From Naganishia liquefaciens (lineage: Eukaryota; Basidiomycota; Tremellomycetes; Filobasidiales; Filobasidiaceae): DNA of 64,000 nt. The stretch is from NCBI GenBank assembly GCA_013423385.1, contig BLZA01000057.1, positions 249,533 to 313,532 of the forward strand. The letters are read 5' to 3'. Below are positions 1-64,000 of the stretch, piece by piece. Positions within the stretch are counted from its first letter, which is position 1, and each line of letters opens with the position of its first letter. The translations under genes were made by a program, and so were the position numbers. The notes beneath the pieces are model-generated. The model saw nothing but the letters and a program-made list of their open reading frames with translations. It was not told the DNA's origin and did not search any database.

Positions 1-231
1 TCGATCGTCACCTGCCAGCCCAAGAAATCTCTCGTCAGCCACCTTTGTACTGACCCAAGCCCCATTCAACCCTCTGACGCACCGAACGCAATTGTTTGAT
101 CTTGCCATGCAATTGCCCCAACTCGGCGTCATTCTGCCGCTCGAGCGTGTTATCTCTGCTGCCACGATATAGTGGCGTATCAGTCGAGGAGTGCACATGT
201 GACTGATGGGCGAAAGGACGTACCGGGACAT
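1..231 (-). CDS. Qc-SNARE of the Bet1/Sft1 type (5' part only)
   Basis: Partial gene running off the left edge. Modelled exons are 231-224 (8 bases, ATGTCCCG), 158-83 and 11 to the edge; both introns have GT-AG ends (GTACGT and GTGCGT donors). The joined frame gives a start MSRRDNTLERQNDAELGQ followed by LHGKIKQLRS and VTID. Fungal Bet1/Sft1 SNAREs, which act in ER-Golgi and intra-Golgi vesicle fusion, begin their SNARE helix in this way: a short N-terminus, then heptads of small and hydrophobic residues (seen: LGQLHGKIKQLRSV). The C-terminal half of the SNARE motif and the membrane anchor would lie outside the window, so Bet1 cannot be told from Sft1. The 8-base first coding exon is unusual but closes the frame exactly. 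Confidence 0.72.
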   Translation of the reverse strand, partial: MSRYVLSPISHMCTPRLIRHYIVAAEITRSSGRMTPSWGNCMARSNNCVRCVRGLNGAWVSTKVADERFLGLAGDDR

Positions 232-685
232 GACGGAATGTCGAGTGGGTTGAGATTGCGCGCGACGACCCCGGACTGGGTTCTGGTGGCGAAAGCAGAG
301 ATGCGCCTTACGAGCTACCTCCAAGTCTTTCCCCAAAGTTGAGGGACTCTTGACCTGTTTGAAAAGGGCGACGGGACTGGCTGATATCGCCAACTTCTGT
401 CAACTTCATGAATGTCAACACAGCAAGTCTCGTTCGAGATCGATAGCCGACAGCTCGACTTTAGATTGGGTTGGGCGCACCTATAACCTGCTCTGCCTCC
501 ATAGCTGCCTGGATTGACCTCGAGACATTTGCTACTGTAAGGATCGAACCCTGTTCGAGCTTGCAAGCAAAAGCAAGGTCTAAGCCCGTTCCTGGCGCTG
601 GCGGACCGTTCTTGTACACTTACGCAGCGTTCTCGCAGCCATCACTCGACAAAGCATGCGAGCATAAATCTCTATATGGACGACT
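232..685. other. Intergenic between the SNARE gene and HTS1
   Basis: About 450 bases lie between the start of the SNARE gene and the stop codon of the histidyl-tRNA synthetase gene. Both genes are on the minus strand, so this holds the SNARE promoter and the HTS1 3' end. I see no further gene here. Confidence 0.5.
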
Positions 686-2759
686 CTACAACTGCGCAAT
701 CTGCTGTTTGAGGTACTCGACAACCTCATCCCGCTTGACGGGCTCACCCTCACCCGTCTGACCCTCCTTACCCAACTGTCTCCTGACCCTGACCAAGCCC
801 TGCTCCAATTCCTTGGGTCCGACAATCACCGTTAACGGCGTCTGATCCTTGTCACACGTGTCAAACTGCTGCTGCAGCTTTGGCTTGACCTTGTACGAAA
901 ACTCGGCCTTGATACCAGCGTCCCAAAGCTGCTTGACGAGCGCCATACGTTCCTTGAGGAGTCCATCGCCGCCGACTGCGACGACGTACACTTGCGTCTC
1001 CTTTCCGCGTCCCTCGCGCTCTTGCTTTTCTTTTTGCTTGGCGAGCATGATACTGTAGACTCGTTCCACGCCGACGGAAATACCTACGCACGGGATCTTG
1101 CCGCCGCCCTTTTTTCCGCCCGAGGCTTCGTAGAACATGCCGACGAGCTCATCGTATCGTCCACCGGCGGCAATCGATCCCACGCCGACCTGCGACTCGT
1201 CAATCTCGTCTTCCTCGCCGTCCTTCTTTTCCGCCCTTTTCTTGGGCTTTTTGGCATCGGCCGCGACGACAGCGTCCGCCGCGGGCACGGACGGTTGTGT
1301 TGCCAGTCCTGGGGGCGCCGAGCTTGCGTGGACGGCTTCGTAGATGATGCCGGTGTAGTAGTCGAGGCCACGTGCCAGACTCATATCGAATGACATCTGG
1401 GAACTGTCAGAAGCGATTCTCCGTTCCGTTCCCACCCGACTCACATAACCAAGAACGCCAAAGATCTCTAGATAGTCGAACAAGATGCCCATCTCTTTTA
1501 ATCCCTCATTGGCGGTAGCGACCGCTGTCAACTTTTCGTCCGACTGCAGCTTGGCGAGAAGTTCCTTTCCGGGGCCTACAGAGATATATTCAAGACACGC
1601 TACCGTTGACACAACCAGTGGGACTCACCCTTGAGCTTGACGTACTCCCCAATCCTATCGGCAATTTCACCATCAAGACCCTTGTCCACCGTCATCTCCC
1701 TGCGTACTTCTTCCCATGGCGACTTGAGGCAAGTGAGCAGATCTTTTCAGCCGGATGAAGCACGGCACACGCACCTTGTCGAGCTTGTCAACGGCCGAGG
1801 AAATTGTTCGGATCTTGTCTTTTGGCACACCCGCAAGCTCAAAGATTCCATCCAGGATTTTGCGGTGGTTCAACTGCAGGAGCAGATGAGCGGCGAAGCG
1901 GGCGCGAGCGTCCCCTCGAGCGACCCACCTTGACGGTGAACTCTCCGATATCCAGCGCCGTAAGGGCTTCGACGAGAATACATAGAATTTCCGAGTCAGG
2001 CACCATCGTGTCAAAATTTCCGGCGATATCAAAGTCCTGAGCGAAAAAAAAAAATCAGCATACAGCCATCTCCTGCCAGACGTTTCAACCCACGCATTGG
2101 TAAAACTCTCGCATTCGACCCTTCGACATGGCCGGTTGATCCCTTCGGTAGACTTTTCCGATGTGATACCGCTTGATGCTCGGGTACGTGCTCTGATTCA
2201 TCGCCAAGAATCGCGCAAACGGTACCGTCAAGTCGTACCGCAAGCTACAAAGCTCGCCTCCCTGATCCTGCAAGTCGTAGATCAACTTGGAATCCTCGCC
2301 GTACTTGCCCGCGAGGATATCCTTGAGCTCAAACACAGGCGTATCGATCGTGCATGCGCCGTGCTTGAGGAAAATGTTTTCAAGAGTCGAAAAGATTTGC
2401 TTACGCATGAGCGTCGCGGATGGGCCGTGGTCTTTGGTGCCCTTGGGCGTCTTGAGCGTCAACTTGTTCTTGCCCGAGGCATCCTTGTCTTTTTTCTCGC
2501 CGCCGCCGAGGGCAAGGTTCATGGTCCGCTTGAGCTCTCCTAGCTTCTTTTGCTCGGCCTGAAACGGCTGCTTGGACGTCTTGAGTTCATGGACCTTGAC
2601 CGTCAGCTCGGCAATCTGCGTCTCGAGGTCTGCGGTGCTCGAGGTGGTGGACATGATGGGCAGACGCTGCGCGTGTCGGGATTGACGGGACTTGGAGCGG
2701 ATAAAGCAGAGAGGTGAGCGTGATTTGAGGGCCTGTACGATGGGACGATACGGGATCAT
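686..2759 (-). CDS. HTS1: Histidyl-tRNA synthetase, probably dual cytosolic/mitochondrial
   Basis: Class II synthetase that charges tRNA-His with histidine. Exons from the inner start: 2654-2094, 2036-1929, 1873-1775, 1722-1629, 1575-1445, 1396-686, giving 567 residues. Visible parts: an N-terminal Leu/Lys-rich helix ([19 protein letters not shown]), motif 2 with [14 protein letters not shown] across the first splice, the HisA box ARGLDYYTG, the HisB box [11 protein letters not shown] and a C-terminal anticodon-binding domain ([16 protein letters not shown]). An Ala/Lys/Glu-rich insert of about 40 residues sits between HisA and HisB. An upstream in-frame ATG at 2759 adds 35 residues rich in Arg and Ser with no acidic residue, as in a mitochondrial presequence; yeast HTS1 uses two starts in the same way. 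Which start dominates is inference. The 48-base intron at 1444-1397 is in frame and free of stops. Confidence 0.93.
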
Positions 2760-2880
2760 ACAAGGGTGCCGTCAGCTGGTACTCGTCGCAGGTAGTCGGG
2801 GAAAGGGAAGGGCGAGAAGGTCAGTGAACAGCGGTTGACGCGCTTTTCTCAAACTATGAGACGGGCCAGCTCTGGACGGG

Positions 2881-2910
2881 TGCGGATGCGGATGCGGATG
2901 CGGATGCGGA
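2881..2910. repeat. Tandem hexanucleotide repeat (TGCGGA)x5
   Basis: Five perfect copies of TGCGGA lie in the 294-base region shared by the divergent HTS1 and RCF1 genes. It is outside both coding frames and could affect either promoter, but no function can be read from the sequence. Confidence 0.9.
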
Positions 2911-3053
2911 TGCAGGTCATCATTACGAGGCGATCGATCGCAGCCAACCGGTCATGCAACCAAGTTTCAAAGAATCATTTCAAAGCAGTCAGTCCGCTCG
3001 GCTCACGAGAACGCACATCCCGACATCCACTCATTCGACCATCCATAATCATC

Positions 3054-3737
3054 ATGTCCAACACAACTGCCAGCCCAGTAGAGGAAGATCACGACACGTA
3101 CTGGTCGCACGGTTGGAACAAGTGCAAGCAGCAGCCGCTAGTTCCCCTCGGTACGCCGCGTGCCAAGCCTACCCAAATGTTCAAGAGATCTAAATCCCTC
3201 TTTACAGGCATCGTCGCGACATGTATTGCCCTCATGGGCGCCACCGGTGCCCTGCGTTCCGGTAATCGAGCGCAGTTCAACCGATACCTTCGTTACCGTG
3301 TAGCGTAAGCGCCCTTGTCTCGCCCATTAAAACCTCGCCCCCTGAACAAAGAGACTTCTTGTTCCGTATACAGTGCACAAGGCGTCACCGTCGTCGCCGC
3401 CGTCGCGGGTACTCTCCTCCTCACCAACAAAGCCGACCAACTCAAAGACTCCCAACGCCGCACAGCCCTCGGCGAACCACCAAGCTCGACGGATTCCCTC
3501 ATCCACGACACGCTCGCTTCTATTCCGGACAAGACGACGTCGGATGCGGCGCTCCCGGCGCCGTCGATTCAGACCCAGCAGCAGGGCAAGTTTGCGCGTC
3601 CGATGCGCATGAGTCAGGCGTTGGAGGAGACGGAGCGGTTGCCGGGGGTCAAGCATGCGCCTGTCAAGGTGTCCGAGTTTGCAAAGCGGTTGGAGAGGGC
3701 GGAGCAGCTGGAGAAGGAGGTGCAGGGCAAGGCGTAG
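3054..3737 (+). CDS. RCF1: Respiratory supercomplex factor 1, HIG1 domain
   Basis: Inner mitochondrial membrane protein that helps assemble cytochrome c oxidase and join complexes III and IV. Exons 3054-3304 and 3374-3737 (intron GTAAGC...CAG) give 204 residues. The HIG1 domain spans roughly residues 30-105: PLVPLGTPR, then a first membrane helix (FTGIVATCIALMGATGAL), the loop RSGNRAQFNRYLRYRVAAQG containing the family RxRxxxQ signature, and a second helix (VTVVAAVAGTLLLT). The intron falls inside RYRVAAQ and its removal restores the signature. The C-terminal half is hydrophilic, as in fungal Rcf1, with a charged helix at the end. The gene is divergent from HTS1 and tail-to-tail with SCO1, 78 bases between stop codons. 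Confidence 0.92.
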
Positions 3738-3815
3738 GATGAAAACAACGCGGAAAGGAATACTGTATTTATGAGTAGTCTATGCGATACATGTATCATA
3801 CAACACCCTGCTGTC

Positions 3816-4777
3816 CTAGATCTTCTCCCCCCCGGCGCGCCATCGTTCAACGGCCTGCATGACTTTGGTCGTCACGTCCTCGGCGGTCGAATTTTTGCCG
3901 AACGCATCGACAAATTGTCCGTGCGGGTCCATCAGGTAGAAGAAGATGCTGTCGTGACGAGTAATGAGCACGGCCTTCCTGGACACGTCTATGTCACGGG
4001 AACGAAAAGAACTCACCTATGATCCACAAGATAATCATCCTCGGCCTTGGCATCCGGCGGTGTCGAAAAGTAAACGCGGTAGCTCCTGCACGCCTTCTTC
4101 ACCTGATCGTACGTGCCCGTCAATCCAATCATGCGTGGGTGAAAGTCGCGGATGTAGGCCGTCACTTGCGGCAAGGTGTCGCGCGCCGGATCGCAGGAGA
4201 TGAAGATGGGTTGAATCACGGGCTTGCCGAGGAGTTTATCTGGCGCGGTGGATGAGTATGGGAAGATGGGAAATGACGAGTCAACGTACCTGTCTCATCA
4301 ACGACATCGCTCATCTTGTCCAATTCCTCGGGACAGATATCCGGGCAATTCGTAAAGCCAAAGTAGATCAACGTAAACTTGCCCAAGAGATCGCGTTCTG
4401 TGAATTCCTTGGGCGTCCGATTCGTTGATGACGGTGCCGCCGTCAAGACGAATGGCCCGCCAATATTTGGCTTTCCGACAGACGACGTCAGGGCCTCTTG
4501 ACCTTTTGTTTTCTCGACTTAGCTTCCGAATCCACGTAGCGATCTCCGTCCCTGGCGACTCACGCTTTCGTTCCTGAATCTTTCCCTTTTCCGACTCAAA
4601 GTACGCATACAGTCCGGCGCCGGTCGCGAGAAAGAGCGTCGCAGCCTTCCACGTGAACGGACCGATGGCGGACTTGTCGCGAAAGCTGCTTGCATAGCGT
4701 CGCTGGAGCGGCTGAGCAGCTCGGCGCGACAGAGAGGCTGTCGATGAGCGCAGGAGCGAGCGGGAGAATGACTGCAT
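3816..4777 (-). CDS. SCO1: Cytochrome c oxidase copper chaperone SCO1
   Basis: Inner-membrane protein with a thioredoxin fold that delivers copper to the CuA site of Cox2. Exons 4777-4564, 4502-4290, 4239-4017 and 3948-3816 give 260 residues. The N-terminus ([19 protein letters not shown]) is an Arg/Ser-rich mitochondrial presequence, followed by one membrane helix ([16 protein letters not shown]). The copper-binding CPDIC lies in [17 protein letters not shown], and the third ligand, His, lies in [15 protein letters not shown], which is complete only after removal of the 68-base last intron. An in-frame ATG at 4810 would add 11 residues; 4777 is preferred because it starts the presequence directly. 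Divergent from the SR-protein gene. Confidence 0.93.
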
Positions 4778-5064
4778 GCTGACTGGGATGAAGGATGGAA
4801 CCGTTGCCATGCCCCGTCTCCCCCTGCCCGTCGCGATATCTCTTTCCCGCCGCTGAAACCGAATTCTGCTTCCGATATCGATCGCTTGCTTGCGTAATTA
4901 ATCGGTGTCTTCATCTCGGCCAGAGTCGGTTGCTGCGCCCGAAAAGGGAAAGCGCGTCGTGGCCTTTCTTGCCTTTGTCCGCAAAGCGTGTCTGTAGTGG
5001 ATCGTCACGTCTCATCAGGCCGTTATTCCTGATCTTGCCCGTTTCCCATTCGGAATCACACATC

Positions 5065-6325
5065 ATGAGCGGTCTTAAACGAGTATACATCGGCAAGCTG
5101 CCCCAAGACGTCCGACAGGACGACATCGAAGGTGTACGTCTTTTCTACCCTTTCATCCCATCAAAACCCTCATCTGACCCTTCCCGTCCACAGCTCTTCC
5201 GGGACTTCAAGATTCGCGAATGCCGCCTCATGGCCGGTTTTGGCTTTGTCGAATTCGAAGACGCTCGTGACGCGGAAGATGCTGTTCAGAAATTCGATGG
5301 CGCCAAGTTGCTCGGCGAGTCGATCATGGTCGAGTTTGCCAAGGAGCGACGACCGCGGGAGGGGATGGATCCCCGTGGTGGTCCAGGTGGGTATGGGCCG
5401 CCCGGTGGCGGCTTTGGTGGTCCGAGGAGGGCGGGCGTGAGGGTCTTGTTGAAGGGCGTCGGTGGAGACGTCTCGTGGCAGGTGGGTTTTTCTCGGAACA
5501 TCGGCCTTTTTGCTGTTTGGCTGATTTCATCTGTCAAACAGGACTTGAAGGATTTCGGTCGCGAAGTCGGCCGACCTCTGCGTGCTGATGTCGACAGGAA
5601 CACTGGAGACGGGTAAGCGCCGTCTTTCTCATCGCGCATAATCTTCCTTCTTGCTAATCGCTTCTCGCAGTATCCTCGAGTTTGGTTCACAAGATGAAGC
5701 TCAGCAGGCCGTCGAGAAGCTCAACACGATGGAGATCCGAGGCCGACGACCCGAGTGTTCAATCGATACTGTGAGTTGTCCCTTCTTTTCAATGGCGCTC
5801 TTCATTAACCTATCTTCAGTCTGCTCCCCAGGACTCGTACGGGTCTGGCTCCGGAGGTGGCGGGTACGGACAGTCATGTATGTGCAATGGAAGCACCTTG
5901 AGATGCTCGTAGTAATACTGAAATTGCCTTTGCCTCCGATAGCCGGTGGTTATGACCGTGGATATGATCGATACGACCGAGGAGGTGATCGGGGAGGATA
6001 CGACAGGGGATACGACCGAGGAGGCGACCGAGGCTACGACCGAGGCTACGACCGAGGCTATGACCGAGGAGGCGACCGAGGCTATCCCCCGCGTGACATG
6101 GACCGCGGCGGTTACCCTCCTCGTGACTCAGACCGCGGTGGATACTCTTCCCGACGAGACTACGAACCTCGGGACAGGAGCCCGCCTCGTCGATCTGAGC
6201 GGGACGACTACCGATCGGGAGGCGGAGGCGGCGGTCGATACGACGATCGACGGGGTGGGGATCCGTATGATCGCAGGGACAGGCGAGGCGATGACGCGAG
6301 GCCCGACGCGGGACCTATGGCTTAA
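5065..6325 (+). CDS. SR-type splicing factor, two RRMs plus RGG/GYD tail (Srp2-like)
   Basis: RNA-binding protein of the SR family (S. pombe Srp2, animal SRSF1 group). Exons 5065-5133, 5194-5481, 5542-5612, 5671-5770, 5832-5877 and 5943-6325 give 318 residues. RRM1 has RNP2 RVYIGKLP and RNP1 FGFVEFEDARDA. A Gly/Pro hinge (GGPGGYGPPGGGFGG) leads to a pseudo-RRM carrying the SWQDLKD heptapeptide that marks this class; an intron falls between SWQ and DLKD. The tail, roughly residues 195-318, is a run of GYDRGGDRGYDRG units and then RDRSPPRRSERDDYR, so it is more RGG/GYD-like than a pure RS domain. The first intron (60 bases) is in frame without a stop. Expected in the nucleus in pre-mRNA splicing and mRNA export. 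Confidence 0.9.
5943..6110 (+). repeat. Coding tandem repeat, GYDRG/GGDRG units
   Basis: Imperfect tandem repeats of about 15-24 bases encode GYDRG, YDRGG and GGDRG units in the tail of the SR-type protein. The repeat also leaves other frames open, so an overlapping long frame from 5946 should not be taken as a gene. Confidence 0.8.
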
Positions 6326-7698
6326 ACCGCTCTTCGAATGTTGGCGTGCTCAGTGCAAACTGCTTCAATAAACTGGATATGGATTGTTCGCGAAATCGGA
6401 AACGGAGGAAAAATCTAAATGCATGAAATAAATCGGACGTGGAAAAGGATATCTACGGACGAGCTCTTCTCAAGAGGATCTTTCGGGAAATGGACGTGAA
6501 CGGGCGTGGAAACCCTTGGGGACTGGAAAAACAAGATCAGAGTCCTTATGGATCTGAAGTGCCCTTACGGACGTCTGGAGAACCCTTACGGATCTGGAAA
6601 CATTCCCTTGTGGAGTCGAAACGGAACGTCGAGACCCTTGGCCCGTCTTTTACTGTCTTATGTACACAAACGATTTTTCCCTTGTTCATCTTTGGCGTGC
6701 CCTCTTGGCCTTTGGAACGTACCCAGCTTCGCAATGATCCCTTGTCGGGCATTCGATACCTTTCTAGGAAAAGACATTGAAAAGGCAAGTCTCCCGAAAG
6801 GACCTTTGATCGCGGCACGTTTTGCAAGTACGAAGGGATCGACATGGCTTTCGGCGTGAAATGCAATCTGTCTGGACCAAGACTCGCTTTCAGGTCGTCT
6901 ACTCGAGACGCTTTTTCTGGCCTCAGACACCTGTGCCATAAAAGCGTCAGCTCTTTCAGGCCAATATCGGTAATGTTGGCTTCGATGCGCTGTTTCAGAC
7001 ATGTTGTCAAGTGGTCTGGTAAGTAAGGAATGAATATGTGCTTTGCTGAAAGCTCCGCTTGGTCGCGCTGGTACCAGGGTACAAGAGGCGAGGCTCGTAA
7101 TGGAGTATCCGTGCGGATTGGCCAAGGCCTTCTCATCATGTGCACCTTTATCTTGACATACATGCAGAATGGCAAAAGATGTAAGTAGGTCAATTCGGGA
7201 AAGCAGCTGTGCGGGATCCGCGCCGGGTGTGAAGTCGGGGTTGCATCTGTGTAGCCTCACGCTCAAGCCCCTTCGGCGCCTTGCGAAGGTCGTTCTCGGT
7301 GGTAGCACTCACACATTGCTGTTGTACTCATCTCGAATTCGAGTGCATCTGCTCTATGATAACGGGATTGCTGTTCTACGCCCTTGAACACTTTGATTCT
7401 TTTTAACATGGTGACTGCAGATGGCTCTCGACGGAAAGCAAGGAGACAGTACACGTAATACACGTCACCGCATTCCCGCTTTCTGCTTCCGCGTTTCAGC
7501 CCGCGGCAACCCGGACCGGGCGAGCCGCAAGCGAAAGGCTCGGAGCGCACGGGAGAGCCGCTGCCGGAAGAGGTCTCTTGTCGGTCTCTTGCTTGCGACT
7601 TCGTTCTCAGCCCGGTGCCAAAACATGTTTATAAGGTTGACGAGGTGGAAGGCAGTAACCTCCTCTGCTGGTTATCAATACATCGTATCATCTTCACC
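6326..7698. other. 1.4 kb without a recognised gene
   Basis: This stretch follows the SR-protein 3' end and precedes the dehydratase gene. Near 6530-6600 it has related short phrases (CTTATGGATCTG, CTTACGGACGTCTGG, CTTACGGATCTGG). Two overlapping minus-strand frames of a little over 210 codons (7308-6658 and 7193-6546) are open, but the longer opens without an ATG, neither shows a domain I recognise, and neither has a convincing splice pattern. They could be an unrecognised gene or chance. The last 300 bases presumably hold the dehydratase promoter. Confidence 0.4.
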
Positions 7699-9424
7699 AT
7701 GTCTGACGTTACCATTACCTCCTTCGACATTCACGATGTCCGTTTCCCTACCAACGTTACCGGTGACGGTACCGATGCCATGAACAAGGAATGCGACTAC
7801 TCGGCTGCGTACATAGTGTTGCATACCTCGTCGGACCTCAAAGGTCAAGGCATGACCTTTAGTAAGCTCCTCACTTGTCTTCAAGTAACCCTGCTGATCT
7901 CCCGCAGCCATCGGTCGAGGCAATGACATTGTTTGCTACGCCATGGAACAGGTCGCCCAGCGAGTCGTCGGCAAGAGCGTGGAAGAATTCTTTGCCAGCA
8001 TGGGCAAGACGTATGACTTCCTCGTCTCGGACCCGCAACAGCGATGGCTTGGCCCGGAAAAGGGCGTTATACATCTCGCCGTTGCCGCTGTCGCCAACGC
8101 CATCTGGGACATGTTCGCCAAGGCGCGCGGAAAGCCCTTGTGGAAACTCATTGTAGACTTTACGCCGGAAGAGTTTGTGAACGCCACCACGTTCCGATAC
8201 ATTACCGATGCCATCAACCAGGAAGAGGCTTTGGCCTTGCTGAAAAAGCTCGAGCCGACAAAGCAAGCCCGTGAAAAGGAAGTCATCGAGCGTGGATACC
8301 CGTCGTACACCACCTCGGTCGGATGGCTCGGATACTCGGATGAGAAGATTGCGCGACTGACCAAGGAGTCGTTGAATGCTGGATTCAACCACTTCAAGCT
8401 CAAGGTCGGAGCCGACTGGGAAGACGATCTCCGACGTGGTCTCCTGATCCGATCGATTATTGACGACCCTGCCAACATCCGAGAGGACCGAAAGAACATC
8501 GACCCCAAGACGATTGCGGGCAAGAATGCCGGTCCCACTGGGTGTGTCTTGATGGTCGATGCCAACCGTGAGTCTTAGAAGCTATTTCCTCCTGTTTTTT
8601 TGCTAATCCTCCCTTTAGAGGTCTGGGATGTACCTCAGGCGATTGAGTACATGAAGAAGCTCAAGCCTCTCAACCCGTGGTTCATCGAGGAACCCACCGC
8701 ACCGGATGACTACGTGGGTCACGCCGCTATTCGAAAGGCCTTGGCACCGGAAGGTATCAAGGTCGCTACCGGTGAACACTGCCACAACCGAGTATGTTTC
8801 CTGCCTGTTCATCATACGGGGTTATCGCTGACAAGGTATCTGTAGATGGGATTCAAGCAGCTCTTGCAGCTCGAGGCCATTGACGTGTGTCAGATCGACT
8901 CGTGCCGAATCGGCGGTGTCAGCGAGATCTTAGGCGTGCTGTTGATGTCGGCCAAGTAGGTTCAGCAAATATGCCCTCCGGTCGTTTCTGACGATTCTTT
9001 AGGTTCGGCATTCCCGTCTGCCCCCACGCCGGTGGTGTCGGTCTGTGTGAATACGTCGTAAGTAGCCCAGAGTCGTTGAACGCGACACTGGCTGATGATT
9101 TTTGTAGATCCACCTTTCCCTCATTGACTACATTTGCGTATCGGGCACGATGGACACCAACGTTCTGGAGTTTGTCGACCACTTGCACGAGCACTTCCTG
9201 TATCCCGTCTCTATCAACGACCAGGGTCGATACAAGTAAGTCTCTTGCGGACTTTCATCCGCCTTGCAACCCGCTGATGTCCCTTTCACAGCGTCCCGCT
9301 CGGCGAAAAGGTCGGCTACAGTATCGAAATGTACCAAGAATCAATGGAAAAGTTTGCCTTCCCCGGAGGCGAATACTGGCAGCTTGCTGCGCAGGGCAAG
9401 GCGCCCAAGCTCAACGGTCACTGA
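7699..9424 (+). CDS. L-fuconate dehydratase-type enolase-superfamily enzyme (ENOSF1-like)
   Basis: Mandelate-racemase subgroup enzyme expected to dehydrate a sugar acid such as L-fuconate to a 2-keto-3-deoxy acid. Exons 7699-7861, 7908-8567, 8619-8791, 8846-8955, 9003-9057, 9108-9235 and 9292-9424 give 473 residues. The active-site set is intact: the KxK base in [11 protein letters not shown], metal ligands in [21 protein letters not shown] and ATGEHCHNR, then IDSCRIGG and the His of [13 protein letters not shown]. Length and motif order match ENOSF1/L-fuconate dehydratase better than muconate-lactonising or rhamnonate enzymes, but substrate choice cannot be fixed by eye. No other fucose-pathway gene is adjacent; the rhamnose-type dehydrogenase lies 50 kb away. 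Confidence 0.9.
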
Positions 9425-10005
9425 GCGGGCAATCTGTATTCGGTTGTAGAGAAAGCGGCATTGCGTCGGGCGACGTCGCAGACTGTATTATAGATTAATG
9501 GGTTGGATTGGCTATGAACAAGGCCTCTCGCTGTCGAAGTGTTGCTTCACGGGCTGTGCGATGTCTTCCACTTGGCTGTATACGTTGGCGGCGTAATATG
9601 TTAATAATCAACGGAATGGAGGCTATCGAATAGTTATAGAAAAGCCGAAGACGTCGAGACACAGCAATATCACCTGCATTTGACGGGACTTGCGGATGAT
9701 TATTTGACAACCGATCCAACATATTATCCCGTCCGGCGACGTCGCTATACCTTGCCGTGTCTCGTGACCGACTGCGGTGACCGAAATAGGACTTGTGCAA
9801 TTTCGAATAGCAACGGGCATGACCGCGCATGTCCAGTATTACGTCATTTCGACTTGAGCCTCTTCTTAATTCGAATTCGCACTTCATGCTTATGCACGCG
9901 CAGCGGATCAACGAAGCAGTGACGAGCCAGCGGGATATATAGCAGGGACTTGCTCCACATAGCTCGAAGACCCCTCGAAATAGCTATCAACCCAATTCCA
10001 ACAAG
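9425..10005. other. Intergenic, promoter of the decarboxylase gene
   Basis: About 580 bases between two plus-strand genes. It holds the dehydratase 3' end and the decarboxylase promoter, including a TATA-like box close to the start. No further gene is seen. Confidence 0.5.
9934..9943 (+). promoter_or_regulatory. TATA-like box of the decarboxylase gene
   Basis: The sequence GATATATAGC lies about 63 bases before the ATG at 10006. A TATA box in this position is common for strongly regulated fungal genes. Assignment rests on motif and distance only. Confidence 0.5.
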
Positions 10006-11564
10006 ATGCCGCACAACAAGATGGACCCAAAGAACCCCAACGTGCCCGAAGAGCACCATGTGCACCGGTACGCATTCATCGGATGGCGCTGCCAATGGGA
10101 ATACTTACAGTGATCCGTTGCATTCAGCATCGGACATTGGCTCTCGCAAGATAGGCGACATCATCATGCCTTTGCGAACCAGACGATCAAGCATGTTGAT
10201 GACCATCCTAAGGAGCTACTGCCGGTGATGAAGGAGTTCAAGGAGACGGTTGAAAAGGACAGCCGGCTGTACATGCTCTTCAACGCCATGTTCGACCAGG
10301 TAGGTCTCGTGCCCATTTTGCTACGTCTCTGACTCATCTGTGCGTCTAGGTTCCAAAAGGCAAAAGATATCTCACCGATCCCACTGGGGAATACGAAAAG
10401 ATTCGAGACTTCGACCACATGCTCGCCGTCCTCAATTACATCATCGAGACTGCGCCCGCATGGACAGACGCGGGACACTCGGTGGGTCTCGTAGGAGTAC
10501 CTATTAATGCTATCCTTGACTGGGGAATGGGCACCGCCGCGGGATTCGCCGTCTACCAAGACCCGCAAGTGAACCAGATGTTAAAACGCGTGCTAGATGT
10601 CTGGGCCGGATACCTGACGAGTCCAGAAAGCGCCGAGGTTTTGGGCAGCGATAAGACGGGATGGTTCTCTGAGCACGGTATCAAGTCTATCGAGGAGGTG
10701 GCGAATATCGGGGAAACCAGCTACAAGTTTCACGAGTTGTTCGAGTGTGATCCCAAGGCGAAGCATATGGGTTACAAATCGTGGGATGACTATGTGAGTG
10801 GAACGAGGCTGAAGTAGAATTCCTGTTGACAAGTGCGCAGTTCACCCGAGTTTTCCGCTTCGACGAAGGCATTCGACCCATTGCCGAGCCTGAAAACGAC
10901 AATGTTGTGGTCAACAGCTGTGAAAGCATGGTCTACAAGGTCGCCCGCGATATTCATCGACGTGACAAGTTTTGGATCAAGGGCCAGCCGTATAGCACGA
11001 TCGACATGTTTGCACAGGATGAGTTTGCGGAACAGTTTGTGGGCGGAACGATCTACCAGGCTTTCCTGAGCGCACTGTCTTACCACCGATGGCATGCGCC
11101 TGTATCTGGCAAGATCGTCAAGGCCTACGTCGTTCCGGGAACATACTACAGCGAGCCCCTCTACGAAGACTTTGAGGCGAATGGTGGGCCATCCTCCGAA
11201 GGCGAGAACAATAGCCAGGAGTACCTATCCGTCGTCGCCACTCGAGCCATCATCTTTATTGAGGCGGACAACCCAAAGATCGGATTGATGGCCTTTATGG
11301 GTATCGGGATGACGGAAGTGTCCACGTGCGAGATCACAGTCAAGGTCGGGGATCACGTCAAGAAAGGATCTCAGTTGGGATTGTTCCACTTTGGAGATAA
11401 GTCTCGCGCGTTCATTTGGCCGTTCAGGGGCTAATCGCTCTTCCGCTTTACGCAGCACCCATGTCAACTGTTTCCGAAAGGGCGTCAAGCTGCAAGGTTT
11501 CCCGGATCCGAGCCGAAAGCACAATGTTCCTGTCAGGAGCAAGCTGTGTGAGGTGGTGGATTGA
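10006..11564 (+). CDS. PsiD-like pyruvoyl-dependent amino acid decarboxylase (PSD superfamily)
   Basis: Member of the phosphatidylserine decarboxylase superfamily with the fungal N-terminal extension seen in the L-tryptophan decarboxylase PsiD. Exons 10006-10067, 10128-10299, 10350-10793, 10841-11396 and 11452-11564 give 448 residues, close to PsiD. Residues about 20-200 form the family N-terminal region (IGHWLSQDRRHHHAF, GVPINAILDWGMGT); the PSD core has YHRWHAPVSGKIVKAYVVPG with the conserved His and GIGMTEVSTCEITV. The pyruvoyl-forming motif FHFGGSTHVNCF (Ser about 413) exists only if intron 11397-11451 is removed with ATAAGT and TTTAC ends, that is AT-AC borders. Conventional GT-AG choices there lose the serine or the frame. 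Unlike mitochondrial PSDs, no presequence or membrane anchor is visible, so a soluble enzyme on a free amino acid is likely. Substrate unknown. Confidence 0.87.
11397..11451 (+). other. Probable AT-AC intron in the decarboxylase gene
   Basis: A 55-base segment begins ATAAGT and ends TTTAC, with a CTAAT branch-like site at 11431. Removing it joins GGA-G to GC-AGC-ACC and creates the GGST self-cleavage motif. The donor is a G-to-A variant of the major-class GTAAGT, not the U12 ATATCCTT, so a U2-type AT-AC intron is favoured. Confidence 0.75.
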
Positions 11565-12025
11565 TTGTTGTATGAAGCAAAGATTCCGAGTTGTTCGCCA
11601 TAAAAGACGAAAACGTTGTAAGAGCATCATCACTATACATGCATGTGACGGCACGGGCGACACAGACGTCTGGATCCATCGTCAAGGTCTTTCCCGTCCA
11701 TCAGCTTGATATCCAGCATGTTCCGGACGCAGCCTCCTGTCCTCGTTCGTCGCATCTTTGCGAAGACATGGAAATCGACAATGCCACCCGGCGAGCATCG
11801 CCGTTACTGACTGCAACGGAAATAGCGCTGTCATGTAAACCATCAGTGCTCAGTTGACTCAATTGACCCATGCTCTGCACGCCGCGCATTGCGATCATCG
11901 TCGAGCGAGCCGATTCAGCGGACCATCGATGGTAGGGTGGCTTGAGAGGAAATCTCGATGGCTTCCAATAAGACATGTACGGCTCGTAATGGGATTCCGC
12001 GTCACATTCGGCAGCTCTCGCCTCG
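11565..12025. other. Convergent intergenic, decarboxylase and MOD5 3' ends
   Basis: About 460 bases separate the stop codons of the two convergent genes. Short frames occur on both strands but none is supported. Confidence 0.5.
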
Positions 12026-14352
12026 TCACAGCCCAACATCTTCCATATGCTCCTCTGACCTCGCTCGGGCAGCAGCTGCTTCCTCTTCTTTGGCCGCCTT
12101 TCGCCGCGCGGCTTCCTCCCTCACAGCTGTGTAGTCTGGGCCCTTTCCCATTTCGCGATCGCGTTGCGCTTTTGACCTGCAGCAGATTTAGCAATCTCAT
12201 ATGGCAAAGAGGAGTCGACTGACCGTCGATGAGACTTGGATTTTAGGTGGGCAATCCATTCGGATTTGATAATTGTTACTGGTTGACTTGGTGTTGAACA
12301 AACTTCGCACTCTAGGCGTGCATTGAGAAGCTGGCGTCTGAACGATTGTGGTCAGCGCCCATAGCAAGTCCGACATCATAGCTCACTGTTGAATATCAGG
12401 CACTGTAGTGCCGGCCGCTCCCTCATTCTCAGTGCCATCCTCGGCTGTAGCCAAAAGTTTGAGGAGCTCTTCGGCCCTGGGATGTCCAATTGTCCGGTAA
12501 TCTGGCATAGGCTCGTCCCGCATAAAGCCTGTGAGACGAGCATCAGTGACGTTGCATTGCCCAGAAAAAGTCAAAACCTGACGTTGCAAGATCTCTTCAC
12601 CAAGGGCAACATCCGCATCCCCCCCGCGAACCACATACACCCAGACTGATTGCTCTTCCTGCCCGCCAGTGCGTTCTTGGTTGAGCGCCTGCCTGATGAC
12701 CGGAAGAAGCTGTTTTTGAATCCACTTGAGCTGTCGTTTCGCGTATTGTCGAGTACTGATCTTCATACGCTCGAGGGCGGGCGCGAATAGCGGATCTGAA
12801 GGCGTGAGACGAGAGGTCGGGATATGCGAGAATTCCTTGTATCCTGGATTCGAATCAGTGTGCGCTGTCAAACCAACTCTTGAAGCGGCATACCAATGCT
12901 CTGGAAAATGCCTTCTTGATGGTCGATGGCCTCTTCGGTGCCGTATATGTGCACAGCAATCTCGCGCAATTGTTTAATTTCGTCAATGAGGCCGAGCTGT
13001 ACACAAATGCGATAAGCCAATGGAGTGTATACTATGCGCAGACACCTACTTCAACCATCTTGTCCACTCTGCGATCGAGCCGCGGTGCAAGTTTTTCTAG
13101 GTCATCATACACCCAGAACATAAGTGTGCGTAGTCTAGGCAGTGGTTCAGCTGAAGTCATGACCTGAAACCCTTGGTGATGCTCACCTCGGTCGCGCGAC
13201 GCTCTGTTCCTGGCTCTCCTCTTCAGTCTCGCCATCTTTCTTCGCGGGACCGCGCCGGACCGCTTCAACACTCTCCCACCATCGCTCCAACGCACGTTTT
13301 ACCTTCCGCCCATCCCTCCAGTGCCATCGTCCGGCTTCACGCTCGTCCAACAGTGCGAGGAGTCTATGTTGTGCAAGCAATTGCCGATCCGATAGAGTTG
13401 TTTCGGAGCTGCATGACGTTCCGTTGGATTCGATCCAGCTAGGCGGGAAGACGGGTTCTGGAAGATAGAAAGTATCGAGATAGTGACGAATATCTGGTTC
13501 GGATCCTATCTTGTCAGCTATTCCATGAGAGCGCGCATCGATCCGGCCAAGGGTATCCAAGACCTCGTCTATGCTGTACTGGGGCCGCCATTTGGTGTTC
13601 TTGCTTTTGCTGACTATTCCATTCGTGGTGTTCCGGTCAAAGGAAAGTTGGGATGGCGGGAAGAGAAAGTGTTGCGTGTAATAGTGCGTGCCGCCGCAAA
13701 TGATGGGTAGCTCCGTCATTGGATTCATACATTCGATCTATCCGTGATGGCATCAGCACAGGTGACGACTTTTGGTGCACAAGCAAATCGCAAGTCTGTG
13801 CATTCTGGCAGCACCAGTTGAGGTACGACATTTGCCATTCTCGGACGTGGTGAATCTGCTACAAAGGTTTCGATGACACATGGTCGAGACGCGATGACAT
13901 TGTCACTTCGTACAACTGAGATATGTCGTCTTTCCATCCGCCAGTATTGTTCAGATCATCACTCATGTCCGCTTTGCAGCTCTGCATATTTCCTGCCCGC
14001 CCGCTTCCAAATGGACACGACGTGCGCATGGATCGGGCCGAACACTGGATTCCCGCATGTAACTCACCTTTTCCCAAGCCTCCAGACACCACTTGCCCAC
14101 CTCCCAACTGCCACCTTCTCCTGGCTTGACGCATCCGATCCCCCAATGTTCCACGCCTGCCATCTCCTGTTCGGTCGCCTTATTTGTGATGACCGGCAAT
14201 CCTTCGTAGAGTTGCATGGAATCTGATGAGAGGACGGTTGGGCGAATGCTTGCGTGTTGCAAGGCTTGCGACCGGGCCAAGGAAATAGCATATTGGGATT
14301 TTCCAACACCGGTGGTACCGATTACGGCGAGGACATTACGCGGAGATGCCAT
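12026..14352 (-). CDS. MOD5: tRNA dimethylallyl(isopentenyl)transferase
   Basis: Adds an isopentenyl group to A37 of tRNAs that read UNN codons. Exons 14352-14068, 13737-13187, 13134-13050, 12996-12894, 12843-12387, 12337-12224 and 12176-12026 give 581 residues. Motifs in order: P-loop GTTGVGKS, LSSDSMQLYEGLPVITNKAT, the substrate-site ICGGTHYYTQHFLFPP, ARWHWRD-like RWHWRDGRKVKRAL, LRTLMFWVYDDLEKLAPR, QSIGYKEF, and a C-terminal matrin-type C2H2 zinc finger LECEVC...EWIAHLKSKSHRR as in yeast Mod5. The first intron is about 330 bases, far longer than its neighbours; it joins WCLEAWEK to IECMNPMTELP cleanly. The second junction uses a 52-base intron ending GCCTAG. Confidence 0.9.
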
Positions 14353-14611
14353 GTTGCGGCGCAGGGTCAGATAAACAACTGGAGGCAGAGTGAATCAGGG
14401 AATGAGGAAATGCATGTTGAATGGATGAAAGCAGCGAGATGCAGGCACGGACGGATGCAAATAACCGCGGCGCCCGAAACGTCATCCCGTCGATCGCATA
14501 CGCGTGAGTCGTCACGCCCGTGTACATGATCCGCTCGCTTCTCTTCATATCCCTACACTTGATGACTTTGCCCTTCTCCTCCTCGGTGCGATAACCTGAT
14601 ACCTAGAACGC

Positions 14612-17600
14612 ATGGCTTCCACTCAAGCTTGGACCGATCCCCGAACGCTCGCCAATATCCGGCAAGCTCGAGAACAGCTTCAGCTCGACCAGTCGAAGCA
14701 AACGGTACGTCCTCTTGATCTCCGTGCATTGTGCTTACTATCGATCCCCGGTCCAGGAAACCACTCATCGAACGGTGAAAGATGAGCTGCCGATAATTGT
14801 CGAGCAGTATCGTACCTCGGTGGACGTTCAGACGCGCCTGTCAGAGACGACACAATCGATCGCACAGTTACAACGCGATTTGCAGGACGTCGTTAGTGTC
14901 TCTTCTGAATTGCGCTTCGTTCTATTTACCTTTCATCCCAGGAAACGCTCGCGACGCCGCTTCTTGACCTTCTTCGCGCTCGATCAAAGCACACAGCAGC
15001 TAAAAGAACCGCCTCTGTCCGACTTGATATTCTCCAACGACTCCATTCCCGCGTCGCAGTTCTGCAGCGTGCAGAAGAGCAGATATCGAGCGGGACTGGC
15101 CGGGTGGATGCTGTGCTCGAGCTACGCGCTGGGAAACGAGAATCGGCATATAAAATCGATGGGGAGGTGCAGGCGAGGGAGAACAAGGTGATCGGTGCTT
15201 CAGAGGCGCAGTTACGAGATGGCTTTGAAAGGGCCGTCAGGGCCTTCGTTGGAAAGGAAACGAATCTCGGAGAGTTAGGCCTGCAGAAGGAAGTCAAACT
15301 GAGGGTTATTTCGCGTGCGTGCAAAGCAATTGCTCTGGAACGCTTTGCTAATATCCCTCAGTCGCCGAAAAATCGACAACCAAGCTCAAGTATCATACAA
15401 CATCGGTTTCTCTGCGAGACCTCACAACATCTCTTGACGCGTTCGGTATTCTTGATCCATTACTTAACGCGCTTCAGACGCAGATTTTGAAACATCTTGT
15501 CAAACCGCTCATCCAGTCTCACGCGGATGGACAACCGCTAGCCGTACAGAAACATGAGGATACAGCTGAGACTCGACTCGTCTTGGTGCAATCGACGGAC
15601 AAAGACCTCTGGCAGAGTCTTGCGATCGTCACAGAGACTCTACATACGTTCCTCTCTTCACCGCCATCGGGATCCCCTGAAACTGCCATCGCGTCATTTC
15701 ACCGCCACGTCGCATCCGACACACTGCTTACGATCCGCGATGGCCTCCTTTTACCTCTCCTCTCCCAGATACGAGACGCAACCGAACCAACGTCCGCCGT
15801 CGATGCCATTGTCGAGAATGTCAAAATCGTAGAGAAAGCGACAGCATTCGAAGAATCTATTTCGAAGGACTCGGCACACAGTCTTCGTCTGCTCCGAGAC
15901 TTCGCAGACAGTCGAGCCGGCAATGTCTACGTCGGTGCGAGGAAGAGCTGGGTACTCGAACGCGTCAGGGAAATCGTAGGTGGGAAATGGGGCCGTTGGG
16001 AAGGCGTGGTTGTGCAGACTGAGCGGAAATTGAGCGGAGAAGATGCGAAGCCCGAAACTAGTGGTGCGGTGGAGAAGAGTGCATTGCCGACATCTCAACT
16101 AGCTGCCTCGGAAACAGAAAGGGCGGACGACAACAAAGTTGGAAACATCGTGGACCAGGAGGAAGACGGCTGGGACCTGGACACTCCGAGTATACCGCCT
16201 CCAGCAGAGCAACCCGCTCCAAATGAGATTATGAACACAGAAACAGCAGAAGAGGATGGATGGGGCTTCGACGACGACGATTTGACCAGCACAAAAGCCG
16301 CAGAAACGCCAGAGGAGCCTGCCCCTGCTCCGATCGTTGCACCCAAACCAATTCGCCAAGCTCGGAAAATCGGGAAAAAGGCAAAGCTCGCTGTTGAGGA
16401 TGACGATGTATCGAACACTCAAGTCCCGGAAACGATTCTCTTAGACCCGCCGAAAGCATCGCCTCCTCCAATAGTCGTCCCGAAACCGATCCGTCAAGCA
16501 CGCAAGGTTGGGAAAAAAGCCAAGTCTGTCGCCAACGGGACAAGCGAAGGGTCTGGAACGGCTTCTCCTGCGCTTGGTAGCAGTATAGAACGCTTCACGT
16601 CTCCGCCTGTGAATCCTCAAGAAAAACCGGTGCAGGCCGAGGAGCAGCCGTCCGGATGGGAAATGGAGTGGGAGGAACCCGTCGTCGAGGCTCCTCCACT
16701 CGTAGACATGTCCGAGCACGAGATCGTGCGGGAACGCATGAAGGTGTCGGTCGCTTTAGACGATGTGATTTCCATCGTCATAGATGAGCTGCAATTTGTC
16801 AGCGCATTCCAGCAAGCCGAGTAAGTCGATGCCATCCTTCATTCTTCAGCTTCTAATCCACCTTCAGTATCACACTCAAAGACTTTGCCGCCACAGCCGA
16901 TCGGCTAGCGACGGTCCCCTCGGAAACGCTTGAGCTCGTTCGGGCACTCGTGCCGGTCCGCTACGATGGTCAGATCAGGGATACGCCAGCACTCGCTATG
17001 CAGTTCAGCAATGACTGTGCCTGGCTTGCAGAGCGCGTGCGTTTCGTGATGGATCGTGCTAAGGGACAGGGCGTAGCGGTGGAGGGTCTGGCAAAACAGG
17101 TGGAAAAGCTAATGTCCCTTTCAACAATTGTCCTGGACAAGCAAGTTGTGAGTACCCCAAATTTCGGAAATACTTGGTGGCTGAAAAGCTTAGGAAATGC
17201 AAATCAACACAATCCTCGATATTCTCGCGGATCTCGAGGGTCTCGAGACAACGTCTGACGACTCGAAATATCAGAAATGCACCCGAGCTTTCGAGCAAGT
17301 GCATCATAAGCTCGAAACACTGTTCCAGATTTGCAAAGTAAGTTCATGGATCATGCTTGAACTTTCACTGATCATATTGCAGGATGTCATGAAAGAATCG
17401 CTATGCCTAACATCGATGGGGCAGCTTGTTGACACTGCCATCAGCCATATCTGCACGGACATACTCGCGTTGGTAGATATTACGGCTGAAGAATCGGAAC
17501 GCCTCAAGCAATTGTGTACCATTCTAAGGCCGATTGAAGCGCGATTTAATGAGATGAACGTGAGTCCGTCCACCTCCTCGTGAGTGCAACTGACATTTGG

Positions 17601-17858
17601 GGCAGGTCAACGTCGTGGCCTTTGTGCCACACTGGCTACGCTTCTGTTATCTATCCGAGATCATGGTGAGTACCCTCTCGCTTATGCGCATCGCTTCTAA
17701 CTCGATATTAGGAAGCATCTCTGGTCGACATCACGTATCTCTTCGATTCGGGTGCTCTGGTCGACTTTACTTCTGACGAACTCGTTCACCTGCTACTCGC
17801 CCTGTTTACGGACACGCCAAATAGAGCGGAGCTGATCGGCAAAATCATGTCGCGTTGA
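14612..17858 (+). CDS. ZW10/Dsl1-type tether subunit
   Basis: Homologue of ZW10/Dsl1, a subunit of the ER tether for COPI vesicles (in animals also a kinetochore protein). Nine exons (14612-14704, 14757-14891, 14942-15314, 15362-16820, 16868-17147, 17194-17337, 17383-17559, 17606-17665, 17712-17858) give 955 residues. The N-terminal third is helical (LSETTQSIAQLQRDLQDV, RLDILQRLHSRVAVLQRAEEQ). Around residues 390-600 is an acidic disordered stretch with aromatic clusters EEDGWDLD, EEDGWGFDDDDL and SGWEMEWEEP, resembling the acidic Trp motifs by which Dsl1 binds coatomer, plus a duplicated PKPIRQARKxGKKAK block. The C-terminal ZW10 domain has VPVRYDGQIRDTPALAMQF, CAWLAERVRF and the terminal HWLRFCYLSEIMEASLVDIT. 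Coatomer binding is inference. Confidence 0.85.
16336..16540 (+). repeat. Internal coding duplication in the ZW10/Dsl1 gene
   Basis: Two copies of a block encoding PIVxPKPIRQARKxGKKAK occur about 50 codons apart (near 16336-16386 and 16471-16524). Both lie in the acidic disordered segment and add a basic patch after an acidic Trp cluster. Confidence 0.8.
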
Positions 17859-20032
17859 CATTTAGGATCCAAGGGGGTCACACCTTCTGGAGTGCGTCCT
17901 GAGGCACATGCTATACCTTGAATTTACAAAGTGCAGCTTGGAGGAAGAGCTATTCTGGTTCACAGCAGAACCTGGTGATTGGCGGGAAGGTAATCCGGAC
18001 AGCTGTCCGGACCGAGTCGGACCGAGTCTCGGATGGTCGGCTCGATGTTATCGGCTCTCACTCACACATTCATATATTCTGCTGCGCGGTCGGCTTTTCG
18101 CATTGTTCAGCGATCATGGAATTAGAAGCAATTACAAATCCACTGTCTCATGCTTTACCATGTTCCGGTACCAGCGTACGACGTATATGGATCCTTGTGA
18201 ACCCTGTATGGATTACCGCCTGATATTTTAGCTTCAAAACAGAACAATAGAATATTGAACGCGATGATGCTCGGCGTCGGTCGCTAAGGATGATTTGACC
18301 ATTGTTCTCCCATTCTCGTTTACGACAGCGAAGCACATTATGCTGAGGCAACCCATCGGGAGAGCAATAAGCAGAGGACTGCAGATTTTCATGGTATTAA
18401 GGCATCTCTCTTCGACGTCAGCAACCTCCCAAATTACGCGTCCCGTCCGACTCCGACTGTTCTTGCTCTCTATTCTCATCGGCGAAGGAGGAGCCATACA
18501 CTGGCGTTCCTTGACCGACCCTGATACCGCAGGGGTGCGAAAGACCGTACATCAAGTCCCATACCTGCTGAGAACGTGTGAGTGTCAGCTACTGCTTGCA
18601 CGCGATTCTGCCTCAAGAACATAGTCAGAGTCGACTTCCTCCCGCATCGCAGTCTTCATTCCGGCAAGCGTTCAGTCATTGATTTGAGCCCCGCTGACTT
18701 CCTTCTGACTTCGTGCCTCAGACCCTGTTCAATACCTCAAGCATTCTCGATAAGCGGTGGTCAACTGAAACGCTTTCTGAGGTGAATCTGGCTGGCTGGC
18801 TGACAGAAGCTTTCGTGTCTGGTGCGCCTCCCCGACAGGTCTCAAGCATCGATCAGACTCCGAGCAGACTCAAGGAATTCAAGGAGAACTTTCCGAACGC
18901 CTTCGGCAAAAAGCAACAATCCGCTTCCGAACGAGTTCCATCTTCTTTCTAGCTCGGATTTGACCGCCAAGGTGTGCCAAGGTGAACAGAAGTTCGGTGC
19001 GGTTGTCGGTAGCTTTGTCGGTACACACCTAACAGCCAACTCGAAATCACCTTTCGCCCCGCATTACCATAGCTATTACCATCCGCGCCGAGAGCGAAAG
19101 TGATTGGCAAAGGTACCTCTGGTTTCTCGCTGGATTCAAAATCAATTTCGTGAGTGATGTTCCACGTTGTGTCCTCGGTGCCTGCCCACAGTGCACTGGG
19201 ATTTCGTGTCTGACGTATCGAAGGTTGGATCCAGAGATGAAGGGAGAGATGGGTTCGGCGAAGAAGGACGTAGGGCATGAAGGTGGTCCCATGTTTCCTG
19301 TTGACAGTCCACATGAGCTCGCACATGCATTCTGCTAAAGGAATCAGGATGCGGTAGGGCTCGCGGACTCTCTGGCATGCTAGCTCTCATACGCTCCAGT
19401 GCTTTCCGAGGCTGGTGTACGTACTGTCATTCGTGAAGCTAGGCGTCTCGCTTTGGCTTGAGCATGGCTATGATTGTGGAAGGGGATACTTTTGGCTGCT
19501 CTGGCCGAGACTCGAGTTACCCCCTGGGGCCCGTTTTCCCGGAGATTTCCCCAGGATGGATTACATATTGGGATTCTTCGAAAGGAAGTGGAGGAGCGCA
19601 GAGGGTCCCCGTTACATCTCATTCGGCTGTTTCCTGTTAGAAGGTATATTTTTCTCCTGCTGATCCCTGCTTCTTCCTTATACCAGAGGCGCTTGACGAC
19701 GGACACCTTCAGTACCACATGCTTAGAACGCTTCTGCAGGACTTCAATTTTAAATTTGGTCTACAGTGCAGCTCACCACATTCGTTTCCGCGTCACATTC
19801 CTTTTGCCTTCTCCCATTAATACATTAGGAATCCCATTTGTACATCCTCGGAATATAAGCACAGCTGGCGACATCTACGATAACAAGACTCGCTAGCCGT
19901 TCCATCGAAAAGGTAACGGTTGCTGTCGCCTCGTCAGCCGCTATTTCCGTTAAACTTACCGTTCACCACCAGGTCTATCCTTGCTCTCTTGAACTCGCAC
20001 GATCCCGGCAATCATCAAGGACTCCCACTTTT
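17859..20032. other. 2.2 kb without a recognised gene
   Basis: The region follows the ZW10/Dsl1 stop and precedes the glutaredoxin-like gene, both on the plus strand. It contains a perfect 18-base palindrome at 17994-18011. Short frames on both strands (for example 18713-18952 plus and 19326-18949 minus) show no domain I recognise. It may hold a long promoter, a non-coding RNA or an unrecognised small gene. Confidence 0.4.
17994..18011. promoter_or_regulatory. Perfect palindrome with CGG-N8-CCG layout
   Basis: TCCGGACAGCTGTCCGGA equals its own reverse complement. The inverted CGG/CCG triplets eight bases apart resemble sites bound by Zn2Cys6 dimers, and an E-box-like CAGCTG forms the centre. 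It is followed by a direct repeat of GGACCGAGTC. Binding is inference. Confidence 0.4.
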
Positions 20033-21633
20033 ATGAGCATTGCACTGGGTTTAACAGGATTGCCCATTTTATCGCCCACTGGAAAACCGCTCGACGAACA
20101 CTCTTTCGAAACCTCTACCCAGACCTCACAGCTGCCTTGGTCGCAAAAGCTCGTCATGCCGTTGTACTCGCTGCCTCCAACCCCAGATGCCTCGCCTTGC
20201 GATTGGGATCAAAACATGAGTCGAGGCCCGACTCCTTTGGGACATGCGGCGGCGGTTCATCCTGCTGGTGCCCCGCTATACGGCCTCGGATTCTCGCCAA
20301 CGCTGTTCGAGGAACACCTGGAAGACGAATTGGAAGTCGTTTCTATCGGTGGCGAGCGAGCTAGACGTCGAGATTTTCGATCGGCGCCACCACTGAAACC
20401 GCCACCGTTCGTTAATGCCCGCCCAAGGCGTGCGACCCTCCCGTTGCCAGAATGCACTCCCGATTTCGATATCGTTCCTGCGAAAACGACGACACTTCGG
20501 CAAAGACGCCAAAGAGCCCAACGAAACCGCAATGTCATATGGGCTGTGGTTCTGTGTTGGACGATCTTCTTCGTCTTCACTAAAATCTTTCGCACCGCTG
20601 TGTTTACAGACTGGATGGAGAAAAATGCAAAATGGTCCGCTCAGCTCAGCCAATTTACGGGAGATAGCATGCATGGTCTGGAAGAGGATTTCACGCCTAG
20701 CACGCGTCCAGTGTACTTCCATCGGACTCAACGACTCCGATATGAGCGATATATCGCGGATAGGACGCGAATCGAGAAGGGAATCTCTTCGCTGAATGCG
20801 AATCAGGATAATCCCCAGGTCGACGGCAGTGCGCTCCCAACCGGAATTTCAGCATCACTAGCCGAATCCTCGGCCATCGCGGAAGTGATCGACAACATGC
20901 TCCTATGGCCAGATGTCGAATCGCACACTTCCGGGCGTGGTCATCTTCGAGGAGTCTATCACGAAGCGCTGGTTGCCTTACATGATATAGACCCGATCTT
21001 TGACATTGGCGCAGACGAGTTGTCATCTCTGCTTGAGCAGACGGACGGACGTCGACGACGAGCAATACAAGCGATGGTCCGCCGGGTGAAGGTCGAGGAG
21101 TTACCGTCTGGTTGGCGAAACCCTTCGTCATTCGAGTTACTCATGAGCCGCATCTGGACTCGGTCGGATGACAGCTCGGACATTTTCGGTGAGAACACTT
21201 TGGAGGGAGCAACTGAACGGTCCGGGGATTTCGCACCGTCAACGGATGTCGTGGTGTTCACAAAAGTAAGCGGAGAGATTACCAGGAACGCATCGGATGC
21301 TGATATGAATTCACAGGGTCCCTCTCCACTTTCCAGACGAATACAAATATACTTGCACTCGCGTTACAATGCTGAATTCGTCCTGATTGACCTCGCAGCG
21401 CGGGGTAAGTCTCTCGATTCCCCTCTCGATGCCCCTCGCTATGCCCGCATGCTAATGCGTTGTACTCCACAGACGACGGAGACATCATCGAATCGTTCCT
21501 TCGTCGCCTCACAGGCCACGATGCTCTCCCACATTGGTTGATCGGGACTGAAAGCATTGATGACTGGGACGAAGTCGAGCATTTGCAGTCTCCGGGACTA
21601 CACAATGAGCGCCCAAGCAAGGAGAAGGCATAG
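20033..21633 (+). CDS. Membrane-anchored glutaredoxin-like protein lacking the catalytic Cys
   Basis: Exons 20033-21265, 21317-21404 and 21473-21633 give 493 residues. The N-terminal 165 residues are Pro-rich and basic towards the end (RQRRQRAQRNRN), followed by one membrane helix (VIWAVVLCWTIFFVFTKIF), which suggests a type II single-pass protein of the secretory pathway. The middle region is unrecognised. After splicing, the C-terminal 110 residues resemble glutaredoxin: strand DVVVFTK, then GPSPLSRRIQIYL in place of a CPYS-type active site, strand EFVLIDLAARDDGD, helix IIESFLRRLTG, then LPHWLIGTESIDDWDEVEHL and SPGL. This layout recalls yeast Grx6/Grx7, but the redox Cys is replaced by Ser. 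The first intron (51 bases) is in frame and stop-free. Confidence 0.65.
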
Positions 21634-21762
21634 CATTGTTTCGGCTTCTGGCGCTGGCGTCATAACCGAATCAATCAGAACGTTCAGTTGTATACATGCG
21701 AGAAGAAGCATCAATCTATAGTTGCCTGACAGGGTTCCTCATATGAAGTTTTCGATGACAAT

Positions 21763-22606
21763 CTATGACCGCACCCTCCCTCTGCCCTTTCCTCGTCCAT
21801 TCTTCGAAGCGCCCGACTCCGGCTTTTTGGATGTACGCGACTCTGCAGCAGCGACCCATGCGTCGATCTGGGGGATTGCATTCTTGAGTTTCACCCACTA
21901 TCGAGATTTCCTAGATAAGTGCTGAGACTTTCATCGGTATAAAGACCTACCTGCTCTGCTGTTAAAGATAGTCCCTTTGCGCCTGGTTTCTCCTCGCCGC
22001 TTTTGTCTGTGTAGTACTATCATCATCCAATTCAGTCTTTCTAAGTAGTAACAGCATACATCTATAAGTACTCACCTCACGCAGATCGATCAAAGTCGAC
22101 CCCTTGAACTCCCGCACGGTGGCTCTGCGCTTGTTTGACAGCTGAATCGAGGTCAGCTCAGGCCCATCCATGATCCCGTAAGGGGCAGGAGGAAAAATCA
22201 TACTTCAATGTAATTCTCTCCATTCTCATTGACGAACGCCTCGACCGCTTTAGACGGGTAGTGTGAGCTTCACCCTCTCCAAAATCCGCTAATTCTCGGA
22301 ACAGACGTACCGTCCTCATCCATATCCGCTCGATCAGCCACTTTCCGCTTCTTCGATCGTGGCTCTTCCCGGCTCTCTTCCTCGTCTGTCTGTGATTGCA
22401 AAAATACTCAGTCTTTCACTATCTCCAAGCGAGTTAGCACTCACGGGTTCCCTGGGCGTTTCCTCTTCAGGCTTCACTGATGCTTCCACTTTGATCCCTT
22501 CATCCGCTCGTGACTCATGTTTCGGCTCTTCTTGCTTCACGACGTCCCCCTGATCCAATTCACCCGTCTCATCCTTGACGGTACTTTCGCTCTTGATCCC
22601 TGGCAT
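21763..22606 (-). CDS. SUB1: Transcriptional coactivator SUB1/PC4
   Basis: Nuclear single-stranded-DNA-binding coactivator of RNA polymerase II. Exons 22606-22445, 22389-22311, 22247-22204, 22141-22076, 22016-21951 and 21897-21763 give 183 residues. The N-terminal 80 residues are acidic and Lys-rich with a basic patch RSKKRKVADR, probably a nuclear signal. The PC4 fold follows: FVNENGENYIE, LSNKRRATVREFKGSTLIDL, REYYTDKSGEEKPGAKGLSL, TAEQWVKLKNAIPQID. The C-terminus is Gly/Arg/Lys-rich (KNGRGKGRGRVRS). All introns are 45-65 bases and the frame closes exactly. Confidence 0.9.
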
Positions 22607-23643
22607 CCTGGTGTTTGTCGAGTCGACTGTGCCGGCGTTACGTTAGAACAATAGCTTGATGGCGTCACCTAGATCCATCAGATCATCGGGAACATCATAA
22701 ACAGACAACGATCTTTGATACATCATTTTCTTCCCCTCGGTCTTCTCCGCTTACCCCGCATATCCCCGCATCAGCTGTTGAGGGATCTACAACTGCTATC
22801 CCTCTCGCAGTCTCGCTCTCGTAATCGCCCTGCTCCCGTCAGCCTTCCTTGCCTCTCGTCTTGTGCTGTCCTGCTACCCCGCCTGCTATACCCTCCCTTT
22901 TCTTTGTCTCCGTGCTCTGCAATTGCTCTGCAGCCCAGATCCCGCTCCCAAATGCAGTTAACCAGCTTCCAACCTTGTTAGGTGTTCCTTGCTAGAAGTC
23001 TTCGCTGTGAAACAGCCCTAACCCCCTTCTGGTCCCCCTTTCCCGCCGACGCTGCCGATAAGCTGTCAGGCCGCGCGATTGGCTGCTCAACCGGAGCTAA
23101 TGAGCGATGAGCAGAGCTATGAGCACATACTACAAGACTGGATCCGCATTCAAGAGATCACGCGACCGTGAGCAACGCTGTAAAGCTCTGTCGCAGTACA
23201 TTGCAGGTGGGCAGAAAGCTGTAGAACAACTAGGTCGAAATGGCGTGCAGCAGACCTGACGACGCTCCCCGAGGCAGAACCGCCGCTCTGACAAGCCGAA
23301 GCTCGGCAGGGCCAGCCCTGAGGCCGTGTAGTGTAACGTGACGTGAGCCTCTCTGGTTCTGCTCTTCAGTGGCATAGAACGCACAAACCGCCGCTATACA
23401 ACTCCCCGTCAGTCCCGCCAGTGCACTTGTCAGAGCGAAATCCTCAGGAACGCCAGGCTCTGGCTTTCTACCTCATCGTGACTTAGCTTAGCAACGGGCT
23501 GACTGAGGGGCCCCAAGGCTCCCTGCAACATAAATAGGTGCCACTCGAGGTCGTCACGATCTCCCTTGCAATCGGTCCAGTCCAGGCATAAGTGCTTCCC
23601 AACGCTTTAACCTTACTGTTCCAATTACCCCTTCTCCAACAAG
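22607..23643. other. Divergent intergenic, pyrimidine-rich
   Basis: About 1 kb between SUB1 (minus) and the small Cys-rich gene (plus). From 22715 to 22980 the plus strand is strongly C/T-rich, a common feature upstream of highly expressed fungal genes. A short TATA-like ATAAATAG lies at about 23530, 110 bases before the ATG at 23644. No gene is supported here. Confidence 0.5.
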
Positions 23644-24295
23644 ATGAGTGCAAATAATCTGGGTGTCTCTCCCGCAGAGTATGTCGCTTTCATCATCGGG
23701 CTATGAAACCTCGCTAATCATCCCCACCTGGTCTCACAGCTCCACGTCCTCCTTGGACATCAATGACGCAATCTTCTGCGAGCACGGAAAGGAAGTTTGC
23801 AATGACTGCAACTTTGACGCGCGAGAGGGTTAGTCTTTCTCCGGTCCCTCTGAACTTCGTCCTGGCCGTGTAACTCGATTGACATTATTTACTCTCTTCA
23901 GAGAACGACTCCTTCTTCGGTGTAAGTCCTACGCGATATTCTCACAGACCAATAGCTGACATGGCCGTCATCTTTCGCAGTTCGACTTGACCGCTCGTGA
24001 TCCCTTGAGCCTTCCCGCATACACCGTCAATGCCAAGGATGGGTCTATTCAGTGCAAGAAACACAGCAGCAGCAGTTGTACCACTTGCTGTAAGTCTTTT
24101 GAGCGCTCAAACCACAGGTTGAGGTGGCTGATCTTTTCCTGATGAAAGTCGGGTGGAAGAAACAGCTTGCAAAACGTATGTCTATGTCACCCTTCGCGAG
24201 TTCTACTGCTGACTCCACCGCTTTCAATAGTGCACAAGGAGGGCGCAAAGAAGGCCAAGAGCAAGAAGGAGCCCACATCCAACTTGTTTGTCTAG
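23644..24295 (+). CDS. Small conserved Cys-rich protein of unknown function
   Basis: Six short exons (23644-23678, 23740-23828, 23902-23921, 23981-24089, 24149-24175, 24231-24295) give 114 residues. Features: IFCEHGKEVCNDCNFDARE with Cys/His spacing that could bind zinc, then NDSFFGFD, RDPLSLPAYTVNAKDG, a second Cys group IQCKKHSSSSCTTCFGWKK, and a Lys-rich end. From memory, basidiomycetes share small proteins with this FCxHGxExCxDCxFDAREEND pattern, but I know no function for them. The third exon is only 20 bases. No signal peptide or membrane helix is visible, so it is probably cytosolic or nuclear. It lies tail-to-tail with the ZIP transporter. Confidence 0.78.
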
Positions 24296-24763
24296 AAAAT
24301 CTAAGGGGATAACTATTTGCATTGTCTAGCGAGGCTGCACGGAGGATAGAGGGCAAGCAAAGGAAAGTGAGACCATGGCAGCAAGAAATTACGGATCGGG
24401 AGGGATGGCGGTTGTACAGAAAGTGGCAGACGTTGTAAAGCAAAAGAAGAGAGAGAAGCAAAGCCAAGTATCGTTGTATCTAAACATGAAAGTCTGAAAC
24501 TTGTGTCGATCTGTCATTGTTGAATAGCTCGGCGAGTAATCACTTGTCCAAAGAATCGGAAATCAGATATGGCTAGGAGACGGTGGATACCACGAAAACG
24601 TCGGACAAACTTTACGCAAATCTATAATATAATATAAACACCGGATATAACCAAAGGAGCCCTGGTTCCGCTCCGCGAGTGAACATGTACAAGCAGCGAC
24701 TCTAGTCCCAAAGTTGAGTCAAACACCTGGCCCCATGTCCTGCCTTTTTGAAGTAATGCACAT
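24296..24763. other. Convergent intergenic, AT-rich
   Basis: About 470 bases between the stop codons of the small Cys-rich gene and the ZIP gene. An AT-rich run at 24622-24638 (TATAATATAATATAAA) may serve polyadenylation or termination. No gene seen. Confidence 0.45.
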
Positions 24764-26414
24764 CTAGGCCCATTTTCCCAGAACGGACATGCAAATCATG
24801 CCGGCAATCACGGCGGTCAGAGCAACCAGAACTCTCAACATTTTGGCACGACGCAATGATCCGGTTGTAAAGTCGTTGGCCAGAAGTTCAGCGGCAGTAT
24901 ACAGCTATAAAGATCGTCAGTCGGTTTGCTTTCGAATAACAGCGAGCGACTCACCAAGATACCCGCGCTGATGCTGTTCAAAATCCCGACAGACAACAAC
25001 GGAGCCTTGCCATTTGCAGAAAAGTTTTCGTGCACGCCGACTCCAATGGCGATACCAATGGGGGTGATCAGGGTGAATGCGAGGCCCATAAGCCACGGTG
25101 TCCAGCGACTCGCGAAATCAAGGAGTGCGACACGGGCGCCCAAGGCGAGACCTTCGAAGAATTGATGAAAGACGATGACGACGAGGAGCGTACTCCAACC
25201 TTCACCACCACCTAGAGTGTGAAAGTCCTTTTCTGTCAGCGATCCTGTTAGGGAAAAAAATTGTAACTTACCGGCCCCGAGCGTCACTCCGATCATGATC
25301 GAATGGAAAATGATACCGGCTTCCAGGATCATGACCTGCCAATGCTGGTCCTGGGCGTGCGTGCCGAAGGAGAAAGCATGCGAGTGACCGTGCGATTCGA
25401 GAGATGCCATGTTTGCGTTTTGAAGCTCGGGCGATTCGGGTGACAGTCTCTTCTCTACACTGCCAGGTGATTGTAGATTCTCTGCATCCTTATGACTGGC
25501 AAAGTGTCGAGCTCCGAAAAAGTCGAGCAAAAAGGTAACAAAGAATGCCGCAAGTGCGATAGCCGGGGCTGTGGCCTCAAAAGCGAGGTGACCGACGCAT
25601 TCATTGCTGAACATCACGAAGCCGTGGAATAGCAGGTGAATGAAGGCGGTGGCAAGGATGATGCCCTGAAATAAGGTGAGCTTGAGACCAGTCTTTGAGT
25701 CAAGTCACTCACTGTTCCGAAGTGTTTCGCGACAAAGAATAGTGAAGACCAGAAGCTCTTCGGTTTGAACAAGGGCTTGCTTTCCGATGCCTGGGCAGCG
25801 TTGGCCGCTCCCAGCGAACCAGACTTTCTCCGACCAGAGATCAAGGGAATCATGACTCCCACGGCCGATGTAACGAGGACGATAAAGATGGCGCCGATGT
25901 GTAAACCTTGGTTGTATGTTCCCAATGAGGTGACCCCACAACTTGTGTCAATACCCGAGCAATCACCGTGCGTGTGCCCAACTGAGTGAAGGGATAAGTC
26001 TCAGGTCATTGCAGTGATCGAAACGAGGACGTACCATGAATCACACAATCTCCACCGGAGGAGACGGCCGAGCCATCCGCATTTCCGGTACAATCCCAGT
26101 GATTGATATCTACGATAGCGCAAAGATGAGTGGGGTGCCAGGCGTCCGCGAGACCCGAGCTTACGCCATGTGCATCCGGTACTTTCTGTTGGGGATGCCG
26201 CAGCATTCGTCGCAGATGCTGTCGGAGATCCGCCAGCGGCGACAATGCTGTTCGTCCTAGGGGCAGCACAGTTCCACTCGCCGTTCAGGAAGTAGCAGCC
26301 CACACTGTTGGTTGGACTGGCGGTGGCGGCGCGGTCTGCTGTTGTTTGGACTTGAGTCTGGGCGTATGCCGCACCGGCCAGTGTAAGGACGCTGGCAAGA
26401 ATGGACAACTTCAT
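24764..26414 (-). CDS. ZIP-family zinc transporter with Cys/His/Trp extracellular N-terminus
   Basis: Plasma-membrane zinc importer of the Zrt1/Zrt2 type. Exons 26414-26165, 26109-26035, 25981-25713, 25665-25272, 25211-24955 and 24904-24764 give 461 residues. A signal peptide (MKLSILASVLTLAGAAYAQ) precedes an extracellular stretch with GCYFLNGEWNC, GCTWHINHWDC, a third Cys in GGDCVIHVGHTHGDC and more, spaced like metal-binding loops. Then come the ZIP helices: HIGAIFIVLVTSAVGVMIPL, TGIILATAFIHLLFHGF, a His-bearing cytosolic loop (SHGHSHAFSFGTHAQDQH), the TM4 motif IFHSIMIGVTLGAG, the TM5 motif FHQFFEGLALGARV, and the last helices. The ATG at 26414 has a GCCACCATGA context and starts the signal peptide. 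Divergent from the zincophore-like gene; probably zinc-regulated. Confidence 0.9.
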
Positions 26415-27277
26415 GGTGGCCAATAGACAGTCTATGTACCGTGTTGTAAAGCCCACTCCGCCTGGTGAAAGCCGTATGGCCCAGTTGCTTTCTTTATAGA
26501 TTCAAACATTCCGGGGTGGGATTGTCCTTGTGGACTGTCCGGTTGAGGGCCACGGTTAGCCAAAGTCCGAAGGAAAAGTTAGCAGCACAAGGTCAACTTT
26601 ACTTGCCGCAAATCGCAGAGAGCCAAGCACAGTCACGAAATCTCTACCCGACCGGCGAATTCAGCCTCATGTCGTTTGAGCGAAGGTTACTAGCCGGATC
26701 AGGCTTGGCCCCGAGGAAAAGACAGTGTTCATAAAGGGTCTATAACAAAATTTTTCAGGTGAAAGGTCCCAAAAGGATGATTCTAAGTGAAATATTGCTT
26801 GTCCTGAAGGCTTTTTGACGGAATTTGAGTCGCATTTCTGGCCTTTACTGGGTCTTACTTATGAAACCCACTTGCGTACAGCAACAAAAGTTTATCCGGA
26901 TGCTGTTCAGAATTTCAGACGAAACTCATTTCCCCTATTGTCTTGGCAAAGGCGTTCGCCTAGCGGATATGACCATATGCACGACCACTTGACGACTGTT
27001 CGATCCTCTTTCGACAAAAAGACCCAATGATTCGCGTTGCTTCTCTTCGCATGTTCCGACGATCATCTTCACGGTCATCCGTGAAATGCATGACTCCATG
27101 AAGATGTTCGCCAAGGCGTGACCGGAGAAGGTGAACGGTAACGGCGAGAGAGGAGCGTGTGTAAAATTTCGCAGAGTCTTGCATGATATATAGACCGATC
27201 TACAACACTTCGCCGAATCACTTGACTATCCAGACCCACTTCCTCCAGCTGATAATCCAACGATCATCATTCACAAC
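26415..27277. promoter_or_regulatory. Bidirectional promoter of the zinc transporter and zincophore-like genes
   Basis: About 860 bases are shared by two divergent genes. Each side has a TATA-like box: TCTATAAAG on the minus strand at 26500-26492, about 80 bases before the ZIP ATG, and GATATATAG at 27185-27193, about 90 bases before the zincophore ATG. An AGGTGAA phrase recurs at about 26758 and 27130, and AAGGTC at about 26590 and 26764; these could be zinc-response sites but match no consensus I can confirm. No gene lies between. Confidence 0.6.
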
Positions 27278-28295
27278 ATGTTCTCCAAGACACTCTTCGC
27301 CACCGCGGCCCTGCTCTCGGCAACTTTCGCCAGTCCCATCATTCACGAAAAGCGAGCTTTGGCAACTTATGTCGAAGAAGTTACCATCCACTCGTCCTGC
27401 AACACGACCCAGCGACGCCAACTCAGCAAGGCTCTTTCCGACACTTGGGAGCTGGTCTCCATGGCCAAAGAGTACACCTACACCAATGGCGCCAATGACA
27501 GTCTGTACGAGCTGTACTTTGGTGACGGTCCCATTACCAACGTCATCGGCGCTTTCGACGCCATCCTGAAGTCCAACAAGGATGGTGTCCTCCTTCGATG
27601 CGATGACCCCGACAAGAACTGTCAGCAGCCCGGATGGCGAGGACACTGGCGAGGCGAGAATGGAACATCAGAGACTGTGAGCATGGATAAGGAGCTTTAC
27701 AAGAATGTGACTGACGACATGTTGCCAGGTAATCTGTGACGCCTCCTACACCGACAGAAAGTACAATGAGCAATTCTGCGCCTTTGGGTACACCGTTGCT
27801 GGCTCGTCGCCTTCGTACTACTTCAGTACTGACTTGCTGTGAGTAGTCCATCTCCACTCTTGACCCCCTATGCATGTTGAAGCCTTCGTGCAGCCACCGA
27901 CTCTACCACGTTCCGCAAATCACCGACGGCAAGGTCGAGCACTACGCCGATTCCTACGACGATTGCCTGGAGTTGGCAAAGAACAATGCTACTTTTGCAA
28001 CTCTCAACACTCACTCTTTGCAATACTTTGCCAACCACGTCTACGCGTATGTTGTCATTCGCACCGAGTCGCGGACTATTGCTAAATCCAACATTCTCCT
28101 CTGTAGGATTGAAGTCGCTCAGGGCGGTGATGCATGCATTGGACGATCCGATGTTCCCAGTGCGCCCACGACTCCTGCCACTGGAACCTCTTCTGCCCCA
28201 TTGGCTTGTCGTGAGTATCATAACGCCCTGCTTGAGAATTGCACTGATCCAGCCATATAGACACCCATGCCGATGGCGCTCTGCATTGCGAGTAG
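27278..28295 (+). CDS. Secreted HRXXH zincophore-like protein (Asp f 2 / Pra1 / Zps1 family)
   Basis: Secreted zinc-binding protein related to Aspergillus Asp f 2 and Candida Pra1, which captures extracellular zinc and hands it to a ZIP transporter. Exons 27278-27676, 27729-27838, 27894-28046, 28107-28210 and 28261-28295 give 266 residues, the usual family length. A signal peptide (MFSKTLFATAALLSATFA) is followed by a Lys-Arg processing site (HEKRA). The metalloprotease-like HRXXH motif is HRLYHVPQITDGKVEHYAD, formed across a splice, followed by the family pattern ELAKNNATFATLNTHSLQYF. The C-terminus ends CHTHADGALHCE, the Cys/His zinc-binding tail of the family, also completed by splicing. 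Several N-glycosylation sites are present. Divergent from a ZIP transporter, the pairing known for Pra1 and Zrt1. Confidence 0.92.
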
Positions 28296-28564
28296 ATGAG
28301 TTTGCCGGAATCAGAGCATTGGGCAAAAACGCGACAGCATCCGACCCATTCATAATCGTCCAGTGTTGTTATTTGATTGCTATAGACTTTGTTGAGTATT
28401 TCTGGACCTATACACAATATCTTGACCACCGCCACTTCGCGGCGATTGTCGTCGCAAGTCGAAATCCCCAGGAATCAACTGGGCATCGAGCCGATGGAGA
28501 CGATTCACCTTTCTTTCCTTCTGATGCGGCTCTTGAACGATGTCGTACTCGTTGTGAAAGGGCT

Positions 28565-29161
28565 CTAAGCATGGCGACTGTCCTGAGATGACGGAAACCC
28601 CTCTTCGCGTGGTAATGCGCTAGGAAGAATTGAGTGCATTGACCACGCGAGCTCAGGCGTTTTAGAACGACTACTTGAGGAGAGAAGCGTATTGTCCGAA
28701 AAGTCATCCCCCAAACTGACGCCTTGAACTCTGAGAGTCTTGTCCTTGACCTGTGGCTTGACCGCGGTATCAACAGCAACGGTCATGTCCACAGCCGCTT
28801 TTGATGTACCGCCATCTGCTTGTACACAAAGTGGGTTTGTGCTGCGCCCTTTGCTTGCCAAGTCAAGAGCCTGCTTAATTACCAAAGCGACCATCAGCCA
28901 TCCGGTCCTCGGCCCCCCGGCATTTCAAGTTATACTGACTGTCCGTTGTGTATATGGCGTCGAGGTTGCTTTCTTTCCGTTGACTTCGACGGCAACGATG
29001 GAAGCGGTCATTTCGGGGCATTCTACTTTAAGGTAGTCTTCCCATTTTGCAAAAGTCCTCGCAGCAGCATCACCTTTTTGCGGAGCTTGCCTTGCCTCCT
29101 CAGTCGAATCAACGGCCTGCGAAGACTGCCATTTTTTCCCGCCGACAAGAATTTCGTGCAT
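28565..29161 (-). CDS. Unrecognised small protein
   Basis: A two-exon model, 29161-28940 and 28870-28565 with a 69-base intron (GTCAGT...AAGCAG), gives about 175 residues. I do not recognise it. The N-terminal part is hydrophilic (AARTFAKWEDYLKVECPE, IVAVEVNGKKATSTPYTQ) and the second exon is Ala/Val/Lys-rich (KAAVDMTVAVDTAVKPQV) with a Ser-rich end. No signal peptide, helix or motif stands out. It starts only 47 bases after the stop of the coiled-coil gene on the same strand, closer than expected for separate fungal transcripts, so it may be a 3' part of that transcription unit or not a gene at all. Confidence 0.35.
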
Positions 29162-29208
29162 GTGTTTTCAGGTTCGACGTTCGCCTGTCCTTGTTTCCGT
29201 TTGTTTGA

Positions 29209-30963
29209 TCAGGCGGTGCCGGACAATGTTGCACTTCTCTTGGTATTAGCGCTTGAAAGCGAACTTGACGATGCAGGTGGCACGACTCGCTCTAATGCAG
29301 CCATTTTCCATGCGACCTTCAGAAGGTTGATCGATCCTTGAGATCTGGCCTTTTCCTTGATACCTCTGGACCATGCGGGCCCGCTTGATATTGCCGCATG
29401 AGTATGGACTACCGTGTCAGTACCGCTGGGATACTCTTTGATGGGCAAGACCGAATCCAGAATCTCCTTCTGATCATCAGGACTTCCAAGCGTCTTGGTT
29501 ACATGTTTCACGGAAGCTGGAAAATTCAGGTCTGGAGTCAATCCGCTCAGGTCATCCTGAAGAACCAGAAGCTTGACGGCGTCTAATCGTATCTTGAGCT
29601 TCCGCCGTTCTTCTTCGGTTTCACGGAGACTGTTCGTCAATTTCTTGACCATAGGCATCGATGCCTTGGATTCCTTTTTGTAGTGCTCCGCCTCGCTTTC
29701 CACCTCGGACAATTTGATATCTCTCTCTTGCAACAATTGCTTTAGTAGTTGGACCTCCGCCTCCAACTTTGCCTTGTCGCCTTCCAACGCCTCTCTTGCC
29801 GCGGTTTCTTCAAGGCTCTTGAGTCCCAGCCGGGTGTTCTCCTTGCGAAGATTTTCCACATCGAAACGAATGGCATTCAATTCCGTCAGGTGAATTTCAT
29901 TCTCGTGCTTGATCTTGCTCGTTTCCGCTCTCAGCCGATTAAGCGTCCCGTGCAAATGATCCAATTCCTGCGATTGCACGGCGACAGCGACGGATTGTGC
30001 AGAGTTGACGTGATTACCGAGATGTCGCTGGGAACATGCATTTGCGTCCATCAATCTCGCGCCGCTTTTCTCCAGGGTTGCCTTAAGCTGCAACATGGTC
30101 GATCGCAAGTCTGCATTTTCGGCTTCAACAAGTTGAACTTGCTGCTCAAGGGTTTTAGGCGGATTCGGCCGCAAATTGGCATTTCCCGAGGACTGCGGAT
30201 TTGCTTCAACCGCTGACATGCCCGTAGATGAGGTAGGCGAGCTCGGAAGCGGAGCGGATGCGGCTCGCGGTGGACACGTGGAGAACGCCGGCGACTTGAA
30301 CGCAGGGAGAGGGGCACGAGACGGTCCCGCCACATTCTGAGCTGGAGGCGCTGTAGCCGGGGCGACACCACCCTGAGCTCTTGCCTTTTCAGCCATCACT
30401 AGGGCGTGCTTCTTTCTTGCGTTTTCCAAAATCTTGGTATACGCTGCTTCCGCTCCTGGAACAACGTTGAACCATTGACGACGCTTTTCCGGTGTCAAAT
30501 TGAAGACGTCGGTCCAATTCTTGATTGGACCCAATGCTTTGGCAGGGTCTTGGCCAATAAATGACGTGCCAGTTTGCGATGGCGAAGGCTGCCGATGAAC
30601 AGAGCAAGGCGGTGGCACAGCAGGTGTGGTAGTGGAAGGCAGGCCGGATGAGAATAAAGGGGTTCCGGCAGGTTTCGCTTGGGGTTGAACGGCAGGTTCC
30701 GCAAGTCCAGCCGGATGCACTGGCTTAGCCTTAAAGCCAAACATGGCCTCTCCTGTAGAGTACATCAGCTTTACCGTTTCTGCCAGTCGCACGGTGTAGG
30801 ATTCGACGAGGAACTCACTCTTCTGCCTCATCGTCTTGGTCGCCAAAGTCTCTGGCGACTTGGTCTCGTCCTTGTTTTCGCCTTCATTGTTTTGCTGACT
30901 GAGGAGTTGCTCTCGAGACTGCTTCCCTGCCGACGGCTTCGTCGAGTTCTTCTTTTTCCCCAT
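29209..30963 (-). CDS. Coiled-coil protein of unknown function
   Basis: Exons 30963-30819 and 30752-29209 give about 562 residues; the 66-base intron (GTGAGT...CTACAG) is in frame and stop-free, so an unspliced product is also possible. The frame extends upstream to an ATG at 31137, but MGKKKNSTKPSAGKQ at 30963 looks like a natural start. Residues about 30-260 are Pro/Ser/Ala-rich and disordered, apart from a compact piece WTDVFNLTPEKRRQWFNVVP. From about 260 to 470 there are long heptad runs (EQQVQLVEAENADLRSTMLQ, LNRLRAETSKIKHENEIHLT, KLEAEVQLLKQLLQERDIKL). The C-terminus is Ser-rich. The architecture suits a scaffold or cytoskeletal protein; no family is recognised. Confidence 0.7.
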   Translation of the reverse strand: MGKKKNSTKPSAGKQSREQLLSQQNNEGENKDETKSPETLATKTMRQKSEFLVESYTVRLAETVKLMYSTGEAMFGFKAKPVHPAGLAEPAVQPQAKPAGTPLFSSGLPSTTTPAVPPPCSVHRQPSPSQTGTSFIGQDPAKALGPIKNWTDVFNLTPEKRRQWFNVVPGAEAAYTKILENARKKHALVMAEKARAQGGVAPATAPPAQNVAGPSRAPLPAFKSPAFSTCPPRAASAPLPSSPTSSTGMSAVEANPQSSGNANLRPNPPKTLEQQVQLVEAENADLRSTMLQLKATLEKSGARLMDANACSQRHLGNHVNSAQSVAVAVQSQELDHLHGTLNRLRAETSKIKHENEIHLTELNAIRFDVENLRKENTRLGLKSLEETAAREALEGDKAKLEAEVQLLKQLLQERDIKLSEVESEAEHYKKESKASMPMVKKLTNSLRETEEERRKLKIRLDAVKLLVLQDDLSGLTPDLNFPASVKHVTKTLGSPDDQKEILDSVLPIKEYPSGTDTVVHTHAAISSGPAWSRGIKEKARSQGSINLLKVAWKMAALERVVPPASSSSLSSANTKRSATLSGTA

Positions 30964-32677
30964 GACCAATGATGCGGGAGGTCGATGGAGGAGATCATCC
31001 AGTGTCCCAGGGTGCAGCTCGCTGCGCTTTGATGTTGCTTGTGCGCGCAATCTTGGAAATTGACCCTCCGGCCACTTGATATTGTGACCCACTTTGTATA
31101 GCAAGTGGAAATCAGTTACCATTAACCGGATTGTCATTGTCTTCTGGTTTAGGCTTCAATTGTCTGCAACTGCGGATGTATAATCGAGACGCGAGACGCG
31201 TTCTTCCATTTAATTATCGTGTCCGTCGCGCACGCGACTTGCCGGCGTCCGCACGATAGGGTCCCGGTTGATCTCAACTTCGCAGATTCGCCACTTCCGC
31301 CACTGCTCATTCCGCGACTCTCGGGCTGCGGACTGCTGCTCTCCTTCATCGAGCCCCATCTATGAGCTCGCAAGGTCTTACATGATTGGATTTGGCCAAA
31401 ATCCAGGAGCCGTAGGATCAGGCTTGAAACTTTCTCGAAGCCGACCATCAATGCCTTGGAAACCGGATCACGAGTATGAATCAGCAATGCGGTCAAGGTA
31501 AAACTATACAGTAGAGTTGAATGCATTCTCAGAACGAGGAGTGGCTGTTGAAAAGCTTAGAGGGTATATCTGACGCTAGGAGGCTCCAGAGAGGCAGTCA
31601 AACAGACTCTGCCAATATCGGGAAATTGATGTTATTCTTGATTGCGCTCTGCGAAGTCGAGGCATATTCCGTGGCATTGGATGCTGGGGTGACCGACCCT
31701 TGGCATGGTGATTGACATTTACTGCGTAGCGCACCAACCGAAGCATAGGCGACTACGATATTTGAATACAGTACTACGCAAATCTGGTCCATTACTAGTT
31801 GGACATCGTGTCTTCCCGCAATTATCGCATGAGGCGATGCATGAAGTCGGCGGACTCACAATGCGTCAGGGCATTGTCAGTCTTCCAGAGTGCTTGCTAG
31901 TTGAAGCGCTTTCAAAGCATGTCAACTCTTTAACTTCAGAACTGTATACCATCTTTCCGACACCTGGCTGTGTAGCCTGTGTCAACGGCATTCTGGGTAC
32001 ATTCATTGCTAAACTAATCTAAAATTGAGGTCAAGCTCCGAAATTACTCTCCTCTCAGCCCGCAGAGTGGGTCTCATCATATTGTTTCTCGGCGTCAGAT
32101 CGTGCTTCCCCTGCTCTATCTAGCTTGAGCACCTAAATCTGTGTTCATGTAAATGTACAGCCAAGGAGCCATAAGGCAGTCACCACGAAACAGTATATTT
32201 CAGCACGGAAATATCTATCAAGCGGAAGAATACTTCTTGTCAATACCTACGTCGAGGTATGAAGGCTTGTCCGCCTCCGCGAGCGTATGACAAGCTGCTC
32301 AAGCAAGGCCCGCAAACGCATTGCTGACCCAACATCAGCTTGGACTTGTCGCATCAATTGCTCGTCCGTTTGGCCAAAAGTCACCTGAAAAGAGAGCGTA
32401 AATGCCTCGAGAATCTGATTTTGCAGCTGCAATTGGTTTTTCGCCCAATGTCCCGATGCGGGTAACCGAGATGGCAAGGCACAAAGTTATGAATCACTCG
32501 GTTGCTAACTTTGTCGAGTTAATGTAGTAGCAGGACACACTCGCTACTTATATATCGGCATACATCGGTGCTGAACCTAATCACCAGGAGCAAGGAAGCC
32601 AAGTCATAATCGACATTCAGCCCATATCCTTTCAGAACACCTTATTAGAAGTCCTATCAACGCCGCAGCTTTCTATC
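30964..32677. other. Divergent 1.7 kb without a supported gene
   Basis: Lies between the coiled-coil gene (minus) and the disordered Arg/Pro-rich gene (plus). Frames at 31705-32022 (plus) and 32477-32247 (minus, no ATG) are open. The minus one reads like a short helical protein (QLQLQNQILEAFTLSFQV, LMRQVQADVGSAMRLRALLE) and could be the last exon of an unrecognised small gene. Otherwise nothing is seen. Confidence 0.35.
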
Positions 32678-34333
32678 ATGTCCTCCATGTGGGCTCCAGA
32701 CAACGCCAAAGAGCTTCAAAACGCTCGCTCGACGCCAAGGAAGACTCCGTTCGCAGACCAACATGCCAAAGCCCGAGATCAGGGATTTCTCGCACCCGAT
32801 TCCGCTGGAGGAGGAAATGGCCGACGATCCAAAAGCAATGCAGGGAGAAACAGAGGTCCGGGAAGCATGGATGATTTCCCTCGAGATCGTAGAGGTGGCC
32901 GACCAAGCGGTAGAGGAAGGTCTCGAGCGCCGCCATTTCCGCAACATCCACCGCCCTCTCCGATGCAGCAAGGGACATCGTCGAGAGGATACCGCAGAAA
33001 GTCGTCGAGGGAACGGGAGGCCGTGTACAGGAGTATTTGGGGCGATTCTAGCGAGGACGAAAAGGAGAAGGAGAAGGCAAAGGAAAAAGAGACTCAGGCG
33101 AAGGAGGAGACCGGAGAGAAGGATGTAAAGGAGGAAAGCACCGTCGACACTCAGGAAGTTACGAAGGGCTTGGATCAAGTCAAAATTACGCCTTCGCCCC
33201 CTCCTGCTCCGCCTGCTACAGTTATACCTCCGCCTGCTGTCATTTCCGGTGCCGATTGGTCGGAATTGACGGACGATGAGGATCTGGCCTTCTTGGAAGA
33301 TGTTCCGGTTCCTGTAACGGCACCGGCTTCCGTACATGAGGACGACTCGGCAGACGAAAGATCCGAACCCTCACGCGGTCCAAATTCAACTTATGGATTG
33401 GAGGTCACCACGGCAGACGATATCGATCACTCCGTTCGACGAGGCGCTCCGAGAGTCAATGTCGGCCGGCAAGCTTTGGACAAGGCAGCGGTCGACGTCA
33501 AGCTGGCGAACCAACTTCCCGTGGAGCCTGTCATTCGGGAACAGGTGCAGACGAGTTCGGATATAGGAAGTGAGGGAGAGAGTACTACCAGCGCAGGTGA
33601 TCGCAGCGTGGTGCCGGCACCGACCAATACAAGTGTGACGGCCGACGACGGTCATTCCGCAGCGGTTTCGTTACAGTCTTCGCGTTGGGCATCCGCTCCG
33701 CGGGGAATGGGAAATCGAGGGGTTAGTCATCCGTGTCTGCGAGATGCTCGTCGCTCATGTTCCCTTCAGGCAAGAGGTGGACGTCCTCCCAACGGCTTTC
33801 AGAACGGCCATGTTCAGCACAACAAGTCCCAGCAAATGCCTCCGCAACACCGCCATCAACCGCCACATACCTTTGCCCGTCCTCCGCACTTCAACCGTCC
33901 GCCACCGATTGGACCGCGAGCAAATAACATGCTGGGGCAGGACTCGGCGCGACCGAATCTGAATTCAGCTAATGTGCAGGCGCCGCGAGGAAATGGCAGT
34001 CGTAACGCACCACCCGTACAACATCGCGGCGCACAGCCTCCTGTTCCGAGTCCCGCCACAGAATCGGCCTCCGAATCCACGGGATCATCCCCGCTCCCTC
34101 TCTCAACACCATCCGCAACGTCTGTGGATGACTCTGCTCCGTTGGGAGAACCACAGAATCGGGGTCCGAGACAAGCCGCTGTGCCGAAGGATACCGTGAA
34201 GCGTCTGATGCGTGGGTGGATAGGCACTGGTCCAGGCGGAATGAGGAGAGGGACAAGTGGAAGGGGCAGAGGTCGCGGTCCGGTTAAGGACGGGGAGGGA
34301 GGTTCGATTCCGGCGCAAGAAGAAGCGAAGTGA
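32678..34333 (+). CDS. Disordered Arg/Gly/Pro-rich protein
   Basis: A frame of 551 codons that probably contains a 48-base in-frame intron (33722-33769, GTTAGT...TTCAG), giving about 535 residues. Composition is low-complexity throughout: an Arg/Gly segment (RDRRGGRPSGRGRSR), a Lys/Glu run (SSEDEKEKEKAKEKETQAKE), a Pro block (PSPPPAPPATVIPPPA), an acidic patch (SELTDDEDLAFLEDVPVP), SSRWASAPRGMGNRG, an Asn/Gln/His/Pro-rich part and a final GRGRGRGPVKDG. RGG-like ends suggest RNA binding or a ribonucleoprotein granule protein, but there is no folded domain and no firm homologue comes to mind. Confidence 0.7.
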   Translation: MSSMWAPDNAKELQNARSTPRKTPFADQHAKARDQGFLAPDSAGGGNGRRSKSNAGRNRGPGSMDDFPRDRRGGRPSGRGRSRAPPFPQHPPPSPMQQGTSSRGYRRKSSREREAVYRSIWGDSSEDEKEKEKAKEKETQAKEETGEKDVKEESTVDTQEVTKGLDQVKITPSPPPAPPATVIPPPAVISGADWSELTDDEDLAFLEDVPVPVTAPASVHEDDSADERSEPSRGPNSTYGLEVTTADDIDHSVRRGAPRVNVGRQALDKAAVDVKLANQLPVEPVIREQVQTSSDIGSEGESTTSAGDRSVVPAPTNTSVTADDGHSAAVSLQSSRWASAPRGMGNRGVSHPCLRDARRSCSLQARGGRPPNGFQNGHVQHNKSQQMPPQHRHQPPHTFARPPHFNRPPPIGPRANNMLGQDSARPNLNSANVQAPRGNGSRNAPPVQHRGAQPPVPSPATESASESTGSSPLPLSTPSATSVDDSAPLGEPQNRGPRQAAVPKDTVKRLMRGWIGTGPGGMRRGTSGRGRGRGPVKDGEGGSIPAQEEAK

Positions 34334-35895
34334 GGAGGTTATTGCAGGAGAATATCTAGGTTTCACTGTATGACAGTATGGCGTAAGATCTTGATCAATC
34401 AGAGGTATATTCGGTTCTGAGACTGCATCGAGGTCATCTTCCAGCCTCAGCACAAAAGCGTACATGGAGAATACCCAATTATGGTCGCACAGCCCAATGC
34501 TGAACCTTCGACTCAGCATGGATATACTTACACTGTCTTTCCTGATTGTCACGCCATTGCCCTTCTAGTCGGTCGATCTACCACATCTTTTGCATCAACG
34601 CAAGTTTATCACCTGCTTCAAAGGTACAGGGCTAAGTGATCGCAAGGTCAGCTCATGCTTAGGAGACCAAGCAATAGTTTGACCAGTTCCTCAACGGAGA
34701 CTCTACTCCACAAGTAGCTCGACAAGACCTTCTACATGCAAATGCGGCTCATGTCGGATCTCGGTTCCGGTGCAAGTGACGGTAAAGCGGAACGACAGCT
34801 GGGACGACGCTGCGGAATCAATTCGAAACTGAGCGATTTCTTGGCTATGAGGTAGTCCAAGAGAATTTCCCCTTGTTTGCGCTCGAGTTGCCCTCGGTTA
34901 CCTCTTAGTGAAACACCACTTCCTGGCGAAATGGTCGCCCTATCTAGCTCCCTATCTGTGCCATATTCATATTCTAGATTTCGATAGATATCGCGACAGT
35001 AGGAGAAACAGTCCGTGAGGGCTGTTACGAGGAGCAGGAGAGCTAGCTGAGCAGCTAAAAAAGCTGTCAATCGGGCGGTCTTCGAGGAGAGATCTGGCAC
35101 ATTGCAGAATGCTGTGAGACTGTGTGCGGGCCTGAACAGGCACAGCGGAATACAAAAGGAAGCTCGTGAGGAGACGACAGCTGAGATGACGGAACTTTTA
35201 AGGTTTTCTCAAGGCCAGCTTGATGGAGAACCTGAAGACCGAGCGATTGTCCGCGATGTGACGCAGGTTCCGCCTAAGTTTCATCAAATATGAGAGGGAG
35301 GATCTCGGATATTAGCAGCAGCTATTATCTATGAAACGCAAGACACCTTGGAGGACGGCAGTGTAGAAACTGGGGTACCTGGGGTAGATCGTGCCTTTTC
35401 TCAAAGCCCCAGTATATGGCCTACCGATTTAGCCAACTTGGCGAACACTCCTTGGAGCTGTCCTGCGATGCGCAGTTTTCTCTGTTGGAGTTGTTTCTAG
35501 CCTGTAATCTCTCCGTCGTTCACACTGAGGTCGATTGTCAAATTGGCATTTGTTGCTGCTCGTTGAATCGAGGACTCGTCAAGGCCATACAGAGATATCC
35601 GTGCGGAACGAACGGAAAACCCGTCCGAACCGGTCACTTCGTCCGTCGCGGCGCATTCCGGAATCTCAGAGAATGTGTCAGGGAGCTTTGGATCGCTGAG
35701 CAAAGGCTCTTGCGAATGCTGGAAGCCTGAAAGCAGGAGTGCTCGTAGAAGACTATAACAAGACTGTAGACAACGTGTACCATCCGGGGCGGGATAGCTT
35801 TCAGCAAGAAGATTTCGGATTTAGATTCTCGCGTGAACTACAGAGTACGTTTGGCTTGAGTATTGGCAATGACAACTCCACTGATCTTTCGCAGC
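34334..35895. other. 1.5 kb with at most one weak small gene
   Basis: Between the Arg/Pro-rich gene and the carbonic anhydrase gene. A minus-strand frame at 35100-34732 contains a good membrane helix (LTAFLAAQLALLLLVTALTD) followed by a charged tail, but it begins at GTG rather than ATG and no upstream exon is convincing. A short plus frame at 35416-35730 is Cys/Ser-rich. Neither is supported enough to call. Confidence 0.35.
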
Positions 35896-36760
35896 ATGCA
35901 TTCAGTTATATTTCTCATCGCTCTCGCCGCCACGACCGCTCTGGCCTGTCCTGACCTCCAGTACCATTCGCACGATCTGGAGAAGCGCGCTGAGGCATCT
36001 GGCACCCCATGGTCGTATAACAACGTTAACACCTGGGGTGTCCTCTCGGCAGAATACGAAGCCTGTCAGGACGGTAGCCATCAAGCTCCCATCGGTCTTC
36101 GACTTGATCAGGGCTTCGCACCAGCATCGCCAAAGTTCCAAGGTTACGAACGTAATGTCACGGGTGCCTTCGCAAACTGGGGCTATGGCCCTTCGATGAC
36201 GCTTGAACATGCCGACGGCGACTTTTCTACCCTGCCACACTTCTCTTTTGCTGAAGACACGAAGAGCGAAACGGTCTACATGTCGGCTTGGCACATGCAC
36301 GCTCCAAGTGAGCACACTGTTGACGGTCGTCGATCAAGAGCCGAATTGCACCTCGTACACGTCGACGCAGACGGCTCACCTCGTGCTGTCCTGGCTCTGA
36401 GAATCGACCCGGGAACCGTGGATTCCGAGTTTTTCAAACAGTTGCCGCCTTTGATTGGACATGATGAGAATGGCAAACAGGTCAATGCGACGCTCAACGT
36501 CGGACTGGCACTGCAGGAGGTCGACTACTTCAAAAGGGCCTGGACATACGCCGGTAAGTAGACCGCAATGCACTTATACTTCACTGATCGCTCCCTCAGG
36601 CTCTCTGACCACCCCTCCTTGCACCGAAGGCATTCGCTTCTTCGTCGCTCGGGATACCTTGTTCATTGGAGACGCGCAGATGCGAGCGCTTTTGGGCGTA
36701 AGTCAGTACTCTGCTCGCACTGAACAGCAGGTGTGGCAGCATCGAGTCAATGTGCTGTAA
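35896..36760 (+). CDS. Secreted alpha-class carbonic anhydrase
   Basis: Zinc enzyme that hydrates CO2, probably outside the cell or in the wall. Exons 35896-36553 and 36600-36760 give 272 residues. The signal peptide MHSVIFLIALAATTALA is followed by a KR site (LEKRAE). The alpha-CA zinc ligands are seen as HMH in MSAWHMHAPSEH and the third His in AELHLVHVDADGS; the C-terminal signature GSLTTPPCTEGIRFFV is completed by the splice. WSYNNVNTWGVL and SHQAPIGL correspond to the family N-terminal WxY...P and QSPI regions. An N-glycosylation site (NVT) is present. In-frame ATG at 35869 would add nine residues before the signal peptide and is less likely. There is no GPI signal. Confidence 0.92.
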
Positions 36761-37790
36761 CCGTTGTCATGTCACAAGCGATGAAGATAGAAAAATACTA
36801 CTATGCATGCAGTAATGGGATGATTCTGCGGGTTATGACTTTGGCCTGTCGCCGCCAAACGTATCGACCCAGAAGTACCGCTTGAAATGTTTGCATTCGT
36901 CCGTTGTCCTGATGAGCCTTACCTGGTTTGACCGAGAGTAATGATCGTAACTCTGAACCTGGACAGACTGGGCAGTCGAACGTCTGCTCGGCAATTCTTG
37001 TCATTGCATATCGCCATCCCAGAATGTCTTTTTGCCGGTCGCGAAGTTGGTCAGAGTGGCCGATATCTTGAACCGACTTCTTGCTATACGACTCGAGCGC
37101 AGATTCTTCAGTCTATTAGCAGTAGTCTTGTGCTAATACAGATGGAACCGCCACCTAGCGCATCCGCGCAGACGTCAAGAGATGAGTATCCCCTCGGCAT
37201 CATGAGTACAGGTCGTCATCGTTGGGCCTCGATGTGTTTCGCGCATCGACTTTTGTCTGACTATTCCGAAACATTCGGGTCGACGTGGGTCGACCGCAGC
37301 TCAGAAATTGATCCGAGCGTGCTTACTACGAGGGGGTCGTGACCCGTCCCGACACGAACTGCGAGCTCAGTCGCACCAAGGCGATTGAAGAGATCACGCA
37401 CCTATGGCAAAACATCCACCTATATGTCTCCCGTCACTCAACCTGTTGTTCACCCACGCTGGCATGGCGAATACTTGCAGAAACCAGAACGATGCCCGCA
37501 GAGCTAGCTGAGGTTTGCAATGACAGCGCTCGCGCACAACCAGGAGCCATTTTGCGATTCCGAGGGACGCGACTCGTCCATATGACCCAAAGGCCAGTCC
37601 AATAATGGCAGATCATGAGAAGGATTGCGTATACCACGACTTGACCAAGCGTCATCTACGTCTCGCGTACAACCCATAGTATCCGCAAACTCCTCATCAC
37701 TCCCAGCCGACCTGATGTCATTTTCTAGGCCGACCGATGAGCAGGCACTCCATCTCCCGATTCCGACTCGGAGGAAAGAATGTGGGCGGT
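36761..37790. other. 1 kb between convergent genes, no supported gene
   Basis: Between the carbonic anhydrase (plus) and RPL11 (minus) stop codons. Two plus-strand frames, 36941-37342 and 37339-37605, overlap slightly and are without known motifs. They may be chance. Confidence 0.4.
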
Positions 37791-38750
37791 TTACTGCATG
37801 CATGAACGTGGTCAGCCAAGCGGAGACCCTGCTTCCGAGGGCTATACTCACACGACCGACGATACCGTCGAACCTCTGCTTGAACCACGAGACGGTCTCG
37901 TCCTTCTTGACCTTGTGCTGGAAACCGATTCGGCCGTGCTTGTACTTCTTTCGGGCGACTCGGGCACCGGGTCGGCCCATAACAACGTAGCTGCAGAACT
38001 CGTCTGAGATCGAGAGCCAACAGATACCACTAAGCGCCTTGAACTTACAAGTCCATACCGAAGATACCAATTCCGGGGTCGTACTTGATACCCAAGTCGA
38101 TGTGCTCATCGATACCGAAACCGAAGTTTCCGGTCTCCGAGAAGTTCCTCTTCTTCAACTCGTACTCCTTGACCTTCAATGCTCGCTCCAAAACTTCCTC
38201 AGCCTTGGGGCCTCGGATGGTGACGTGGCAAGCGATCTTTTCGTTACGCCTGATGGAGAAGGATCGGACAGTGTATCGAGCCTTGGAGGTGACGGGGGAT
38301 TGACCGGTCAACTGTTCCAAGACCTTGGTGGCTCGAGTGAGCCTGTCACCGGATTCACCAACGGAGATGTTGATGACGACCTTCTCGATTCGGAGCTCCT
38401 TCATGGGGTTAACGGGGGCGGTCTGGTCGGCCTGAGAATACAAGGTAAGCACAAGACCGAGGGCACTTTCTCCGGATGGGACTGGAAGGTGGGTGTCACA
38501 AGCTGTTCGAATGTCGCCGTCGCACGTTGCAGGTGTCGGTGTCGTTCTCAATCCTCTCTTCCACCACTCTTGATCCTTTCTGCAACTCCTCCAGTCCCTC
38601 TATCCCTGCCAGCATAACCCAACCTCCGCAAAGCCATAACGAGGTCGAAGTCGAATACTGTTTCCGCTGCGATGCCTCGAATGTTGAAGCCGCGACATCC
38701 CCTTGACCACCGCTCCCAGTTCCCATCCTTTACACACGAGGACCCACCAT
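37791..38750 (-). CDS. RPL11: Ribosomal protein uL5 (60S L11)
   Basis: Large-subunit protein that contacts 5S rRNA. Modelled exons are 38750-38748 (ATG only), 38431-38049, 37990-37852 and 37793-37791 (TAA only), giving 175 residues, the normal length. The product starts [18 protein letters not shown] and continues [76 protein letters not shown] and ends [12 protein letters not shown]. The first intron, starting directly after the ATG, is 316 bases; the last, 58 bases, ends at GCAG with TAA immediately after it. Without the last splice the frame runs on for many codons past the normal C-terminus. Upstream of the ATG the TTCAAA context fits a start. The coding identity is certain; the one-codon end exons are inference from splice signals and length. 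Confidence 0.93.
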
Positions 38751-39700
38751 TTTGAATCAATCCCTTCTTCCTAAAGTTTTGATTGAGGTCCGTCGGTCTG
38801 GGCAAATTATATTGTCAGAATCGTCCGATCAAGAGCACCTGCTCGGTAACGGCGCAGCAGGAAAGACAGCAACTCACGAAGTTGATCTTGCCTGGAAAGA
38901 AAGGGCGCGCGTGGGCGGGCAAAGCTTGCTAGATTTCCAAATGCGACATCAATCACGCCGTCTCCGCCCGCGACACCGTCGAGGACGCCCCCGGCGCGAT
39001 CCCAGAGCCAGGCCGACAGCGGTGGTGAGCTTCCTGCCCCGCAGGCCGCCTCGCCTGCCTCAAAGGCCCGGCCTGGCTTGCGCTCGAGTGATCGACAAGA
39101 AAAAGGCGCAACGCAAGGTCTTCAAAGTCGCTCCAGGGCAATTGATTTTGCTATTAGCCCTTCGATCCGGATTTGCTGACCATTTGAAGGTGATGCAGCA
39201 ACGCCGACGCCCGGACTTTACATCGCCGTTGATTCGCACGTAAGCAGGCAATGAAATTGCGCAAGTTTGGTTCTTTCCACTCGCCAGAATCGCCGCAATG
39301 GCTGTTCTCTGATGATGTGTATATCGAAATCAGAAATGGATACAAACACCCTATACAACTCTGTATAGCTACCAGTACTTCAAGCCTATTGTCGTTAGAG
39401 AGAGCAAGCTGATTGGCAGTCAATGTGGAGTAGTCCTGCAACAGACTGTGCACACACAAATCTCGGTTCTGCGGTACACCGCATTCTTCCCTCCGTTACG
39501 CTCGCAATGCGTCAGCCTGACTGATCCAAATCATCTATGAATATAATCTGTCGGCAAAACGAATGTACAAAAAGAGGGTACAAGAACGTCCTATATGCCA
39601 AGCTGGTGCCACTGTCGCATTCACCGCGGCACTCGTTCCTCGTACACGGAGGCGACGACGAACATGCAGTCTCCACATTTCTAGATCTTCCCCCCGGCAC
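38751..39700. other. Tandem intergenic, RPL11 upstream region
   Basis: About 950 bases between RPL11 and the GDP-mannose transporter, both on the minus strand. A plus-strand frame at 38752-39243 exists but is Arg/Pro-rich over a GC-rich patch (about 38900-39110), has no known motif and lies over the RPL11 promoter. I treat it as non-genic. Confidence 0.45.
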
Positions 39701-41167
39701 TTATGCCTTCTCCCTCATCTGGAAAGTCTGGGTGGCCTGTCGTGCCTTGTCTGCCTTGCTTTGGGACTGCTTGGCGATGGCGTAGACGAGACCTGCAATG
39801 AAACCGGTTCCGACGGCGGAAACGGAGCCAAAGTTGACCGGGTCGCCGAAGAAGATCATGCCTGATGCGGCGACAGGAAGCTTGTTGAGAGCGCCGACCA
39901 TACTGTAGGTGGTCGAACTGGTGGTTCGAATGCACCATGCGGTCGAGTATGAGATGAAGACGGCGGCGGCACCAGAGAAAGCCATGGCAAACAACAAGAA
40001 GCCTCGAGCTTCAGCAGGGCTGTAGTGGAGACGTCAGCTTGGCTACTGCGAGATTTCGACTCTACACCTACAAGTTGAGGTTGAGGTTCTCCGATCCCCA
40101 GTCTTCGAGCAAGACCGAAGCAACGACGAGAATGGGAATGCAGAGCAAGTTGTTGTAGAACATCGAGTCCCAGTCCTTGAAGCCGGTCAACTTGATTCGC
40201 TTTCGCATGGCCAAGACCTGATGGGTATGCTTAGCGCTGGCAGAGAATCGACTGCCAAAATCGATAACGTACATAAGCAGCGGAGAAGATGCAGTTGCTC
40301 GCCATCCAGAAGTATCCGCCGTTAATGCTGCCGAGCATACTCTTGGGCACGAACGGAATTTCAGCGCCGGTGACGGGATCGACGGCTTCAACTACGCTGG
40401 CCATCGCGTTCAAGCTGGTGGAAATATCGGACCAGGCAGCCACGATCGAAGATCCGACCATCAAGGCGAACGCAACCAATGTCAAACTAGTGACGTGACC
40501 GCCGAACCAAATGACTTCTCCGTAGGCAATCAAGATAATGGTCAAGTTCTTGAAGATTGTGTAGACGGGAATCGACAGGTACTGCAGCGACTTGGAACCG
40601 GTGTAGATGACCGAGACCAGCAAGGCCGAGATCGGGAACCAGATTTTGGCGTCCTTCATGTCAAAGTCACGGAAGTCGATCACGCGCATTTTCTTGGCAA
40701 CGTATACGAGGGAGACACAGACAACTGATTGAATGGTCAAGAGGAGGAAAGTCATCGAGAAGTGGTGTCCTGACACCACGAACTGCACAATGGACATGAG
40801 CCGTCAGTCAAGTGTGTTGAGCATAGTCGGCAATAACGAACCTTGTTAACGACGGTCATCATGATGGATGCACCACAATACGCAGCGATGGCAAGGACTT
40901 TCGAGGCATTCTTATCAGTACTCAATCACGTAATTTCACACACGGTTGAGACTCACTACCACTGGGGTTTCCCTGCGACGGCTTGTTCATCTCCTGCAGT
41001 CGAGCATCAGCTGCACCTTCCTCTCGAGCCTCCAACAGGGTCTCTCGAGCCTCAACATCAGGCTGTCCTGGGTATTTGCTGTCGGGAGGATATTGCTGGA
41101 CGTTGCTGAACGATGCCGTCCGCGACAGGGGCGGAGTCGCTGGTCTTGAAGTCGAGGTAGCAGCCAT
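39701..41167 (-). CDS. VRG4: Golgi GDP-mannose transporter
   Basis: Brings GDP-mannose into the Golgi for mannosylation; Cryptococcus calls it GMT1. Exons 41167-40957, 40897-40842, 40782-40273, 40217-40072 and 40019-39701 give 413 residues. A 70-residue hydrophilic N-terminus precedes about ten membrane helices. The nucleotide-sugar motifs of this family are both present: FYNN in [16 protein letters not shown] and GALNKLP in [19 protein letters not shown]. Other landmarks are [39 protein letters not shown] and the Lys-rich C-terminal tail ([15 protein letters not shown]), probably a sorting signal. The first junction needs the acceptor GAAAG (intron 40956-40898) to keep the frame. Confidence 0.93.
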
Positions 41168-43653
41168 GATGGAGGATGGACTGACGACTAGATGCACGGC
41201 GGCAAGAAGAGGTCACGGGGAGGCAAGAGCGATATATCTGTCGAGAGAGAAAGACCTTTTGACGAGAATGCCAAACTGAAACGGAATCGCGTCGTGGCAG
41301 CTCTAAACGCGATCGGCTAAAAAAGACAACACTGAAAACACGCTGGGGATGCGCAGGGATGTGCTGGCAGAGCTAGTAGCTGAGCTAGTGGATAGGGGAC
41401 AGCTGGCGGGCGGGCAGTAGGTACACTTTGCTGCTGCAGCCGGAGAAGTGACGGAGATCCAGAAGGAAGTATTCTCGACTATTTTGAGGGGGCAAAGCAG
41501 AACTGTAGCTGATAAAACTGTACCAGTGTACTGGGTGAAGGTTGCGACTGGGCAGCTGACTGGATACCGGTATGGTAGTCGTTAGCTGATTGCATTGGCA
41601 AGTTCTCTGAACTTCCCCTGAACTTTGCTGGATCCTTTGCTTTTGGCAAGCCCCGCGACTCCCTCTTGAGTCCCTCTCTCTGTGTTAGTGTCTCTCCTAA
41701 CTATCCCTCTAGCCTACTGGTAGAAATACTGGCGCATGTCCGGACAACGTGAACCTATATGGACTGCGCTGAATCTTTTATCATTCTGTCGATTAACTAC
41801 TGGTCAATAATCGGAGGAGGTTTCCGGAAGATCTGTGCAAGGTGGCCTTTAGGCTGGAGGTAGCATCCAGAGCCGCCGGCAGAGCTGGCGGGCGCCCCGA
41901 TCCCGTAGTATCCTCGGTGCAAAATACATTAGAATTATTCTTCGAGCTGGTCCTCCCGGGCAGAAAATGCTCAAAAAAGTATGTTGTTGAGCATGTTCAT
42001 AGAAATTAAAACACGACGTGACACGCGATTTGCAGTCATGCGAACAAATATGCAAAAATGGAAGGAACATGGCCAGGTAGTGCCGAGCAATTTCCTCGAG
42101 TGACATTCCCTAAGGTCACCAAGCTGGTCTTCATGTAGAAATCTAGAACTATGGACTAGCTTATGGACCATGTCATTCCTTTTCGCTATGTTTCCTGCCT
42201 GTTCCTGCTGTTCCTGATAAGGAGTACTACGCGTCATTTTGATTGTCGAAAGAGCTCTCGAAAGCTTCTCCGAGGTCCTGGGACCAGGCACCTGCCCAAA
42301 CTATACAAAGAGTCTTCTCGGCATTTATCGGAAAGCCAAGGATCCCTATCACTCATACTCCAGGCTATACCGACGATGTCGCTATTCGCCTTTAGTGGTG
42401 TCTCCGCGGAGCTCGTTTTTGTGAAACGATACTGGTATTGCCATTCGTCTTTGTGTTCAGCAAGGAAGCTAGCGAGAGCTAGCGAGAAGCTGGTTACCGT
42501 CGTACAAAAGCGATTTGGAAGACGTTATGCCTGATTGCATGAACCTAGACTTGCCATCGCTCCAGCCTTCCTCGCTGCGAAATTTCCGCAGTTGGACGGA
42601 TGAATAGGAACGCGGAGCTGAAACCGTCGCCTTGTCTTGATTAAGGAATCTATGTCTTTTCCCAACTTGGCCGAACAGTCTGTCGAAAAGATAAGAACGA
42701 AATATATGCAACGGATACTTGTTAGCATAAATGGTCAGGTTTGCCAACATTTAGTTGATTCGATAGTGACCCAGTCCAGAACTTGATTTTTCAGAAGTCA
42801 CGCGAATGCACGCGAATGCATCAGAGCCTTCAGGAACTCGCTGCCAATGTCGTAAAGGTTTTGCAGTTGTGCATCAAGTAGAAGCCCTTGTCAATATCTC
42901 CGACTCCGAATTGAATCCTAAGGCATCTTGCAAAGGAGATTCGATTCGTCAGAGATGATCACATTCGGGAAGCTTGACTGAATTGACTGAATGACTTTTC
43001 ATATTGGGCAATGGCTATCACTGTCTCGGATACTGATGTGCACCGGCCGTGGCTGCGGAATGAAACTCCGACAGGCAGAGACAGTAGTAGTTTGCGGGAA
43101 GATGGAAGCCTGATCGTCTCGTCTACCTTGCTCCAATTCTTGCTCGAGATAGCATCGTCACGTCTCAGCTCAACAGGATAACGCCAATCTATTCAGCAGA
43201 AGGGGGTCAGGTTCGGGCGGACAGGAACACAATTCAACAGGAAGGACCGGTAAGTCGCAGTCTTTCGCATTCCACCTCGACCTTGCTTCGGAGCATCCAC
43301 GATGGCAGTATACACGAGAGCGAAAGGAAAGTCTCTTCAGGCGTAACGATGAGCTGCGGAAGCGTCACCGGATGAACGGATCTGCCAATCGAAGTTGATC
43401 TATGGATGCCCAAAGCATGTCATGCCGATATCGATGGATTTCTTACTGAAACAAGGATGTCCATGTTATGCTTTTCAGCAGAGACGCTCAACAGGAAGAC
43501 TCATCGCAGGTACCGGATCTTCATCTCTGACATATGCTGAAGTGACAAAACCGACACCACAGCTAATGTATTAGCGAACGGATAAGGAAAGGTAGATGCA
43601 TGATCGGAAAGGACTCCCTGTCACCATCACTTTGCATAGCGTAACGCCCAGCT
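41168..43653. other. 2.5 kb without a recognised gene
   Basis: Divergent region between the GDP-mannose transporter and the RasGEF gene. It contains a 22-base phrase at 41367-41388 that recurs with one mismatch at 55930-55951, a tandem pair of AGCTAGCGAG at 42467-42486 and a tandem pair of CGCGAATGCA at 42801-42820. Frames at 42106-41849, 42291-41971 (minus) and 42163-42534 (plus) show no domain. No terminal repeats or transposase signature were seen. Long promoters or unannotated RNA are possible. Confidence 0.4.
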
Positions 43654-46600
43654 ATGGACTCGCTCAGCGGAACACAAGGGTTGGACCGACTGCAGGCCTC
43701 TTCTACGACTTTTCTCCCGTCGGATGAACCGATCAGTAATTCACAAATGTCGCTAGCAGATCAACTCGCTGCTGCCGACGGCCTTTCCCGGACTGAAGCA
43801 ACTCAGACATCCAGCTCAGATTCGATTAGTCGAGTACCCCCTACTCGTCGTACATCCGACTCTCGTTCAAGCGACAAACCGTCGCATGATTCTCGGTTCG
43901 AGCAAACTTTGGAGAATCGCGTAGTTGCCTCCGGCACAACGACACCCGCATCAAGAACCTCCATTGACGCTACGTCAGACTTGTTCCACGGAATAACGCT
44001 CAAAGGCAATGATGCCGAAAACAGTCAAGGGGAAGGGAACTCTGTGGAGACCGTGTCAGCTCCATTATCGACAACTATGTCTTCGTCCCTATCGGATATC
44101 CAGACTTTCAAGTCACGCATGCCTGCAAATCTCGCTCTCCGCTCCACTGTGAACGGGACCCGAGACTTGCCATCTCCATCCCATGGTTCTCCCCTCCGAC
44201 AGTCTATGATATTTAAGCAAGAGCAACTATCTCAACTACACCTCGCGGATGACAGATGCGGAAACAAGCAAGCATCAGTCTCGCCTTCGGAAGGCGGCAG
44301 CACGATTCCGAGAAGCATCAGTTTGCCCGTGACAAGTGTCAAAGACCTGCCCCTACCCCCCACACCCAGCAGGTATGCGGACGCAGATGAGTCCGCAATT
44401 CTTGGCGTAAAGGCGTCTGAATCTCCCGTTGAGTTACCGCATCAAAACGTCAAGGGGCTGTCAAGCGATGTCTCTGATTCTAGCCGTCTGGCTAATATGG
44501 CTTCGGTGAGAAGTATCACTCTATCCTCATGGTCCCCTCCTGACCCTTTGTCCGATAGCCCCGAAGAGCCGATTACGTGATTGCAGTAGTAGGAGCCTCA
44601 CAGGTAGGCAAGTCGACAATCATCGGGAAAGCGTTTAAAGCGTGGGGTCTATCGGCGCCTGTTTCCCTTAACGCTGAAGATGCTCCATCAGCATATAAAA
44701 GTGAGTATGAAGGTACACCATTGGGTGCTGCATTGGCTGACACAGGCGATAACAGTCAATCGCTACACGGCAGCGGTGGATACCGGTCAGCCTCCTCGCA
44801 AACGGATCGTTGAGATACACGAAGTCGACTTGCTGGCTCTGAGGCCGCTCGACGCGCCTTCTGCTATGCTTAGTAGCTGGCCCGAGGTGTTGCCGAAAAT
44901 TGATGGCGTGATGGTCTGTTACGATGCCACCAATGAAGGTAGTGTCACTGGGCTTCCAGAGATAGTCCGTAAGTACAGGATGTACCCTGCCAACGGGAGA
45001 TCTGACATACGTCGATAGGCGATCTTTGCTACCAATTGCCTGCAATGGTTATCGCTTGTAAAACCGATCCGGGGATCGAAGCAGAACTGGCAATCAAGCC
45101 GTTTGAAGGCAACGAGATCGGAGCTCCCTACGGGATAGGTTTGGTTGAGCTGTCAGTGCTTTCACAGCAGGGAAGGCATAAAATGAGGATGGGATTCGGT
45201 TGGATGTCAGTCTTCTCCCTTCAAATGGATTTAGAATACTTACCGAATTTATAACCAGGTTGAAAGCCATCTCGAAGCAGCGACGTAAGTCGTACTTTTC
45301 CACAGACTCTCATCTGCATCACTCATTCGCAACTGCTCTGGTGCGCCAGGCAATCGCCTGCCAAAGGAAAAACGCCGCCCGAGCTCGGCTACGTCTCCGA
45401 CAGATCATGCAGGTACCGCAGAACAACGTGTCCTGACGTCGGAGCGCGAGGCGCTGGGACCGGATCCCACGTCATTGTTGGACCATAGGATCTCGATAGC
45501 AGACGGACATGCAAGCCGTTTGTCTATGAACCGAAGTGTTTCGGATGGGGCACTTGACGCCATGGCTGATGCCGGGATGAGTAAGTCCATATGCTTGCGG
45601 GCATAGGCCGCAAATCAACTGAACGCTTCGAAAGGTGCAAACCCTGGGACCCCCAACGAGATTGGATCTACAGCAACAACGCATAGCGTAGCATCGAAAC
45701 CGTGAGTCCAACTAGATACACATGAACGGTTCACTGAATCCTTGCATATTGTTTCAGAAAACGGACTTCGTCTGTGGCATCGCGCTTCGTTTCACTGCAA
45801 GATTTACTAGACCGGCTCATAAACGCCATCATAGGGGGAATTGGCGAGTCAGATTCCCGAGTCAATGGCAGCGCGCGCTGACCCTCGAAGTGTTTCAGAC
45901 AATGCCTTTGTGAATACCTTCTTCCTGAGTTATCGCAGATTTTGTGAACCTCCACAAGTCATCTCGTTTCTGCTCGAACGCTGGAATAACCTTCTGGGGA
46001 ACACAAGAATGGCCAAGCAATATTTGCTGTGGAGTCAGATGAGGTGAGCAAAATATAGATCGCCTCAGGCAGAAACTGAAACCCCTGCAGAATGGTCATC
46101 ACCATGGCCGAATGGCTCGAAGCATATCCAGGCGACTTTTCTTCGCAAGAGGCCAGGCGGCTAATTGCGAAATTTTACGCATCAGCCAGTCAGCGTACGC
46201 ATCTCGCCCACGTGGCAGCCGAGATCGCAATCGCACTGCAAAAACTCCATGAAAGCAACGACCTGGACGAATCCTGGTCCGTTTCGACACAGCGAAAAAC
46301 CAGTCCCGAGGGCCACAACCCGCCAGTTCCAGTTAATTCGCCTGGTAAAACAACGGAAGATTCGGCGGACGACAGAGACAACTTTGATATCCGATCCACA
46401 TACTCAGGTCTAGATGAAACAACACTCGAGGCTATCAGAGCCTCGGACACTCTAGAATCCCTGCGATCGATGTCTCCGGCAGCCCCTTCAGGCGATCTGA
46501 CATCGCAGTTGCCCTCTAGTCATACGAACAGCAGACGACAGTCAACAGGCTCCAAATTGTCGTTGTTGTCATCCGGGATCACAGTACCCAACGGTCATAG

Positions 46601-47807
46601 TGACAACGGCCACACCATGAGTCGCACGTCCACTATGGCAACCAACCGATTCCTCTTCCGTGTGGACACGGACGCATCGCGCCAAACCCGGGCTTCCACC
46701 GACGGCTCAAGATCGATATCTGAAATCGAATCTCTAGAAGGCAAAGTCTTTCAGAAACCCCTGGCCTTGTTTTACGAGTTGTCTGATTTGGCAATAGCCG
46801 TCGAACTATGTCGAGAAGAGTGGCAGCTGTTCTCGACTATCAGGGTGAGTATCGTCACTCACCTGCGCGCACGCTCTTATAACAAATCTACCAGCCACGG
46901 GATTGCTTCCGACAAGTGTTAGGTGGCGAGAAAGAGACTCCAGCTAGTGTCTCTGCTCAACATTTCAATACCATATCGTCTTGGTAAGTCGCCGAGGCTC
47001 ACTTGACCTTGAATGGTGCCGGTTAAGTAACTTCCACAGGGTATCAACCTTGGTACTCGGTCCTGCCAAGCCGAAATATCGCGCTCAAGTATACGAGAAA
47101 TTTTGTGCTGTTGTCACACAACTCATCAAGCTGCGCAATTATTCGAGCACATGGGCTGTCGCTTCTGGCCTCAATGACTTTTCTGTGCGCCGGCTGGGCG
47201 TAACCTTGAGCTTGGTCAAGCCCGGGTACAAGCGGGAATTGCAAGATGCTCTACAGCTTATTGATTCGACGGGGAGCTACAAACTGTATCGAGAAGCTTT
47301 GAAGAAAGACTGCGATCTAGGCAGCAAGGCGATTCCATTCCTGTGAGTCGAAGGCGACGTATCGCGGCGCAGTAGCTGACCGCACATCATCCAGCGGTGT
47401 GATTACGCAGGATCTCACTAAGATACATGCAGCACACTTCCAGGATCAAGACACGGAAGAGCGTATACATTGGTCCAAGTACAGCGTGATGGCAGAGGCG
47501 ATTGCCCCGCTTGCCCTATATCAGGCGCGAGGGGACATCGTCGCCGGCCTCGCGCAATCGGGCGGAGCTCGATATCTTTTGGCAGATACACCATTGCTGG
47601 ATGAAGAGGTGAGCGTACTTTTGGTCTTTCACATAATCATTGCGACTGACGCGTGATGTCTTGCAGGGTTTGTATCAGCGCAGTAAACATATCGAGCCCG
47701 ACCCCCGTCCCGGAACTTCGGGTGCTCAAAATTCAGCGTCCACGACGGGCGTACGCCTCAAACGCTTGATGGCGGAATCGGTTTTCGGCAATGGGCTTAC
47801 TCCCTAG
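43654..47807 (+). CDS. Ras guanine-nucleotide exchange factor with N-terminal GTPase-like domain
   Basis: CDC25-type activator of Ras. Fourteen exons (43654-44505, 44559-44700, 44756-44968, 45019-45205, 45259-45284, 45350-45580, 45635-45701, 45758-45843, 45899-46043, 46091-46844, 46895-46983, 47040-47342, 47395-47608, 47667-47807) give 1149 residues in one closed frame. Residues 1-284 are Ser/Thr-rich and disordered. Residues about 285-480 resemble a Ras-type GTPase: P-loop VVGASQVGKSTIIG, ICYDAT-like VCYDATNEGS and an NKxD-like IACKTDPG, but no DxxG (IVEIHEVD instead). RasGEF_N follows (LLDRLINAIIGG, NAFVNTFFLSYRRF, WLEAYPGDF), then a Ser-rich linker and the catalytic domain (YEKFCAVVTQLIKLRNYSST, GLNDFSVRRL, CDLGSKAIPFLGVITQDLTK). 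Intron 45844-45898 has GC-AG borders. Confidence 0.87.
45844..45898 (+). other. Probable GC-AG intron in the RasGEF gene
   Basis: A 55-base intron begins GCGAGT and ends TTTCAG, with a CTGAC branch site about 20 bases upstream of the acceptor. It joins INAIIGGI to DNAFVNTFF in frame. GT donors nearby either break the frame or give a 43-base intron with a poor branch distance. Confidence 0.65.
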
Positions 47808-49498
47808 TCAACAGCCGAGCGTAGCATCAACGGCTCAGTGAGAGAAGAGACTGTGGGATTGTCGCGCACAGATACAGCTGCGGCGGGACGAAGCTCTAAC
47901 ACGAAATCATCCTGTCAGAAGTATCGTAGCAACTGGTTGTGATTACAAAAGTATTGTAGCTGCCGAGTCGTATACGGCAACCTCTTTCCTATCGTGTCCG
48001 TGGTCGACAGCTTTCGCCAGCATCCTTGACTGCTCGCTCCTTAGTGTCCATCAGCCAGCTTCTACATGTCCGGTCGCTTTCCCATGGCTTGTTCCAGTCA
48101 AGCAGTGTTGCCGGACGCGATGTAGCCTTCCTTGGTGACCATGCAGAGAGGCGCACAGACTTACATTCAACTCGAGGCGCGACCGCTGCTGCGACTGAAG
48201 AGCTTACTGAAGACCGGTCGACGGAACAAAACTTAACCGTGATGTGCCAAGCTGCATAAAACGCGTTGGACGTGAACAATCACGGGAAGCTTCACGTCGG
48301 AAGAACTTCCGTTTTTCCGAGGGGCCGAGGAGACAGAGCCAATGTCACCTTGGAAGAGCTCCTTGAAGACTTGAAATGCAATAGGTGTGGTCTTTTTAAA
48401 AACGATTGCTTTTACAAGAATTAGGCCGGTTGCGTGCTAATAGCTAACAGAATCCCTCCTTATAGTGGAATGCATTGACAGCTTGAACTCTGGAATGGTT
48501 GAGACATTTCTGGATCATGAAAACGGCAAGATTCACTCGGCCAGTTCGAAAACCGTCGAGGCTGGTGAAAGTTGAAGAGGAAAGATTGCAGCTGGGGTCT
48601 CGCGTCAGCAGGTTGGCCACTTTAAAGACAATATGCCGCCCGGCGTCCTTGCACAGCCCGAACGCGTTCACCTTCTTGTTGTTGTCGCCCTGCGGAAGCA
48701 ATACAATGCACGTTGCACGAGCATCCCACCGCGACGGCCGCGCTCAGTCTCTCGCAGCGGGTTTCGCACAGGGTTGAAAAGACAGTCGTTCCATAGTCGT
48801 CTTGACCCATCACATCCTGTTCTTGTCCTTCACCCTCAAGTTCTCCGAGTTTCAGTATCGTCCAAGGCTTGTAGCCAGTGTCCCGTTTCCGACTCCCTTC
48901 TGCACAATAGATAGAATCCTCGACAACCCTTTTCAACCGCGACTAGGCTGACGACTCAAAAAGCACGATCATCAACGACCTTTTCGCTCAACACGCATCC
49001 TTGACGGACCATAGGCAGACCTTTGACGAGCACTGGACTATCGATCTGGTATGTGGTGGCCCACGAGTCTCCGTGAACCATTCTGACGCGCTGTCTCCTC
49101 TCAGACGATCTCAACACCTTCGTTATTCCTCTGGCAGGCGTTTTCACGACGATAACGACTTTCTTTCCATCTTTCATTTGAGATCCTTTGCAAGGGCCCT
49201 GAACGACAAGAATCTCCATTACGACTTTGCCGAACGCGACCATTGGTAAGTGTTGTTTCGAGACGAACACATCGCTGGCAACGAGACCGTCATGCATACC
49301 CGCCGTCGCGTCAAATCCTTCAAACAGCTTGACTGATCTTTTATCTTCTATGCCTTTCCGACAGACTCTCGTTCGCTGCCCGCATACATTTTCTGACGCT
49401 TGTCAGAATACACTTCCAACAACTATCGATTGATTCGACTGGTTGCTATACGATCACGACAAAACACCAACACCCGAAAAAAACAGCTTTGATTCAAC
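47808..49498. other. 1.7 kb without a recognised gene
   Basis: Between the RasGEF gene and the hyperacidic secreted-protein gene, both plus strand. Several minus-strand frames of 80-115 codons (for example 48936-48622 and 49297-48956) have no motif, signal peptide or consistent splicing. The final 300 bases should hold the promoter of the downstream gene. Confidence 0.4.
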
Positions 49499-51329
49499 AT
49501 GCGATCCGTCAACGCAATTACCTGTCTTGCCACCCTCAGCGCCATTTCTTCTGTCTCGGCTGGTCCCTTCAGCTGGTTGCATATCAGAGGAGAAGAGGCT
49601 TCCGCACCTATCGCCGGCGCTCCGATTACGACCAATGCGACTTCTGATATCGACGCATCAGTCACGGTCGATGGCAAGAACGTGTCCGTCGCTCAGCTTT
49701 ACGCCTACTTGAACGGCACTTCGGCTCTAAACGTCACGTCGTCGCTCAACGCCACCGCCAACGCAACGCACAGCATCACCTTTGAAGCCGAGAGCGAGAT
49801 TGACTCTGAAGAGGAGATCGAGCTTGAGCTCACCTACTCCTTAGAGGGTGACGCCGTCTTGTCATTCTTGAACGGCACTCAGCTCTGCAAGGGCGACGAA
49901 GCTTGCCGTGAAATTGTCGGTGAAGAACTCGGCTTGACATCGGAAGAAGTCATCGAGGTCGAAGAATGCGCCGATGAGATTGAAGAGGAAGAGGAGGAAG
50001 AGGACTGTGATGAAGAGGAGGACGAGTACGAAGATGACGAGGACGAAGATTGCGATGACGACGAATACGAGCAAGGTGAAGCGACGTCATCCTCAAGCCC
50101 GGCGGCGTCATCCGGCCCCATTGCCAACAACTGGAACGTCGACTCTGGCGCAGATTCAGTCACTTCTACCGCCGCTACCCGATCGCACGTCTACCACGTC
50201 GCTGCCGCTACCAATGTTGCGTCCGGTTCCGAGACTCTCCCAACCTCCACAGCGACATCGTACATGTACGTGACGAGTGGAGCTCCCGCTGGAGCTACGG
50301 GTACGCCGTTCCCCTCAGCATCCGGTGTCTCTGGCCAGGAACAGGATGACAACGTGAGTTCGTGTACACATGACAGTGTTCCCGCGCTGACTCGAGTTGC
50401 AGACCGTTACCGTTACGCAATACGTCACGATCACTGTCGACCGATTCATCGTCGGTCCCGATGCAACAACGTACCTCTCGACCTCGGCTCCCGCCCCAAC
50501 AAAGGGCAGTAACGTCAACAACAACTTTGCCGCCTCTTCCGCTGCTCAGGCCGCACCCAGCAGCGCCGGCGTCACTGCTACTCGAGCTGCTTCGTCTCCG
50601 GCATCTACCGGTTCCTACTACGACAGCCCCGACTCGCCGGACACTCCCGACACGCCCGACACCCCTGACTCGCCCGATTCGGCTGATGATGGTTACGGAA
50701 ACATCGAGGACTGCGAAGAGGATGAGTGGGAGGAGATTCCTGAAGATGACCAAGAAGATGACGATGAGTGGGAATGCACGGAGGAGGAAATCGATGATGG
50801 CGAGGATGTCATTGTCGATGTCTCGGAGTACTACAACAGTACCGATTGCCAGGCGATTCTCTCGCTCAACGCTACCGACGTCAACGCTACCTACGCTGAC
50901 TTGATGACATGGTGCTCGAATATTACCTCAAGTGAAGACCCCATCGCCGCTCCGCAAGCGTCTCTCCCGGTCAACGAGACTACGACTACAGAATCCTTTG
51001 CCTGGAGCTCCGACGCCGCGCCTTCCATGACCGCTTCGAGCACAGAGTCTTGGTCCTCCGAGGAGACCAATGCCAGCTCGACTGGAAGCGCGTACACCGA
51101 AAGCGCGACCGAAAGCGCATGGACCGAAACCACAAGCGAGAGTGCATCTCCCGAGGCCATCACCTCATACGTCGACGTTTACGCCACGGAATACGTCCAG
51201 CCGTCCGCGTCGGCTTCTTCCTCTGCCGATGTCGCCGAAGCCACCGAGGGTGAAACCCTGAGCAGACGACTTACGAACGGATTCCGACGGGTCCGACGAT
51301 CGCACGTCGGCCGAAGCGCCTTCGTTTGA
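49499..51329 (+). CDS. Secreted hyperacidic, Ser/Thr-rich protein
   Basis: Exons 49499-50353 and 50403-51329 give 593 residues. A signal peptide (MRSVNAITCLATLSAISSVSA) is followed by an Asn-rich glycosylated region with many NxT/S sites. Two extremely acidic blocks contain Cys: one near residues 155-198 (EIEEEEEEEDCDEEEDEYED, then EDCDDDEYEQ) and one near 400-440 (EDCEEDEWEEIPEDDQEDDD, EWECTEEEIDDGED). Between them is a Ser/Thr/Ala-rich stretch and a SPDTPD repeat. The C-terminus has dibasic sites (SRRLTNGFRRVRRSHVGR), possibly Kex2-processed, and no GPI signal. I do not recognise a family. Acidic blocks could bind Ca2+ or other metal ions, or the wall; that is inference. Confidence 0.78.
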
Positions 51330-51863
51330 GCGAGCCGAGTCATTGCCTGATCCGGCCTAACCGATGCAGTATAGCCATCATCAGCAATATGAGCCACGCG
51401 TCTCCCCAAGGCGGAATACACAGACGGACTTTGCACTGTATCACATCCAATATCACTGTTATATCCGCATCGCTACAATTCTCGTAGACGACCCCTTGTA
51501 GGCTGGTATTTTGGTATAAGTACACACTGGTTGTGTACGATTCATGACGCTATGCATGCATATCGCCTTGAATTATCTTTGCATGGTAGCTCTGGCCAGT
51601 ATCCTATACAGAGGGCTCATGCATGTATGATAGCTTGCAAGATCAGCTACCCGTGACTCGTGTACATGCGCGCATGTAGCAGTATTCTAACCATGATGAC
51701 GAATTCTAAGCTGAAGGAAGATCAGTAACGACCGATCGCAAGCGGACTGGTCTCGTTTGCAAGACCTTGCGTCAGAATGGAATAGCAGACCCCGAGGATA
51801 TCTTTGATGGTCCGGATTGCAGCCTTCTCGGCCTGAATTTTCACATAATTAAACTCTGAGAAG
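51330..51863. other. Intergenic, promoter of the nicotinate phosphoribosyltransferase gene
   Basis: About 530 bases between two plus-strand genes, rich in GCATG/CATGCA phrases around 51550-51680. No gene seen; a minus frame at 51949-51722 overlaps the NPT1 first exon and is a shadow. Confidence 0.45.
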
Positions 51864-53709
51864 ATGGCGACGACGGATAGCGCAAGCAATGCAACTGCCA
51901 TTACAAAAAGTGCAACCGTAACCAAAGTTCCGGTTTCCCTCCTCGACACCGATCTCTATAAGGTAAGCTTCTCCCGTGCAACTCGCTCATTCCTTCAGAC
52001 TAAATTTCTCCCGGTGATAAGTTGACGATGCAGAATGCCGTCTTCAAGACTTTCCCCGATGCGCATTCCGAGTACAAGTTTACAAATCGTGCGCCGGATA
52101 TGCTGTTCAGCCGGAAGTGTTACGAGTGGGTACAGGAGCAGGTTCAGGGTAAGATTACTGGCCGTTGACTGCAGTATCGAGTTCTAATAATCCATCTAGC
52201 GTTGGCAAATCTACGACTCTCGGCTGAGGAACGACAGTACCTTGAAAAACACTGCCCGTACTTTCATGCCGATTACTTGGATTTCGTGAGCGCTCTCAGC
52301 TTGGATCCAGCAAATCAGGTGCGGGTCACCTTCATTCCTCATACTGAGGGTGATGCCGAAATGGACAACAGCGTTCGCCATGCCGGTGAAGAGCGGGAAG
52401 CCAAGCGCCGCAAGACGGACGACGGGAATGGGTCGAAAGCGGATGAGATGGGGTTGATAGAAATGGACATTCAGGGTCCTTGGCGAGATTGCATACTGTA
52501 CGAGGTCCCGTTAATGTCTATCTGTGAGTCGTCACGCTGTTGCTCGAATAGAACTGACACATCCGTGCGTAAGCAGTAAGTGAGGGATATTTCAAGTTTG
52601 ACGATACCGATTGGGAGGAAGATTATGAAGCCGTCCAAGGTCCGTTGGCACTAGTTGACTAGCTGATACCTTAGCTGAATGACTTTCGTCCTCAGAACGG
52701 GCAAAACAGAAGACTTTCACCCTCTTGACTGAATCGGCCGGAAACATACTCTTCTCCGAGTTTGGTACGAGGAGGAGAAGGAGTTACATGGTTCATGATG
52801 CGGTAATCAAGGGATTGATAGAAGGGGACAAGGAATGGGCTACGACCGAGGACGGCAAAAAAATTCTTGCAGAGAATGGAGGGAAAAAGTCTGGCGGATT
52901 GGCTGGAACGAGCAACGTGAGCTATCACGGCTATGTTGACTGCTGGCGCTGACGATCCCCTAGGTCTTTCTGGCAATGCAGTATGGTTTACGTCCAGTGG
53001 GAACTATCGCCCATGAATGGATTATGGCCATAGGCGCCAAGGAAAACTACGAGTCGCCGAATATCAGAGCTATGGAGGCATGGGAGAAGGGTGGGTCCTC
53101 ATGCGTCATGACCAGCAAGTCGCTAACACCAGCCCAGTCTATCCCGCCACTGGCGCCAGTCCCCTACACACCATGCTGACAGATACGTACACTATCAAAA
53201 CATTCTTCGACGAATTCACATCGGAACCGGAACGAGCTTTGCGATGGAATGGTTTGCGTCATGATAGCGGCGACCCCATCGTTTTTGCACAGGCGGTCAA
53301 GGATGCCTGGAACACTGTGGCCAAGAGTGCAGGCAGGGATGTGAAAGAGGTTTTGAAGGGAAAGAAGGTCATATTTTCCGACGGATTGGATGTGCCGGAA
53401 TCGTTACGCATCTGGAATGAATGCGAAAAGATCGGTATTGATGGTAAGCGGTTCCTGTTCCTCCAGTAGGTCAACGTTGACGCCATTTACCCAGCCTCTT
53501 TCGGGATCGGCACCAATCTGACCAATGATTTCAAGAAGGCATCCGATTCTTCCTCGCAATCAAAGCCACTCAACATTGTCATCAAGCTCAGGCGGATCGA
53601 TGGGCTTGAGTGCGTGAAGCTAACGGACGACAAGGGGAAATACACCGGAGAGCCAAGCGAGGTCCGCCGTGTCCTCAAGAAGCTCAAAGGCGAAGACCTC
53701 GCCGGGTAA
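51864..53709 (+). CDS. NPT1: Nicotinate phosphoribosyltransferase
   Basis: Makes nicotinate mononucleotide from nicotinate and PRPP in NAD salvage. Exons 51864-51962, 52022-52148, 52200-52523, 52577-52639, 52696-52916, 52964-53090, 53138-53443 and 53495-53709 give 493 residues. Landmarks: SLLDTDLYKLTMQNAVFKTF, FSEFGTRRRRS, GTSNVFLAMQYGLRPVGTIA, HEWIMAIGA with the His that is phosphorylated in characterised enzymes, LTDTYTIKTFFDEF, the phosphoribosyl site LRHDSGDPIVFAQ and FGIGTNLTNDF. A charged insert of about 40 residues (near residues 130-170, containing REAKRRKTDDGNG) is not typical of the family and looks like a surface loop. All junctions are GT-AG and close the frame. Confidence 0.93.
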
Positions 53710-54227
53710 CACCGGAACTTATAGGGCGTATAGTCTAACGATTAAGAGGATCATTGGCTGAGCTGAGACGTTGCGGGATTGCACTATAGAACACCCGCTG
53801 TATATGCATATTTCTGGACAAGTCCTTTTCAACTGACTAGCCAATTCGCCGGCGATAGAATCGCTACTCCTTCCGACTTTTGCACGGGCTCATGGGATTG
53901 CTTTCCATTGAGTGAATCCCTTCTGATTCTGTGTTCATCACAACGACAGTCATCAACCAGTGGCAAACAATTAGACAGCCAGTCACTGGCTCCAACTCTG
54001 GCCTCACGCGCTTCCATTGTCAGGCGATTTTTCCTTGTCGCACCTCCGAGGTTTGGTGAGCCGGCTCCGAGCGTGTCGCCGTCGTCGCCGTCGTGACTCG
54101 ACGTCACACACGGTGTGAGCACCCGTCGACAGCGCAAGCGACAATCTTAAGGGTCCAAGGGTATCTGCGCTCGCCTTTGACACTTGGCCCGCTCACTCAG
54201 GCTTCAACCTTCGACAAACTCGTCATC
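53710..54227. other. Intergenic, eIF1A promoter
   Basis: About 520 bases between NPT1 and eIF1A, both plus strand. A tRNA-like look near 53728-53800 does not hold up (see rejected items). No gene seen. Confidence 0.5.
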
Positions 54228-55344
54228 ATGCCGAAGGTGAGTTTTTGCTTGAATTTTTTTAGAACGACATCGCCTTGCGGACAGGGAGCTCGGGAGCTTG
54301 TTTGGGCATATGGAGGATGGAGGCACGGAGACTAGTAGGAGGCATCCGGGAACGGGACGGACGACACTCACTTTTATCGAGGGCTCCGAAGCGCTAACGA
54401 AACGCCGTGCAAATCGAGCATCCGTCGGATCCACTTCACTCCCGACGTCAAAGGGGATAATGATGGCAGCCGTATCGCACATAGAAAGTGGAGGAAATGG
54501 ATGTAGAGGCAACGAAGGAGAAGGAAAGGCGAAGGACCCTTCGCAATGAAAATAGCGAACGTCCACCGGATCAGCCAAAGCAAAGTCAGAACTCGGGGTT
54601 TTCAGTAACATCGACGGCGCCAACAACCGGCCCGGGCGGGTCTATGTCCTCTACAATGCCTACGCCCTTTATGCTGCCCGAGCCAAAATGTCGGGGCGAT
54701 GTCGATGTCTGAAATGCAGAAATCAAGGCTGAATGCTGACTCAAAATCGCCTTTGTTTCCGATTGCATAGAACAAGGGAAAGGTGAGTTGTGTATGGATG
54801 AATGCTCAGGTCGCTTCGCGTCTGACGTCTCTTCGCAGGGTGGTAAAAACCGAAGAAGAGGAAAGAACGAGAACGACGACGAGAAGCGAGAATTGGTCTT
54901 CAAGGAGGATGGCCAAGGTACGTTGTTCGTGTGTTTGTCCTCCCGCAAACCTCTGATTTTGGGACTATAGAATACGCCCAGGTCACCAAGATGCTCGGTA
55001 ACGGGCGACTCCAGGCTCAGTGTTTCGATGGTGAAACCCGTCTTGCGCACATTCGAGGCAAGATGAGGAAGAAGGTGTGGATCAACCAGGGAGACATCAT
55101 CTTAATTTCGCTTCGGGAGTTCCAGGATGACAAGGCAGATGTCATCGTCAAGTACACAGTAGAAGAGGTGAGTTCAGCGATGTCGCGCGAACGTCGTTCA
55201 CTGACAAGACGTTGTCAGGCACGAAACTTGAAGCAGTACGGTGAACTTCCCGAGACGACAAAGATCAACGAACAGGACGCTGCGTATGGTGGAGACGAAG
55301 ACGACGAGATTGCGTTCGAAGAGGACGACATTGATGACATCTAA
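54228..55344 (+). CDS. TIF11: Translation initiation factor eIF1A
   Basis: Binds the 40S A site and promotes scanning and start-codon choice. Exons 54228-54236 (ATGCCGAAG), 54771-54782 (12 bases, NKGK), 54839-54917, 54971-55167 and 55219-55344 give 140 residues. The product has the basic start [20 protein letters not shown], the OB fold ([56 protein letters not shown]) and the acidic C-terminal tail ending EEDDIDDI that is typical of eIF1A. The first intron, only three codons into the gene, is 534 bases, about ten times the local norm; the other introns are 51-56 bases. The coding identity is secure, and the two tiny exons are needed to make the conserved N-terminus. Confidence 0.93.
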
Positions 55345-56495
55345 ACAGCATCAAGAGGTGTTTTTTCGCTCCAGTCTATATTTTCGCTTCTATATGCGGA
55401 ACCCTGCGCGAGCACGCGTGGCCAAAAAGAGGTTGTACGCGTTTCCATCGGTGGACGCATGTCCGTGCGCTGTCATGTCGTGTTACACTGTATCAACATA
55501 ACACAAGACTTTCCAGTGCCTGTAGGCATATCGGAGGATCTAATGGCTTTCTGACCATGCCGGCGGCGTTCCTATCTTGTCAGCCGGCAGCATGCGCTCA
55601 GTATCCGCATTGAAGCGCGATTCTTGATTTCGTTTTTCGAGAGAGCTAGGTTTGAGTTGCTGTTTCATCGAAATTGCGAGTTTTGGAGGGTTGGAGAAGC
55701 GCCGAAGTCCAAAGAGAGCCCAGCAAGTTGGCGCTTTGAATCTCGTGTCAAGTACGGGATTTGGCAGAGAGTATCGGCCCTCAGGCAGTGCATTTGCCTT
55801 TTGCGGTGATCTGAACGACACGACATGGCCCGTGGATTAATAGAAGTCCGAAGGGACAGCGGTAGGAACTCTCAGCGATCACGATTACAAAAGGAGCCTT
55901 GATTGAGCTCCGCTTCACGGCACGCGCTTGCAGAGCTGGTAGCTGAGCTAGATACCACCTGGTCTTCATTCAGGCATATTGATATTAATCACGAAAGCTT
56001 TCATGACTGAACACAGCGTCCACCTCCGCGGTTCTTGTGACGAACGGGGCGACTCGACGTATGCACAGCCTTCCTCGGCGGATCACGCAGCTGGCGAGCA
56101 CTGGAGCATTTCTTGCCATCGATCTTGGCCCCGTTCGCTTGATGCTACCCTAACGAACGGACATGAAGCTTTCAGGCTTCCGGCCGCGCGCACGCGTTTG
56201 GTGCCAGCCGATGTTTATCTTTTCCTTCGGTGCCCCTCGAGCGCGAGTGTGCTTGGGTTTCTTGGTGGTATTCTCAGTTCATCGTTGCCGGCTTGGTACT
56301 ATTTCCGTCAGGGGCTGCGTACATCAGGTAGCTGCATTGACATTTCCTTTGTCACTCGCGCGTGGACCAAAGGACAAACGACACTGCAAACCCCGTGGAA
56401 ATCTCTTTGAACTATTGGGACTTTGCTCGTGGCTTACACACTTGCAAGACATCTTCGAAAAACGGATCATTCAGCTGGCTACGACAAGGAATACC
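55345..56495. other. 1.15 kb without a recognised gene
   Basis: Between eIF1A and the Kre9/Knh1-domain gene. It includes the second copy of a 22-base phrase (55930-55951) also found at 41367. Short frames on both strands have no motif. No gene supported. Confidence 0.45.
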
Positions 56496-57426
56496 ATGAA
56501 GCTCACTCAAATTGCATCGCTGCTCTCTGTCGCGTCCGTGACATTGTCTCCTCTGGTAAATGGTGAGATCGACCGGTCAAGACGCGCGTTGCACCGCGTT
56601 CTGAAGCCATCTTTTCTGCATCATAGCCTTCAGCGGAGGATACTGGCCTGTCAGCACACCATCCGTAGACGAGCCGTGGGTTCTTGGACAGCCCAACGCG
56701 GTTGTCTTTGGGATGGGAGGTGACATCGGTATCACCGAATTCGATATCCAGCTGCACAACTTTAACAAGACGATTATGGTTGGATTTCTCCCCATCGCAC
56801 AGAATGTACCCGTGAAGAAGTGGACAAGCGGGTCGAAAAAGGTGCGTTAAAGCATTAGTGTACATGTCATCGGCTAACGACTCTTTCAGGGACAATATGG
56901 CGGTTCAATCGGTGTGGACCTGCCAGACGGGATGGCCACAGGAGAGGGATTCTCTCTCGTATTCATGGATACCAAGAGTGGAAATGTCTTTTACAAGGCA
57001 AGTTGTAATATGTGCCGCGCCGGTGTACATCCGCTAATGCCTTTCCTTGCAGACGAACAAGTTCCCGATTTATGCTGCAAATGCACAGCCGAACAACTTT
57101 ACGTCCGCCGGTAAGTGCGATTCAGAATTACGGTCGGAGCAAGACTTATCACCAATCCACTGTCTAGAACTGCCATCTGGAGCTCCGGCGACAACCGCTG
57201 TTCTCACACAAATGCCTAATCCGACGCAAGAGTGAGTTTTGATAATTTGAGTTCTGCACTACGAATCTTCTGACCTTTTTCTTCTTGTAGATGGGGTGTT
57301 ACCATGGGAGCGGCACGTGTCACAGCGACGGTAAGCTCATAGATCGAAAACATCGCTCGCCGCGGATTCTGATTGCGTCAATAGGTCGCCAATCAAGCAG
57401 GTCAGGCAGGATCGGGCAGCAGTTAG
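56496..57426 (+). CDS. Secreted Kre9/Knh1-domain protein
   Basis: Seven exons (56496-56562, 56627-56841, 56890-56997, 57053-57110, 57168-57231, 57291-57330, 57385-57426) give 197 residues. A signal peptide (MKLTQIASLLSVASVTLSPL) is followed by a domain of the fungal Kre9/Knh1-like, Ser-Thr-rich wall-protein family: YWPVSTPSVDEPWVLGQPNA, VVFGMGGDIGITEFDIQL, PVKKWTSGSKKGQYGGSIGV, GFSLVFMDTKSGNVFYKTNK. Such proteins sit in or help build the cell wall, but this one lacks the usual long Ser/Thr tail and GPI signal; it ends with a short Gly/Ser-rich stretch (QAGQAGSGSS). The intron after FYK (56998-57052) begins GCAAGT, so it is GC-A-G class with consensus flanks. Function beyond wall association is not visible. 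Confidence 0.82.
56998..57052 (+). other. Probable GC-AG intron in the Kre9/Knh1-domain gene
   Basis: A 55-base intron begins GCAAGT and ends TTGCAG, joining VFYK to TNKFPIY in frame. GCAAGT is the usual donor of major-class GC-AG introns. No GT donor within reach keeps the domain intact. Confidence 0.75.
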
Positions 57427-58498
57427 AATCGGGTTAGACGGTTTGTCGGCACCGCTCTACAAGCACATTCCAGGCCGGTCCCTTGTGGTCTTCCTTTGTA
57501 CGGACATTGTTATTTGCATCATTTCTGGGTTTTTAGCACATTGTGTCCTTTGCTAGAAGGCGGTTGCTGTGGTGACGAGCTTCGCTCTAGAAGCGTTTTT
57601 GCGGCGAGAGATAGAGATACCTCTCAGAACATGATGTGCGGGTACTTCCGCATTGCTTGAGTCCTGTTGTAAGAATGCACTGGGGACCAAAGCTGTCTTG
57701 CCGCGCGTTCGCGGCTGTCGGCTCACCCTCGCATAGGACAAAGATGACTCGAGGGTGAAACGTTTCGCTTGGTAAGACCCAGACTGGGCTAACTTGCGAT
57801 GACTCTCGCTAGTCGCCGGTACTGTTCGTTTCTCTAGGTCCTTCCGGCTTGACGCTAGGGAAGAGAGTAAGATATCCCTTCATGAAAAGCCTTTCTCGCC
57901 TATTCATCTGTGGCGCGGCATTTGCCAATGCAGAATTCGACAACGGAATGCAGGCTCTTATTGCCTTGTACCTGATTCTCAGGACATAGCTAATCCTGCT
58001 CTGACGATTCTTATAGTTTTCTTCAAACCGGAGAAAGGCTCAGCTCAAATCGTCAAGGCAGAGCCATAAGTGTCGGTTCGTCACACGAAACAAGGGCCAA
58101 ACGTCAAGAGGCAGCACATACCATACCAGGAGCGAATACTAAGGTAATTTAACCTTGTGTCTACGACCTTGATCTGATGCCGCTGCTATCTCTTTGTTTC
58201 CCCATTGCTACCATACTTGTCACTGCGGATTTGACCTTGAACACCGCTGCATGAAGAAGGTGTCAAAGCATCTCGAAGGTCACCACTAGTCGAGCGCACC
58301 ATCGTCACTCGGCGCGCCGGGCCAATGCTACCCCGCATCTGATTCCGCGAAGTGGACTCCCCGCATTGGATCCCATTAAGAAGACAACATTCGACTATCT
58401 ACGTCTGTCCTCACAACTCGCTCAGGCCGTCCCCTATATCACACGAAATCACCACTCGAGGTGTTACACACTAGAAAACGGATTGAGCAATCCTCGCA
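57427..58498. other. 1.07 kb without a recognised gene
   Basis: Between the Kre9/Knh1-domain gene and the sugar dehydrogenase gene, both on the plus strand. It should hold the dehydrogenase promoter. No frame with a start codon, motif or splice pattern is convincing. Confidence 0.45.
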
Positions 58499-59472
58499 AT
58501 GTCTCTGCTGCTCAACAAGATCGTCGTAGTTACGGGCTGCTCGTCAGGAATTGGTCGAGCTACAGCCATCGGTAAGCCGTTATCCACTGCAAGACCCACA
58601 GACAACGCTAATATCTACGACAGCCGCCTCTCGACATGGCGCCGATGTTGTGCTACACCACCTTGGGGAAAGCACGCTCAAGGATACTGAGGCTGTCAAG
58701 CAAGCAATCGAGTCGCATGGCCGTAAAGCTATATTGGTAGCCGGCGATATTGGAGATCCCTCGACTGCCAAAAACGTAAGTCCTTTAAGCTCTCGCCTAC
58801 ACCGGTGCTGATGAGCCACAAGATCGTCACAGAAGCGGTCAAAACCTTCTCCAGAATAGACGTTCTCGTCAGCAACGCCGGCATCTGCCCTTTCCACACA
58901 TTCCTCGACATGCCCAACGACCTCTGGAAGAAAGTGCAAAACGTAAACCTCGACGGCAGTTTCTACATTACTCGCGCTGTAGCCAATCAGATGGCTGCAC
59001 AAGAACCTCGAGGAGGGAGTATCGTGGCTATTTCAAGTATCTCGGCGTTAATGGGAGGCGCCGGTCAGACACACTACACGCCAACAAAGGCGGGAATCAA
59101 GAGTCTAATGGAAAGCTGTGCAATCGCTTTGGGTCCGATGGGGATTCGATGCAATTCGATCCTGCCCGGTGAGTAGCATTATTGCCTTGGAAATACCTTG
59201 TCCTGAAGCTAAATTTCTTCTAGGTACAATCGAGACGGCCATCAACGTCGATGATCTGGCAGACGAGGCCAAGCGCTCCATGATGACACAGCGGATTCCG
59301 TTGGGGCGTCTAGGGGTGCCCGAGGATATTGCCGAGCCCGTATGCTTCATGGCATCAGATATGGCGAGATACAGTGAGTGCTATGAGGACCAATAGGAAT
59401 CATGCTGACTCGGCTACAGTTACCGGTGCATCGTTACTTGTCGATGGAGGAGCAGCAATAAGCTTACAATAG
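58499..59472 (+). CDS. L-rhamnose-1-dehydrogenase-type short-chain dehydrogenase
   Basis: Classical SDR expected to oxidise L-rhamnose (or a related sugar) to its lactone with NAD(P)+. Exons 58499-58571, 58624-58775, 58823-59168, 59224-59373 and 59420-59472 give 257 residues. Seen: cofactor motif VVVTGCSSGIGRATAI, SNAG in VLVSNAGICPFHTF, catalytic Ser in SIVAISSISALMGGAGQTHY with the Tyr-x3-Lys in HYTPTKAGIKSLM, then RCNSILPGTIETAINVDDL, RIPLGRLGVPEDIAEPVCF and ITGASLLVDGGAAISLQ. The SSISALxGGAxQTHYTPTKAG stretch is close to fungal L-rhamnose dehydrogenases (Scheffersomyces type), hence the name; a related glucose or fucose substrate cannot be excluded. Its stop lies 33 bases from the stop of the convergent oxygenase gene. 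Confidence 0.88.
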
Positions 59473-59505
59473 AAGCCCAGGCAAGATTATGAATTCATGA
59501 CTTGA

Positions 59506-61093
59506 TCATAACAGGCCCCTCGCCTCTAGCACTTGCTTCCATTCTGGCAGAGCTTCGAGCTCACCAGTTCTTACGAGCCGATTCATGACCCGCATCTTGT
59601 TCCATACCACATCCCCATCCATATAGCACCCCTTGAGCCATCTGGTGGCTTCCCCTTCTGCTCCAGCATTTGCCGAACTCGTATTCTGGAAGGCCCGTCG
59701 TGCGTGAAGAACACGCCGGTTATCGAACAAGACCATATCGCCTTCTTGCATGGTGAATTCGTAGAGCGCCTCTGGACGAGCAAGCAAGCGTTCAAAGGCC
59801 GCGAGGGCTGCAAAGAGGGCATCATGCTGCTCGGGGGTCGACGTCGGCGGCAATGGAGCCTGGAATGGCGGTGAGTAGTTGACGGCGTGGAATTGAACGG
59901 CGTCATTGGCTTCGAAACGAGGAGCTTCGACAACGGTTCGATGGCGCCGGTAGTACCAGTATCCGTCGTTATCGTAAACAAACGCGACGTCTTGGTCCCG
60001 CAGCGCGGCGTAGTGCTCCGGTTGTTCGGTCATGAGCGTACGAAGAGCCGCGTACGAATCGGTAAAGTATGATGAGCCGCCCGTGACGCGGTTGCGCAAG
60101 CAATGCAACGCTTGAAAGCGCGGCGGGGACTCGAAGTAGCTGTCAAGTGGATCAGTTAAGTCCCTGCCTTAAGAGCAGGCGGAGCTGAACGCACCATAGA
60201 TCTTGATGGAAACCGAGGTCGACGTCCGTATAGGCGATATTTCGCGAGTCCGGGAGCGCCTTGACGTCCCATGTTGTTCCGTAGAATGTATTTCTCAATT
60301 CCCCGAGAACGCCCGTGGCTTTGCGTAACTCGCAGTCTACGTCAGTCGTACGTTGATTTGGGACACCGGTGAGAACGACCAGACCATAGCCTACGAGTTG
60401 GGAAAGCAAAGCGTGCTGATGGGTCGCGCTGGATACAAAGGCTTCGTACGGGATGCGCAATGTCGGCGAGGCCAAGAGTGCTGATTTGTCCGACCATTCG
60501 ATGGGTGCGTAGATTCGAGGAGTCTGCTCAATAGGCGTAGCGCTCGCATCGATGATCGAACGGAGCGAGTCGAGCGAGTACGTTGATTCATGCGAAGGCC
60601 ACTGGATGATCAGCTTTTGGCCTATTAGACGGACATCTGCGGCTTTCGGTGGTCTCGCGCTGACTTCTTCAATAGCTTGGCCTGCCTTGGAAAGTTTTTG
60701 GCGAGTCGATGGCTGAACGCAAGCCGGACAAGGACAGGCATCCCGGAGAAAGGCATAACTGACGGGGAGATCCTTTCCGTTCGATGTCGTCACGACGAGA
60801 TGTTTATCGTACAGCCGTACACTCTCTCGATCACCCTTGATGACGGCAAGAACTTCGCCTTTGACCTGCTCCGTGGGTGCCAATGGATGCCTGCCTGCTC
60901 CAGCTTGTCGAGCACGGTACTCTCCTGCCCTCTTGCGCACCTCTCGCGCGAACGCGAGAGAGTTTACAGGGCCTGTCTTGAGCTTCGGGGACTGGAAGAG
61001 CCCATCGAGGGATGGCTCCTGGGCACTTGACGAGTAGCGGGCGATGCGCGGAGCCCTCGATGCGGAGCGTGCGATGCGGAGGAGCGGTCTCAT
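59506..61093 (-). CDS. Gamma-butyrobetaine / trimethyllysine dioxygenase-type Fe(II)/2OG oxygenase
   Basis: Two exons, 61093-60195 and 60139-59506, give 510 residues. The N-terminus (MRPLLRIARSASRAPRIARY) looks like a mitochondrial presequence. A small zinc domain follows with the Cys set in FLRDACPCPACVQPSTRQ, as in BBOX1/TMLHE enzymes. The oxygenase core has the HxD in GFHQDLCYFESPP (completed by splicing), the distal His in NRRVLHARRAF and the 2OG-binding Arg in ATRWLKGCYMDGDVVW. These enzymes carry out the hydroxylation steps of carnitine synthesis. The end motif fits gamma-butyrobetaine dioxygenase slightly better than trimethyllysine dioxygenase, but this is a judgement by eye. Divergent from the SLC41 gene by about 220 bases. 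Confidence 0.9.
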
Positions 61094-61313
61094 GGCTGTG
61101 AGTTGGCTAGAGCGGGATCGCGGTGGGCTGAATCGCTGGATGTCTCTGTATGAAACGCCGGGAGAAGCCTCGGCAAGACGGGAACCCAGATTCCCGGATT
61201 AGGTAAGCGTGATGCGGGGGGGATCGCGCAGTTGCAGCACGTCAGGTCCTACAAGTTTCAGCTTGTCGGTCAACCTTGGCATCGTGTCAATTCGTCTTTT
61301 TTTCGCTCAAAGC

Positions 61314-63234
61314 ATGTCCCCGATCCTACGTCGAGAGCACGAGTACGATCCACGCAAACGGCGCGCTGCCCTGTTGGACGAATTCGCCGCACGGCGTCGC
61401 GAGGAGACGAAGCACGACCCTCCGCCGATACCGGACGGAAATGGAGACGTGGGACAGGGAGCGGCGCTCATGACAAACAAGATTTCGCGGGATCGATCTT
61501 ATGGCTCAGATCAAGGAAGCGTGACGTCTGATGGCTCGGCACAAGATCCTGGTGATACGGACGAACCGGATGGTCCTGTTGTTCCACCGAGACCGCTCCT
61601 GAAACGGACAATTGTGCACTTGGCACTCACGCTGGCAATTCAATCGACACCGTCACTGCTGCTCAGTCTTGTCGGCCTGGTGTTCACCGGACAATTGCTC
61701 GATCACCTTGCTGTCTGGAGCGTCTTTCGCCGCGTGGACGAGCTCTTCATTCTCGTTCCTGTTCTTGGAAACCTCAAGGGAAATCTAGAAATGTGCCTCG
61801 GTGCGCGACTCGGCACATCGGTACGCCTGAATTTTCATGTCCGTATCCCTCACTGACTCATCATCCAGGCAAATCGAGGACACCTCGACACAGCCGCACA
61901 TCGTCGAACAATCCTCACCCACGCTCTCACCTATCTCCTGCTTCAAGCGCTCGTCATCTCGTCGATCGCAGGCATCCTCTCCTTTTCCCTCGGTCTCGCA
62001 CTCAACCATCGTATCGCCGACGGGTCACCAGAACCAGGGAACGAGGGTCCGCACAGAGAAGGATACACACCTCCAGGAATTAAGGAGTTCACCCTTGTCG
62101 TAGGAACCGGCATGGTGGCTGCTTGCCTCAGCAGTCTCGTGCTCGGGAGCTTCATGTCCTGGCTCGTCGTCGGCTGTCGTTGGTTCGGCGTCGATCCTGA
62201 CAATATTGCGTCTCCGCTCGCGGCGACACTGGGAGACTTGTTGACCCTTTTCATCATGGCACTCGTGGGGACGATGTTGGTCAAGACGATTGATACGCCC
62301 GTGCCGTTTGTGGTTGTCGTTCTTATGTGTGGGATGACGGGCGCAATCTGGTGTGCGTTGAGGATCATGGCGCGACAGCGCTTGGGCAAACGGGACCACG
62401 ACGTGGAGGACGAGTCAGAAGAAGGAGGGTGGTCGCCGTTGGTGAGTATTCGGTATTTTGGGGATCTCGCTTGGACTGACAAGCTTTGCAGATCGGTGCC
62501 ATGATTATCTCCTCGGCAACGGGCCTCGTACTGGATCGAAGCGTGAACCGGTACAAGGGGTTTGCATTACTCGCGGTCAGTATCACAGGGATCGCGGGAA
62601 GTATCGGTGCCATCCAGTAGGTCATGCGTGAGCCGCTGGCGTCACGCACAACACTGATGCGCTCGATTTAGTGCTTCCCGATTATCGACGCGTCTGCATG
62701 CGGCTCGTCACCGTCACGCGGAAGAATCACAAGCATCGCTTCTCGCGACTGGCGAGAATGCAGAGACAGATGGGGCGCATACGCCGCTGACTGGTGCCGC
62801 CTTGACCGATATCCAATCAGCCATCACGCTTTTCCTAATCTCATGGCCAGTCCAGGCCGTCTTTGTGGGCTTTGTCTGGATGAGCGGGTGGATTGAGATG
62901 GGAGGCAAGTTGACTTGCGTTGCCATGCTGGTGTATGGCGTGACGGTAGGTTTTCGAGAGGGCCAGACGATCCGGAACTGATTCGGCTATACAGGTGGCA
63001 TTTTCAATATACCTCGCTCAAAACATGACGTTATTTTTCTGGTCCAAAGGCCTCGATCCAGAGTAAGTTTTCCCTTAGCATCGCCGCTCCCACCACTAAA
63101 GCTTTCGCAGCTCGTACTGTCTGCCTGTACATTCCAGTCTGATCGACTTGTTAGGCCAATTGTTTCTGGTTGTAGGCTTCGAGATTGCAGCGCGTCTTGG
63201 TGCCGACGTAATTAACGCCGACGGAATGCGGTGA
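61314..63234 (+). CDS. SLC41/MgtE-type magnesium transporter
   Basis: Divalent cation transporter of the SLC41 family, related to bacterial MgtE. Exons 61314-61820, 61869-62441, 62492-62616, 62672-62945, 62995-63062 and 63111-63234 give 556 residues. An acidic/basic cytosolic N-terminus of about 100 residues precedes two MgtE-like repeats. The first carries VPVLGNLKGNLEMCLGARLG followed by TSANRGHLD, the second FGVDPDNIASPLAATLGDLL and later ASRLSTRLHAA, all SLC41 signatures. Hydrophobic helices include LALTLAIQSTPSLLLSLVG, ALVISSIAGILSFSLGLAL and MVAACLSSLVLGSFMSWLVV. The frame is open upstream to about 61209, but 61314 gives the usual short N-terminus. Probably in the plasma or an organelle membrane; metal choice is inferred from the family. 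Confidence 0.9.
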
Positions 63235-63550
63235 GGAGGAAGGCAACGCGTTGTATCGTTGTATACTAGTAGCTGCGACGCACAGGAATAGGAATACCCA
63301 GCCCGAGCTGATTCGAGCGGGATCGTCCCAACAAGCACTATTCAGGTGGAATGTTCCGCCTCCTTTGCGTAATATACTGCGAACGCGTGGCATTCCGCGC
63401 GCTAACGAGGCTTGACGCCCTTCCCATCCGCGCGCCGAGGCTTGTCACTCTCGTGTCCCACAGCCAACGTCATATCCGTCGTCTCCTTGTTGATCGTCGC
63501 TGTCCCGCCAGATACGCTTGCAAACGATCCCTCACTTTCCTCTTCTCACC
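63235..63550. other. Intergenic, VPS74 promoter
   Basis: About 315 bases between two plus-strand genes; no gene seen. The last 60 bases before the ATG are C/T-rich. Confidence 0.45.
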
Positions 63551-64000
63551 ATGTCCGAAGGTCTTACCCGCCGTCGCGGCGCCGGAGGGACGTCCCCAAA
63601 CCCATCACAGAACGCGTTCGAGTCACCACCTTCCTCGGCCGGCAGACTCGCTCCCGGCACCTCGTCCTCGGGCTCTCGTCCAACATCGTCGCTCGGCCGT
63701 CCCGCTATGGGCCCGGGCGGAGCGATAGCAGCTACGTCGACCGCTGCTGCTGCAGGTGGGTCTGGGGGAACCGGAGCCGTCGAGGGACGGGCAAAGATCG
63801 CTTTTGATCCGAGGGATTATGAGAATGGAAGCATGGGCAGCGAGTATGAGAGGATGCCGAGGTTGACAATCATGGAGGAGGTGTTGCTGTTGGGTCTCAA
63901 GGATAAGCAGGTGAGCGGAGCAGTGCGAGATCGCGGGAATGTCCGCGTTTCTGCCCATCGAACGGACACTGACCCGATCCTCTCAGGGCTACCTGTCCTT
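63551..64000 (+). CDS. VPS74: Golgi phosphoprotein VPS74/GOLPH3 (5' part only)
   Basis: PI4P-binding Golgi adaptor that retains glycosyltransferases. Exon 1 is 63551-63910 and exon 2 starts at 63987 and runs off the window. The N-terminus is basic and then Ser/Pro/Gly-rich and disordered (MSEGLTRRRGAGGTSPNPSQ), as in fungal Vps74. It is followed by the conserved start of the GOLPH3 domain, PRLTIMEEVLLLGLKDKQ and then GYLSF after a GTGAGC...CTCAG intron. The remainder, with the PI4P site, lies outside. In fungi this adaptor acts on mannosyltransferases, and the GDP-mannose transporter for the same pathway is also in this window, though not adjacent. Confidence 0.92.
   Translation, partial: MSEGLTRRRGAGGTSPNPSQNAFESPPSSAGRLAPGTSSSGSRPTSSLGRPAMGPGGAIAATSTAAAAGGSGGTGAVEGRAKIAFDPRDYENGSMGSEYERMPRLTIMEEVLLLGLKDKQVSGAVRDRGNVRVSAHRTDTDPILSGLPVL

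Follow-up and report, generated by a model that had tools for sequence, protein, structure and literature searches.

The decarboxylase gene and its neighbours

The window, i.e., the whole stretch of 64,000 nucleotides that was analysed, carries on its forward strand, at 10006-11564 (+), a gene for a PsiD-like decarboxylase with five exons and a product of 448 residues. Introns 1-3 are of the GT-AG type and intron 4 is AT-AC. Exon 1 (10006-10067, +) starts with the ATG at 10006, as given by direct reading, scripted splicing, and homologues, two of which (P0001 and P0006) have EHHVHR.G.W(M/L)SQDRRH at this place. Intron 1 (GT-AG, 60 nt, 10068-10127, +) is absent from the picks of the automatic intron scan and was chosen by frame and homologues, while introns 2 (GT-AG, 50 nt, 10300-10349, +) and 3 (GT-AG, 47 nt, 10794-10840, +) were given by both scripted splicing and the scan. 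Exon 2 (10128-10299, +) follows from scripted splicing, and exon 3 (10350-10793, +), placed by splicing and Pfam, holds most of the PSDC domain. Exon 4 (10841-11396, +) carries the PS_Dcarbxylase domain as far as FHFG and ends on the first base of the Gly codon that follows. Intron 4 (AT-AC, 55 nt, 11397-11451, +) has the donor ATAAGT (11397-11402), a branch-like CTAAT (11431-11435), and the end TTTAC; exon 5 (11452-11564, +) then reads GC AGC ACC and continues to the stop codon at 11562-11564. The intron thus splits the codon of Gly412 directly before Ser413 (AGC, 11454-11456, in exon 5), which is the expected pyruvoyl precursor of the enzyme.

The product of AT-AC splicing matches Pfam PSDC with 179.2 bits and PS_Dcarbxylase with 123.6 bits (cut-offs 23.4 and 22). 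It is akin in sequence, over most of its length, to the L-tryptophan decarboxylase chains 8x4q and 8zia and to the PsiD-like protein 9jer. The solved chains end in FHFGG (8zia, 8x4q) or FHSGGS (9jer), which fits the expected point of cleavage. By its domains and its G-S motif, the protein is a PsiD-like pyruvoyl decarboxylase of the PSD family, with self-cleavage and decarboxylase activity as predicted properties. What sets the gene apart from those of the PsiD-type enzymes is an intron that splits the Gly codon preceding the Ser. The best three homologues are from N. friedmannii (77%), N. vaughanmartiniae (75%), and N. cerealis (72%), and judging from these the source is a basidiomycete near Naganishia. 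When we searched the genome (19,446,910 bases in 28 contigs) with the DNA around the motif (11200-11620), the sole match was the query itself, and a search for the PS_Dcarbxylase family gave weaker matches on contigs C7 and C24.

The gene models of P0002 (N. vaughanmartiniae) and P0003 (N. cerealis) join the decarboxylase to a PF07823 domain, which is either a true fusion or an annotation that merged neighbouring genes. Upstream in the window, an ORF at 7898-8578 (+) has a weak likeness to the N-terminal domain of mandelate racemase and muconate lactonizing enzymes (PF02746; 19.9 bits, below the cut-off of 22). Downstream, on the opposite strand, lies a gene at 12386-14394 (-) whose three ORF pieces all match IPP transferase (PF01715), and which probably encodes a tRNA isopentenyltransferase.

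A probable AT-AC intron at the cleavage motif

The borders of intron 4 are AT at 11397-11398 and AC at 11450-11451, in the context G|ATAAGT...CTAAT...TTTAC|GCAG. Positions +3 to +6 (AAGT) agree with the RAGT of the major class. The second A of CTAAT lies 17 nt before the end of the intron, and the corresponding distance is 10-23 nt in 80 of the 101 putative GT-AG introns that we found in 264 kb of the genome (see below). Three products can be read from this region. Removal of the AT-AC intron gives ...LGLFHFGGSTHVNCFRKGVKLQGFPDPSRKHNVPVRSKLCEVVD and the stop codon at 11562-11564. Removal of a GT-AG alternative of the same length (11401-11455, 55 nt) gives FHFGDNTH and keeps the frame up to that stop. 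If the segment is retained, the product is FHFGDKSRAFIWPFRG with a short tail: past FHFG the retained frame reads DKSRAFIWPFRG and ends at the TAA of CTAAT. Direct reading and scripted splicing thus bear out the sequence-only reading of this locus, which had pointed to a 55-base segment ATAAGT...TTTAC with a CTAAT at the pyruvoyl motif, to a frame that its removal closes up to the stop at 11562, and to the loss of the Ser under the GT-AG alternative. The span that it gave, 11391-11465, does contain the intron and is a little wider than it.

To what extent the motif depends on this splice pair was assessed by combining all donors in 11330-11439 with all acceptors not beyond 11499, with a spacing of 30 nt or more and any end letters. 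This gave 9515 pairs, 3067 of which keep the frame to the stop. A single one, 11397-11451, rebuilds FHFGGSTHVNCFRKG, with FHFGGST directly before HVNCFRKG. One other pair, 11397-11436, which has the ends AT-TC, yields the motif followed by extra residues. Twenty more keep a G-S-T-H at the cost of a Gly, of entire conserved stretches, or of added residues; these include 11352-11451 (donor ATCACG), which has AT-AC ends and drops FHFG. None of the in-frame GT-AG or GC-AG pairs in this test yields the motif. Because 11397-11451 alone rebuilds both the motif and the residues that follow it, the match to AT-AC is more than chance, and the earlier claim that the catalytic Ser depends on AT-AC splicing gains support. 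An AT..AC pair equally shifted by up to 10 nt occurs at 9 of the 101 putative GT-AG introns, and at one of them when the donor has to be AT[AG]NG.

Search for further AT-AC introns

Additional introns were sought in 264 kb, consisting of the window and 200 kb of contig C7, with 31 long ORFs as the training set for the codon scores. The 101 putative GT-AG introns were obtained from reading frame and codon use, and some of them are false (perhaps a dozen, given the background counts of the control classes). With loose donors, the survey found these 101 GT-AG, 46 GT-AC, and 28 GC-AG introns, together with 16 AT-AC candidates and similar numbers in the controls (CT-AC 12, TT-AC 14, AT-AA 14, AT-AT 13, and AT-AG 13). 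Strict donors left three AT-AC candidates (CT-AC 0, TT-AC 1, AT-AA 2, AT-AT 0, AT-AG 2), and removal of the cases with a canonical overlap or a far branch left two (CT-AC 0, TT-AC 1, AT-AA 1, AT-AT 0, AT-AG 0). There is therefore no clear excess of AT-AC in the 264 kb, and the class is not separable from chance. Intron 4 itself is missed by the survey because its last exon scores 2.5 under a threshold of 4, so that the number of AT-AC introns in the genome cannot be read from these counts. The two strict AT-AC candidates that do not overlap a canonical intron lie in the window, at 40273-40340 (+) and 4256-4314 (-), and are probably due to chance.

Conservation of the motif and of the intron

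The motif GGS[ST] is present in 117 of the 120 best homologues, and the reads of the other three end at or in an intron: P0023 reads into it, and P0054 and P0117 end at ...QLG, which we take as the start of an intron. Among 119 further homologues, 73 have the motif and 46 lack it; 31 of these 46 end at ...LG (or one residue on), as do two of the three in the best 120, P0121 ends soon after FHFGG, and 14 others make up the rest. The read-through ORFs of such relatives end in ...KKGDQLG, roughly six codons before the cleavage motif. These relatives too therefore seem to have an intron near it, further upstream than that of the window gene, and different lineages would have introns near this site. 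A protein search with the 57-residue ORF covering intron 4 and the last exon, which sought the 3' part of a relative's intron, gave no match. A search of genome contigs with exon 4 returned 11 loci (L011-L021), all titled bacterial, and all 11 carry GGS[ST] in a frame that runs straight through without a break. None of the 239 homologues listed has F.FGDxT. Of these, 190 extend to the site and have GGS[ST] there, and in the other 49 the motif is not seen; the homologues with GDNT that the sequence-only reading had set against its own view are absent from this set.

The closest relatives are informative about the first base of the intron. P0023 and P0121 are ORF translations that retain intron letters; they cover neither of the 3' splice sites and leave the second intron base ambiguous. 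P0023, from a separate contig, has an insert where intron 3 lies in the window gene, and its exon 4 is 96% identical to that of the window over 185 columns. It reads ...FHFGDEYLGFVWLFEV up to a stop; it enters its intron as FHFG-DEYLG and, past FHFG, has DEYLGFVWLFEV before the stop. This stop, 12 residues further along, coincides with the TAA of the window's CTAAT, and the two retained readings are equal in length. The codons GAY GAR TAY imply A at +1, T or C at +2, G at +3, A at +4, a purine at +5, and T at +6, i.e., a first intron base A as in the window; the translation at +3 to +6 is G A R T. P0121 seems to begin inside intron 3 and reads ...FHFGGTSTVS before its stop, which puts a G at +1; its last residues would be intron, and with a T at +2 its donor would be GTACN-like. 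A normal GGS[ST] is present in P0001 to P0003. In the tree, which is rooted at its midpoint, P0023 is the sister of the window sequence (100/97), followed by P0121 (90/83) and P0001 (84/78), and the six rows on the Naganishia side group at 97/92. The forks that place P0121 and P0001 are not strong. The comparison of the same position in relatives, which had been put forward as a check, thus finds the A at +1 shared by P0023, and a G in P0121. This suggests, on the basis of P0121 and the tree, that the A is derived and arose in the ancestor of the window sequence and P0023.

Discussion

The most plausible explanation of these data is that 11397-11451 is a genuine U2-type AT-AC intron, constitutively removed and derived from a GT-AG intron; we hold this to be very probable. 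A GT-AG intron would have been present at the same position in a forebear of the window species and P0023, in whose ancestor the first intron base would have changed from G to A and the last from G to C. The matching AT..AC pair would then let the U2 spliceosome finish the second step at the AC and not at the CAG four bases downstream, and the resulting proenzyme would cut itself at Ser413 to make the pyruvoyl group. The AG that sits 4 nt past the AC would normally attract splicing, and this counts against the AT-AC reading.

The GT-AG pair at 11401-11455 (+) could be used instead, in which case the GDNT protein would be catalytically dead or have another function. Its ends are canonical, its length is equal, it is in frame, and a GT stands at +5/+6 in P0023 too, provided that its Glu is encoded by GAG. 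Yet the homologues listed speak against such a protein, as described above, and the residues that are G-S elsewhere would differ between the two, with D-N in the window and probably D-D in P0023. The donor GTCTCG belongs to the class GT[CT]NHN, which has 32 picks per 10,000 words, no more than non-GT control words (AT 33, CT 26, TT 28, GA 22) and thus at background; other GT classes have 39 (GT[CT]NGN), 27 (GT[AG]NHN), and 260 (GT[AG]NGN). The FHFGDNTH product also scores lower with PS_Dcarbxylase, 114.9 bits against 123.6. Given the homologues, the donor class, and the Pfam score, we reject this candidate, whose use appears improbable. We are equally sceptical of regulated splicing between an active AT-AC form and an inactive form made by GT-AG use or retention. 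The sequence-only reading had proposed such a switch, and the facts that the AT-AC and GT-AG forms share frame and stop and that retention yields a short tail would suit it. However, the decoy GT is a by-product of the donor consensus, because GT occurs at +5/+6 in 58 of the 101 putative GT-AG introns. Only three of them also have AG at the corresponding position in the following exon, and in four there is a GT..AG pair with any equal shift of up to 10 nt, so that the decoy is an uncommon yet ordinary coincidence. Besides a decoy donor class at background, RNA folding is no better than in shuffles (z +1.09), and a search of 9900-11700 against Rfam gave no match up to E 0.1. We thus find no support for the switch, and it is not a likely explanation.

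The remaining alternatives concern the reality and the class of the intron. Non-canonical ends in a single assembly can stem from error, and the gene might also be a pseudogene. Both are very unlikely: P0023, on a separate contig and with 96% identity in exon 4, shares the A at this base, the exons are open and closely conserved, and it is the exact AT/AC pair that restores the motif. AT-AC ends are a typical feature of the minor class, whose consensus has the donor ATATCC and the branch TTCCTTRAY. Intron 4 departs from this consensus with its donor ATAAGT, which has G at +5, and with its branch GGCTAAT, where CTAAT is U2-like; these signals favour the U2 type that had been read from the sequence. 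The genome has two U2 RNA loci (101.3 and 100 bits) and a U6 RNA (81.4 bits), and gave no match for U11, U12, U4atac, or U6atac, which are weak negatives since no control genome has these RNAs. Cutaneotrichosporon oleaginosum is a Tremellomycete. For this one fungus, a survey reports U12-type RNA genes (PMC7072748), which favours a U12-type intron, whereas another paper reports minor introns to be absent from Dikarya (PMC10639083). Taken together, we consider a U12-type intron 4 extremely unlikely.

Yeast genetics underlies the rule that the first and last bases of an intron must match. According to PMC2831892, the two bases of U2-type introns have to suit each other, and U2-type AT-AC introns with G at +5 are proposed to have come from U12-type introns and then to have been trapped by this need. 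The animal sodium channel introns discussed there (SCN4A intron 21 type) are U2-dependent and resemble intron 4 in their AT-AC ends, G at +5, and U2-type signals. They differ in the origin proposed for them: for intron 4, the G at +1 in the next relative and the absence of minor snRNA matches in the genome point to a change from GT-AG. In fungi, AT-AC is described as a minor non-canonical type in passages of PMC7072748; the class is rare there too, and those passages, from a survey of annotations, name no case like intron 4. The titles and abstract openings of the literature that we searched hold no report of it either.

We lean towards the view that a U2-type AT-AC intron arose from GT-AG within one genus, in a lineage without the minor spliceosome, by paired changes of its first and last bases, and was kept through at least one lineage split in an autocatalytic enzyme, at its most sensitive codon. 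The present case suggests such an origin from GT-AG. If true, this would be another route to U2-type AT-AC introns than the U12-to-U2 change proposed for animals. With an A shared by the sister and a G in the next relative, the locus offers a natural GT-AG to AT-AC case for studying the pairing of first and last bases. It also matters for annotation, as a gene finder limited to GT-AG or GC-AG would predict the wrong protein from this gene, one that is probably inactive.

Exon 4 has no relative among viral contigs, and its bacterial relatives are from Bacteroidales, Flavobacteriaceae, Parabeggiatoa, Desulfovibrio, Burkholderia, Pirellulales, and Anammoxibacter. Their identity to the fungal exon 4, 40-66%, is a hint that gene transfer took place between these bacteria and fungi.
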